Positions 1 to 37,499 of a stretch of DNA of 37,499 nucleotides are shown here, piece after piece. Made by a program: the position numbers and the translations under genes. The DNA is from a virus: positions 1-37,499 of the IMG/VR virus record IMGVR_UViG_3300005527_000128; one strand, given 5' to 3'. Position 1 is the stretch's first letter. Each line of letters starts with the position of its first letter. The notes beneath the pieces were generated by a model that ran no database searches, was not told where the DNA came from, and saw only the letters and a list, made by a program, of their open reading frames with translations.

Positions 1-314
1 TTGATACCAGCATAAGCTCTGTACGTTGGTGTTTCGTATAACTTTTTACACATTTTAAGACCATTAACAATACAATCTTCATCAGTAGAAAAGTCAACGT
101 CAATTTCTTTAAGAATAAGTTCTTCTTTTTCATGTTCTGGTACATCAAAAAAAGGGTTTACATCTGGACTAGGACAAGTCATGTAAAACAAATAAGCATA
201 TATTTTTAAATACTCATCTGGAAACTCATCCATTATGTCCTTTAAAAATTTAAGTGTATAACAATGTTCTGTTACTACCACCTTTCCATTTTGTATATCA
301 AATAATCTGATCAT
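1..314 (-). CDS. Conserved phage protein, 3' end cut by the window edge
   Basis: An open frame runs from an ATG at 314 to the left edge without a stop, giving about 104 residues. It starts MIRLFDIQNGKVVVTEHCYT and contains an acidic stretch and a CPSPDVNPFFDVPE segment. The ATG overlaps the end of the upstream gene (stop at 298-300), which is typical of translational coupling in this operon. No enzymatic motif is visible. The sequence looks well conserved and soluble, and it probably begins a virion or packaging region beyond the window; that is inference from operon position. Confidence 0.75.
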   Translation of the reverse strand, partial: MIRLFDIQNGKVVVTEHCYTLKFLKDIMDEFPDEYLKIYAYLFYMTCPSPDVNPFFDVPEHEKEELILKEIDVDFSTDEDCIVNGLKMCKKLYETPTYRAYAGI

Positions 315-504
315 CTTTTAATTTTATATATATGTCACTATTAACTGGGAGTGCTAGTGAGTTATGATGATATAATATTTTACCATCATTTGAAAAACCT
401 GTAACTACAACTATATCTCCTTTTTTAACATGACATAATAATTTAGTTCCTAATCTATCACAAGTTATTAAAAGTTTATCACCTATTTTTAACTTGTTTG
501 TCAT
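298..504 (-). CDS. Small beta-rich hypothetical protein
   Basis: This 68-residue protein has alternating hydrophobic and charged residues and Gly turns (KIGDKLLITC, KKGDIVVVTGF) that suggest a small SH3/KOW-like beta barrel. It overlaps its upstream neighbour by 4 nt and the downstream partial gene by 17 nt, so it belongs to the minus-strand operon. I do not recognise a family. The fold is inferred only from the residue pattern. Confidence 0.7.
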   Translation of the reverse strand: MTNKLKIGDKLLITCDRLGTKLLCHVKKGDIVVVTGFSNDGKILYHHNSLALPVNSDIYIKLKDDQII

Positions 505-698
505 TTTGTTAAATCAAGAGTCGCGTTAAAATGTATTTTAATTTGATCACTTCTATAATGTCTTACATGACCTCCATCACATAAAACAACACACCATATA
601 TCATTTTCAAATGTCCCACCATTAGTTACATATATAGCATACCCTTCTTTATTACCTTCTACTATAACAGGCATGGGATTTTTAAATTCTAACATCAT
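501..698 (-). CDS. Small conserved hypothetical protein
   Basis: This 65-residue protein has a core of short beta strands (MPVIVEGN, GYAIYVTNGGTF, DIWCVVLCDGGHVRHYR). Two consecutive ATG codons at 698 and 695 are possible starts; the upstream gene stops inside them. The compact fold and two Cys residues could suit a small virion accessory or regulatory protein, but the sequence shows no function. Confidence 0.7.
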   Translation of the reverse strand: MMLEFKNPMPVIVEGNKEGYAIYVTNGGTFENDIWCVVLCDGGHVRHYRSDQIKIHFNATLDLTK

Positions 699-922
699 AT
701 AAGACTATTATTTTTTAATAGATCTCTTCTAGCTGATTGATTAGACATGCCGCGCAATATTGATTGATTTTTTAAATCAAGATTGTGTATCCAACTCACT
801 TTATTCATAGCTTTATCACGCTCTGTCATATAATACTTACGAGCTTGTTGTGTCATATCTAATGTACCTGCATCAAATGCATCTAGCACTTCAGCAAGTG
901 TAGGTATTTTTTCTTGTTCCAT
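695..922 (-). CDS. Small helical hypothetical protein
   Basis: I prefer the ATG at 922, one base after the TAA of the upstream gene, which gives 75 residues. A longer reading from the ATG at 970 would overlap that gene by about 50 nt. The protein is charged and helical (IPTLAEVLDAFDAGTLDMTQ) with a basic C-terminal half. No domain is recognised. Confidence 0.65.
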   Translation of the reverse strand: MEQEKIPTLAEVLDAFDAGTLDMTQQARKYYMTERDKAMNKVSWIHNLDLKNQSILRGMSNQSARRDLLKNNSLI

Positions 923-923
923 G

Positions 924-1295
924 TTATACAGAATATAAAATTGATAATGCGTGAAGTCTTCCTGCTGCATCAAATAAATACTTTATTGCTTCAGGTTCTT
1001 TACGCTTTGCATATTCAAGTTCAAGTTTTGACGAGTGTTCTAATAAACCACTAATCATATTTAAGTCTTCACTATTCACTTTATCTTTAAGATAGTCTAA
1101 AAGATTTTCTGCAAGTGCCCACATTGTAGCACACTTACCTTGTGGATATACATCTTGTGATAAGTCTTTTGCAGCATCTGCTAATAACTCAGACATTTGT
1201 AAGTAAAGCTTTGACACTCTTTCTCTTTGCTCTATGTCTGTTTCTTTTTTATGTTGTGCTATTGTCACAAACATTTTTATTACGTCAAACCACAT
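924..1295 (-). CDS. Helical hypothetical protein
   Basis: The 123 residues are almost entirely amphipathic helix, with a central segment LLADAAKDLSQDVYPQGKCA. The gene begins on the last base of the nuclease stop codon (1-nt overlap), so it is probably translated together with that nuclease and may be its partner. There is no signal peptide, membrane segment or catalytic motif. Confidence 0.7.
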   Translation of the reverse strand: MWFDVIKMFVTIAQHKKETDIEQRERVSKLYLQMSELLADAAKDLSQDVYPQGKCATMWALAENLLDYLKDKVNSEDLNMISGLLEHSSKLELEYAKRKEPEAIKYLFDAAGRLHALSILYSV

Positions 1296-2125
1296 TATGT
1301 TTTTGGTTTTAATTTATGTCTATTATCTGTTAACCAGTTTATAAGAGATGTAACCTCTTCTTTTAAATAAGGTAGATCGTATTGCACTACATCTGTGACA
1401 ATAGGATTGCCAGAAGTATCAAGAGCAGATATAGGATTATCAAAACGGTCTCTTCCTGCTTCTTGAAATAGAATGTGATGGATTGTAATATTACCTGGCT
1501 TAAGCTTAGGATTATGCTTAAGAATAATAAACATATACATGCTAAGCTGCAAAGTATAGTGATTAAGGTTACAATCGTCAAGATGGCTGACAGGAGGAGA
1601 CATTTTTTGAGTGACACCTTCCCAGTTAGTATATCCTTCAACTTTAATTTCTTTATTAGTTTTATAATCAGTGATGTGTACTACACCATTTACCACTTCA
1701 ACTAAATCAGATTGACCACATATGCCAGCAGATTTTAAATACACCATATGTTCTGGATAGACACCATCTGTTAGCTTTTGTGTTGGTGAATGTTTAATCC
1801 CATCAATTTCGATGGGTTTAAACACTTGTATTGTACTACCATGTCTTTCCATATTTTCAAAAGAACATATATCAGTTTCTCTACAATTATGATACCATGT
1901 TCCAAGTGTTGTTGCTCTATTAGCTTCAGCTTTCCAAGCTGCTTTAATTTCTTCAGGTGTCATTCCATACCACTTGCTCTTTCTACTTTTAGCAGACTTA
2001 GCAGCTATTGTATCAGCATCAAAAGGTTGCTTAAAGTTAGATATAAAACTTGTAACACTAAGCCAATCAGTACCATCTTCACTTATATATTTATGTTTCT
2101 CTGGTAAAAATCTTAGTATACTCAT
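1295..2125 (-). CDS. PD-(D/E)XK superfamily nuclease, RecB/Cas4-like
   Basis: This 276-residue protein shows the ordered motifs of a RecB-type PD-(D/E)XK nuclease: His79 in GTWYHN, Asp140 in GQSDLV, the D-x-K pair Asp153/Lys155 in ITDYKTNK, and Gln193 in HYTLQLSMYM. Such enzymes bind Mg2+ and cut or resect DNA. In phages they act in recombination, DNA processing or host DNA breakdown. It sits just downstream of an IHF-like DNA-bending protein and a Cys-rich protein in one operon. Family assignment is firm from the motif order; the exact substrate is unknown. Confidence 0.85.
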   Translation of the reverse strand: MSILRFLPEKHKYISEDGTDWLSVTSFISNFKQPFDADTIAAKSAKSRKSKWYGMTPEEIKAAWKAEANRATTLGTWYHNCRETDICSFENMERHGSTIQVFKPIEIDGIKHSPTQKLTDGVYPEHMVYLKSAGICGQSDLVEVVNGVVHITDYKTNKEIKVEGYTNWEGVTQKMSPPVSHLDDCNLNHYTLQLSMYMFIILKHNPKLKPGNITIHHILFQEAGRDRFDNPISALDTSGNPIVTDVVQYDLPYLKEEVTSLINWLTDNRHKLKPKT

Positions 2126-2454
2126 AAACCTAATTTTTGATTTAGTTTATCTTCCTCTTCTTCTGTAAGAATAGCTTCCCACTTACCAAGAGGACAATCA
2201 GAACTTAGAGCCCTAGTTTTTAAACTAAGACTACATCCACAACCACCTTTCTTTTCATTACAACACGGCTGGGTTCCTGGCACCATACATCCTTCACCTT
2301 GCACATCTAGAAGATCACATTCTTGACAAATCTGCATTCTGTGTTGTGCAATTTCTTCTACATCTTCTCTTTTAAATATAGAGTTGGTAATTCCTTCAAG
2401 AATTGCTCCCTTGCTCTTCCATATCTTTATTATGTTTTTTCCTAGACTTGACAT
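2122..2454 (-). CDS. Cys-rich, probably zinc-binding conserved protein
   Basis: This 110-residue protein has a helical N-terminus followed by a cluster of Cys residues: CQEC near residue 45, then GCM, PCC and GGCGCSL. This suits one or two structural zinc sites. It overlaps the IHF-like gene upstream by 59 nt and the nuclease downstream by 4 nt, so the three are tightly linked. The arrangement suggests a DNA-associated accessory protein, but its function is not established. Confidence 0.75.
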   Translation of the reverse strand: MSSLGKNIIKIWKSKGAILEGITNSIFKREDVEEIAQHRMQICQECDLLDVQGEGCMVPGTQPCCNEKKGGCGCSLSLKTRALSSDCPLGKWEAILTEEEEDKLNQKLGL

Positions 2455-2818
2455 TAGCTTTAGTTTTATGTAGTTTAATAAAATCTTTTCTCTGGCTTTC
2501 TTCTTGTATAAGTTTGTTTAAATTTTTTAAATCAAAAAGATTTTCAGCCACTTTAAATCTAGCTGTTATTTGTTGTAAACCTTTTTGTTTATTTGTTTCT
2601 TCCCAAGCTTCTAGAGATTTTATTTTATCTTCAATTTTCCAATGCTTAATTGTAAAATCTCCAAGGTTTGTTATATGTATTCTAGAATGTTTTAAACCTG
2701 ATAAACTTTTTCTCACTTCAGCCCAATAAAAAGATACAACAGCATTTATTAAATCTTCACTATGTAATGTTATCTCAGCTGTTGGTTTAATAAGATCTTT
2801 AGCTTTCTTTGGGTTCAA
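2396..2818 (-). CDS. IHF/HU-like DNA-binding protein
   Basis: This 140-residue protein carries the HU/IHF pattern: N-terminal helices with LINAVVSFYWAEVRKSL, followed by the beta-arm entry HITNLGDFTIKHWKIE. IHF-like proteins bend DNA during packaging, recombination and transcription. It is longer than the usual 90-100 residues because of a basic C-terminal tail. The only in-frame start before an upstream stop is TTG at 2818, inside the end of the winged helix gene, so translation is probably coupled to that gene. Confidence 0.75.
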   Translation of the reverse strand: MNPKKAKDLIKPTAEITLHSEDLINAVVSFYWAEVRKSLSGLKHSRIHITNLGDFTIKHWKIEDKIKSLEAWEETNKQKGLQQITARFKVAENLFDLKNLNKLIQEESQRKDFIKLHKTKANVKSRKKHNKDMEEQGSNS

Positions 2819-3170
2819 TACTTAAAAATTTAAAATTTAAAAGAATGTTTCCTTTAGAATGAACATTTAATATAGGGTTGATTGCAATCTTCTTTTTGTT
2901 CTTTCCTTCTTTTACAATCATTCCTTTTTTTTCTAGTTTTGTTAAACAGTTTCTAGCACTTTGAGCTGATGAAAATATTTTTCTATCGTGTATAATATTA
3001 CACAATGTAGTGAGCTCTTGCTCACCATTAATTGCTAAATATGTTAAACAATCTAATTCAGCTTCACTTAGATGTACGTATGATAAAAAACAATGTGTGA
3101 CAATTTGATATTTTACTATCTCCTTTTTGTCAATCATCACCTTCTTATCTACTTGATTTACTACAGCCAT
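2799..3170 (-). CDS. Winged helix-turn-helix protein
   Basis: This 123-residue protein has the MarR/DnaD-like winged helix layout: LSEAELDCLTYLA, a short linker, SSAQSARNCLTKLEKKGMI as turn and recognition helix, then a basic wing KEGKNKKK. It probably binds DNA and may regulate this operon or act in replication. It starts where the acetyltransferase gene ends (1-nt overlap). Confidence 0.75.
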   Translation of the reverse strand: MAVVNQVDKKVMIDKKEIVKYQIVTHCFLSYVHLSEAELDCLTYLAINGEQELTTLCNIIHDRKIFSSAQSARNCLTKLEKKGMIVKEGKNKKKIAINPILNVHSKGNILLNFKFLSIEPKES

Positions 3171-3601
3171 TACAAATCAATTTTAAAAAAAACATAATCT
3201 TCTTTTGTTCCACCCCAGTTTTGGTAAGTGAGTATTTCTTCACCACCAAAGTTTTGAAACACTTTCCAGCTAGCACCTTTACGTGCTTCACCAGTTAAAT
3301 ACTTATAATTAGAATTAGTCCCCCACTCTACAGCTAATCTTACAAGTTCATGACCTAACCCCTTAGATCTATGAGATGGTAGTACTGTGAAACTTTCTAC
3401 ATGTACAACATTATCTGATTGCCATGTTAATACTATTTCACCCACTAATTCATTCTTATCTCTAAGCCATATTCCCTGAATTTTTTCATCTTCATGGAAC
3501 ATGTACATTTTATAGGAAGGTTCCCATCTTAAAGCAGGTGGGTGTTCTCTCTCAAATTTAAAAGTTTCTTTGTAGTCTTTTAACTTATAGAGGGGGGACA
3601 T
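3170..3601 (-). CDS. GNAT-family N-acetyltransferase
   Basis: This 143-residue protein contains the acetyl-CoA binding motif of GNAT enzymes, VLPSHRSKGLGHELV (R-x-x-G-x-G), preceded by the beta strand HVESFTV and followed by a typical helix. It should transfer an acetyl group from acetyl-CoA to an amine. The substrate cannot be read from the sequence; a virion protein or a host protein are both possible. It lies in the minus operon between a helical protein and the winged helix protein. Confidence 0.85.
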   Translation of the reverse strand: MSPLYKLKDYKETFKFEREHPPALRWEPSYKMYMFHEDEKIQGIWLRDKNELVGEIVLTWQSDNVVHVESFTVLPSHRSKGLGHELVRLAVEWGTNSNYKYLTGEARKGASWKVFQNFGGEEILTYQNWGGTKEDYVFFKIDL

Positions 3602-3605
3602 ATTC

Positions 3606-3932
3606 TTACTTTTTCAAAGATCTGGATTTCTTTTCTTCAACTGGTTCTTCGGATTTAAGTACTTCATCTCCTACTTTTAAACCAGCCTCAACAAGCTCAG
3701 GATTATTTTCTAAATCCTCTTCAGTGAGTTTATGTGGTGTTCCACGTGGAACATCTTGACTTGGGTTGGTAAGATTTGCAATAAAGTTTAAAGCCTGAAG
3801 TTCTTCAGCTCTACCTTTTGCTAAAGTGGTGTTCAAATTCTGAAGTTTAACTTGTACTTCTTTAACTTCAATTTGCTCGTTAAGAAAAGTGATTAACTCT
3901 TCTTTGGTTGGGACTTTTTGTTCTTCTGACAT
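3606..3932 (-). CDS. Coiled-coil hypothetical protein
   Basis: This 108-residue protein is rich in Glu and Lys, with a predicted coiled coil over residues 10-50 (FLNEQIEVKEVQVKLQNL). A flexible charged tail ends KKSRSLKK. No catalytic residues are seen. It could be an assembly or scaffold-type protein; that is a guess from composition. Confidence 0.7.
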   Translation of the reverse strand: MSEEQKVPTKEELITFLNEQIEVKEVQVKLQNLNTTLAKGRAEELQALNFIANLTNPSQDVPRGTPHKLTEEDLENNPELVEAGLKVGDEVLKSEEPVEEKKSRSLKK

Positions 3933-3950
3933 AATTGTGGGTTTTTATAA

Positions 3951-4286
3951 TTAAAGATCTATATCATCATCGCCTGGTAAAAGATTTGGTGGCTCTTGAT
4001 CACCAAACTGATAGAAAGTACTATCTATATAATCAGTCCATTTAGCTACCATCTCTTCATATGGTGTATCTAAAATAAACGTCTCTCCTTGTGTTGTAAA
4101 TATAACAGCACAATTAAATGACTCCTCATCTCTATTATCTGTTGCCATTTTAATAGTGGTAATTATACCCATATCAATAGCAAATGGAAGCCATTTACCT
4201 GGATCATCTTTAATACCCATAGCTTCTCTTTCCATTAAGCTCATTGTATAACAATGCACTTTACATCTGTGAATCATACTTTTCAT
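3951..4286 (-). CDS. Hypothetical protein with acidic tail
   Basis: This 111-residue soluble protein has beta strands such as CAVIFTTQGETFILDTPYEE and an acidic C-terminus PGDDDIDL. It overlaps the upstream gene by 4 nt. No family is recognised. Confidence 0.7.
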   Translation of the reverse strand: MKSMIHRCKVHCYTMSLMEREAMGIKDDPGKWLPFAIDMGIITTIKMATDNRDEESFNCAVIFTTQGETFILDTPYEEMVAKWTDYIDSTFYQFGDQEPPNLLPGDDDIDL

Positions 4287-4516
4287 ATATGTTTGGTTTT
4301 ACGTTTTGACTCGTGATAATTACTGTAGTTAATATGCTTGCTTTTGTTAGAAGATCTCTCTAATTCCATAGCAGCCATTCTATAAGCTAGCCCGTCTCTT
4401 ACATCTATTACAGGAACCCCCACCTCTTGATCAAACCTATCTTTAACTACTCTGTAATGAGACAAAAGATCTTCTCCTGCGTCATCTTTTAAATACCTTA
4501 ATTCCATTTGATTCAT
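4283..4516 (-). CDS. First gene of the minus-strand operon, hypothetical
   Basis: This 77-residue protein has an N-terminal charged helix and a basic tail (HESKRKTKHI). It is the promoter-proximal gene of the minus block, next to the divergent control region. A TAAATTTG element reading on the minus strand at 4548-4555 fits the Bacteroidota -7 box, but no good -33 partner is seen. Function is unknown. Confidence 0.7.
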   Translation of the reverse strand: MNQMELRYLKDDAGEDLLSHYRVVKDRFDQEVGVPVIDVRDGLAYRMAAMELERSSNKSKHINYSNYHESKRKTKHI

Positions 4517-4720
4517 AATATAATATACTTTAAATGTTTAAACTTTCCAAATTTATTTAGAATACCTCAATTAAATTTTTTGATTTTTACACATGTTGTG
4601 TATAACCCCCCACTACTATATTAGAGTGTGTTGTGGGGTATTGATGGTTTGACCCCTACTTCGTTTGGGGGATATGGTGTACCCCGATGTTACACCACTT
4701 AATTCTTAAATCGTAATGTT
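4517..4720. promoter_or_regulatory. Divergent control region, possible origin
   Basis: This 204-bp gap separates the minus and plus blocks. The left part is extremely AT-rich. At 585-605 (4585-4605) an inverted pair reads TTTTACACA-TGT-TGTGTATAA; the right half is a TTATNCACA DnaA-box match on the minus strand. Three GC-rich hairpins follow: CCCCAC/GTGGGG (4608-4613 with 4633-4638), CCCC/GGGG (4653-4656 with 4667-4670) and TGGTGTA/TACACCA (4675-4681 with 4691-4697). Promoters for both directions must lie here. An origin role is speculative. Confidence 0.5.
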
Positions 4721-5017
4721 ATGACAGCGAAAGTTTTTGGTGCAAAGATTGTTTCCATCCTTGAAGAAGTAAAGACTAAATCCAATGGTAAGCAGTACTT
4801 GACAGCAACAGTTGAGTTTACTGATGGCCCACTCGTGGGCAAGACTTACTTTGCTCAACGCACTTTGGGAGAGAACAAGTCTGCTATTGCAGTCGGTCAA
4901 AATGTGCGTGCTATTCTTGAAATCGTTGAGAGAGACGGTGTGAAAAGACCGTTCTTCGAGATTTCTACTAGCATCGTGGATGATGCAGACAGCTTGATGG
5001 CGTTGCTTGGTCAGTAA
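4721..5017 (+). CDS. Small OB-fold-like protein, probably highly expressed
   Basis: This 98-residue protein has strands and turns resembling a small OB-fold nucleic-acid binding protein: GKQYLTATVEFTDGPLVGK, NVRAILEIVERDG and KRPFFEIS. Its codon use is visibly more GC-rich than its neighbours, and it is a single-gene unit with a strong intrinsic terminator right after it, which suggests strong, separate expression. It could be an early single-stranded DNA or RNA binding protein. The OB-fold assignment is inference. Confidence 0.7.
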   Translation: MTAKVFGAKIVSILEEVKTKSNGKQYLTATVEFTDGPLVGKTYFAQRTLGENKSAIAVGQNVRAILEIVERDGVKRPFFEISTSIVDDADSLMALLGQ

Positions 5018-5038
5018 TGTGACCATAGCATCGTAACA

Positions 5039-5070
5039 ACACACACGCATACTGCGTGTGTGTTTTTTTT
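5039..5070 (+). terminator. Strong intrinsic terminator
   Basis: Stem CACACACGCA/TGCGTGTGTG (10 perfect pairs, extendable by one) closes a 3-nt loop TAC and is followed by eight T residues. It ends the 4721-5017 unit. Confidence 0.9.
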
Positions 5071-5080
5071 ATTTGTGCGT

Positions 5081-5135
5081 ACAGTTTCTCAGATCATATT
5101 TTTTTTAATTGTTTATACTGTTTCTCTGTTCATAT
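5081..5135 (+). repeat. Duplicated 19-bp motif, possible tandem promoter or operator
   Basis: ACAGTTTCTCAGATCATAT at 5081-5099 recurs as ACTGTTTCTCTGTTCATAT at 5117-5135, 16 of 19 identical, 36 bp apart, each followed by an A/T run. They lie between a terminator and a 30-codon gene, where a promoter is needed. They do not match the host TAnnTTTG consensus, so a phage-specific promoter or a regulator site is possible. Confidence 0.55.
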
Positions 5136-5153
5136 ATTAATCCTTAGTGAATT

Positions 5154-5246
5154 ATGTTAGCAACTATTCTTGCTGACGGAACTGTTACTATTGTTAAGAC
5201 TGTTAAAGACTTAATAGTATTGGCAGAAGAGACACGCAATGCGTGA
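5154..5246 (+). CDS. Tiny 30-residue protein
   Basis: ATG at 5154 opens a 30-residue frame beginning MLATILADGTVTIVKTVKDL and ending with TGA. It follows the duplicated motif and is followed by hairpin AACGCAG/CTGCGTT and a terminator, so it forms a complete transcription unit. No homologue is recognised; it could be a real micro-protein or a leader peptide. Confidence 0.5.
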   Translation: MLATILADGTVTIVKTVKDLIVLAEETRNA

Positions 5247-5311
5247 TCTCTAACGCAGTTATGCTTCATCTGCGTTGCGTCATACGACCAAAAAGCAATT
5301 TGATATTATTT

Positions 5312-5354
5312 GTGTGTGTTTGTTTTATTGACAGACACACACTTTACTTTTTTT
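5312..5354 (+). terminator. Intrinsic terminator
   Basis: GTGTGTGTTTG (5312-5322) pairs with CAGACACACAC (5332-5342) with one G-U pair, followed by TTTACTTTTTTT. It closes the unit holding the 30-residue gene. Confidence 0.8.
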
Positions 5355-5364
5355 AACCTGCGTA

Positions 5365-5398
5365 TAATGCTCACATTTATTTATTTGTGTGGGCATTA
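5365..5398 (+). promoter_or_regulatory. Leader hairpin before the next gene
   Basis: TAATGCTCACA (5365-5375) pairs with TGTGGGCATTA (5388-5398), 11 pairs including one G-U, with a 12-nt A/T loop. A possible GTG start at 5387 lies at the base of the 3' arm, which argues for the downstream ATG at 5420 as the true start of the next gene. Confidence 0.5.
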
Positions 5399-5419
5399 GA
5401 TCGCTATAAATCTTATGTT

Positions 5420-5680
5420 ATGGTTCTAATTAAACCTGGTACTAAGTGTTTAGAATCTGCTAGTGAATACAAGTATTACTTAGCAGTTAGTTGTGATCAA
5501 CTGTGGGTTATGGGTAGAGAGAATGGAGAGTATGTGTTGCTTGAACAGATTGTAATAGGTGTTAGTTATGACGCTTATTTAGTTGCTTGCACTGATGAGG
5601 ATGCGTTTCTTGATTCTATTACTATTATCAAGGACTATATTCTTAGTGGTCGTAATGCACTGAACTTGTTAGACATTTAA
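5420..5680 (+). CDS. Hypothetical protein, 86 aa
   Basis: From the ATG at 5420 the protein has 86 residues. An upstream GTG at 5387 would add 11 residues but sits inside a hairpin. The sequence has alternating strands and a C-terminal helix (CTDEDAFLDSITIIKDYILS). No membrane segment or motif is recognised. It is the last gene before the first structured RNA of this region. Confidence 0.65.
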   Translation: MVLIKPGTKCLESASEYKYYLAVSCDQLWVMGRENGEYVLLEQIVIGVSYDAYLVACTDEDAFLDSITIIKDYILSGRNALNLLDI

Positions 5681-5692
5681 ATAATACAAACC

Positions 5693-5815
5693 CAAGTGGT
5701 ACAGGGGGTAACTCTCTGCAGAGAGAAATAGTAGTGCTCGCGACACTATGGCCACACTTGACTAATAAGTAAAAATTCGTAGAAAGGCGTGTGATTAGTC
5801 CACACGCTTTTTAAT
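5693..5815 (+). ncRNA. Small structured RNA candidate ending in a terminator
   Basis: CAAGTG (5693-5698) pairs with CACTTG (5755-5760) and encloses two hairpins: CTCTCTGCAGAGAG (5712-5725) and TAGTG/CACTA with loop CTCGCGA (5732-5748). An intrinsic terminator follows: GCGTGTG/CACACGC (5787-5807) then TTTTTAATTTT. It shares the motif GTAACTCTYTGCA with the RNA at 6043. No coding frame is seen. Confidence 0.55.
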
Positions 5816-5818
5816 TTT

Positions 5819-5846
5819 GTAACCAATTAAACTTGTATATATGAAA
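5819..5846 (+). repeat. Leader repeat, copy 1
   Basis: GTAACCAATTAAA is followed by a TATATAT run and ATGAAA. The same arrangement recurs at 6178-6207. Each copy lies between a structured RNA and a small gene, so it probably provides a promoter or translation leader. Confidence 0.55.
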
Positions 5847-6038
5847 CAGAACTTCTTGTTAATTTATGCTATTGTATTGTTTGTTATATCATCTGCAGTG
5901 CTGTATTTAGGTGCTGATTCAGGGTTATTAGTTGATACTATTAACCTATGTATTATAGGTGGTATGACTCTTTTAGGTTATGTTGGTTCATTTTTAGCCT
6001 ATTTAGGTTATCGTGAACAATTAAAAGAATCTCAATAA
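5841..6038 (+). CDS. Small two-helix membrane protein
   Basis: This 65-residue protein has hydrophobic helices at about 5-23 and 33-57 separated by a short GADSGLLVDT loop, and ends in a charged tail REQLKESQ. It resembles the 60-residue protein at 7553 in layout and C-terminal motif (YREQ / YKEQ), so the two are possible paralogues. It is likely an inner-membrane protein that acts on the host. Confidence 0.7.
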   Translation: MKQNFLLIYAIVLFVISSAVLYLGADSGLLVDTINLCIIGGMTLLGYVGSFLAYLGYREQLKESQ

Positions 6039-6042
6039 GAGA

Positions 6043-6163
6043 GTAACTCTTTGCACAGTTGTAGTTGGTTATATCCTTCTAGAGGGGTATAATCTGTAAA
6101 CCTACTGTCACTTAGATGACAGCTTGTAAAACATCGCCAAAGGTGTGGGGCTACAACTTGTGC
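6043..6163 (+). ncRNA. Cloverleaf-like structured RNA
   Basis: GCACAGTTGTAG (6053-6064) pairs with CTACAACTTGTGC (6151-6163), 12 pairs with one bulge. It encloses three hairpins: GGTTATATCC/GGGTATAATC (6067-6094, 10 pairs), CTGTCA/TGACAG (6105-6122) and CGCC/GGTG (6135-6145). The shape recalls a tRNA but no T-loop or anticodon arm is present. The segment starts with GTAACTCTTTGCA, shared with the RNA at 5693. Confidence 0.6.
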
Positions 6164-6177
6164 TTTGAGATTAATTA

Positions 6178-6207
6178 GTAACCAATTAAATCATATATAT
6201 TATGAAA
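6178..6207 (+). repeat. Leader repeat, copy 2
   Basis: GTAACCAATTAAA followed by a TATATAT run and ATGAAA, matching copy 1 at 5819-5846, again between a structured RNA and a small gene. Confidence 0.55.
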
Positions 6208-6393
6208 ATGTCTATTAAAGAGTTAAATGAAATACTCTATTGTGTTGGTAAAGTTAATATGATTGAACCTAACAGCCCGTTCAAAGATGTTAGAGATGGT
6301 GTTGTTAATAAGATTACCGACAAGCTTAATGCTTATGTAATGGATGAAATGCGTAAACAGGGTTTACTTCCTGTGTCTGAAGAATGTTTTTAG
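6202..6393 (+). CDS. Small helical hypothetical protein
   Basis: This 63-residue soluble protein is mostly helical (MSIKELNEILYCVGKVNM, then DGVVNKITDKLNAYVMDEM) and ends SEECF. A second ATG at 6208 is an alternative start. It has the same leader as the gene at 5841. No family is recognised. Confidence 0.65.
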   Translation: MKMSIKELNEILYCVGKVNMIEPNSPFKDVRDGVVNKITDKLNAYVMDEMRKQGLLPVSEECF

Positions 6394-6407
6394 TTTATTA
6401 AAATATT

Positions 6408-6439
6408 GAACTAGGTGTAGCAATACATCTAGTTCTTTA
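6408..6439 (+). terminator. 12-bp hairpin with GCAA tetraloop
   Basis: GAACTAGGTGTA (6408-6419) pairs fully, with one G-U, with TACATCTAGTTC (6424-6435) around a GCAA loop of the GNRA class. It is followed by TTTAT. It may end the 6202 gene or be the 5' hairpin of the large RNA that follows. Confidence 0.55.
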
Positions 6440-6479
6440 TTCCTATGTTGTAAGGAATTAAAACCAAGATGCTGAACTT

Positions 6480-7085
6480 GGGAATAAGTGTTTACACTTA
6501 TTTATATACAAAACACAGCTGTTATTAGTAGTGCTTCATTGCGCGAGGAGTAACACAATGATGTGGGAACCACAAAGCCTTTAGCGAGGTCTAAAAGTTC
6601 CAGTGTTATAGATAAAGAGATGAGCCGCTAAGCTCATTGTAGTTGTCTATAAAGATAGGTCTTTAGGGAATAACCTATCAAAGCGAAAAATCCTACAATT
6701 AATAAAAATAATTGTCTGCAAAAGAGGGCGCAATCCCTTAATCCCATTCATACAGGTTAGTAGTGCCAAACATCTTGGGGTAAAACTCAAAGTGTCTCGC
6801 AAGAGGATATGTTGAAGCTGTTGCAGCAGTGGATATATATCATCCTGAAGTTTAGAGACTTGCTATCTCGTAGACAGATGGATAGAATAATCGTATGAAG
6901 ACCCAAAAGGTCAAACAGTGTTAGTTCTGATGATGACTAACAGGCATAAGCATTGAACAGTTTAACAAGCTGGTTGACAGATTACATTACTAACTATAAT
7001 GTAAGTCAATGCACAATAGCAATAGATCTTGTCATTACGCTATTACTTTTTAATTCCAATAGGTGTATACACTTATTGTCTATTA
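6480..7085 (+). ncRNA. Large structured RNA candidate, about 600 nt
   Basis: A gene-free stretch contains a dense series of helices: AATAAGTG/CACTTATT (6483-6502), TCATTG/CAATGA (6536-6561), GTGG/CCAC (6563-6573), a 10-bp stem 6606-6615 with 6643-6652 enclosing ATGAGC/GCTCAT, GATAGGT/ACCTATC (6654-6679), GACC/GGTC (6900-6912), GTTAGT/ACTAAC (6920-6941), a 13-bp bulged stem at 6974-7009, and AATAGGTG/CACTTATT (7058-7077). The first and last hairpins are near copies. Size, GNRA-like loops and the nearby tmRNA recall the ROOL and GOLLD classes, but I cannot confirm membership. Confidence 0.6.
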
Positions 7086-7125
7086 TATATATTTCCTTAT
7101 TGCTTAACTATTAAAAATTTTTAAA

Positions 7126-7542
7126 ATGAAAAGATTTTATTTGGCTTTAACAATTGTAGTTGTAATATCTGCTGTAATAGCATTGATATTTATGACATTT
7201 AACTCTGACATTGACACAACTTGTGCTGTTAGAGATCGTTCTGATGTTTATTTAGATGACGAAGAATATCTGATCTATCCATCTGATAGTACAGATAAAT
7301 GGAATATTGTTTTTCCATCTGATGATTTATATGTAGATCTTAAACCTGAACAAATTGCATTGTTCTTAAAATCAGGCGAAATACCAAAAGACACAACTTG
7401 GGTTATTTATCCTCAATGTGAATATCAACTCACTATGGAAGATAATTATATTCTTATAGAAGATTTTGGTAGACCTATTGGTAAGATTCCATATAATAAA
7501 GCAGGCGATATTGGTAAACTATTATTAAAAGACAACGAATAA
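7126..7542 (+). CDS. Membrane-anchored protein with extracytoplasmic domain
   Basis: This 138-residue protein has an N-terminal hydrophobic helix at about 4-24 after MKR, so it is either cleaved or, more likely, anchored with the rest in the periplasm. The exported part is acidic with repeated YPSD/FPSDD segments and two Cys. It follows the large RNA. It could interfere with the cell envelope or exclude other phages; that is inference from location. Confidence 0.7.
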   Translation: MKRFYLALTIVVVISAVIALIFMTFNSDIDTTCAVRDRSDVYLDDEEYLIYPSDSTDKWNIVFPSDDLYVDLKPEQIALFLKSGEIPKDTTWVIYPQCEYQLTMEDNYILIEDFGRPIGKIPYNKAGDIGKLLLKDNE

Positions 7543-7552
7543 AAACAATTTT

Positions 7553-7735
7553 ATGAGTAAAACAATTTTATTAGCTAGTTCAATTATACTAGCTATTTTA
7601 ACGACAGTTATGATTTTCTTGTGCTTTTGTTTCTTAAACGCTAACAAAACTAGTTTAATTGTTATATGTACAATTAGTTTAGCAGGTTATTTAACAAGCG
7701 CACTTTATTTTCTTTCTTATAAAGAACAAAAATAA
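7553..7735 (+). CDS. Small two-helix membrane protein
   Basis: This 60-residue protein has hydrophobic helices at about 4-28 and 33-53, ending in YKEQK. It looks like a distant copy of the 5841 gene product. It starts 10 nt after the previous gene and probably sits in the inner membrane. Confidence 0.7.
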   Translation: MSKTILLASSIILAILTTVMIFLCFCFLNANKTSLIVICTISLAGYLTSALYFLSYKEQK

Positions 7736-7741
7736 AAAGTT

Positions 7742-7909
7742 ATGAAATACCTTATTTTTCTTCCAATTTACTGGGTTTATATGTTATTGCTATTCATAAT
7801 CGTAGGAATCATTTGCTTATGGGCATTTGATTTTAAGAAATTTGGACTTAGAACAAGAAATCTTAACCATGTTATTGGTTTTGGCTATTGGATAGGCGAT
7901 AGATTATAA
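7742..7909 (+). CDS. Small membrane protein, 55 aa
   Basis: ATG at 7742 gives MKYLIFLPIYWVYMLLLFII and continues to a TAA at 7907-7909. One long hydrophobic helix covers about residues 4-30, followed by a basic, aromatic tail with GFGYWIGDRL. Its position between two other membrane genes with short gaps supports it. Confidence 0.6.
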   Translation: MKYLIFLPIYWVYMLLLFIIVGIICLWAFDFKKFGLRTRNLNHVIGFGYWIGDRL

Positions 7910-7930
7910 AACTTAAAAATTTATTTGCAT

Positions 7931-8134
7931 ATGAAAATTAGTAAAAAACTAAAGGTGGCGCTGACATTAGCAGCGCTGCCTTTTTTGTTAGTCTGGGCTG
8001 GCTTTATTTTAACTGGTTTTGCTTTTAAACCACATGATATATTTCAATCAGGAGCATTTTGGGGTGGTTCAGTGATATATTGGACACTCTATATATGTAT
8101 GATTGGTGTAATTATTGAAGAAATAAAACAATAA
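7931..8134 (+). CDS. Small two-helix membrane protein
   Basis: The ATG at 7931 is chosen over an upstream TTG at 7925. The 67-residue product has a basic start MKISKKLK, hydrophobic helices at about 8-30 and 42-62, and a short charged tail IEEIKQ. This is the third or fourth tiny membrane protein in a row, a cluster likely to act on the host envelope. Confidence 0.7.
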   Translation: MKISKKLKVALTLAALPFLLVWAGFILTGFAFKPHDIFQSGAFWGGSVIYWTLYICMIGVIIEEIKQ

Positions 8135-8139
8135 AGTAT

Positions 8140-8460
8140 ATGACTATACAAAACAAATTCTATCAAACCGTCTTAGATGATCTAGGACGGTTTGTAGGTT
8201 ATAGGACAACCTTCAATGTTCCTAAACAATTTGTATTAGATACCTATGATTATTATATGAACATAGGTCGTAATTACTTTGTGGAGATTAAAACTCCTAA
8301 AATGAAATCTGCTAGACATATGTATTGCAAAATGTATAAAGATTTCCACATTATGTTGGAAGATGTTAAATATCTGCAAATAGATGTTAACAGATGGAAA
8401 GAAAAGCAATTACAAGAAAAACGTAAATTTTTAATTAATTCTTTAAGTGAAAAATTATGA
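8140..8460 (+). CDS. Hypothetical protein, 106 aa
   Basis: This soluble, basic and aromatic protein has a C-terminal helix KEKQLQEKRKFLINSL. It starts 5 nt after the membrane protein gene, and its stop overlaps the lipoprotein start (ATGA), so the two are translationally coupled. No family is recognised. Confidence 0.65.
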   Translation: MTIQNKFYQTVLDDLGRFVGYRTTFNVPKQFVLDTYDYYMNIGRNYFVEIKTPKMKSARHMYCKMYKDFHIMLEDVKYLQIDVNRWKEKQLQEKRKFLINSLSEKL

Positions 8461-8582
8461 AAAAAATAGTATTATCTTTAATGGTTATTATCTTTTTAAG
8501 TTCTTGTATGAGATATAAAGTAGAGTCATCATCGCCTAGTGGCTGTGGTGTTTGGTATCCTGCAGGAAAGTTTAACAAGTAA
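8457..8582 (+). CDS. Tiny lipoprotein, 41 aa
   Basis: The start overlaps the upstream stop as ATGA. The product begins MKKIVLSLMVIIFLSSC, a complete lipoprotein signal with lipobox and Cys17, followed by only 24 mature residues containing SGCG. It should be lipidated and kept in the inner or outer membrane. A second tiny lipoprotein at 9019 has the same design. Phage lipoproteins of this size often block superinfection; that role is inference here. Confidence 0.7.
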   Translation: MKKIVLSLMVIIFLSSCMRYKVESSSPSGCGVWYPAGKFNK

Positions 8583-8660
8583 GTACGAAGGTTGGGTGTC
8601 ACCTGAGAGCTCGTAAGAGAGAAAACACCAAATTCTTTTTAAACGGAGCTCATTTCTGCA

Positions 8661-8711
8661 CCCTAAACATAGCATATATATGTATTAATACTATGTTTAG
8701 GGGGCATTTTT
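8661..8711 (+). terminator. 12-bp hairpin terminator
   Basis: CCCTAAACATAG (8661-8672) pairs perfectly with CTATGTTTAGGG (8691-8702), followed by GGCATTTTT. The preceding 8583-8660 is non-coding and holds GGTGT/ACACC and a repeated GAGCTC, suggesting a small structured leader. Confidence 0.65.
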
Positions 8712-8731
8712 GAGCTATAAAATCATTTTTT

Positions 8732-9016
8732 ATGAGTAATGCAAATCAGTCTTTGGCACTAATGCTTGCCACAATCACACCGCGTGAAGTTCTTATTGAA
8801 CAACTTGAAGAATCTATTTCTGAGTTTAAAGAAGCAAAACTTCTTAATAAATCAGAAGAAGAAATGGATGACTTGTTTAGATCTCTTGCTGTAAGAGCAC
8901 ATCTTATTACTATTAATGTAATGACCAAAGGTAGTTTGGAAGGTGTGCAACATATTATGCAAAGAATGGATGAACTTGAAAGACAAGACAATTTTTTCAA
9001 AAAAAGTACTAATTAG
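8732..9016 (+). CDS. Helical hypothetical protein
   Basis: This 94-residue acidic protein is all helix (TPREVLIEQLEESISEFKEA, then EEEMDDLFRSLAVRAHLIT). It follows the hairpin terminator and precedes the second lipoprotein gene by 2 nt. There are no membrane or catalytic features. Confidence 0.7.
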   Translation: MSNANQSLALMLATITPREVLIEQLEESISEFKEAKLLNKSEEEMDDLFRSLAVRAHLITINVMTKGSLEGVQHIMQRMDELERQDNFFKKSTN

Positions 9017-9018
9017 TT

Positions 9019-9168
9019 ATGAAAAAGCTTTTATTGTTTCTTTTAGTTATTGTTTCTTTTTCTTCTTGCTTACGTGTAAGTTATCCCAGAAATAGTAGTA
9101 AGGGCTACGGCTGCAAAGGCAAAGAAAGCTGGAAACATATGGAAAAACGTATTAATAAACCTTATTAA
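9019..9168 (+). CDS. Tiny lipoprotein, 49 aa
   Basis: ATG at 9019 gives MKKLLLFLLVIVSFSSC with lipobox Cys17, followed by 32 mature residues that contain KGYGCKGK and a basic helix. It mirrors the lipoprotein at 8457 in signal length, in Arg two residues after the lipid Cys, and in a GC/GCG motif. It is likely a membrane-tethered host-interaction protein. Confidence 0.7.
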   Translation: MKKLLLFLLVIVSFSSCLRVSYPRNSSKGYGCKGKESWKHMEKRINKPY

Positions 9169-9178
9169 TTTATTTATT

Positions 9179-9370
9179 ATGATTAATTTATCAAAAAATG
9201 ATAATCCAAACTATTTTGATTTATCTAAAGATGATAATCAGTTAGAACCACCACCAGCTCAAGTTAATCTTGAGAATGGTAAGTCAATGTGGGTTATAGA
9301 TGGTTATCGTATTTGGGCTAAGTCTTATAAAGAAGCACTTGAATTGCTTCCACTTATTGAATCATTTTAA
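9179..9370 (+). CDS. Hypothetical protein, 63 aa
   Basis: A short Asn/Asp-rich N-terminus (LSKNDNPNYFDLSKDDNQ) with an imperfect internal repeat is followed by a compact domain GKSMWVIDGYRIWAKSYKEA. It starts 10 nt after the lipoprotein. The C-terminal half resembles small proteins that bind via a W-V-x-D-G-Y hairpin, but no family is certain. Confidence 0.6.
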   Translation: MINLSKNDNPNYFDLSKDDNQLEPPPAQVNLENGKSMWVIDGYRIWAKSYKEALELLPLIESF

Positions 9371-9371
9371 A

Positions 9372-9572
9372 ATGTTTTCTTATATGAAAAATAAGATAAG
9401 AACAATTCTTTTTGGAGAAAGAATAAAGGGGGAGAAACTTCCCCCTTTAAAACCATTAAAAGAAAGACCAATGAATGAAAAAGATTTCTTTAAATGGTGT
9501 AATGAACTAAATGTTAGTTCACAGTATGGTAGACAAAATGTTCATATAGATAATCTTAAAATCAATGGTTAA
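9372..9572 (+). CDS. Hypothetical protein, 66 aa
   Basis: The ATG at 9372 lies just after the previous stop, so it is preferred to upstream in-frame codons inside that gene. The product is basic (KNKIRTILFGERIKGEK) with a C-terminal helix EKDFFKWCNELN. It overlaps the next gene by 8 nt. Function is unknown. Confidence 0.55.
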   Translation: MFSYMKNKIRTILFGERIKGEKLPPLKPLKERPMNEKDFFKWCNELNVSSQYGRQNVHIDNLKING

Positions 9573-10128
9573 AACTACTTATGAATCATCATTTCACAAA
9601 AAAGTAGTTCAAAACATTGTTTTTAAAGATTTTAAAATGCGTAAGTTTAAAAAACTTATTGGTTTAGCAGGTCCAAATATATCTAGTTATTTACTTTTTA
9701 TAAAGAAAATGGGAATTAAACAAGCACATATATATGAAAATAATAATGAGCAAATTATTAATCAAGTGCTTGATTTTAAACCTATTATACCTACAACTGT
9801 AATATTTGAAGATATATTAAATGCGCCAGTTAAAGATGATACAATATATGATTTAGATTTTTGTTGTAGCATTTTAAACGCTAGAGAGCAAATTAAAAAG
9901 TTTAAAAACAATGCGATAATTACTTTATCAATTAGACCTTTTGGTTTGAAAAAAACAATTAATGAATTTTGTAAGCTTATTAGTAAAAATAAAACGGTAA
10001 TTAATTATAATACCAAGATAACTAATAGTTACAAAATGCATTTAATTATTCTTAGTAACAAAAAAATCTACGAGTGTTATCAGTATCGTGATAGCACATC
10101 AATGTTAACAATTAAACCTCAATTTTAA
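9565..10128 (+). CDS. Rossmann-like protein, possibly degenerate methyltransferase
   Basis: In this 187-residue protein, LIGLAGPNISSYLLFIKK followed by IYENN resembles motif I and the acidic motif II of SAM-dependent methyltransferases (GxxGPxxS, then a strand ending in Glu). VIFEDILNAP resembles the motif II/III strand, and DLDFCCSI sits where D/N-PP-Y would be, but the catalytic motif is missing. It may be an inactive or divergent nucleic-acid methyltransferase. It is very AT-rich. Assignment is tentative. Confidence 0.55.
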   Translation: MVKTTYESSFHKKVVQNIVFKDFKMRKFKKLIGLAGPNISSYLLFIKKMGIKQAHIYENNNEQIINQVLDFKPIIPTTVIFEDILNAPVKDDTIYDLDFCCSILNAREQIKKFKNNAIITLSIRPFGLKKTINEFCKLISKNKTVINYNTKITNSYKMHLIILSNKKIYECYQYRDSTSMLTIKPQF

Positions 10129-10137
10129 ATTAAAAAA

Positions 10138-10434
10138 ATGGCAACTAAATTAAAATTTTATACAAGTAGAGAAATTGCACACTTAAAAAGTATTGCAAAC
10201 TACCCAACTAAGCAACAAAAGATTGCAGCATTAAAACAATTTTCAGAAAAATTTGAAAGATCTTATAATGCTGTTTATATTAAATATCTCACTTTAACAA
10301 AACGTATAAATAACAAAACTGACAAAAGGTTAGTTAATAGATTATCTGTTAAAAAGGGTCAATTTAAAATACCTATTGAAAGTTGGAATATTAATAATGA
10401 AGATGGTAAATTATATTTTACTGTTAACTTCTAA
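10138..10434 (+). CDS. Putative helix-turn-helix DNA-binding protein
   Basis: This 98-residue basic protein has the spacing of a SANT/Myb-type or homeodomain-like unit: YTSREIAHLKSIANYPTKQQ, then ALKQFSEKFERSYNAVYIKY. A short C-terminal beta hairpin follows. It sits just before a structured non-coding segment. DNA binding is inferred from the helix pattern and basic charge. Confidence 0.6.
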   Translation: MATKLKFYTSREIAHLKSIANYPTKQQKIAALKQFSEKFERSYNAVYIKYLTLTKRINNKTDKRLVNRLSVKKGQFKIPIESWNINNEDGKLYFTVNF

Positions 10435-10444
10435 AGAAGCTGAG

Positions 10445-10690
10445 CTAGCTATTGCTAGATGGGTACATCCTTACCCTAAGCCATTGCAACTTAGGACTGA
10501 TCAACCATGGGTGTGTGCTACGACAGGATTCTAGCTAATCAGGGATGAACACCCTGTAATGGTGGATATTCAATCACTCCCAAGCCTGGGCTGCATTTAT
10601 GCGTATACTACCATATGTAGAGATTTAATCTGCTACAATTGACTAGTTACTGGGTATCACAAGAGGTGGGTTAAGCCTCTTATTTTTTAA
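10445..10690 (+). ncRNA. Structured RNA candidate ending in a terminator
   Basis: This gene-free stretch is more GC-rich than its surroundings. It contains hairpins CTAGC/GCTAG (10445-10458), GGGTA/TACCC (10461-10476), CCTAAG/CTTAGG (10475-10495, alternative to the former), CAGGG/CCCTG, and a 9-bp stem with one bulge at 10616-10637. It ends with AAGAGG/CCTCTT (10661-10681) and ATTTTTT, an intrinsic terminator only about 10 nt before the next start codon. Confidence 0.5.
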
Positions 10691-10699
10691 CTTTGTTGT

Positions 10700-10975
10700 A
10701 TGAGTAGAATTGAAAAAGGTTTTGGGATGGTAACATATGATGTTATGCGAGATCCTGAAATAAGCTTAAGAGAAAAAGCAATATATTCTTATTTATGTAC
10801 ATATGCTAATAGTAAAACTAATGAGCTATATGTAGGAATAAATAGAATTGCTGCAGAATGTGGAGTGGATCATTCTACAATTAAGAGAATCATCAAATCT
10901 CTAAAAGATAAAGGAATTATATCAAGAACATTAAGAGGTAATCTTAACAGTTCTATAACAGTTATATTAAAATAA
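10700..10975 (+). CDS. Replication-initiator-type winged helix protein
   Basis: This 91-residue protein matches the HTH_36/replisome organiser N-terminal pattern: VTYDVMRDPEISLREKAIYS, then IAAECGVDHSTIKRIIKSLKDKG as the helix-turn-helix. Such domains bind origin or operator DNA. Here only the DNA-binding half is present, without a DnaD-like C-terminal domain. It probably acts as a regulator. It starts straight after a terminator. Confidence 0.75.
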   Translation: MSRIEKGFGMVTYDVMRDPEISLREKAIYSYLCTYANSKTNELYVGINRIAAECGVDHSTIKRIIKSLKDKGIISRTLRGNLNSSITVILK

Positions 10976-10980
10976 TTGTT

Positions 10981-11225
10981 AGAAGGCCCCAATATAATAT
11001 CCAGATAATGTTTTGTAACGATTATTTGAGCTATTATAAGTGGATCAGGCCTTCTTAGTTATTGTCTGATGTTGAGAGCCTATAGTGTATTGACGTGACG
11101 CCACGGATGTACTATGACCAGTTAGTAGTGTCCTTGACATGATCATAATAGGCCTGGGAAAACACGAAGACTCAGTAGTAATGTGATCCTCCGCAGATAA
11201 CAAAGAACTATAGTCCTCAGCATAG
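10981..11225 (+). ncRNA. Structured RNA candidate with long irregular hairpin
   Basis: AGAAGGCC (10981-10988) pairs with GGCCTTCT (11048-11055). Inside it TATAATA/TATTATA and CAGATAAT/ATTATTTG stack into one long hairpin of about 23 pairs. The following 11070-11225 holds CGTG-ACGC-CACG inside ATAGT/ACTAT, and GCCTAT with ATAGGC at longer range. No coding frame is seen; base composition is richer in G and C than the neighbouring genes. Confidence 0.5.
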
Positions 11226-11229
11226 ACAT

Positions 11230-11260
11230 TTTGTTTTTTATTAAAAGTTGCCTATATTTG
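11230..11260 (+). promoter_or_regulatory. Bacteroidota-type sigma promoter
   Basis: TTTG at 11230-11233, a spacer of exactly 19 nt, and TATATTTG at 11253-11260 match the Bacteroidota consensus TTTG-N19-TAnnTTTG. The next start codon is at 11280, which leaves a leader of about 10-15 nt. This is the clearest host-type promoter in the window. Confidence 0.8.
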
Positions 11261-11279
11261 ATACATAAAACCAATTTTT

Positions 11280-11429
11280 ATGTACAAGTATGTAACTCAA
11301 AACATTTGTAAGGAAGGTAGTTCCTACAGAGTTCGTTATCAAAGAAATGGTAAACGCTATTCTAAATTTTTCTCTAAGCGTAAAGAAGCAATTGCTTATA
11401 GAAATAAAATGTTAGGAATGAGTTCTTAA
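11280..11429 (+). CDS. Tiny basic protein like an integrase arm-binding domain
   Basis: This 49-residue protein reads SSYRVRYQRNGKRYSKFFS and KRKEAIAYRNKML, the three-strand plus helix pattern of AP2 and tyrosine-recombinase N-terminal arm-binding domains. No catalytic recombinase domain follows, so it is a stand-alone DNA-binding module. It has its own host-type promoter and starts the transcript that probably reads into the tRNA-like and tmRNA genes. Confidence 0.65.
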   Translation: MYKYVTQNICKEGSSYRVRYQRNGKRYSKFFSKRKEAIAYRNKMLGMSS

Positions 11430-11479
11430 ATTATTATTAGTACTAATATTTAATCACAATTCAAAACAATTAAAAAAAG

Positions 11480-11532
11480 TTTTGGTTAGTAAGTTATGAT
11501 TAATGAAGGGGTTAGTACTAATTTTGGTTAGT
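11480..11532 (+). repeat. Direct repeats in front of the tRNA-like gene
   Basis: TTTTGGTTAGT occurs at 11480-11490 and 11522-11532; the second copy runs into the 5' end of the tRNA-like RNA. TTAGTACTAAT occurs at 11437-11447 and 11512-11522. These may mark an old duplication, a processing signal or an attachment-like site. Confidence 0.45.
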
Positions 11533-11620
11533 CAAGTGGCGGAATGTAGACGCTGAACAGAAGTGCATCATCTCAGTTATGAGTAAGGCGCAACATGCAG
11601 GTTCAAATCCTGTCTTGACA
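11531..11620 (+). tRNA. tRNA-like RNA, class II, non-canonical anticodon arm
   Basis: GTCAAG (11531-11536) pairs with CTTGAC (11614-11619), followed by A. The D-arm region TGGCGGAATGTAGACGC closely resembles tRNA-Leu, and the T-arm GCAGG-TTCAAAT-CCTGT is normal. The anticodon arm does not fold: the only 5-bp option, GCTGA/TCAGT (11552-11577), has a 16-nt loop and competes with the D stem. The acceptor has six pairs. It may be degenerate, interrupted, or used for something other than decoding, so no amino acid is assigned. Confidence 0.5.
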
Positions 11621-11628
11621 CAAAACAT

Positions 11629-11718
11629 TTGGATCATCGCCATCGTAAAGCATCACTGGAAGAGCTCCTATGGAGAAGTGAGATAGTCGAGTAAAACAGG
11701 AAACTGAAATTGATCCAA
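11629..11718 (+). ncRNA. Cloverleaf-like RNA between tRNA-like RNA and tmRNA
   Basis: TTGGATCA (11629-11636) pairs perfectly with TGATCCAA (11711-11718). Inside are CACT/AGTG enclosing CTCC-TAT-GGAG, and CAG-GAAA-CTG with a GNRA loop. The 90-nt size is tRNA-like, but there is no D-loop or T-loop signature. It probably belongs to the same transcript as its two neighbours. Confidence 0.45.
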
Positions 11719-11736
11719 TACGTTTTTTGAAATTAT

Positions 11737-12158
11737 GGGCCTGCCTGGTATTGACAGCAAAGAACAGGTAGTATCACATGCAAGGCCTGGCAGAGGTCAA
11801 ACAATCTGTCAAACAATAAAAGACAACTCTAACGTTGAGCTTTCTAATTACACTGTTGAGTCTCTGTTTGCAGAGCTTGAGTGTTCTGAGCTTGAATTAG
11901 CTTAATTAGACGGGTAGCTATACCTTGGAACAGAAAATAGTATATAGTCCCAAATTTCCTGGATTATTAGGACTTTAATAATATTAGAATCTAGGTGGTG
12001 GAGCTGTTCTAACCGCTGGTTAGTTCCTCATACGGTGCAAAAGTAAAGCTCATCCTTTACTTTAGTACAATAGTTGTCAAGCTATCTCTTGACTAAGCAT
12101 GTAAGAATGGTATTACAGGTGATTTGTTTGGACAGGGGTTCGACTCCCCTCAGGTCCA
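11737..12158 (+). ncRNA. ssrA: Phage-encoded tmRNA
   Basis: The tRNA-like ends are complete: GGGCCTG (11737-11743) pairs over seven bases with CAGGTCC (12151-12157), followed by A. The T-arm AGGGG-TTCGACT-CCCCT precedes it, and the 5' part has the D-loop-like CCTGGTATTGACAGC. The tag frame most likely starts at GAC 11822 and stops at TAA 11903-11905, coding a 27-residue peptide that ends in ELELA. Downstream segments can form pseudoknot stems, for example GTAAAG/CTTTAC. Encoded CCA is absent. tmRNA rescues stalled ribosomes together with SmpB. Length (422 nt) is slightly above average. Confidence 0.88.
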
Positions 12159-12230
12159 CTTAATTTTCATATAGCAAGCAAGGTATGTCCTGATGTTTCT
12201 ACATTGGGGCTTTTATTTTAATTTTATTTT

Positions 12231-12581
12231 ATGAAAAATAAAAAATATCTAGAAGAAGATAAGCCTGTAAGTAAACCAGGTAAAAAAAAATCCAAAGAAT
12301 GGATTGTAGAATATAAGTGGAAGTCATTAGAAGAATATAATAAATACCCTAAGAAATGGTATAGATCTGATGTATATTCAGAAGAGTGGAGATCTATTGC
12401 ATATAGTAATAAATTCCATACATCTAAGTCTGCTATACAATCAATAGATCAATTTATAAAAGTTGCAAAAGCTTATCATAAAAATGATCTTATGACGGGA
12501 TGGTATGATGACAAATTTGGTAAAGATTATAGAGTGAGAAATCTCAAGACAGGAGAAACAATTAATTATTTAAATGATTAA
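12231..12581 (+). CDS. Hypothetical basic protein
   Basis: This 116-residue protein has a Lys-rich N-terminus (KPGKKKSKEW) and an aromatic central region WKSLEEYNKYPKKWYRSDVY. It is the first gene after the tmRNA and has a long A/T leader. No family is recognised; charge suggests nucleic-acid contact. Confidence 0.7.
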   Translation: MKNKKYLEEDKPVSKPGKKKSKEWIVEYKWKSLEEYNKYPKKWYRSDVYSEEWRSIAYSNKFHTSKSAIQSIDQFIKVAKAYHKNDLMTGWYDDKFGKDYRVRNLKTGETINYLND

Positions 12582-12583
12582 CT

Positions 12584-13132
12584 ATGACAAAAGAAGAATT
12601 CATAGAACTAAAAGACACCTATATTGATAATATCAAAAGATATTTCAAAGAATCAGGTGATTTATTTGCACATGTAGCTCTTTTTTGTGAATTTAAAAAA
12701 GATGCAGAAGATTATGATGAAAGACCTGCTATTGTGCATGTACCAATACCAGGTAAATTATTAGAAACAGGACTAGGTAAAGACTTCTTTGTAGAATTTC
12801 TTTTAAACGAGGCTGTAACTGATATAAAAGAAAAGTTTATTATTAAGGGAGTTGCTTGGTCAGCAGAAGCTTGGATGAAAATGTCAGATAAAAATCCAAA
12901 AAATGATATAGAAATGGATGATCTTCCTATAAAAGCAGAAGTTATCATTATCAATATTGAATCTGAAGATGTAAATGAATGTAATATTTTTGAAATTGAA
13001 AGATCTAAAATGTCTATTGAAGAAGATGGATCAATAAAGTCAGAAGAAATTAATTTTAAAGAATTACAAAGAGAAGGTAATCCAAATATGGGTGGTAGAT
13101 TTTCAGGTTTGTATAATAAGATTAAAAACTAA
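12584..13132 (+). CDS. Hypothetical acidic protein
   Basis: This 182-residue soluble protein has alternating strands (VAWSAEAWMKMS, KAEVIIINIESEDVNECN) and a short C-terminal helix. It starts 2 nt after the upstream stop. The order of strands suggests a compact alpha/beta fold, with no catalytic motif seen. Confidence 0.7.
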   Translation: MTKEEFIELKDTYIDNIKRYFKESGDLFAHVALFCEFKKDAEDYDERPAIVHVPIPGKLLETGLGKDFFVEFLLNEAVTDIKEKFIIKGVAWSAEAWMKMSDKNPKNDIEMDDLPIKAEVIIINIESEDVNECNIFEIERSKMSIEEDGSIKSEEINFKELQREGNPNMGGRFSGLYNKIKN

Positions 13133-13134
13133 TT

Positions 13135-13320
13135 ATGGATTTATTTGGTAAGAAGAAGATAGCAAATTTAGAGAAAGAGATACAACATTTAAAAGGTATG
13201 CTTCATGAATGTGGTATAAAATTAACAGAAAAACAAGAGCATATTAATAAAACAAATGCATTTTGGAAAAAGAAAATGCATGATTTAACACATTCTAAAA
13301 GCAAGAAAAATAAGTTATAG
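13135..13320 (+). CDS. Small coiled-coil protein
   Basis: This 61-residue protein reads IANLEKEIQHLKGMLHECGI and continues as a charged helix with a Lys-rich tail. It is probably a dimerising coiled coil, co-transcribed with the previous gene (2-nt gap). Confidence 0.65.
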   Translation: MDLFGKKKIANLEKEIQHLKGMLHECGIKLTEKQEHINKTNAFWKKKMHDLTHSKSKKNKL

Positions 13321-13398
13321 CTTTATTATCCGTACTATTTATATGTAGTTGATTGTTATTTAATACATATGATTAATTTTATATGTAAATAAATAAAA

Positions 13399-13650
13399 GT
13401 GTTATATCAACTACCAAACGGTAAAGTTATAGAAATAAGTACTGAGCAATTCGTAGAAATGACTGACGAAGAGCTTGAGTATCTTATTGCCTATAACTAT
13501 GGGGAAGTGCAAGAAAATCCTTGGTTTGGTTCAGTATTATCTAAACAAGCTCCAGAAGATGAGATTGATATACTACCAGTAGAATTACCTGATGTGAAGG
13601 ATAATGATAAAATAAGTTCCCTAGACGCAGATTTTAATGTAGAAGATTAA
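13399..13650 (+). CDS. Conserved small acidic protein, GTG start
   Basis: The start is GTG at 13399 and gives 83 residues beginning MLYQLPNGKVIEISTEQFVE, then MTDEELEYLIAYNYGE, NPWFGS and an acidic tail DADFNVED. From memory this pattern recurs in crAss-like phages as a short gene of unknown function; I could not verify that. A terminator directly follows. Confidence 0.75.
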   Translation: MLYQLPNGKVIEISTEQFVEMTDEELEYLIAYNYGEVQENPWFGSVLSKQAPEDEIDILPVELPDVKDNDKISSLDADFNVED

Positions 13651-13675
13651 AATTCTACTCATTTTTTTAGACATG

Positions 13676-13700
13676 CCTCTGAATTTTCAGAGGTTTTTTT
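13676..13700 (+). terminator. Intrinsic terminator
   Basis: CCTCTGA/TCAGAGG (13676-13693) with a 4-nt loop and seven T residues. It lies 25 nt before the next start codon. Confidence 0.85.
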
Positions 13701-13724
13701 ATTTTAACTCAAATTTAGACTCAA

Positions 13725-14201
13725 ATGTACTCTAAAGTAGTAGTAAAAGCAGATGAAAACGGTAATGTAATAGGCGTTTTCAAAAACAATCCTGAATATG
13801 GATATGTTCGTGTAGAACAAGTGGCACCTGTAATTAGTGACACAGGTTGGTTAAAGACAGCTAAAAGATCAAGTTTTATTAAAGGTAAAATTGAAGATTT
13901 GCAAAAGCTTAGTTATAAAGCAAATCAAGAAATTCCTGGTAAAATTGTAATAGTTGAATCACTTATTCCGTTTAATATGGAAAATGCTGATCGTGATCTT
14001 AAAGTGGCTGGTGACACTGGTGTTATTTGTCGTTATGATGATCAACCAATTTATAGAAGGTCATTTTATACAACAAATACTAAAATTGAAGACGAAGTGA
14101 TTCATCATACAAATGCTGATGAAATTCGTGAAGTTCAAGCTGCTCAACGTGAATTAACATCTTCCATTGTTAAAAAACGTGACGCAGTTTTAGATCTGTA
14201 A
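13725..14201 (+). CDS. Conserved hypothetical protein, own transcription unit
   Basis: This 158-residue protein has beta strands at the N-terminus (VVVKADENGNVIGVFKNNPE) and a helical C-terminus EIREVQAAQRELTSSIVKKR. It is flanked by intrinsic terminators on both sides, so it forms a single-gene unit and is probably expressed separately at a high level. Repeated ACTCAAAT just before the start could be part of its promoter. Confidence 0.75.
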   Translation: MYSKVVVKADENGNVIGVFKNNPEYGYVRVEQVAPVISDTGWLKTAKRSSFIKGKIEDLQKLSYKANQEIPGKIVIVESLIPFNMENADRDLKVAGDTGVICRYDDQPIYRRSFYTTNTKIEDEVIHHTNADEIREVQAAQRELTSSIVKKRDAVLDL

Positions 14202-14222
14202 TTTTTATTTATTCTCAACAAT

Positions 14223-14256
14223 AAAGGGCTCAGTAAAATGAGCCCTTTAATTTTTA
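14223..14256 (+). terminator. Intrinsic terminator
   Basis: AAAGGGCTCA/TGAGCCCTTT (14223-14248), 10 pairs with loop GTAAAA, followed by AATTTTTA. The next gene starts 10 nt later. Confidence 0.85.
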
Positions 14257-14266
14257 AATCAATTAT

Positions 14267-14782
14267 ATGAATCCAAACAAAACAATTTTGGCAAATCCTA
14301 GAGGTATTTTAATTAGCTATGATGATCAAAAGCGTCATTTTCTTAATTACGAACCTAAAAGGGAAGTTGTTAAGTCAACACAAATTAATGGTAACTCACG
14401 TTATCAAGAAAAAGTATTTGAGTTTAATAGAACTCAATTAAAACTTTATAATGAAGCTGTTTATGGATTTAAAGCTTATTCTAATGAAGTGGTTATGGAA
14501 ATGAGACCACATCATATTAAAAGAATCCAATCTATTCATAGAAAAGCTAAAGAAGTTATTAATGAATATAAACTTGAAATAGCTAATGCTGAAATGGATA
14601 GTTTTCTTTCTAAATTATTTCCAAATTCTAAAATTGCTCAAGCAATTGTAAACATTAAAGGAGTTGATACATCTGTAAAAATTCCATTATCTCTAAAAGA
14701 TCTTAAGATTAGTTCTGAAAGCTTGGCAAAAAGACTTGTACAATCTGGTGTTTTACCAGAAAACTTTTTTAATTTAGCATAA
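14267..14782 (+). CDS. Conserved hypothetical protein
   Basis: This 171-residue basic protein begins with strands (NPRGILISYDDQKRHFLNYE), has a long central helix (MRPHHIKRIQSIHRKAKEVI), and ends in a small globular part with SLKDLKISSESLAKRL. It starts 10 nt after a terminator hairpin and overlaps the HNH gene by 1 nt. Function is unknown. Confidence 0.75.
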   Translation: MNPNKTILANPRGILISYDDQKRHFLNYEPKREVVKSTQINGNSRYQEKVFEFNRTQLKLYNEAVYGFKAYSNEVVMEMRPHHIKRIQSIHRKAKEVINEYKLEIANAEMDSFLSKLFPNSKIAQAIVNIKGVDTSVKIPLSLKDLKISSESLAKRLVQSGVLPENFFNLA

Positions 14783-15171
14783 TGATTAAGGCAAAACTTA
14801 AAAAATGTGCTGGCTGTGAACAAATGAAACACATTTGGAAATCACATGGCAAAGAAAAGTATTGTCAGCAATGCTGGTACACTATTGATAAGCCCAAATC
14901 TATCTCACCTGTCTCTAAAAAGAGGCAGGTTGAGATGGATAATTATTCTAAATTAAGAATGGTTTTTCTTATTGCAAAGCCTCTTTGTGAAGCAAAAATC
15001 ATTCATTGTACAGGAAATAGTACTGATGTGCATCATAAGTCAGGCAGAACAGGTGAAAATTATTTAAAAATGTCTACCTGGTTAGCTGTTTGTAGAAATT
15101 GTCACAAATGGATAGAAGAAAATCCTATTGAGGCAAAAGAACTTGGTTTTAGTAATTCTAGATTAGATTGA
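14782..15171 (+). CDS. HNH-type endonuclease with N-terminal zinc ribbon
   Basis: This 129-residue protein begins with two Cys pairs (KKCAGCEQ and YCQQCW) that form a zinc ribbon. The HNH part has CTGNSTDVHHKSGR, NYL and WLAVCRNCHKWIEE, with the Asp-Val-His-His core and a second C-x-x-C pair. HNH enzymes nick or cut DNA with one metal ion. It may be a homing-type or packaging-associated nuclease. Confidence 0.8.
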   Translation: MIKAKLKKCAGCEQMKHIWKSHGKEKYCQQCWYTIDKPKSISPVSKKRQVEMDNYSKLRMVFLIAKPLCEAKIIHCTGNSTDVHHKSGRTGENYLKMSTWLAVCRNCHKWIEENPIEAKELGFSNSRLD

Positions 15172-15172
15172 T

Positions 15173-15331
15173 ATGACTACTAAAGAAAAAAGAGAAATTT
15201 ATTACAACAAACTTCTTGAAAAGCGTAAAACAAATTTTTTAAAAAGTGTAAAATCAGTTGTAGTAAAAAAACCAGTTCAAAAAGAAATTAATTGGGAAAC
15301 TTTAAATGATTTTTTTAAAAAAAGAAAATAA
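15173..15331 (+). CDS. Tiny basic protein, 52 aa
   Basis: ATG at 15173, one base after the HNH stop, gives 52 residues that are mostly Lys, helical at the start (KEKREIYYNKLLEKRKTNF) and ending KKRK. It fits exactly between two genes, with 2 nt before the next, which supports it. It is probably a nucleic-acid-contacting micro-protein. Confidence 0.6.
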   Translation: MTTKEKREIYYNKLLEKRKTNFLKSVKSVVVKKPVQKEINWETLNDFFKKRK

Positions 15332-15333
15332 TT

Positions 15334-15714
15334 ATGGATTATATATTATTAGGATTAATAGTTACAGCTGCTGTTATTGCAGTTGTAGGAATTATAATGT
15401 ATACAGCACAAGAACTTATGATCACTTGGAAGCATGAACCACATGGTTATTGTCCTGTGCAAGCTGAAGGTTGGTTTATTGGTTATTATTTCTATTTTAG
15501 ATCTCGTTATGAAACTGGTAAAATACAGTTTTGTAAAACATCTGACGATTGGGATAATGGCTATATAACTAAAGAATATGTTCTTTATAGATCTGATGAT
15601 GCATATGTAGCAGGATATATAAAATATTCAAAAGCAAGACGACTAATATATTGGGCTTGTTTTAAGTTCTTAATTAATCGTATTATTAGAAATATTAAAG
15701 ATGCCGTTAAGTAA
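15334..15714 (+). CDS. Membrane-anchored protein
   Basis: In this 126-residue protein a hydrophobic N-terminal helix (about 3-25) is followed by a Tyr/Trp-rich domain with HGYCPVQAEGWFIGYYFYF, then a basic C-terminal amphipathic helix. It probably sits in the inner membrane. It overlaps the next gene by 14 nt. Confidence 0.7.
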   Translation: MDYILLGLIVTAAVIAVVGIIMYTAQELMITWKHEPHGYCPVQAEGWFIGYYFYFRSRYETGKIQFCKTSDDWDNGYITKEYVLYRSDDAYVAGYIKYSKARRLIYWACFKFLINRIIRNIKDAVK

Positions 15715-15931
15715 AAGATGTTATTGTTGTAAAAGGACATTTCCACTCTTTATGTATCATAAAGCTACAAGATTTACTATTAAAACAGATTTAGGTAGAA
15801 ATAGATGTTGTAGAATATGTGTATTTAAAAAAGCAAAAGATCCTGTTGTGAGATGGAATAAACAAATAAAAAAATTTGAATTAGTATCTCTTACATTAAA
15901 ACAGCGTATTAGAGAATTTTTTAAACGATAA
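15701..15931 (+). CDS. Small zinc-finger protein
   Basis: This 76-residue basic protein has C-x-C-C (KRCYCCKRTF) and C-C-x-x-C (NRCCRICVFKKAK), which together form one probable zinc site. The strongly basic remainder suggests binding to nucleic acid. Confidence 0.7.
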   Translation: MPLSKRCYCCKRTFPLFMYHKATRFTIKTDLGRNRCCRICVFKKAKDPVVRWNKQIKKFELVSLTLKQRIREFFKR

Positions 15932-15933
15932 TT

Positions 15934-16161
15934 ATGGATCAAGAACCAAAATTAGAAAATGCTACTTTCACATTTAGCCAAGAAACTAATTGTGTAGATG
16001 AAGGTGATATAGAAGAACTTACTATCAGATGTGAATCATCATTAGGAATAGATAATGATGAAGGTTGTTTCTATGTTCTGGAGACAGAAAGATGGTCTAT
16101 TGACTCTGTAGAAGAATTACAGAAACTATTTGATAGGATTAGTAAAGTGATAAACAAATAA
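15934..16161 (+). CDS. Small acidic hypothetical protein
   Basis: This 75-residue acidic protein reads EELTIRCESSLGI and GCFYVLETERWSIDSVEELQ, with a C-terminal helix. It begins 2 nt after the zinc-finger gene. The strand-strand-helix pattern could be a small inhibitor-like fold. Function is unknown. Confidence 0.7.
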   Translation: MDQEPKLENATFTFSQETNCVDEGDIEELTIRCESSLGIDNDEGCFYVLETERWSIDSVEELQKLFDRISKVINK

Positions 16162-16163
16162 CT

Positions 16164-16472
16164 ATGGCACAACAAACAGCAATGCAACAATTAATTAAAT
16201 GGATGGAAGATATGAGTGAAGTTATTCCATTTGATCAAGGAAGTTGTTATGACAAGGCTATTGAACTTTTACAAATGGAGAAGGAGCAACTTGAAAATGC
16301 TAGACCACAAATAATATCAAATTGTGTTATAAAGGAAATGTCAAATGAGGAAATATGGAATGCAAGTATAAAATATGATAATGGTGCTATGCTAGAAACA
16401 CCAATGGTACACTTTCAACAAGGAGCTTTTTGGTATAGAGAACAATTAAAAAATAGTGTTCACGGAACGTGA
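16164..16472 (+). CDS. Hypothetical protein, 102 aa
   Basis: The N-terminal half is helical (MQQLIKWMEDMSEVIPFDQG) and includes a charged coiled-coil-like stretch. The C-terminal half ends FWYREQLKNSVHGT. The stop codon lies inside a perfect hairpin at 16458-16474. I recall similar WMEDM-type small proteins in Bacteroidota phages but cannot verify the relation. Confidence 0.7.
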   Translation: MAQQTAMQQLIKWMEDMSEVIPFDQGSCYDKAIELLQMEKEQLENARPQIISNCVIKEMSNEEIWNASIKYDNGAMLETPMVHFQQGAFWYREQLKNSVHGT

Positions 16473-16569
16473 ACAATTAAAAAAGAAATATAATACTGAA
16501 ATGGCTAATAATGTACCTTATAGGGTACAAAATGAGGCAAATTGAGTAATATAATACCTGTTAGGGTAT
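16458..16569 (+). promoter_or_regulatory. Three tandem small hairpins
   Basis: GTTCACG-GAA-CGTGAAC (16458-16474) overlaps the upstream stop codon. Two related hairpins follow: GTACC-TTATAG-GGTAC (16513-16528) and ATACC-TGTTAG-GGTAT (16554-16569), where the outer G-C pair is replaced by A-T. A 14-codon frame (16501-16545) spans the second hairpin. The set may be RNA processing or translation control sites. Confidence 0.5.
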
Positions 16570-16584
16570 AAAAATAAAAATTTT

Positions 16585-16917
16585 ATGACAATAATTGACC
16601 CACCAAGTGGCTGGAAATATGGGTTTCCAAAGCCAATACCTGAAGATAGAAAAAAAGATGTTATTCCATGGCTCATAGAGCAAGGCTATCCAAAAAAAGT
16701 TATAGATGAGTATGGAGAGTATTTTGCTTGTAGATTTTGGGATGAAAATGAAGAAGCAGAAAATCCATTAAAAGATGTAACTAGATTTGAAGTGATAGAT
16801 CATTCAGGTGATAAACCTGGAAGAGTGTTAGTTAAACATAATATTAGTGTGGAAATGTCTATTCAAGATGATGGTAAAACATTAAAAATATTTATATCAG
16901 ATGAAACTAAGGTATAG
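16585..16917 (+). CDS. Hypothetical protein, 110 aa
   Basis: This protein begins MTIIDPPSGWKYGFPKPIPE and ends with strands VEMSIQDDGKTLKIFISDE. Overall acidic with many Pro and Gly turns. The start overlaps nothing and lies 16 nt after the paired hairpins. It overlaps the membrane gene by 17 nt. Confidence 0.7.
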   Translation: MTIIDPPSGWKYGFPKPIPEDRKKDVIPWLIEQGYPKKVIDEYGEYFACRFWDENEEAENPLKDVTRFEVIDHSGDKPGRVLVKHNISVEMSIQDDGKTLKIFISDETKV

Positions 16918-17164
16918 ACTGCTTATAGTTTTTATTTGTGCGTTATTTATTGAAATAACAGGTGTATGTGGACTTGTATTTCTTGAGAAAAGAAACTATG
17001 TAGGAATGTTTTTAATGATATTTCTAAACCCATATATTTGTCTACCAATGAACCATTTTAATATAGAATGTAAAACTTTTAAAGACAGGTTTTATTTAGC
17101 CACTGCATTTGCATGTGGTTTTGGACTAGGAGTTATTTTAGTTAGGCCTTTTATTTTAAAATAA
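16901..17164 (+). CDS. Small membrane protein, three helices
   Basis: This 87-residue protein has hydrophobic helices at about 5-28, 34-52 and 63-84. Its start lies inside the end of the upstream gene, so translation is probably coupled. No family is recognised. Confidence 0.7.
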   Translation: MKLRYRLLIVFICALFIEITGVCGLVFLEKRNYVGMFLMIFLNPYICLPMNHFNIECKTFKDRFYLATAFACGFGLGVILVRPFILK

Positions 17165-17169
17165 ATAAT

Positions 17170-17790
17170 ATGAAAATAAATAAAAAAAGCAAATTTTATA
17201 CTCCAAAACCATTTAAAGAAAAAGCAATCGACTTCTTTAAATCCTTGCCATTTTGGAGAGGTAGAAAAAAAGGTATGATACATACTATGAACATTAAATG
17301 GGAACATATCAGAGCTGTATTCTTTCCTAAGAACTTCCACGAGAAATATCATTATCTTGGATCTATACCATGGAAAGAAGACAGTGAGATATTTCTAGCA
17401 TTAGAACCATTAGTGATATTTTTAGATTATAAAGCTAAGCCATGGTGGTGTCCAAGATGGGTGCTTAGATTCTTACATCTCTTTGGAAATGATAATAGTA
17501 TTGTAAGAGTTAGAAATAGAACCCTTGCTAATTTAAGCGATAAGTTAACCAAAGGAATTATGATGGTTGACTATAAAACTAAATGGAGTTGGTATGATTT
17601 AAGACTTAGCATTTATGGTGACAAACAAGCAAACTGGTTAGCAGATGCTATAGAAGATAAATATTATAGAGATGGTAGAAGACAAGATATTTTAGATGAG
17701 TTAAAGAAACTAAATCCAGAATGTAATTATAGTTGGAAACCTTTAGCAGATTTAGAAGCAGAATTAGAAAAATTAAAACCAAATTATTAA
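17170..17790 (+). CDS. Hypothetical basic protein, 206 aa
   Basis: The N-terminus is highly basic (KINKKSKFYTPKPFKEKAID). The centre has aromatic and Pro-rich segments (KAKPWWCPRWVLRFLHLFG), and the C-terminus is a charged helix. It may attach to a membrane surface through the WW segment. Function is unknown. Confidence 0.7.
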   Translation: MKINKKSKFYTPKPFKEKAIDFFKSLPFWRGRKKGMIHTMNIKWEHIRAVFFPKNFHEKYHYLGSIPWKEDSEIFLALEPLVIFLDYKAKPWWCPRWVLRFLHLFGNDNSIVRVRNRTLANLSDKLTKGIMMVDYKTKWSWYDLRLSIYGDKQANWLADAIEDKYYRDGRRQDILDELKKLNPECNYSWKPLADLEAELEKLKPNY

Positions 17791-17793
17791 GTT

Positions 17794-17991
17794 ATGCCAG
17801 ATATTACAATGTGTAAGGATCATCAGTGTAAACTAAAAGAAAATTGTTATAGATACACTGCAACACCTTCTAAGTATGACCAATCATATTTCGTAAATAG
17901 CCCATATAATAAACAAGAAGACAATTGTCAATATTTTTGGGACAGTAGTCATTATCAAAAAGTAAAAGATGAAAACAAAATCACAGACTAA
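17794..17991 (+). CDS. Small Cys-rich protein, probable metal site
   Basis: This 65-residue protein reads TMCKDHQCKLKENCYRYTAT, then QSYFVNSPY and NCQYFW: four Cys spaced as C-x4-C-x5-C and a distant C. This arrangement is familiar from small phage proteins. Zinc binding is likely and the function is unknown. Confidence 0.7.
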   Translation: MPDITMCKDHQCKLKENCYRYTATPSKYDQSYFVNSPYNKQEDNCQYFWDSSHYQKVKDENKITD

Positions 17992-18070
17992 ATTAGTTAT
18001 TGAAACAATTGTATTTACTATTTTATGGATAGCTGCAGCAACAGCTCTTTATTTTTTATGTAAAATTTAA
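17969..18070 (+). CDS. Tiny membrane protein, 33 aa
   Basis: ATG at 17969, inside the end of the previous gene (overlap 23 nt), gives MKTKSQTKLVIETIVFTILW followed by an Ala-rich helix end. One transmembrane helix covers about residues 9-31. Its stop lies 3 nt before the next start, which supports it. Confidence 0.55.
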   Translation: MKTKSQTKLVIETIVFTILWIAAATALYFLCKI

Positions 18071-18073
18071 ACT

Positions 18074-18331
18074 ATGTCTTATATTTTATCATTTATTGGT
18101 GTATTTTTTGCAATAGCAATAGCAGATGTTTGTTGGACTTATTATTTTATAAAAATTGAAGAAAGAAAGTCTGTTTCTGCTGGCTTTTGGGGCGCAGGTG
18201 TTTACATCTGTGGTGCATTTGCTGTAATACATTATACAAATGATAAAACATTAATTATACCAGCTATATTGGGTTCATTTATTGGTACATGGGCCACTGT
18301 TGAGTATAAAAAAAGAAAAGAAAAAAAATAA
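18074..18331 (+). CDS. Small membrane protein, three helices
   Basis: This 85-residue protein has hydrophobic helices at about 4-24, 36-52 and 58-76 and a Lys-rich tail. It resembles short drug/metabolite-transporter-like or nicotinamide-transporter-like membrane proteins seen in phages (DVCWTYYFIKIEERK), but the match is weak. It is probably located in the inner membrane. Confidence 0.7.
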   Translation: MSYILSFIGVFFAIAIADVCWTYYFIKIEERKSVSAGFWGAGVYICGAFAVIHYTNDKTLIIPAILGSFIGTWATVEYKKRKEKK

Positions 18332-18334
18332 ATT

Positions 18335-18715
18335 ATGTCACACCCATTACATCACGCAATTTCTAGTCAAAGAAAATGGGGAGGATCAGTAGATGACTAT
18401 CTTCCTATACACAATTGGTTTGATGAAACCAAAGCTCATTATCCAGACATGAGACATCGCACCCTCAGACATCACGCTGAGGGTATTTTTTGGTGTGAAG
18501 AAAAGTTTGGAGTATATATTACAAACTCTGATGGTAAAATGGTACCAGTAAGAGCATTAGGAGAACAACACGTAAAAGAAGATATTGGATTTATTCCCAC
18601 TATTAAAGAATATCTAGACAATATGAATATTGTTGGCTGGATGTATAAACCTGGAGAAGGTAGAGCAATGTTAAAAGAAATTAACGAACAAAAATTAGAT
18701 TATGTCACTAAGTAA
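18335..18715 (+). CDS. DUF6915-like protein
   Basis: This 126-residue protein has the pattern I associate with DUF6915: MSHPLHHAISSQRKWGGSVD, DYLPIHNWFDETKAH, RHRTLRHHAEGIFWCEEKFG, then GEQHVKEDIGFIPT. Several His residues are conserved in this family and could bind metal, but its function is unknown. It overlaps the next gene by 14 nt. Confidence 0.75.
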   Translation: MSHPLHHAISSQRKWGGSVDDYLPIHNWFDETKAHYPDMRHRTLRHHAEGIFWCEEKFGVYITNSDGKMVPVRALGEQHVKEDIGFIPTIKEYLDNMNIVGWMYKPGEGRAMLKEINEQKLDYVTK

Positions 18716-19418
18716 AAAAGCAGCGAAAGCTAAAAAAATAGAAGTAAAACTATCAGTACTTGAATGGTGTAAACAACAAGTAAAAGATGGAAAAGAACTT
18801 GTAATCCACTGGGAAGGTGGTGGAGATTCAGGATGGGCACATTTTGAAATTGATGGAGAAACTGTAGATAATGAATATACAGATCATCTTGTAAATAGTA
18901 TGTATCATGAACTTGATTATGGATCATGGGCAGGTGAATTTAATGCAACAGGTTCTGCAAAATTTGATCCAGCAGAAAATGCTTTTATAGGCATTGATGA
19001 TTATCAAGAAGATGAAAGAATATCTTATGACTGTGATATCTCTTTAAAAGTTCCTAACAGTTTATGGTATGATAGAATACATTATCGTATAGAATGTAGT
19101 CCTGATGAATCTGTATCAACTGAGATAAACTTTGCTATACAAAATGGATTTCTTACTGATGAGCATAAAGAAATGGAACGTGTTCTTCAAGATGTACTTG
19201 ATGATGAAATACCAAAGCTTATAGAAAAGTTTATTGAAGAAGGTAATGAATTTAGAGATATCTGGGAATCTGAAATGTTCTTAAAAACAGATGGTGAAGA
19301 TAAAGGTGCTTATACTGAATTTAAAATAACAGAAATTGGTATAGGTACGTATACATCTCAAGAAAAAGATATAGTTCTTTATATTGAAGAAGATGAAATG
19401 CTTGAAGATAAAAATTAA
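18702..19418 (+). CDS. Acidic hypothetical protein, 238 aa
   Basis: This soluble protein is highly acidic, with a beta-rich first half (LVIHWEGGGDSGWAHFEID) and a helical second half (MERVLQDVLDDEIPKLIEKF). I recall a similar EGGGDSG-type segment in uncharacterised phage and host proteins (DUF6878 is possible). No catalytic motif is seen. Confidence 0.7.
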   Translation: MSLSKKAAKAKKIEVKLSVLEWCKQQVKDGKELVIHWEGGGDSGWAHFEIDGETVDNEYTDHLVNSMYHELDYGSWAGEFNATGSAKFDPAENAFIGIDDYQEDERISYDCDISLKVPNSLWYDRIHYRIECSPDESVSTEINFAIQNGFLTDEHKEMERVLQDVLDDEIPKLIEKFIEEGNEFRDIWESEMFLKTDGEDKGAYTEFKITEIGIGTYTSQEKDIVLYIEEDEMLEDKN

Positions 19419-19423
19419 TTATT

Positions 19424-20146
19424 ATGAGTTACGATCAACATGAATATACAGTAAATAATCGAGATGGTTTTTCATTGACAAATGCTTTACGTCTTTGGAA
19501 AACTAAATACACAGAGTTTAAAGACTTTAAAGAAGATGTAATTAAACATCCTAGTCTTAATGATTTTGGTGAATTTGTACAATCTTGTTGGAATAGTATT
19601 AAATCAGTTACAGTAAAAGATGCGTTAAGTATAGAAAATACAGAAGAAAGACGCACTTATTTTGACTGTATTGGAGTAGAAAAACTATTTAAACAGCTTG
19701 GGCCAAAACTTAGAGATAGACAAGAAATCACCAAGAAAAGAGCTAATTGGGACGAGGATAATAAAGAAAATTTTCGTACCTTTAAGGATGTATATGAGCT
19801 CTATGAAATAGAAGGTACAAAGCTTTATGACAAAGATAGATGGGGTAGATCTCCAAACCCTGTATTTGCTGTAAGATGCTGGTGTACAACAACTGGTAGA
19901 GAATATTGGTTGTATGTAGACAATAAAGCAGCTACAGGAAATAGCTGGTGGTCAGAACAAGCAGATAATGAATACGATGCTATACGTGCAATTGCTTGGA
20001 CTATACGTATAGATATCACTAACCCTGAAAGAATATATAGACAGGGTGATGTGATTATAGTTAAAAAGTCTGATAAAAGTGAAGATGTAAGATCTTATCA
20101 TTTAGAAAAAGAACAGTATCTTGATTTAATGTATTCAGAAACTTAA
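19424..20146 (+). CDS. Hypothetical protein, 240 aa
   Basis: The N-terminal half is helical (FSLTNALRLWKTKYTEFKDF). The C-terminal half is a beta-rich domain with FAVRCWCTTTGREYWLYVDN and DAIRAIAWTIRID. The second half resembles small sensor-like folds, but I do not recognise a family. It starts 5 nt after the acidic protein gene. Confidence 0.7.
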   Translation: MSYDQHEYTVNNRDGFSLTNALRLWKTKYTEFKDFKEDVIKHPSLNDFGEFVQSCWNSIKSVTVKDALSIENTEERRTYFDCIGVEKLFKQLGPKLRDRQEITKKRANWDEDNKENFRTFKDVYELYEIEGTKLYDKDRWGRSPNPVFAVRCWCTTTGREYWLYVDNKAATGNSWWSEQADNEYDAIRAIAWTIRIDITNPERIYRQGDVIIVKKSDKSEDVRSYHLEKEQYLDLMYSET

Positions 20147-20149
20147 GTT

Positions 20150-20341
20150 ATGCCAAAAAGAATTATACAAAAGAACAAGAAAAAAGAATCTATTAGAGAG
20201 CTCTTAATAAATACAATTATTGAGAATGCTTGTGATGAAATGGAGAATAACTCAGACTATATACAATTAGCTATTGAATCAAAAGAAGATTTAGTAAAAA
20301 GAGTTATTAATATTTTAGAATACTATAAAAGTAGATATTAA
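20150..20341 (+). CDS. Small helical protein
   Basis: This 63-residue protein has a basic start (KRIIQKNKKKESIRELLIN) followed by an acidic helix and a basic C-terminus. Possibly a dimeric helical protein. It starts 3 nt after the upstream stop and directly abuts the next gene. Confidence 0.65.
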   Translation: MPKRIIQKNKKKESIRELLINTIIENACDEMENNSDYIQLAIESKEDLVKRVINILEYYKSRY

Positions 20342-20812
20342 ATGCAAGAAGAATTGATAGGTCATGTAGGAGTTGATTCAGGTCAACTCCTACTATGTGA
20401 CCCATGTTATATAGAATCAGAATGGGAAAAAGAAGAATTTGCTGATATTAGAGTATATGAGCATAAAGTAACCAAAGATCGTTTGACATTTGGTAAAGAT
20501 TTTCCACACTATGAATATCCCATTGATAGGTATGATGGAAAAACAATGAACGAACTTATAGAAACACTTGAATGGATTGATATAGATAGACCAACATCTT
20601 TACATAGTTTTAGTTATAATGCGTGTGCTAATGCAACTTTATCTAGTGAAGGACATGGTCAACTAAACTATAAAATGGGGCATCCAGGTGTTGGTGTAGC
20701 ATTTAGAACAGCATTTGGAGATGGTGTATACCCTGTATATGCTAAATATACAGATGATGGTACATTAAAAAGCGTTGAAGTAGTATTTTGGGAAGATGAT
20801 GAAGAATTATAA
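20342..20812 (+). CDS. DUF4241-like beta protein
   Basis: This 156-residue protein reads GVDSGQLLLCDPCYIESEW at the N-terminus and AFRTAFGDGVYPVYAKYTDD near the end. The D-P-C-Y and G-D-G-x-Y-P-V-Y signatures fit DUF4241-type proteins, found in bacteria and many phages with unknown function. Fold is probably a beta sandwich. Confidence 0.75.
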   Translation: MQEELIGHVGVDSGQLLLCDPCYIESEWEKEEFADIRVYEHKVTKDRLTFGKDFPHYEYPIDRYDGKTMNELIETLEWIDIDRPTSLHSFSYNACANATLSSEGHGQLNYKMGHPGVGVAFRTAFGDGVYPVYAKYTDDGTLKSVEVVFWEDDEEL

Positions 20813-20823
20813 AAATATAAATT

Positions 20824-21051
20824 ATGGCAAAAAAAGAACAATATGATTTACATGAGCTTTATAGAAAGCTTTCAGATCTTGTAAATAGATTAGAAGATGC
20901 ATCTGAAAAACTTATGGACATTAAAGATTATCAAGACATAACAGTTGCTGGAGCTGGCTTTAAAGCTGGTCAAGCATATGCTATTATTGATAAAGTTTAT
21001 GAAGATTTAGATGAAATAACAGATGATATAGATAGACATACAACTCTTTAA
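20824..21051 (+). CDS. Small helical protein
   Basis: This 75-residue acidic protein is all helix with heptad-like spacing (LYRKLSDLVNRLEDASEKLM) and a Gly/Ala-rich middle (VAGAGFKAGQAYAII). Probably a helical hairpin dimer. Confidence 0.65.
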   Translation: MAKKEQYDLHELYRKLSDLVNRLEDASEKLMDIKDYQDITVAGAGFKAGQAYAIIDKVYEDLDEITDDIDRHTTL

Positions 21052-21061
21052 AATAAATATT

Positions 21062-21328
21062 ATGAAAAAAGAAACAACTAAGACTCTTGTCCTTGGAGAA
21101 GGTGAGGGTAGAGATGCCACTGGAGAAATTAAGAAACACGTTCTTAATTCTAAAAATGGTATTTCTTATAAACGTAATACAGAATCTATTGACTTTGAAC
21201 TTAAAGCATTAGGTGTGCTAACACATGATGAGCATGCTAAAATGATTTTTGAACAAGGTCAGTATAGATCATATAATCAGGTTGAATTTAATCCTTTTGA
21301 TCAAACTGTACAAAGAGTGTTTGACTAA
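21062..21328 (+). CDS. Hypothetical protein upstream of helicase
   Basis: This 88-residue protein has a Gly-rich N-terminal segment (LVLGEGEGRDATGEIKKHV) and ends FNPFDQTVQRVFD. Its stop overlaps the helicase start by 1 nt, so the two are coupled, which suggests a functional link to the helicase. Confidence 0.65.
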   Translation: MKKETTKTLVLGEGEGRDATGEIKKHVLNSKNGISYKRNTESIDFELKALGVLTHDEHAKMIFEQGQYRSYNQVEFNPFDQTVQRVFD

Positions 21329-22413
21329 TGAATAAAAGAGAGCAAGTCCAGCAAGAAGCATTGAATATTGCACTTAAAAATAGAAGATGTGGTTTAGGAA
21401 TATCAATGGGTGTTGGTAAAACTTTGATTGGTCTTAAATACATTGATCATTGGCAAAATAAAACAAATGTTAAAGCTCTTGTAGTAGCTCCTAAACTTTC
21501 AATATTTGAATCTTGGAAAGATGATGCTCAAAAGTTTAACATTAATATTGACAATGTACAATTTACCACATATCTTTCTTTAAACAAATACAATCCATCT
21601 GAATTTAATTTAATAGTTTTAGATGAATGTCATAGTTTATTATATACACATGATGTTTTTCTAAAAATGTTTAATGGTAGAATATTGGGTTTAACTGGTA
21701 CACCTCCAAGATATCATCGATCTGAAAAAGGTGAAATGGTTTATCAATATTGCCCTATAATGTATAATTATATTACAGATGATGCTGTAGATGATGATAT
21801 TTTAAATGATTATAGAATTATTGTGCATAGAATGGCTCTTTCAAGTGAAAATAACATTCATGTACAATTTAAGAATAATAACTTTTATACGTCAGAAGTA
21901 AAAAACTATGCTTATCAAAGCAGAAGAATAATGGAAGCAGAAACTAAAAAGCAAGAACAAATTGCTTCTATTATGCGTATGAAGTCTATTATGGAATATA
22001 AAACCAAAGAAGTTTATGCTAGAGAGTTATTAAATCACATTAAAGAAAAATGTATAGTATTTTGTAACACTCAAGATCAAGCAGATAAACTTTGTAAATA
22101 TTCTGTACATTCTAATAATTCTGAGTCAGAAGAAAATCTTCAAATGTTTAAAGATGGCACTATTAAAAAATTATCATGTGTAATGCAGCTAAATGAAGGT
22201 GTTAATATACCTAATTTAGAAGCTGGCATTATCATGCATTCATATGGTAATGAGCGTAAAGCAAGTCAAAGAATAGGTCGTCTTTTAAGACTTAACCCCA
22301 CTCAAACAGCCACTGTACATATACTTTGTTATAAAGATACAGTTGATGAAAGATGGGTAAATGAAGCTCTTAAAGATTTAGATCAGTCTAAAATTAAGTA
22401 TTTAGATGTATGA
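21328..22413 (+). CDS. SF2 DNA/RNA helicase (DEAD/SNF2-like)
   Basis: This 361-residue protein has superfamily 2 motifs in order: Walker A GISMGVGKT (24-32), motif Ia LVVAPKLS, motif II DECH (99-102), motif III GLTGTPP, motif V-like LNEGVNIP and motif VI SQRIGRLLRL (from about 313). Two RecA-like domains are present with no extra domain, a minimal architecture. It should use ATP to translocate on or open duplex nucleic acid in replication, recombination or transcription. SNF2-like helicases are common in crAss-like phages. Confidence 0.9.
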   Translation: MNKREQVQQEALNIALKNRRCGLGISMGVGKTLIGLKYIDHWQNKTNVKALVVAPKLSIFESWKDDAQKFNINIDNVQFTTYLSLNKYNPSEFNLIVLDECHSLLYTHDVFLKMFNGRILGLTGTPPRYHRSEKGEMVYQYCPIMYNYITDDAVDDDILNDYRIIVHRMALSSENNIHVQFKNNNFYTSEVKNYAYQSRRIMEAETKKQEQIASIMRMKSIMEYKTKEVYARELLNHIKEKCIVFCNTQDQADKLCKYSVHSNNSESEENLQMFKDGTIKKLSCVMQLNEGVNIPNLEAGIIMHSYGNERKASQRIGRLLRLNPTQTATVHILCYKDTVDERWVNEALKDLDQSKIKYLDV

Positions 22414-22811
22414 AAAAGAATTTACACTTTGTAGGTAAATATATTAAGAAGAATGGAAGGCTAGAATTTGCTAGCCTTTCTTCTTCTAAACAATATGAGT
22501 TGTTTGTTTCACATGTAGAAGAAGGACAATTAGTAGAATGTTTTTTTGAAGCAACACATGATGATGGTACACTACCACAACTAGCTAAGCTTCATGTAAT
22601 GATTAAACAATTAGCTACACATATAGGTGAAACAGTAGAAAATATGAAAATACTTGTAAAAGATAGAGCTGGGCTTTGTATAGCTAGAGAAGTGGCAGGT
22701 AAAGAGTATTTTCTTGCTAAATCATTTGCAGAATGCTCTAGGGACGAATTGTCCCTAGCTATTCAGGCTGCGATTGAGATTGGTCATCAAATAGATTATC
22801 CTCTTCAATAA
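22410..22811 (+). CDS. Hypothetical protein downstream of helicase
   Basis: This 133-residue protein starts as ATGA overlap with the helicase stop. N-terminal strands (LHFVGKYIKKNGRLEFASL) are followed by helices. SFAECSRDELSLAIQAAIEI near the end looks like a small helical domain. Its last 53 nt overlap the convergent minus-strand gene, so both frames code over 22759-22811. Confidence 0.7.
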   Translation: MKKNLHFVGKYIKKNGRLEFASLSSSKQYELFVSHVEEGQLVECFFEATHDDGTLPQLAKLHVMIKQLATHIGETVENMKILVKDRAGLCIAREVAGKEYFLAKSFAECSRDELSLAIQAAIEIGHQIDYPLQ

Positions 22812-23136
22812 GATTAAATAATGTATCTTTTAAGTAGGATTCTTGTTCTATTTCATTAGTCATTCCTTGTTCTTTAGCATATGATTGTATATCATGCATT
22901 AGTAAACTTAAAGTTATAAAATGACTCATCCACTCCTGTGTAAATTGTGTATCATTTTTAACAACATAAGCATGATGCTTAAGTTCTGCATTAAAGAGGT
23001 TAATTTGTTCATCTGAAAGTCCATTTACCATATATGCTTGTAATTGCTGTAGTCTTACAACCATACCAGAAGTAAATACTACATTTATTTTAGCATCTTT
23101 GCGTATTATATGTATTTTCTCTGTTTTTTTGCTCAT
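22759..23136 (-). CDS. Lone reverse-strand gene, possible regulator
   Basis: This 125-residue protein begins MSKKTEKIHIIRKDAKINVV and continues with helices, including VRLQQLQAYMVNGLSDEQIN, and an acidic tail. It is the only minus-strand gene between 4.7 and 27.2 kb and is divergent from ung across a perfect palindrome. It overlaps the gene at 22410 tail-to-tail by 53 nt. Position suggests autoregulation, but no DNA-binding motif is certain. Confidence 0.7.
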   Translation of the reverse strand: MSKKTEKIHIIRKDAKINVVFTSGMVVRLQQLQAYMVNGLSDEQINLFNAELKHHAYVVKNDTQFTQEWMSHFITLSLLMHDIQSYAKEQGMTNEIEQESYLKDTLFNLIEEDNLFDDQSQSQPE

Positions 23137-23137
23137 C

Positions 23138-23154
23138 TGTTATAATTTATAACA
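23138..23154. promoter_or_regulatory. Perfect 17-bp palindrome, probable operator
   Basis: TGTTATAA-T-TTATAACA is an exact inverted repeat in the 34-bp gap between the reverse-strand gene (start at 23136) and ung (start at 23171). A dimeric repressor bound here would block both genes. Confidence 0.6.
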
Positions 23155-23170
23155 AATTTAATTAAAATAT

Positions 23171-23887
23171 ATGACTGAACAAGTAAATCTTGAAGAAGTT
23201 AAAACAAAACTTATTGAGAAGCTTAAACCTTCAGGTTGGGCTGGTAAACTAAAAGGATTTGTACAAAGTTCTGACTTTGATAAAATCTTAGAAGTGTTAT
23301 ATAAATTAAGAGAAGATGGTAAAAGATTTACTCCTCCTCTTAAACATGTATTTAGGGCATTTGAAGAATGTCCAATAAATGATCTTAAAGTGGTAATGAT
23401 TGGACAAGATCCATATCCACAATTTGGTGTAGCTGATGGTATATCTTTTTCTTGTAGTTTAACAGGTAAACCACAGCCAAGCTTAAGACATATATTTCAA
23501 GCTATTGAAACAACAGTTCATCAAGACTTTCCAAGTCATCAAGATCCAGACCTTAAACGATGGGCTAATCAAGGTGTACTAATGCTAAACTCAGCTCTTA
23601 CATGTGAAATAGATAAAATAGGTTCACATGTACCTATATGGAAAGAGTTTACAGCTTATGTATTAGATATACTAAACTATACAAACTCAGGACTAATTTT
23701 TGTTTTGCTAGGTAAGCAAGCTCAAGAATTTGAAACAATGATTGGTCATCAACATCATATTATAAAAGTATCACATCCAGCCTCTGCAGCATACAATGGA
23801 GGTAAATGGGATTGTAATGATGTATTTAATAAAATAAATGAAATTATTATAGGTCAAAATGGTAAAACTTTTGCTATTAACTGGTAA
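23171..23887 (+). CDS. ung: Uracil-DNA glycosylase, family 1
   Basis: This 238-residue protein has the family 1 signature GQDPYPQFGVADGISFS, with catalytic Asp80 and Tyr82. The family normally has GQDPYH; here the residue after Tyr is Pro. LMLNSALTCE is the uracil-contacting Asn strand and SHPASAAYNGG replaces the usual HPSPLS loop, keeping the His. The enzyme removes uracil from DNA to start base excision repair. Some phages also use it in replication. It is divergent from the reverse gene and starts the block leading to the MoxR/VWA pair. Confidence 0.92.
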   Translation: MTEQVNLEEVKTKLIEKLKPSGWAGKLKGFVQSSDFDKILEVLYKLREDGKRFTPPLKHVFRAFEECPINDLKVVMIGQDPYPQFGVADGISFSCSLTGKPQPSLRHIFQAIETTVHQDFPSHQDPDLKRWANQGVLMLNSALTCEIDKIGSHVPIWKEFTAYVLDILNYTNSGLIFVLLGKQAQEFETMIGHQHHIIKVSHPASAAYNGGKWDCNDVFNKINEIIIGQNGKTFAINW

Positions 23888-23919
23888 TAACTGCTAATAA
23901 CAACTAATAATCAATAATT

Positions 23920-24264
23920 ATGGCTATCAACAAAGTAGATTTAACTGTATCACAATTATTAAATGACCTCAGTGAAGGTTTAACCTGGTTAAAGAAAGAT
24001 GATCTTGGTTATGGATCAATCGAAACAAAATATGGTGCTAATGAAAAACAAATCTTAGCTATTAGAAAACATCCAAAACTTAAAGATGCAGATACATCTC
24101 TAACTGTATTTAATATTATAGATGATACCACCACCCAAGAATCAGAACCTTCCAGGACAAATACAGACGATCAGCAACCAACGCTTAATATGGTCAGTAC
24201 ACAAGAAAGAGTGGATAAGTTTGAGTCAGTATCTAACGCAGTCGACATCTTTGCACAACTCTAA
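23920..24264 (+). CDS. Hypothetical protein before the MoxR ATPase
   Basis: This 114-residue protein has an N-terminal helical domain (VDLTVSQLLNDLSEGLTWLK, GANEKQILAIRKHPKLKDAD) and a disordered C-terminal half rich in Thr, Asp and Gln, ending in a short helix VDIFAQL. It lies 4 nt before the MoxR gene and may be an adaptor for it. Confidence 0.7.
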   Translation: MAINKVDLTVSQLLNDLSEGLTWLKKDDLGYGSIETKYGANEKQILAIRKHPKLKDADTSLTVFNIIDDTTTQESEPSRTNTDDQQPTLNMVSTQERVDKFESVSNAVDIFAQL

Positions 24265-24268
24265 TAAT

Positions 24269-25621
24269 ATGAGTAATAATAGAGCAAATAGACCAAGTCC
24301 ATCTGTCAGCGCAACAGGTTATATAGATGGAAGTATATTAGAAGGAAATGATGGTAGATTTTGGATGGTACAGTCAAATGTATCAGGTGTAAAAAGATGG
24401 GTTCCTACCAGTCTTAAAGTACCTTCTGGTCAACAGACAACAGCACCAGTACAAACTACTAAACCAGAAACAGAACAACTTTTACAAAATTTTAAAAATA
24501 AAAACATGGGCAAAGTAAAAACTATTACTAAGCGTACTACACAAGAAGTGAGACATATTGAGACATCTTTGATTAACAAAGAAGAAGTATTTAAGATGTT
24601 AGCTTTAGCAGAAGCTACAGGTTTACCCTTATTGTTAGTAGGCGAACCTGGCGTTGCTAAAACTAAAACTATTATTGAATATGCTAAAGCATGGTTGAAC
24701 AGAGATGGTAAAATGACACCACAAGACTTTGCTAGCAAAATGTATATTCTAGAAACTGATGAGGGCACTAAAGCTTCTGAGATTAAAGGTATGCCAGATC
24801 TAGACACTTTGTTTACACAAAACAAGTATGAGCTTAATACACCTATTGCAGATGCAGACATTGTTATCATCAACGAGGTTGACAAAGCAAGCTCAGCTAT
24901 TCGTAATGCAATGTTGGGTGTGATGAACGAGAAGTTTCTGTTCAATGGTAAACACAAAATTCCTTGTAAATGGAAATTGTTTATTGCCACTTGTAATGAA
25001 ATTCCAAAAGATGAAGTAGATTCACCTTTTTGGGATCGTTTTATGCTCAAAATGACTGTAAATCGTGTATCTCCTGGTGAAATGTCTAAATACTATTCTA
25101 AAGGTGCACGTACATATCGTGAGAACTTTACAATTGGCATTCCAAATGCTACAGAAGTTGAAAGCGTAGAAATTCCTCTTAACAAGCTTGACAAATATCT
25201 AGAAGTAGGTTATACAGCTAGTTCTGATCGTACATTGACATTTGTGCCAAGACTGGCTAAAGCTGTATCTTATATCTGGGATATTAGTGTTGATAAAGCT
25301 CTTGTTAAAACTGCTCAGATTATGATTAGTCAAACAGCAGCGAGCGAGCTTCAAAACAAGCTAATGAGTGCAGAAGTTAAAGCTGTAATGTCTAAAGTTG
25401 AGATGTTACATTCTCGTAATACAAATGAGGAGCTTGAGCTGGCTGTAGCTGAAATTGAAAGTTTGGTAAATACTTATGCTTCAAGAGGTAATATGGATCA
25501 AACACAAGTAGAAGAAGTAGAGATTTCTATGGCTTATATTCTTGAGAATCATCCTGCTAGAAAAAACAAGCAGTTATCTCAGGAATTTGATGAGATTTTG
25601 ACAGAGGAACTTCCTCTTTAA
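24269..25621 (+). CDS. MoxR-type AAA+ ATPase
   Basis: I chose the ATG at 24269, just after the upstream stop, instead of a longer in-frame reading from 24122, which gives 450 residues. A short N-terminal domain (GYIDGSILEGNDGRFWMVQS) precedes the AAA+ core: Walker A GEPGVAKT (125-132), Walker B IVIINEVDKASS, a sensor-1 Asn in FIATCNEIP and an Arg-finger region FWDRF. MoxR ATPases work with VWA-domain partners to remodel or activate protein complexes. The next gene supplies that partner. Confidence 0.9.
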   Translation: MSNNRANRPSPSVSATGYIDGSILEGNDGRFWMVQSNVSGVKRWVPTSLKVPSGQQTTAPVQTTKPETEQLLQNFKNKNMGKVKTITKRTTQEVRHIETSLINKEEVFKMLALAEATGLPLLLVGEPGVAKTKTIIEYAKAWLNRDGKMTPQDFASKMYILETDEGTKASEIKGMPDLDTLFTQNKYELNTPIADADIVIINEVDKASSAIRNAMLGVMNEKFLFNGKHKIPCKWKLFIATCNEIPKDEVDSPFWDRFMLKMTVNRVSPGEMSKYYSKGARTYRENFTIGIPNATEVESVEIPLNKLDKYLEVGYTASSDRTLTFVPRLAKAVSYIWDISVDKALVKTAQIMISQTAASELQNKLMSAEVKAVMSKVEMLHSRNTNEELELAVAEIESLVNTYASRGNMDQTQVEEVEISMAYILENHPARKNKQLSQEFDEILTEELPL

Positions 25622-25633
25622 TTTTTAATAATA

Positions 25634-25664
25634 AAAGGGTACCAAAAAATGGTACCCTTTTTTT
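25634..25664 (+). terminator. Intrinsic terminator between MoxR and VWA genes
   Basis: AAAGGGTACC/GGTACCCTTT (25634-25660) with an A-rich loop and T residues. It separates the two partner genes, so the VWA gene depends on read-through or on its own promoter; its start lies 12 nt later. Confidence 0.85.
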
Positions 25665-25675
25665 AATTTAAGCTT

Positions 25676-27178
25676 ATGGCTAAAGAATATAAAAATGTAT
25701 ACACTATTCTTGAGAAAGTAAAGAAAGGTGAAATTGATAGCTATTATAAAGACAGTGATGGTTTATTTGGAAAGATTAATTTCTACAAAAAACCAGACCT
25801 AGTTAAACCTTATTTACACTATATTGATGAAAATCGTTTGTACAATATAGTTAACACTCATGTAACAAACCCAGGAACAGCAGCTGAATTTTTTCAAAAG
25901 TTTTCTACTCATAGTGAATATAAAGCTTTAGGATCTAATGCACCAAAAGTAGAAGAGTTTGGTAAACTGTTTAGAGAAACCTATGAAGAGTTTCCAGAAC
26001 ATGTTTCAAATGATATATTCAAGATGTATTACAACAAAATTGAGAAGCTTGATTTTGTTGATAGAGGTCCAGAAAACTATACAAAGTATAAGTTTCTAGA
26101 GAAAGCTAATAATCCTGTAGGTAAAGTGATGACTGAAAAATCTAATTTGAAATCAGCAATCTTCACTCGTAATATTGTTAGTTATCTTATAGCTAGATTA
26201 ACCATGCTTAAATACACTGATCCTCAAGCTGCAGAAGATCTTGAAAATTGCATGAACAATGGTGATGAATTTAATAATCAAGGTGCAGATAATGCATTAG
26301 ATAAAGCTCTTAACTCAAGAACTGGTAAATCTATGCTTGATTCTGCAATGCAACAAGCGCAAGATCTTTGTAAGCAAATGGATGGTGCTATGCCTGAAGA
26401 CACGCAAGAAAGATTATTTGAAGCTTGTAGTAATAATAGTGGTGGAGATGGCGCAGCTAAACTTACACCAGACTATCTTAAGAATGTTGCAGCTAATTTA
26501 GAGAGCTTAAGTTTGTCTATGGGATCTTTAAAAGATAGAATTAAGAAACTATTAGATAAATCTACTAGCTATTTTAGTGCAAAAGATAAAGTGAAATATG
26601 AAGACTTACTTAACTCAGATAATGTAGCTGGACTAGATGAATTTGAACTATTACATCCCAAGCTTCGTAAAATCTTTATTGAAGATATAAACATCAAAGA
26701 CACTCAGAAAATGGGTAAGATTGATATTTATATTGATGTATCAGGTTCTATGGGTGAGAGTTGTGGTGTACAAAATTCAAAAGGTGATGTTATTGACAAA
26801 ATGGATTTTGCTAAAAGCTTTGCAGCTAAGATGAAATCTATGGACATGTTAAACAACATCTACGAATTTGATACAAGAGTTCGTAAAGTTAAAGATAGCA
26901 TACTTGATATAGCAATGATGGATTCTGGTGGTGGTACATGCATTGATAATGTTGTTAATAAAATAGAACAAAATGGCGTTAATGCACTTGTCATTACAGA
27001 TGCAGAAGATAGCTGTCGTATTTATTCTGATAAAGCTTTCTTTATAGGTATTAAAGGTGCGAGATTTCACCATTTTAATACAGAAGTAATTAAACAATAC
27101 TCAGAGAAAGGTCAAGCAATTGTCTTCGATGGTAGTAGAATCTTTAAAGTGGATCAGGACGGTAAGATTAGTGGTTAA
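25676..27178 (+). CDS. VWA-domain protein, partner of the MoxR ATPase
   Basis: This 500-residue protein has a long helical N-terminal part (about 1-330) and a C-terminal von Willebrand A domain. The MIDAS metal site is complete: DVSGS (Asp354, Ser356, Ser358), Thr421 in GGGTCID and Asp in ITDAED. Such CoxE/RavA-ViaA-like pairs act as metal-dependent chaperones that insert or remodel target complexes. The target in this phage is unknown; virion assembly or takeover of host complexes are possible. Confidence 0.9.
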   Translation: MAKEYKNVYTILEKVKKGEIDSYYKDSDGLFGKINFYKKPDLVKPYLHYIDENRLYNIVNTHVTNPGTAAEFFQKFSTHSEYKALGSNAPKVEEFGKLFRETYEEFPEHVSNDIFKMYYNKIEKLDFVDRGPENYTKYKFLEKANNPVGKVMTEKSNLKSAIFTRNIVSYLIARLTMLKYTDPQAAEDLENCMNNGDEFNNQGADNALDKALNSRTGKSMLDSAMQQAQDLCKQMDGAMPEDTQERLFEACSNNSGGDGAAKLTPDYLKNVAANLESLSLSMGSLKDRIKKLLDKSTSYFSAKDKVKYEDLLNSDNVAGLDEFELLHPKLRKIFIEDINIKDTQKMGKIDIYIDVSGSMGESCGVQNSKGDVIDKMDFAKSFAAKMKSMDMLNNIYEFDTRVRKVKDSILDIAMMDSGGGTCIDNVVNKIEQNGVNALVITDAEDSCRIYSDKAFFIGIKGARFHHFNTEVIKQYSEKGQAIVFDGSRIFKVDQDGKISG

Positions 27179-27185
27179 AAAAAAG

Positions 27186-27215
27186 AAAGCCCCTGTAAAA
27201 AGGGGCTTTTTACTT
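27186..27215. terminator. Bidirectional terminator between converging blocks
   Basis: AAAGCCCC (27186-27193) pairs with GGGGCTTT (27202-27209). T residues follow on the plus strand, and the A-run at 27178-27188 gives T residues on the minus strand, so it serves both the VWA gene and the minus-strand cassette. Confidence 0.85.
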
Positions 27216-27217
27216 TT

Positions 27218-27246
27218 GCTATTAGCAGGAAGGAGGAACTAATAGC
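27218..27246 (-). promoter_or_regulatory. 8-bp hairpin with purine-rich loop
   Basis: GCTATTAG (27218-27225) pairs exactly with CTAATAGC (27239-27246). The 13-nt loop reads CAGGAAGGAGGAA on the plus strand. In the minus-strand transcript the loop is pyrimidine-rich and contains CCUCC. It may be a second terminator stem or an RNA regulator. Confidence 0.5.
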
Positions 27247-27263
27247 TTATATATAAGAGAGGG

Positions 27264-27389
27264 TTAGCGTCCTTGCGCGCGATATTTAGACACAGATTTA
27301 TCCTTGGGTCCACGTGATTTAGCAGCTTTGCCACCCTTGCGTTTACCAAATGTGATTTTTCTAGAGTCTGTAAGTTTACCTTTTGCCAT
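27264..27389 (-). CDS. Tiny very basic protein, 41 aa
   Basis: The true start is the ATG at 27389, not the longer frame reaching 27506. The product begins MAKGKLTDSRKITFGKRKGG and ends in KYRAQGR, with many Lys, Arg and Gly and no hydrophobic core. It resembles DNA- or RNA-packaging micro-proteins. It overlaps the upstream Thr-rich gene by 1 nt, so the two are coupled. Confidence 0.7.
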   Translation of the reverse strand: MAKGKLTDSRKITFGKRKGGKAAKSRGPKDKSVSKYRAQGR

Positions 27390-27631
27390 TATGGAGTAGT
27401 AGTGGTTGTAGTGGTTGAAGTAGTAGACGTTGTTGAAGTAGTCGTTGAGGTAGTTGTAGTTGGTGCTGGTCCAGGAGGAACAGTAGTAGTAGTTGTTAAA
27501 CAACATAAGTCTGCTGGAACTTCATACCAAGTTGAAGATCCATTGGGAAATGATCCTGCTGTAAGAATTAAACTCCCAGGTACAATTTTTCCTTGTTTGC
27601 TGTACCTTACAAATGCGCGTTTCTTTGCCAT
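27389..27631 (-). CDS. Small protein with poly-Thr tail
   Basis: This 80-residue protein has a folded first half (MAKKRAFVRYSKQGKIVPGS, TWYEVPADLCC) and a low-complexity tail made of Thr, Ser, Pro (PPGPAPTTTT and onward, ending TTTTTTTP). The tail could be a flexible linker or O-glycosylated in Bacteroidota, whose O-glycosylation systems act on Thr/Ser-rich segments. It is probably displayed on virion or cell surface; not proven. Confidence 0.7.
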   Translation of the reverse strand: MAKKRAFVRYSKQGKIVPGSLILTAGSFPNGSSTWYEVPADLCCLTTTTTVPPGPAPTTTTSTTTSTTSTTSTTTTTTTP

Positions 27632-27654
27632 TTTAATTAATTTTTAAAAGTTAT

Positions 27655-27732
27655 TTAAGGTCTAGGTCTAGTAGGACGTGGTCTAGTAGGTTTACCACAC
27701 CCACATCCATAATTTACGATATTTTTTACCAT
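27655..27732 (-). CDS. Micro-protein, 25 aa, Cys and Arg-Pro repeats
   Basis: ATG at 27732 gives MVKNIVNYGCGCGKPTRPRP plus TRPRP. The GCGCG motif and PTRPRP duplicated repeat are unusual for random sequence. It lies in the same operon with an A/T-rich leader. It may bind metal or nucleic acid, or be a surface peptide. Confidence 0.5.
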   Translation of the reverse strand: MVKNIVNYGCGCGKPTRPRPTRPRP

Positions 27733-27743
27733 TTTCAAAATTT

Positions 27744-28700
27744 TTAATATCCAACAATATTTCTTATAAATAAACTATCATTTTGTATGTAATTACAACC
27801 ACCCGATGTAGGTCCTATCCACCAATATCCTGGTCTAGAATATGAATTACCCATTATAGGTGCTCTACCTGTTGTTGATGTTCCAAAACCTGCAAAATAC
27901 TCTGCAAGAAAATTACAATTTGTATCAAAATGGGATTGATGATATAATCCAAAAGTATGCCCTGCCTCATGTGAAGTGGCTTCCCAAATAGATTTTTGTC
28001 TATAACCTAATGCTTTACTAAATACAAATGCTGGTACGTCTAATCCCCAAGTAATTGATTCTATAAAAGCAACACCTCCTGCACAAGCTGTAGGTCCACA
28101 ATACCATTCATAATTTTCTGTAATTATTACTTTTTGTCTACGAACAACAGAAGCGTTCTTATAAACATTAGAGTCTGTGGTAACATTAATGTTTTTAAAC
28201 TGAACAAAATCAGCTGTTACAGAATCTACAATATTTTTAATCTCTGTTGGACTTAGACCTGATGGTGTAGCATAAAATGGTAGTCCAGCGTTTTGAGGTA
28301 TCCAATAACGACTATTTACATATTCACCATCGAAGTTTAAAAATACCACCCAAGATCCTGTACCTACAATAGGAGGAAATGGTGTAGCATCACAAGCATC
28401 ACCAGTACCATCTTTATCACTGTCTAACTGATCTGGATTAAATGTGACAGAGCAATTATCTTGTGAATCAAGAAAACCATCTTTATCTGTATCTCTAGTT
28501 TTTCCTCTTCTTGTCGCAATTATTTGCTCTTTTTGAGACATTCTTGCAACAACATTATACTTTCCTTGTAAGAAATCACAAGTAATTTTTTGGTCTTCTT
28601 TTAAAGAAACAATATCATTTTGTTTATTACAAGAAACAATTATGATACTAGTTATTAACAATAACAATATTACAGCAATAATAACTATGTGTGATTTCAT
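27744..28700 (-). CDS. Lipoprotein metzincin metalloprotease with TSP3 repeat
   Basis: This 318-residue protein starts with a signal and lipobox (IIIVSC, Cys24), so the mature protein should be lipid-anchored. Residues 70-104 form a thrombospondin type 3 calcium repeat (DTDKDGFLDSQDNC, NPDQ, DSDKDGTGDACD). The C-terminal protease domain has the metzincin zinc motif HEAGHTFGLYH (His244, Glu245, His248, His254) and a Met-turn candidate APIM283GNSY. It should cut proteins outside the cytoplasm. It is very unusual for a phage and resembles secreted proteases of Bacteroidota. It lies 3 nt downstream of the gene at 28704, in the lysis cassette. Confidence 0.88.
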   Translation of the reverse strand: MKSHIVIIAVILLLLITSIIIVSCNKQNDIVSLKEDQKITCDFLQGKYNVVARMSQKEQIIATRRGKTRDTDKDGFLDSQDNCSVTFNPDQLDSDKDGTGDACDATPFPPIVGTGSWVVFLNFDGEYVNSRYWIPQNAGLPFYATPSGLSPTEIKNIVDSVTADFVQFKNINVTTDSNVYKNASVVRRQKVIITENYEWYCGPTACAGGVAFIESITWGLDVPAFVFSKALGYRQKSIWEATSHEAGHTFGLYHQSHFDTNCNFLAEYFAGFGTSTTGRAPIMGNSYSRPGYWWIGPTSGGCNYIQNDSLFIRNIVGY

Positions 28701-28703
28701 ATA

Positions 28704-29339
28704 TCAAAACTGTTTAAAATATTTAAAAATAAATCTGTCATATTTATTACTTTCAATAACAACTTCAATTAAGTTTATTCCAGTTTCAAGATGGGGGTTA
28801 ACATTACTTTGATAAGTTTTTTCCACTATAACCCTATTTTCGTACAGTTTCTTTCCACTAAGACTAAATACTCTTAAAGTTTGTGTATAATTAGTATTTG
28901 TAAAAGAACTTTTAAATACTCCATTCTTAATAGATATCTCTAATTTATTTGGTCCTCTATTAATAAGTACATAATTACTCTCAATTAAAGGAAGTGTTAC
29001 AAGAGAAGTATTTAATTCTAACCATCCCATATCTGGTCTAGTTATACAAGCTGTTTCAGCTTTAACTCTAAACAATATATTTATATTAGTTGGTCGTGTA
29101 ACATATACTGTTTCACACTCTAATGCTCTAACCATTATATCTATGGCAGAATCTTGATCAGCTTTTGTCCTGATTCTTGCTTCACAATCTTGTTTGTTAC
29201 ACACTATAAAAGTGTGCTGTTCATTAGAATATCCTAAATAGTTTATTCTAATTACATTATTTTCAAAGAACTGCCCTCCGTTTTGACTTTTACCAAAACA
29301 AAAAAGAAAACTAAATAGTATTAAAAATAACCATTTCAC
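28704..29339 (-). CDS. Secreted protein with T9SS-like C-terminal domain
   Basis: This 211-residue protein begins at GTG 29339, the only in-frame start that preserves the signal peptide KWLFLILFSFLFCFGKSQ. The middle is beta-rich. The last 57 residues (155-211) follow the type A sorting-domain pattern: LRVFSLSGKKLYEN, a turn and strand, then TGINLIEVVIES and a final strand RFIFKYF. In Bacteroidota such domains send proteins out through the type IX secretion system. This is inferred from pattern only. It is paired with the metzincin gene. Confidence 0.75.
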   Translation of the reverse strand: MKWLFLILFSFLFCFGKSQNGGQFFENNVIRINYLGYSNEQHTFIVCNKQDCEARIRTKADQDSAIDIMVRALECETVYVTRPTNINILFRVKAETACITRPDMGWLELNTSLVTLPLIESNYVLINRGPNKLEISIKNGVFKSSFTNTNYTQTLRVFSLSGKKLYENRVIVEKTYQSNVNPHLETGINLIEVVIESNKYDRFIFKYFKQF

Positions 29340-29341
29340 AA

Positions 29342-29758
29342 TTAGATTTTAGAAAGTTGGAAATGCATCCCATCTTTTCTTTTCCATGTACCACCCCAGT
29401 CAAAACCAGCATCTGTAAAACATTTAACAAATCCTGCAGATAGTTTAGGAGTTTGGTTAAGTCCATTCTCAAAAGCATTCACATCTATTGCTATACCCCA
29501 AGAATGAAGAGACATTGAGGCAAGCCCTCTCTTTTTACGAATGTTAAAACAACCATCCCAGGTTTTAAGCTCAGACACATGTCCTCTAGAAATAAGATTT
29601 CTAAAAGCTTGTGTAAGAGGAGCTACAATATCTCTATTACAATAGAGACGTTTAGGAATTACACCTATCTCTAAATCAGCAGGTACATCCCACATAGCCA
29701 TAGCTCTTTGTAAATTGGGATCACCATACTTCTGTAATGCTCTAGCAGATGTTACCAT
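29342..29758 (-). CDS. Endolysin, peptidase M15 family (D-Ala-D-Ala/L-Ala-D-Glu type)
   Basis: This 138-residue protein has the M15 zinc site: His85 and Asp92 in HSWGIAIDVN and His132 in GMHFQ, after FDWGGTWKRKDG. Such enzymes cut peptide cross-bridges in peptidoglycan. There is no signal peptide, so it needs a holin for release. It sits between spanin-like and secreted genes and overlaps the upstream gene by 1 nt. Confidence 0.9.
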   Translation of the reverse strand: MVTSARALQKYGDPNLQRAMAMWDVPADLEIGVIPKRLYCNRDIVAPLTQAFRNLISRGHVSELKTWDGCFNIRKKRGLASMSLHSWGIAIDVNAFENGLNQTPKLSAGFVKCFTDAGFDWGGTWKRKDGMHFQLSKI

Positions 29759-30378
29759 TATTTAAGTTTTATTTTCCAATAAATCTGTGCACCATATTGT
29801 ATTTGACCATTGCGATCAATACCAATAGTGGCACCATATATTTGATCTTTCTTTGTTTTAAATAATCCACCAACACTTATTTGACTAGGCATAACAGCAA
29901 CATTACCTTGTAAAAGACCACCAACATATAGTTGATTACGCTTCTTTTCAGGAAGTATAATTGTTTCTTTAATAATAGGATACTTTAGATTATAGTAAGT
30001 GGATCTACCTATTAATAGGTTTCTACTGACTGTATCTGTAATATGAACATATCCTATAGAATCTATTTTAACTGAGTCAGCATGAATATTAGAAGCTAAA
30101 AACTTTTCAGCTAGCTCAGTGTATTGTTTTACCAATTTACTATAATTAGTGTCTGGAAGATATTCTGTAGACCATTGCTCTATAGGTACCGTAATAGTCT
30201 TTACCACTTGTGGTTTGGAATATACAGTGCTGTCTTTGATAATCCATGTGGTATCCCTAATTATAGTGGGACCTGTAACTTCTACAGATTGTTTTTTACA
30301 AGTTTGTAAGAGTATTACAGCAAGTAATACAACAACAACAATATTTACAAAATTCTTTTTAATAAATTCAGTATTCAT
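29758..30378 (-). CDS. Spanin-like membrane protein
   Basis: I chose the ATG at 30378 over a GTG at 30399 that overlaps the holin-like gene; this gives 206 residues. One hydrophobic helix (about 6-24, NFVNIVVVVLLAVILLQTC) is followed by a long periplasmic part with short helices, then a Gly-rich beta region (LYVGGLLQG, GGLF, YGATIGI). This layout next to an endolysin and holin suggests a spanin or envelope-fusion role; inference. Confidence 0.7.
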   Translation of the reverse strand: MNTEFIKKNFVNIVVVVLLAVILLQTCKKQSVEVTGPTIIRDTTWIIKDSTVYSKPQVVKTITVPIEQWSTEYLPDTNYSKLVKQYTELAEKFLASNIHADSVKIDSIGYVHITDTVSRNLLIGRSTYYNLKYPIIKETIILPEKKRNQLYVGGLLQGNVAVMPSQISVGGLFKTKKDQIYGATIGIDRNGQIQYGAQIYWKIKLK

Positions 30379-30379
30379 A

Positions 30380-30643
30380 TTAATCAGATTGAACTTCACC
30401 TTCCTGTATATGCACAGGTTCTTCAGAAAAAAAGTTTGACAGCACCTTGCCTACCACACCTATTACTATTGAAGCAATAGCTAGTCCTTTATGATCTGTA
30501 ATCATAGAAGACATAGATGTAATAGAAAAGACACCTAATAGAGCATCGCCAATCTTCCTAGCTTTTTTAGGAGTGGGAGCCCAGTAAGACTTTACTGTAA
30601 ACTTAGTTGTAGTAGTTGTCTTTTTAGTCTTTTTAGTTGTCAT
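30380..30643 (-). CDS. Holin-like protein
   Basis: This 87-residue protein has a Thr/Lys-rich start (TTKKTKKTTTTT), two hydrophobic segments (about 32-48 and 51-66: GDALLGVFSITSM, GLAIASIVIGVVGKVL) and an acidic tail. Size and position directly before spanin and endolysin genes fit a class II-like holin. Confidence 0.65.
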   Translation of the reverse strand: MTTKKTKKTTTTTKFTVKSYWAPTPKKARKIGDALLGVFSITSMSSMITDHKGLAIASIVIGVVGKVLSNFFSEEPVHIQEGEVQSD

Positions 30644-30660
30644 ATTACTACAATTTTATA

Positions 30661-31269
30661 TTACCCAACTTGATTTACTGTAATAATTACTGAAGGTATT
30701 GCTGGATGAATTGGATCAGCATTCTCTCTTTCAAGAATAATATTTGCATTATCAGTAGTCCAATATATTTGAAAATAATCTCCAGCATTTGCATTAACAA
30801 AATAATTCCAAGCAGCTACAACGTAAGGACTGTTTGTATTTACTGTAATTCTAGTATTACTATCAGGAATTGCTATTAAATTTTTAGCAAACCATATATT
30901 TACAACAGTTCCTGAACCACCACCACCTGTATTGTGGAATTGAGCTGAAAATTGAATATTATACTTTCCTGCATTAAGAAAAGTAATTTCTGAACCATTA
31001 ACAATAGATACACCACTAGCAAAGTCTACAACATTTACAGTCATTGGTAATGTACCATTTGCTATATTTATTTGATCTACAGTGCTATACCAAGATCCAT
31101 ATGCACCAAATCCACCAGGTGCACCATCTTGACCATCTGCTCCATCTTGACCAGGAGGACCTGGAGGACCAGGAATACCATTTAAATCTTCAATCAATTT
31201 AAGTCTACAACAAATATTTTTTATTTGTTTTTTAATAAGCTGCAATGTTTCATACCATCCTAGTGCCAT
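30661..31269 (-). CDS. Collagen-like surface or fibre protein
   Basis: This 202-residue protein has a short N-terminal helix (YETLQLIKKQIKNICCRLKL), then a Gly-X-Y collagen-like stretch (GIPGPPGPPGQDGADG and onward, about residues 32-52), then a C1q/TNF-like beta domain with NIWFAKNLIAIPDSNTRI. Collagen-like stretches trimerise phage fibres. It may decorate virion or be a tail-fibre tip; host range role is possible. Confidence 0.8.
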   Translation of the reverse strand: MALGWYETLQLIKKQIKNICCRLKLIEDLNGIPGPPGPPGQDGADGQDGAPGGFGAYGSWYSTVDQINIANGTLPMTVNVVDFASGVSIVNGSEITFLNAGKYNIQFSAQFHNTGGGGSGTVVNIWFAKNLIAIPDSNTRITVNTNSPYVVAAWNYFVNANAGDYFQIYWTTDNANIILERENADPIHPAIPSVIITVNQVG

Positions 31270-31270
31270 T

Positions 31271-31585
31271 TTAATTGTTTTTAGTTAAGTATTTTGTTTC
31301 ATCAAAAAACTCCTCATGTTTAAAAAATTTATCGTGATAAATCTCAGGTGTATACGTTGTATGTGTAGATTTTACTCCAAAAACTGACTGCTGTAAAAAC
31401 CTAACTTCTTTTTCAAGCTGTTCAATTTTTGTTTTATCTATACTAGATTGAGCTAAAAGAGCTTTAACATCTGATCTTAGTTCAGTAACATCACGCCAAA
31501 TCATCATAGCTAAAATTGTAACAAGTGATGGAAATAGGTATAATTTAATACCACTTACCACGGAGTTTTTTGAGGTACTTGTCAT
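31271..31585 (-). CDS. Membrane protein with coiled coil
   Basis: The start is ATG at 31585; an upstream TTG at 31591 would add two residues. The 104-residue product has a hydrophobic helix at about 12-27 (IKLYLFPSLVTILAMMIW) followed by a coiled coil (TKIEQLEKEVRFLQQS). It is the first gene of the minus cassette. It might be another lysis-associated or signal-anchor protein. Confidence 0.7.
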   Translation of the reverse strand: MTSTSKNSVVSGIKLYLFPSLVTILAMMIWRDVTELRSDVKALLAQSSIDKTKIEQLEKEVRFLQQSVFGVKSTHTTYTPEIYHDKFFKHEEFFDETKYLTKNN

Positions 31586-31695
31586 TTTCAAAAAAATTAT
31601 ACAAATAAAAATAGATACAGATATAAAAAAATATATAAATTTGAGGTTTTCCCTCTAATATAATATAGCATTTTTCATTTAAAAAACCTAAAAAT
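31586..31695. promoter_or_regulatory. Divergent intergenic region
   Basis: This AT-rich 110-bp gap must hold promoters for the lysis/surface cassette (left) and the replication module (right). TAAATTTG occurs on the plus strand near 31635 as a possible -7 box, without a clear TTTG partner 19 nt upstream. A short GAGG/CCTC inverted repeat (GAGGTTTTCCCTC) lies just after it. Confidence 0.45.
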
Positions 31696-32157
31696 ATGAC
31701 CCCAAATGAGTACAAAAGAAGGTTAGAAAATGAACTAATTAATGATTTTGTAAGAAAATTTACAGAAAAAGTAGGATATTCTCCTATAGTTATCACAGAT
31801 AAAGGGTCTAGTGAGACAGATTATAATCTTTTAACTCTATCTGAACTCGAAGAATGTTTTCAGCCATTTTTACCAGTAATTAGAGAAAGAGTTCAAAAAC
31901 TAAAGCCAAAGTGTAGATATCGTGAAATTATGGAATTAAGACATATTTTTTGTTTTGTAGCAAAACTTATGAAACATACCTATACAGATATAGGTAGATA
32001 TCTTAATAGAGATCATACAACTGTAATAAACTCTATAAAGACTTTTCGTAATTTATATCAAACTGAAGAAGGTTTTAAAATGAAGTATTTAAGAATTATT
32101 AATCATATAAAAAAGAAATATGAGTCATCAGCTTTGGAAAACCTTGATAAAATATAG
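31696..32157 (+). CDS. DnaA domain IV-like DNA-binding protein
   Basis: This 153-residue protein ends with a helix-turn-helix very like DnaA domain IV: ELRHIFCFVAKLMKHTYTDI, GRYLNRDHTTVINSIKTF (Asp106-His107-Thr-Thr-Val). In DnaA these residues bind the DnaA box. The ATPase domain is absent. It probably recognises DnaA-box-like DNA at a phage or host origin and is the first gene of the replication module. Confidence 0.82.
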   Translation: MTPNEYKRRLENELINDFVRKFTEKVGYSPIVITDKGSSETDYNLLTLSELEECFQPFLPVIRERVQKLKPKCRYREIMELRHIFCFVAKLMKHTYTDIGRYLNRDHTTVINSIKTFRNLYQTEEGFKMKYLRIINHIKKKYESSALENLDKI

Positions 32158-32692
32158 AGTGAGTCCTAATCAGATTTACTTTTTAGATTGTTGTAGAGAA
32201 AAAATACAACCAAGCAACGATTTAATAAACCAAACAGCTGAAAAGCATGTTGCTGAAGTAAAAGGTCTTATTACTGAAAAAGGTGTTTTAACACATAAAG
32301 CACTAAATATTTTAGATGAATTTGAAACATTATTAGTTAAAACTAAAAAAGTTGTAGCTACAGATGTATTGGGTGATGATTTTCAAAAAAATATTGATGA
32401 GTATAAACAATATTTTCCAAAGAAATTATCTACTGGTCCTGGTAGGCAATCAGCTCGTGAATTAAAACAAAAGTTTGTATGGTTCTTTAAAAACTATCCA
32501 GAGTATAACTGGGAAATTGTGTTAGAAGCGGCAAATTATTATAGTTATGAATGTAGTCAAAAAAATAATCAATATATGACAAACAGTTCTAACTTTATTA
32601 AGAAAGATACAATGAGTAAAGAATCAATATCTAAACTTGCCGATTATTGTGAAATTGTAAAAGAAGAAATGGATGCAAATAAAGAGTTATGA
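32120..32692 (+). CDS. Hypothetical replication-module protein
   Basis: This 190-residue protein starts inside the end of the DnaA-like gene (38-nt overlap). Helical throughout, with a Lys-rich middle (YKQYFPKKLSTGPGRQSARE) and aromatic second half (KFVWFFKNYPEYNWEIVLEA). It could be a helicase loader because it stands just ahead of the DnaB-like gene; that is only positional. Confidence 0.6.
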   Translation: MSHQLWKTLIKYRVSPNQIYFLDCCREKIQPSNDLINQTAEKHVAEVKGLITEKGVLTHKALNILDEFETLLVKTKKVVATDVLGDDFQKNIDEYKQYFPKKLSTGPGRQSARELKQKFVWFFKNYPEYNWEIVLEAANYYSYECSQKNNQYMTNSSNFIKKDTMSKESISKLADYCEIVKEEMDANKEL

Positions 32693-32867
32693 AAAGATAA
32701 TACATAAGGTTTTATTATCTGCCTTATTTAGTATTTTATGTTGGATAATTGTGACAAACTTCATTATTGAAATTAGTTTTTTTAGATATTTTTTAATCGA
32801 ATTAATTTTGATATTGTCGATTAGATTGCTTAAATTTACACTTATAAAATTAAAGATAGATGAGTGA
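32673..32867 (+). CDS. Small membrane protein
   Basis: This 64-residue protein has two hydrophobic helices at about 12-30 and 36-57. It overlaps both neighbours (20 and 8 nt), so it is part of a coupled set. A membrane protein inside a replication cluster could tether replication to the membrane; speculation. Confidence 0.6.
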   Translation: MQIKSYEKIIHKVLLSALFSILCWIIVTNFIIEISFFRYFLIELILILSIRLLKFTLIKLKIDE

Positions 32868-33906
32868 GAAAAAGAATGAAGAAAGGCCTTTTGGTTTTAA
32901 ACTTCATCATGAAGTGATTGAAAAAAGTATTAAAAATATAGATGATCGTAGAAAAGGTAGAATTAAATCATTTGTTACTCCTTGGCAAAATATAAATGAT
33001 GCAACAGCAGGTGGTATTGAGTGGGGATCTGTAGTTACAATAGGTGCTAGACCAGGCGCAGGTAAAACTATGTTTGTTAGTAATCTTCTAAGAGAATGTA
33101 AAAATCTTAATCCAACACAAGATTTTAATATTTTAGAATTTCAACTTGAAATGACTAATGAACAATATGGTCAGCGTGAAATTGTTGCCGCTACTGGTTT
33201 AGATTACAATGAATTGCTTTCAACTAAACAGCAATTAGATGATTTTAAATTTAGACAAGCAGAAAAATACTTGGAAGATTGTAAAGCATTACATGCAAAA
33301 AAAGTATATCGCGGTCAGATTAACAAATCTATCACTGCTACTGAATTAGAAAAAGCTGTACATTATTATTATAACAAGTTAGGAGGTAAACCATTAATTG
33401 TAACCATTGATCACAGCTGGCTAATTAAGAAAGATGCTAACGAAAAAGAAAAACTTAACACTTTATATAACACAGCTGATGTTCTTATACGATTAAAACA
33501 GGAGCTTCCTATAATTATTATTATGCTTACACAGCTCAATAGAAATATAGAAGATCCACTTAGAAAAACTCCAGGTAGCATACAAAACTATCCTACAAGT
33601 TCAGATATATTTGGTGGTGATGCTATGATGCAAGCATCAGATGTTGTAATAGCATTATCAAGACCATATACATTTGATATTACAGCATATGGTCCTAAAA
33701 GCTATACTGTTACTGAAGATGGGATATTTGCACATTTATTAAAAGTAAGAAATGGTACAAATAACATTAAACTTATTTTTATGAAAGGTATATTTTCACA
33801 ACAAAGAATAGTTGAAACTATATCACCTGGTGTTAATATTCAACCTGGATATGTTCCAAGAAATGGTAGAAGAACTCCTTCTGCTGATATTGGAAGAGAA
33901 TTATAA
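32860..33906 (+). CDS. DnaB-like replicative helicase (RecA fold)
   Basis: This 348-residue protein has Walker A GARPGAGKT (62-70), a following region with FQLEMTNEQYGQR that matches the DnaB catalytic Glu motif, and a Walker B strand ending in TIDHSW. PIIIIMLTQLNRNIED carries the sensor Gln/Asn; an Arg-rich C-terminal SDIFGGDAMMQASDVVI segment fits the family. The N-terminal domain of cellular DnaB is missing. It should unwind the phage fork 5' to 3'. Confidence 0.9.
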   Translation: MSEKKNEERPFGFKLHHEVIEKSIKNIDDRRKGRIKSFVTPWQNINDATAGGIEWGSVVTIGARPGAGKTMFVSNLLRECKNLNPTQDFNILEFQLEMTNEQYGQREIVAATGLDYNELLSTKQQLDDFKFRQAEKYLEDCKALHAKKVYRGQINKSITATELEKAVHYYYNKLGGKPLIVTIDHSWLIKKDANEKEKLNTLYNTADVLIRLKQELPIIIIMLTQLNRNIEDPLRKTPGSIQNYPTSSDIFGGDAMMQASDVVIALSRPYTFDITAYGPKSYTVTEDGIFAHLLKVRNGTNNIKLIFMKGIFSQQRIVETISPGVNIQPGYVPRNGRRTPSADIGREL

Positions 33907-33924
33907 ATTTTAAAATTAAAAATT

Positions 33925-34524
33925 ATGTCAGTATTAGAAAGTATGACAGACGCTGAAAAAGCAAAATATAGACAGCTTAAAAGAACAGAAATGTTAAATC
34001 ATAATAGAGATTTTATAAAAGATATTAAAATTGAAGATGGTGATTTTAACATGAAGTATCCATTTACAAAAAATGGTCAAATTGTTGTAAGTTGTTTTGT
34101 AAATGAATTTTTAAAACCTAAAGGTTATTATTTTGAATTAATTGATAATAACTTGAATCCTTCTGATCCAGAAAGAACTATTTATAGATTACCTCATACT
34201 GTTGACTTTAAAAATAAGTATGAGTATGATACAGGAAGTAAAGATTATAATCCAAAGTATTTAGTTCCTCTTTCACAACTTCCTAAAGTGAATAGACAAT
34301 CTGCAACAATATTAAAAGAAAATTATATAAAGCAGTTTGATCACATGGATGAGTCAATATTAGATAGTTTTATTGCTTTTGAAGATGAAATTAATCAAGC
34401 AAAAAGTATCTTTGATGATGTAGATGCTCCATGTAGTGATATGACCATAAGAGACTATATTGCTATTCATACAGGAAAACCTGTAAGCAAGAAAGAGTGG
34501 ATTAATGATCTTGTAAAAAACTAA
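33925..34524 (+). CDS. Hypothetical replication-module protein
   Basis: This 199-residue protein has a helical N-terminus (DAEKAKYRQLKRTEMLNHNR), a mixed middle and a helical C-terminus with IRDYIAIHTGKPVSKKEWIN. It lies between helicase and Sak4-like genes. No catalytic motif is seen. It may bridge replication proteins. Confidence 0.7.
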   Translation: MSVLESMTDAEKAKYRQLKRTEMLNHNRDFIKDIKIEDGDFNMKYPFTKNGQIVVSCFVNEFLKPKGYYFELIDNNLNPSDPERTIYRLPHTVDFKNKYEYDTGSKDYNPKYLVPLSQLPKVNRQSATILKENYIKQFDHMDESILDSFIAFEDEINQAKSIFDDVDAPCSDMTIRDYIAIHTGKPVSKKEWINDLVKN

Positions 34525-34531
34525 AATACAT

Positions 34532-35215
34532 ATGGGACAAGGCGTACTAATTATCGCAGAATCAGGATCTGGTAAATCAACTAGTATTGAAACACTAGAT
34601 CCAAAAGAAACATTTATTATTAATGTTGCAAACAAACCACTTCCATTTAAAGGTTGGAAGAAAAAGTACACACTATGGAGTAAAGATCACCCTTTAGGTA
34701 ATATGTACGATCGTGCTGGTGTTCAAAACATTGAAGCGTGTATTAGATATGTAAGTGAAAAACGTCCTGAAATCAAAAACATTGTTGTTGATGATTTTCA
34801 GTATATGAGTTCATTTGAATTTTTTGATAGAGCAGATGAGAAAGGTTATGAAAAATTCACACAAATAGGTGCAGGTTTAGCAAGAATTGCTAGAATGCCA
34901 AAAGATATGCGTGATGATCTCACTGTATTTTTCTTAACACATGCTGAAGAAGGTTTGGATGTAGAAGGTAAACGTAAGTTCAAAGCCAAAACAATTGGTA
35001 GAATGGTTGATGAAAAACTTACATTGGAAGGATTATTTTCCATAGTTTTGTTTGGTAAAGTAAAAAAGAATAAAGAAGGAGCTATTAGATACATATTTGA
35101 AACCACTAATAATGGTGAGAATACTTGTAAAAGCCCAAGAGGTATGTTTAACAGCTTTGAAATACCAAATGATTTAGCATTAGTGAAACAAGCAATTATT
35201 GATTACGAAAATTAA
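34532..35215 (+). CDS. Sak4-like RecA-fold ATPase (AAA_24)
   Basis: This 227-residue protein has Walker A AESGSGKS (9-16) at the very start and Walker B NIVVDDFQYM. VFFLTHAEEG fits sensor 1. This is the short RecA-like single-domain type that includes Sak4 recombinases, which promote single-strand annealing with an SSB partner. The next gene encodes the SSB-like protein. Confidence 0.85.
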   Translation: MGQGVLIIAESGSGKSTSIETLDPKETFIINVANKPLPFKGWKKKYTLWSKDHPLGNMYDRAGVQNIEACIRYVSEKRPEIKNIVVDDFQYMSSFEFFDRADEKGYEKFTQIGAGLARIARMPKDMRDDLTVFFLTHAEEGLDVEGKRKFKAKTIGRMVDEKLTLEGLFSIVLFGKVKKNKEGAIRYIFETTNNGENTCKSPRGMFNSFEIPNDLALVKQAIIDYEN

Positions 35216-35241
35216 ACTTTAACTATTAAAATTCAACTATT

Positions 35242-35862
35242 ATGTTCAGTACAAAAGGACAAGAAGTCAAAGGTGGTGGAGCATCTAAATCTCTCCAACC
35301 AGGCGTGGTTTATGCGCATATTGTTAGCGGTCAAGTGAGAACATCTAGCAAAGGTGACAAAAAGCAACTTGAATTGGTTCTTGAAGGACCAGCTTTGCCA
35401 AACTTTGAAGGATGGGCTATTGATAAAAATGACTTAGAAGGACCTAAGTTTAAAGGTCAATCTTCTAGAGTGAGTGCTACTATTTGGACAGATCAATTTA
35501 ACACAGATGATATCAATAAAAATGAAATTCTTAACAAACTTATTGTTATTGGTAAAGAATTAGGAATTAGATCAAGTCTTGATAACATTTCTACAGAGTT
35601 TGAAATTAACTCTATTGAAGATTGGGTAGATCATGCTATTGATTTATTGAAAGGTAATGATCTTTATTGGTTTCTTAAAGGTACAGAAGAAGAATACAAT
35701 GGTAAAACAATTGTAAAATTGTCTTTACCTAAGTTTAAATTCTGTAATGCATTAGAAACTAAATTAGATGTATTTGATAAAAATAATAAATATCATTATA
35801 AAGCATTGGAAAACAAGTCTGTTGACAAGTTTGAACCAGCTAATGATGATTTTAACTTTTAG
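35242..35862 (+). CDS. SSB-like single-stranded DNA binding protein
   Basis: This 206-residue protein starts with beta strands like an OB fold (VVYAHIVSGQVRTS, KQLELVLEGPALPNF) and ends in the acidic tip EPANDDFNF, comparable with the DD-I-P-F tail of bacterial SSB that docks partner proteins. Position right after a Sak4-like gene supports the role. It is followed by a terminator. Confidence 0.78.
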   Translation: MFSTKGQEVKGGGASKSLQPGVVYAHIVSGQVRTSSKGDKKQLELVLEGPALPNFEGWAIDKNDLEGPKFKGQSSRVSATIWTDQFNTDDINKNEILNKLIVIGKELGIRSSLDNISTEFEINSIEDWVDHAIDLLKGNDLYWFLKGTEEEYNGKTIVKLSLPKFKFCNALETKLDVFDKNNKYHYKALENKSVDKFEPANDDFNF

Positions 35863-35888
35863 TTCGATTTAAGATTAAGAATGACAAA

Positions 35889-35919
35889 GGGGGGTGTTTC
35901 TACACTCCCCTAATTTTTT
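35889..35919 (+). terminator. Intrinsic terminator before the primase
   Basis: GGGG-GTGT pairs with ACAC-T-CCCC (one bulged T) around loop TTCT, followed by TAATTTTTTT. The primase start codon lies only 14 nt later. Confidence 0.85.
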
Positions 35920-35932
35920 TAACTTTACCATT

Positions 35933-36919
35933 ATGTTTAGAACTAAAAACTTAGTACACGATATAAAAGATGTACCTGTTACATGGATATTTGAACATTA
36001 TTGCAAACTAAACTATAAGTTAGAAGGACAAACTATAAAAATCAAATCTGTATTTAATGATGAACGCACACCTAGTATGTGTATTTATACCGATGAGCAT
36101 AATACTTATAGGTATAAAGATTTTTCATCTGGTAAATCTGGATCTAGTATAGATTTAATAAAGGAGATGTTTGGTTTAAAATATCATCAAGCATGTATTA
36201 AGACTATTGAGGAATACAATGATTATGTATTAAAAAATGGAAAAGAATATGAGTCTAAAGAAATAAAAAAATATGCTCGATTTAAAGTTACAGGATATAC
36301 AAAAAGATCCTGGACTACTAAAGATCAGTATTATTGGACTCAATTTAACATTGGCTCTAAGTTATTAGAAGAGCATTATGTTTTTCCACTTGAAAGATAT
36401 ATAATGGAAAAAGATATAGATTGCATTGAAATTAAAGGAAGCTATATCTATGGATATTTTAAGAAAGATGGCACTTTATATAAAGTGTATCAACCAAAAA
36501 CTTTAGACAAAAAGTTTATTAAAGTCAAAAGTTATATACAGGGAACTGAACAATGTAAACCTGGTAATAAAAATCTTCTTATTACATCTAGTCTTAAAGA
36601 TGTAATGTCTATTAAGTCCTTAAAACTTACTGGTTTAAATGTCATAGCTGCAGACTCTGAAAACACTATGATTTGTAGTAGTGAAATAGAGTGTTGGGAA
36701 AATGAGTATGAAAATATTATTGTAATGTTTGATAATGACAATGCAGGTATAGATGCAATGCAAAAATATAAAGAGAAATATCCTTTTATTAAAGTGGCTT
36801 TATTACCTTTGAGCAAAGACATATCAGACAGTATTAAAGACCATGGGGCAAAGAAAGTTAGAGAACATCTTGTGCCTATATTAAATAAGAAAATAAATGA
36901 AACGCAAGAAGACATATAG
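35933..36919 (+). CDS. DnaG-type primase with Toprim domain
   Basis: ATG at 35933 is preferred to an in-frame codon at 35894 that lies inside the terminator hairpin; this gives 328 residues. The N-terminal part has FNDERTPSMCIY and YRYKDFSSGKSGSSIDLIKE, the DnaG zinc-domain surroundings but without the zinc Cys residues. The Toprim domain has LLITSSLKDVMSI and MFDNDNAGIDAMQKY, with its D-x-D, then KDISD. It should make RNA primers for the DnaB-like helicase. It overlaps the HNH gene by 23 nt. Confidence 0.88.
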   Translation: MFRTKNLVHDIKDVPVTWIFEHYCKLNYKLEGQTIKIKSVFNDERTPSMCIYTDEHNTYRYKDFSSGKSGSSIDLIKEMFGLKYHQACIKTIEEYNDYVLKNGKEYESKEIKKYARFKVTGYTKRSWTTKDQYYWTQFNIGSKLLEEHYVFPLERYIMEKDIDCIEIKGSYIYGYFKKDGTLYKVYQPKTLDKKFIKVKSYIQGTEQCKPGNKNLLITSSLKDVMSIKSLKLTGLNVIAADSENTMICSSEIECWENEYENIIVMFDNDNAGIDAMQKYKEKYPFIKVALLPLSKDISDSIKDHGAKKVREHLVPILNKKINETQEDI

Positions 36920-37304
36920 TAAACCCAGAAAACCAAAAAAACCTGCAGTTCCTAAACCAAGAAACTCAGGTACTATGACTGAATCAGCATTCTGGAGTTT
37001 TATTAGAAGCGCACTACGACAAAAAAGTAGGTTCTGGAAACCTATTATGGAATGTAAAAAGAAAGCACGTAAAGCATACCAAGGACCAAATAAGAGACAA
37101 AAGTTTGAATATCAGTGTAACGAATGTAAAAGTTGGTTTGCTGAGAAAAATGTAAATGTTGATCATATTGTTCCTGCTGGTAGTCTTAATTGTGCTAATG
37201 ATCTTCCACAGTTTGTAGAAAGGCTTTTTTGTGAAATTGACAATCTACAGGTGCTCTGCCAACATTGCCATGATAAAAAAACAGCAAATGAAAAATCTAA
37301 ATGA
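36897..37304 (+). CDS. HNH endonuclease
   Basis: This 135-residue protein has a Lys/Arg/Pro-rich N-terminus and the HNH core: C-x-x-C in CNECKSWF, NVDHIVPAGSL with the metal His, and LQVLCQHCHDKKTANE with the second C-x-x-C and the final His/Asn. It starts inside the primase gene, so translation is coupled. It may be a free-standing replication-associated nuclease. Confidence 0.88.
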   Translation: MKRKKTYSKPRKPKKPAVPKPRNSGTMTESAFWSFIRSALRQKSRFWKPIMECKKKARKAYQGPNKRQKFEYQCNECKSWFAEKNVNVDHIVPAGSLNCANDLPQFVERLFCEIDNLQVLCQHCHDKKTANEKSK

Positions 37305-37499
37305 TCTAAAGAAAGCTATAGAGGATAAAGTTCCTCTTGTATGGAATGATCCAGATCCTATATCTGGTAATGATTACACTATAACTTATATAGAACCATT
37401 GACAGAAGATATAGATGACTATAGTCCTATTCTTATACAGTATGGTGAAGGTTCTGAAGCACAAGTGTATTTACACGAAATATTAGTTAAAACTAAAAA
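37288..37499 (+). CDS. Hypothetical protein, 3' end cut by the window edge
   Basis: ATG at 37288 (or 37270) overlaps the HNH gene end and the frame stays open to the right edge, at least 70 residues starting MKNLNDLKKAIEDKVPLVWN. Acidic (EDIDDYSPILIQYGEGSE). Function is unknown. Confidence 0.65.
   Translation, partial: MKNLNDLKKAIEDKVPLVWNDPDPISGNDYTITYIEPLTEDIDDYSPILIQYGEGSEAQVYLHEILVKTK

Follow-up and report, generated by a model that had tools for sequence, protein, structure and literature searches.

tmRNA genes in phages are already known. Ten phages were listed as carriers by 2014 (PMC4131195), and one survey gives a count of 402 among 18,146 phage genomes (PMC9004378). In huge phages, tmRNA is described as occurring together with SmpB (PMC7162821), and the commonest tag length given for tmRNAs is 10 amino acids (PMC11915505). 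Against this record a phage tmRNA is in itself ordinary, and the unusual part of the locus described here is its tag. In a full-text search, outside which most subscription papers lie, no paper was seen to analyse long conserved phage tags. The conserved long tag is therefore what is new here, relative to the literature that was searched.

The window, meaning the whole 37.5-kb stretch of DNA that was analysed, is a virus record without structural genes. By its protein similarities it is probably a fragment of a crAss-like phage genome. Its DnaB-like helicase has its best matches in crAss-like phages, at ~30-33% identity, and the Pfam Crass_capsid major capsid protein is present in records of relatives that share its tag (L332, 1e-29; G004, G006 and G002), whereas no match was found in G009. 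The capsid protein of the L208 record matches Crass_capsid, and the major capsid protein of Leptolyngbya phage Lbo-JY46 (PP438436), whose listed host is cyanobacterial, is 29% identical to it over 99%.

The host is probably a member of the Bacteroidota, because of the crAss-like relatives, the nearest tRNA-like domains and a TATATTTG box in four relatives. The nearest counterparts of the tRNA-like domain (TLD) are mostly bacterial tmRNAs that carry 9-residue tags of the Bacteroidota type, at 78-83% identity for several members of the family. The TATATTTG box, of the Bacteroidota -7 box type, lies 9-10 nt 5' of the tmRNA in L208, L209, L212 and L213. Within the window, TANNTTTG boxes of the same type showed no enrichment.

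Structure and setting of the tmRNA gene

The sequence-only reading had placed a phage-encoded tmRNA at 11737-12158 and had proposed ARAGORN or the Rfam model RF00023 as a check; both call a tmRNA. It is the sole RNA gene called by ARAGORN in the window, at 11737-12159 on the plus strand, with a tag-coding stretch at gene positions 86-169. The cmscan hit to RF00023 covers 11737-12161 (+) and the full-length model (1-374), and scores 79.3 bits (gathering score 47; E=2.4e-29); no other RNA family exceeded its gathering score in the window. A complete one-piece tmRNA of the standard form at 11737-12158 is thus confirmed, far beyond chance. The boundaries proved exact to the base, G1 being 11737 and the discriminator A73 being 12158; the CCA end is not encoded, and ACTT comes next. 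The features of the locus are as follows.

11737..12158, plus strand: tmRNA gene (ssrA), one-piece standard form; from ARAGORN, RF00023 and related phage RNAs
11737..11743, plus strand: acceptor stem 5' strand GGGCCUG, including G3 of the G3·U70 alanine-identity pair; G·U in 14/14 RNAs
11782..11815, plus strand: PK1 region, stems GGCC/GGUC and GGCAGA/UCUGUC; pairing in the window read by hand
11822..11905, plus strand: tag reading frame with resume codon GAC, DNSNVELSNYTVESLFAELECSELELA and stop TAA; from ARAGORN and codon analysis of 13 phages
12096..12130, plus strand: 3' strand of the long helix (AAGCAUGU...UUUG), which links the tRNA-like domain with the mRNA-like part; from the RF00023 alignment and pair counts at its distal end
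12134..12150, plus strand: T-arm AGGGG-UUCGACU-CCCCU; from compensatory changes among 14 RNAs
12151..12158, plus strand: acceptor 3' strand CAGGUCC and discriminator A73; from sequence and alignment
12187..12210, plus strand: terminator-like hairpin, followed by TTTTATTTTA; fold z = -5.2

The tRNA-like ends, T-arm and tag frame that had been read from the letters are all present, with A73 and the stop codon TAA in place. The acceptor stem pairing GGGCCUG/CAGGUCC contains G3·U70, the pair read by AlaRS. When pairing was tested across 14 tRNA-like domains, including that of the family 2 member L041, all 18 tested pairs formed in 100% of cells, and two-sided compensatory cells numbered 19 against a shuffled mean of 5.0 (0/500 shuffles); sliding the partner strand, as a control, abolished the pairing. 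The compensatory changes lie in the acceptor stem, the T-stem and the long helix. Two double changes from G-C to C-G are found in the acceptor stem, which keeps G3·U70 in 14/14 RNAs, and the T-arm has two compensated pairs (A-U/G-C and G-C/A-U/U-A). PK1 has the same position and topology in the relatives as in the window and a different sequence; the best-scoring pseudoknot picked by a script agrees with this placement in most rows, the window and L209 being exceptions. Ahead of the resume codon, the window has UA at -5/-4; the relatives keep the A at -4 and mostly keep the U at -5. Hairpins resembling the terminator-like one of the window also follow the tmRNA in L203 and L206. By eye, L204, L212 and L213 carry extra repeated ACGGTGCA..AGTAC-type modules 3' of the tag in the pseudoknot region, an arrangement reminiscent of pseudoknot duplication or of exchange between the tmRNAs of phages.

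Searching with the tag alignment gave at least 12 further viral contigs that encode a window-type tag in a tmRNA, with a length of 26-28 residues, and L113 is an additional, more distant member of this tag family. Of the 12 contigs, L204 was recognised by eye from its RNA parts, and all the others exceed the RF00023 gathering score; related loci with such a tag score 48-89 bits. A profile of the tag family matches 8/8 tested phages of the group, once each, at E<=4.6e-15. No other viral contigs came up in exact-pattern scans with the tmRNA 5' end or with the upstream leader, and a tblastn search of GenBank phages with the tag was empty, a search in which the query length or filter was possibly limiting.

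Homologues of the window ORFs at 10700-10975, 12584-13132, 13135-13320 and 13399-13650 flank the tmRNA in several relatives, and their protein identity varies widely, which indicates that the locus is old and syntenic; beside the tmRNA of L211, no homologues of these ORFs were seen. The claim of a phage-encoded tmRNA is therefore borne out by an RNA that is complete, lies amid phage genes, is syntenic in several relatives and is structurally conserved. A reading of the locus as an attachment site or host contamination was discarded, since the tmRNA is internal, amid phage genes common to the relatives. At L208 (2914-3385), the family tmRNA has U in place of A73 and scores 48.2 bits, barely above the RF00023 threshold. 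This copy is possibly decaying or differently charged, and some tmRNA copies in the family may thus be in decay.

Further RNA elements lie directly upstream. tRNA-like elements precede the tmRNA in the window (11530-11621; 24.5 bits, below the gathering score) and in L205 (2841-2909; 35.2 bits), with acceptor, D- and T-arms and no normal anticodon arm. Ahead of this element, window positions 11428-11530 form a conserved non-coding leader of ~100 nt that is also found in L203 and L205, with a closing stem that stays paired through changes and a CAAAAC..GTTTTG hairpin; the window copy of the leader has no Rfam match. A possible structured RNA with an 8-bp closing stem (TTGGATCA/TGATCCAA) and a fold z of only -1.3 occupies positions 11627-11720, 3' of the tRNA-like element and 5' of the tmRNA.

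The long tag and its distribution

The tag of the window, DNSNVELSNYTVESLFAELECSELELA, has 27 residues, against 9 in the Bacteroidota tags. Within its family the layout consists of a host-like start (DNSN or GNTN), ~18 residues that are conserved (V[ED]LS.YT.[ED]SL.AEL) and a hydrophobic end. The window tag closes with -ELA, not with the -LAA of the short LAA-type SsrA degron. Among the 13 tags of the family, 8/13 end in -ELA and 1/13 in [ILV]AA, the endings of the 12 without [ILV]AA being ELA, ALA, EVA, VLA and ELV. The tags are also strongly acidic, with a net charge of -6 to -8.

The tag frame is under purifying selection at the protein level. Over the 13 codon-aligned phage tags, pN/pS is 0.43 for this frame, the two alternative frames give 1.21 and 1.89, 0/300 column permutations gave a value as low, and the pooled dN/dS is 0.36. 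Ser14 is kept across a switch between TCT and AGT/AGC codons. Most relatives have stops inside the tmRNA that close the frame 5' of the tag, and they often lack a start codon ahead of it, so that resumption of translation on the tmRNA is the simplest origin of the peptide. An amphipathic-helix reading of the inserts was unsupported, as their hydrophobic moments are not above those of shuffles. The suggestion that the phage copy could change how stalled proteins are tagged thus gains support at the level of sequence, from a tag that is 27 residues long, phage-specific and under purifying selection.

Among the bacterial genomes and viral contigs searched, the window-type tag was seen in phage records only. 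A pattern scan across a collection of bacterial and archaeal genomes gave 19 candidate stretches, 0 of which were confirmed by tblastn as relatives of the tag, and the tag profile matched 0/395 genomes in the phylum to which G034 belongs, G034 being the genome with the Emticicia contig L220. Among contigs with the same tmRNA pattern, tags of at least 20 residues occur in 14/69 viral and 2/109 bacterial ones (Fisher p=4e-5). Tags of at most 15 residues account for 106/109 of the bacterial contigs, and the three longer ones look like miscalls. Other phages have short tags, such as ANSNFALAA.

Long tags are not confined to the family of the window. For two further long-tag groups, searches with the tag alignments yielded 19 and 15 viral loci, and RF00023 tmRNAs were found in 20/20 of the loci scanned. 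The family 2 tag (..S[ED]RVAEG[ED]AILASIFGEVAIAA) belongs to further crAss-like phages, 114-128 kb in size, and the family 3 tag (AN.N-FAPSVAEADAILASFGFVDAEALLAA) in unrelated phages without a Crass_capsid match. Both show purifying selection in frame, with pN/pS of 0.21 and 0.34, respectively, and their profiles have a common core, VAE-[GA]-[ED]-A-[IF]-L (E=1.5e-4). Homology of the window's tag to those of families 2 and 3 was unsupported, the profile comparison not being significant. What the three families and the long mycobacteriophage tags have in common is a layout, in which a host-like start is followed by an insert of ~17-20 residues and a hydrophobic end. The tag of L357 retains ..EYALAA, and that of L356 joins a GTSNVD start like that of the window family to a family 2 insert. 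Cultured phages with a long tag include mycobacteriophage C1 (25 amino acids) and Salinibacter phage M31CR41-2 (23), and Streptomyces phage Byblos (20) has one too. Two of the tmRNAs found were unannotated, at L377 357-732 and L375 207-735 (Salinibacter phage M31CR41-2 and Gordonia phage GodonK, respectively).

It is conceivable, at somewhat less than even chances, that several phage lineages independently rebuilt the tag by placing a conserved module of 17-20 residues between a host-like start and a hydrophobic end, which would give a label that is specific to the phage and is recognised by a new partner, be it a protease, an adaptor or a phage factor. If true, this would amount to protein quality control being taken over by the phage.

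Possible functions of the tag

The long tag is conserved as protein, was found in phage records only in these searches and occurs in three families and in cultured mycobacteriophages, which indicates that the payload is selected and not ribosome rescue alone. The reading that we consider likely is that a working phage tmRNA rescues ribosomes through host AlaRS and SmpB and gives the products a phage-specific fate, which would most probably be re-routed or retuned proteolysis. Host AlaRS would charge the RNA with alanine by way of G3·U70, and host SmpB and EF-Tu would carry it to ribosomes that have stalled on broken mRNAs. Translation would restart at GAC 11822, and the rescued protein would gain Ala and the 27-residue phage tag instead of the 9-residue degron of the host. 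Ribosomes would thereby stay available while mRNA decays in the infected cell, and the tagged fragments could meet another or differently timed fate, presumably proteolysis in which the insert is read by a protease or adaptor of the host. The predicted need for host SmpB agrees with a search for SmpB (PF01668), which was found in 0/22 and 0/7 phage records, 29 together, that may be fragments.

In E. coli, the adaptor and ClpX contacts are at the start and the end of the tag. The insert falls between these contact sites, and the simplest reading is that it may be an added recognition segment that alters which protease or adaptor acts, or at what speed. The -ELA end of most members of the window family may itself be a poor ClpX degron. 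Long phage tags could also be a source of new degron or anti-degron peptides.

Because -ELA closes 8/13 of these tags and [ILV]AA only one, slower degradation or protection stays a live rival. The long tag would then protect or re-purpose rescued proteins, by preventing degradation or by delivery to a phage factor, and truncated phage proteins would survive or serve the phage. The 12/13 tags without an [ILV]AA ending, their strongly acidic character and the failure of the profile to find a second copy of the tag within the same phage records all speak for it. We nevertheless consider it rather unlikely, as families 2 and 3 mostly have [ILV]AA ends and L357 has ...EYALAA, which suggests that a C-terminal degron has been kept, and no phage partner was identified.

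It is likewise unlikely, and slightly more so, that the gene is an ordinary captured host tmRNA that provides extra ribosome rescue only, its tag being a drifted host degron of irrelevant sequence. Phage tmRNAs are common, as the survey cited above indicates (PMC9004378), the TLD is nearest mostly to bacterial tmRNAs with 9-residue Bacteroidota-type tags, and bacteria survive with degradation-deficient tags (PMC8012679). Drift, however, should not hold a frame-specific pN/pS of 0.43 over 13 divergent phages, nor should it have extended tags of ~9 residues to a length of 26-35 in three families, each with several invariant positions.

A third proposal, that the phage tmRNA mainly serves to evade host factors (toxins, anticodon nucleases) by which tRNAs or the tmRNA of the host are cleaved or blocked, and that its altered coding segment removes their targets, we regard as quite improbable. 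It would fit with the tRNA and tRNA-like genes that adjoin the tmRNA in several relatives, and the HigB toxin of M. tuberculosis is reported to cleave tmRNA (PMC3912914). Selection acts, however, on amino acids and not on nucleotides. Moreover, the window tag still contains ACA, the MazF target.

Finally, the frame is open in the window as a 56-residue ORF (ATG 11735 to 11905), but a small protein gene as the real product is rejected as highly implausible, since the upstream part is a conserved tmRNA fold and in most relatives the stops described above close the frame ahead of the tag.

Comparison with described tmRNAs

Mycobacteriophage DS6A encodes a TLD-only RNA that, as in the present reading, is a phage RNA acting on trans-translation; it differs in having no tag and in being described as a tmRNA inhibitor (PMC4131195, PMC11915505). 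The tmRNA of Methylophilales phage Melnitz is, like that of the window, complete and phage-encoded, with a proposed role in host takeover, but it is described as the two-piece (permuted) form with a glutamine riboswitch (PMC9004378).

The crAss-like phages cr7_1, cr124_1 and cr10_1 (L201, L202 and L376) resemble the window in that a crAss-like phage carries a tmRNA, and their tags start with DNVNN.., GNVNN.. and GNNF.., respectively. Their annotated tmRNAs, in contrast, are permuted (RF04321), with tags of 13-14 residues. For Bacteroidota hosts a one-piece form would be expected instead. In cr7_1, positions 45-126 of L201 match the RAGATH-1 hammerhead ribozyme at 68.6 bits.

Mycobacteriophage C1 (Bixzunavirus) has a phage-borne tmRNA with a long acidic tag of 25 residues (ATDTDATVTDAEIEAFFAEEAAALV), and its gene lies inside a tRNA array. 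The phage and the host phylum are unrelated to those of the window, and no detectable homology of its tag to the window's family was established.

The host tmRNA of the Bacteroidota (RF00023; tags GENNYALAA and GNTNYALAA) is similar in its one-piece form, G3·U70, PK1, resume context and first tag residues, and the highest TLD identities are mostly to RNAs with such tags (78-83% for several members). The tag segment of the window, by contrast, was not found in the bacterial genomes searched. The RNAs of the window family are set apart from this host tmRNA in being phage-borne, in carrying tags of 26-28 residues instead of 9, and in ending these tags mostly with -ELA rather than -LAA.
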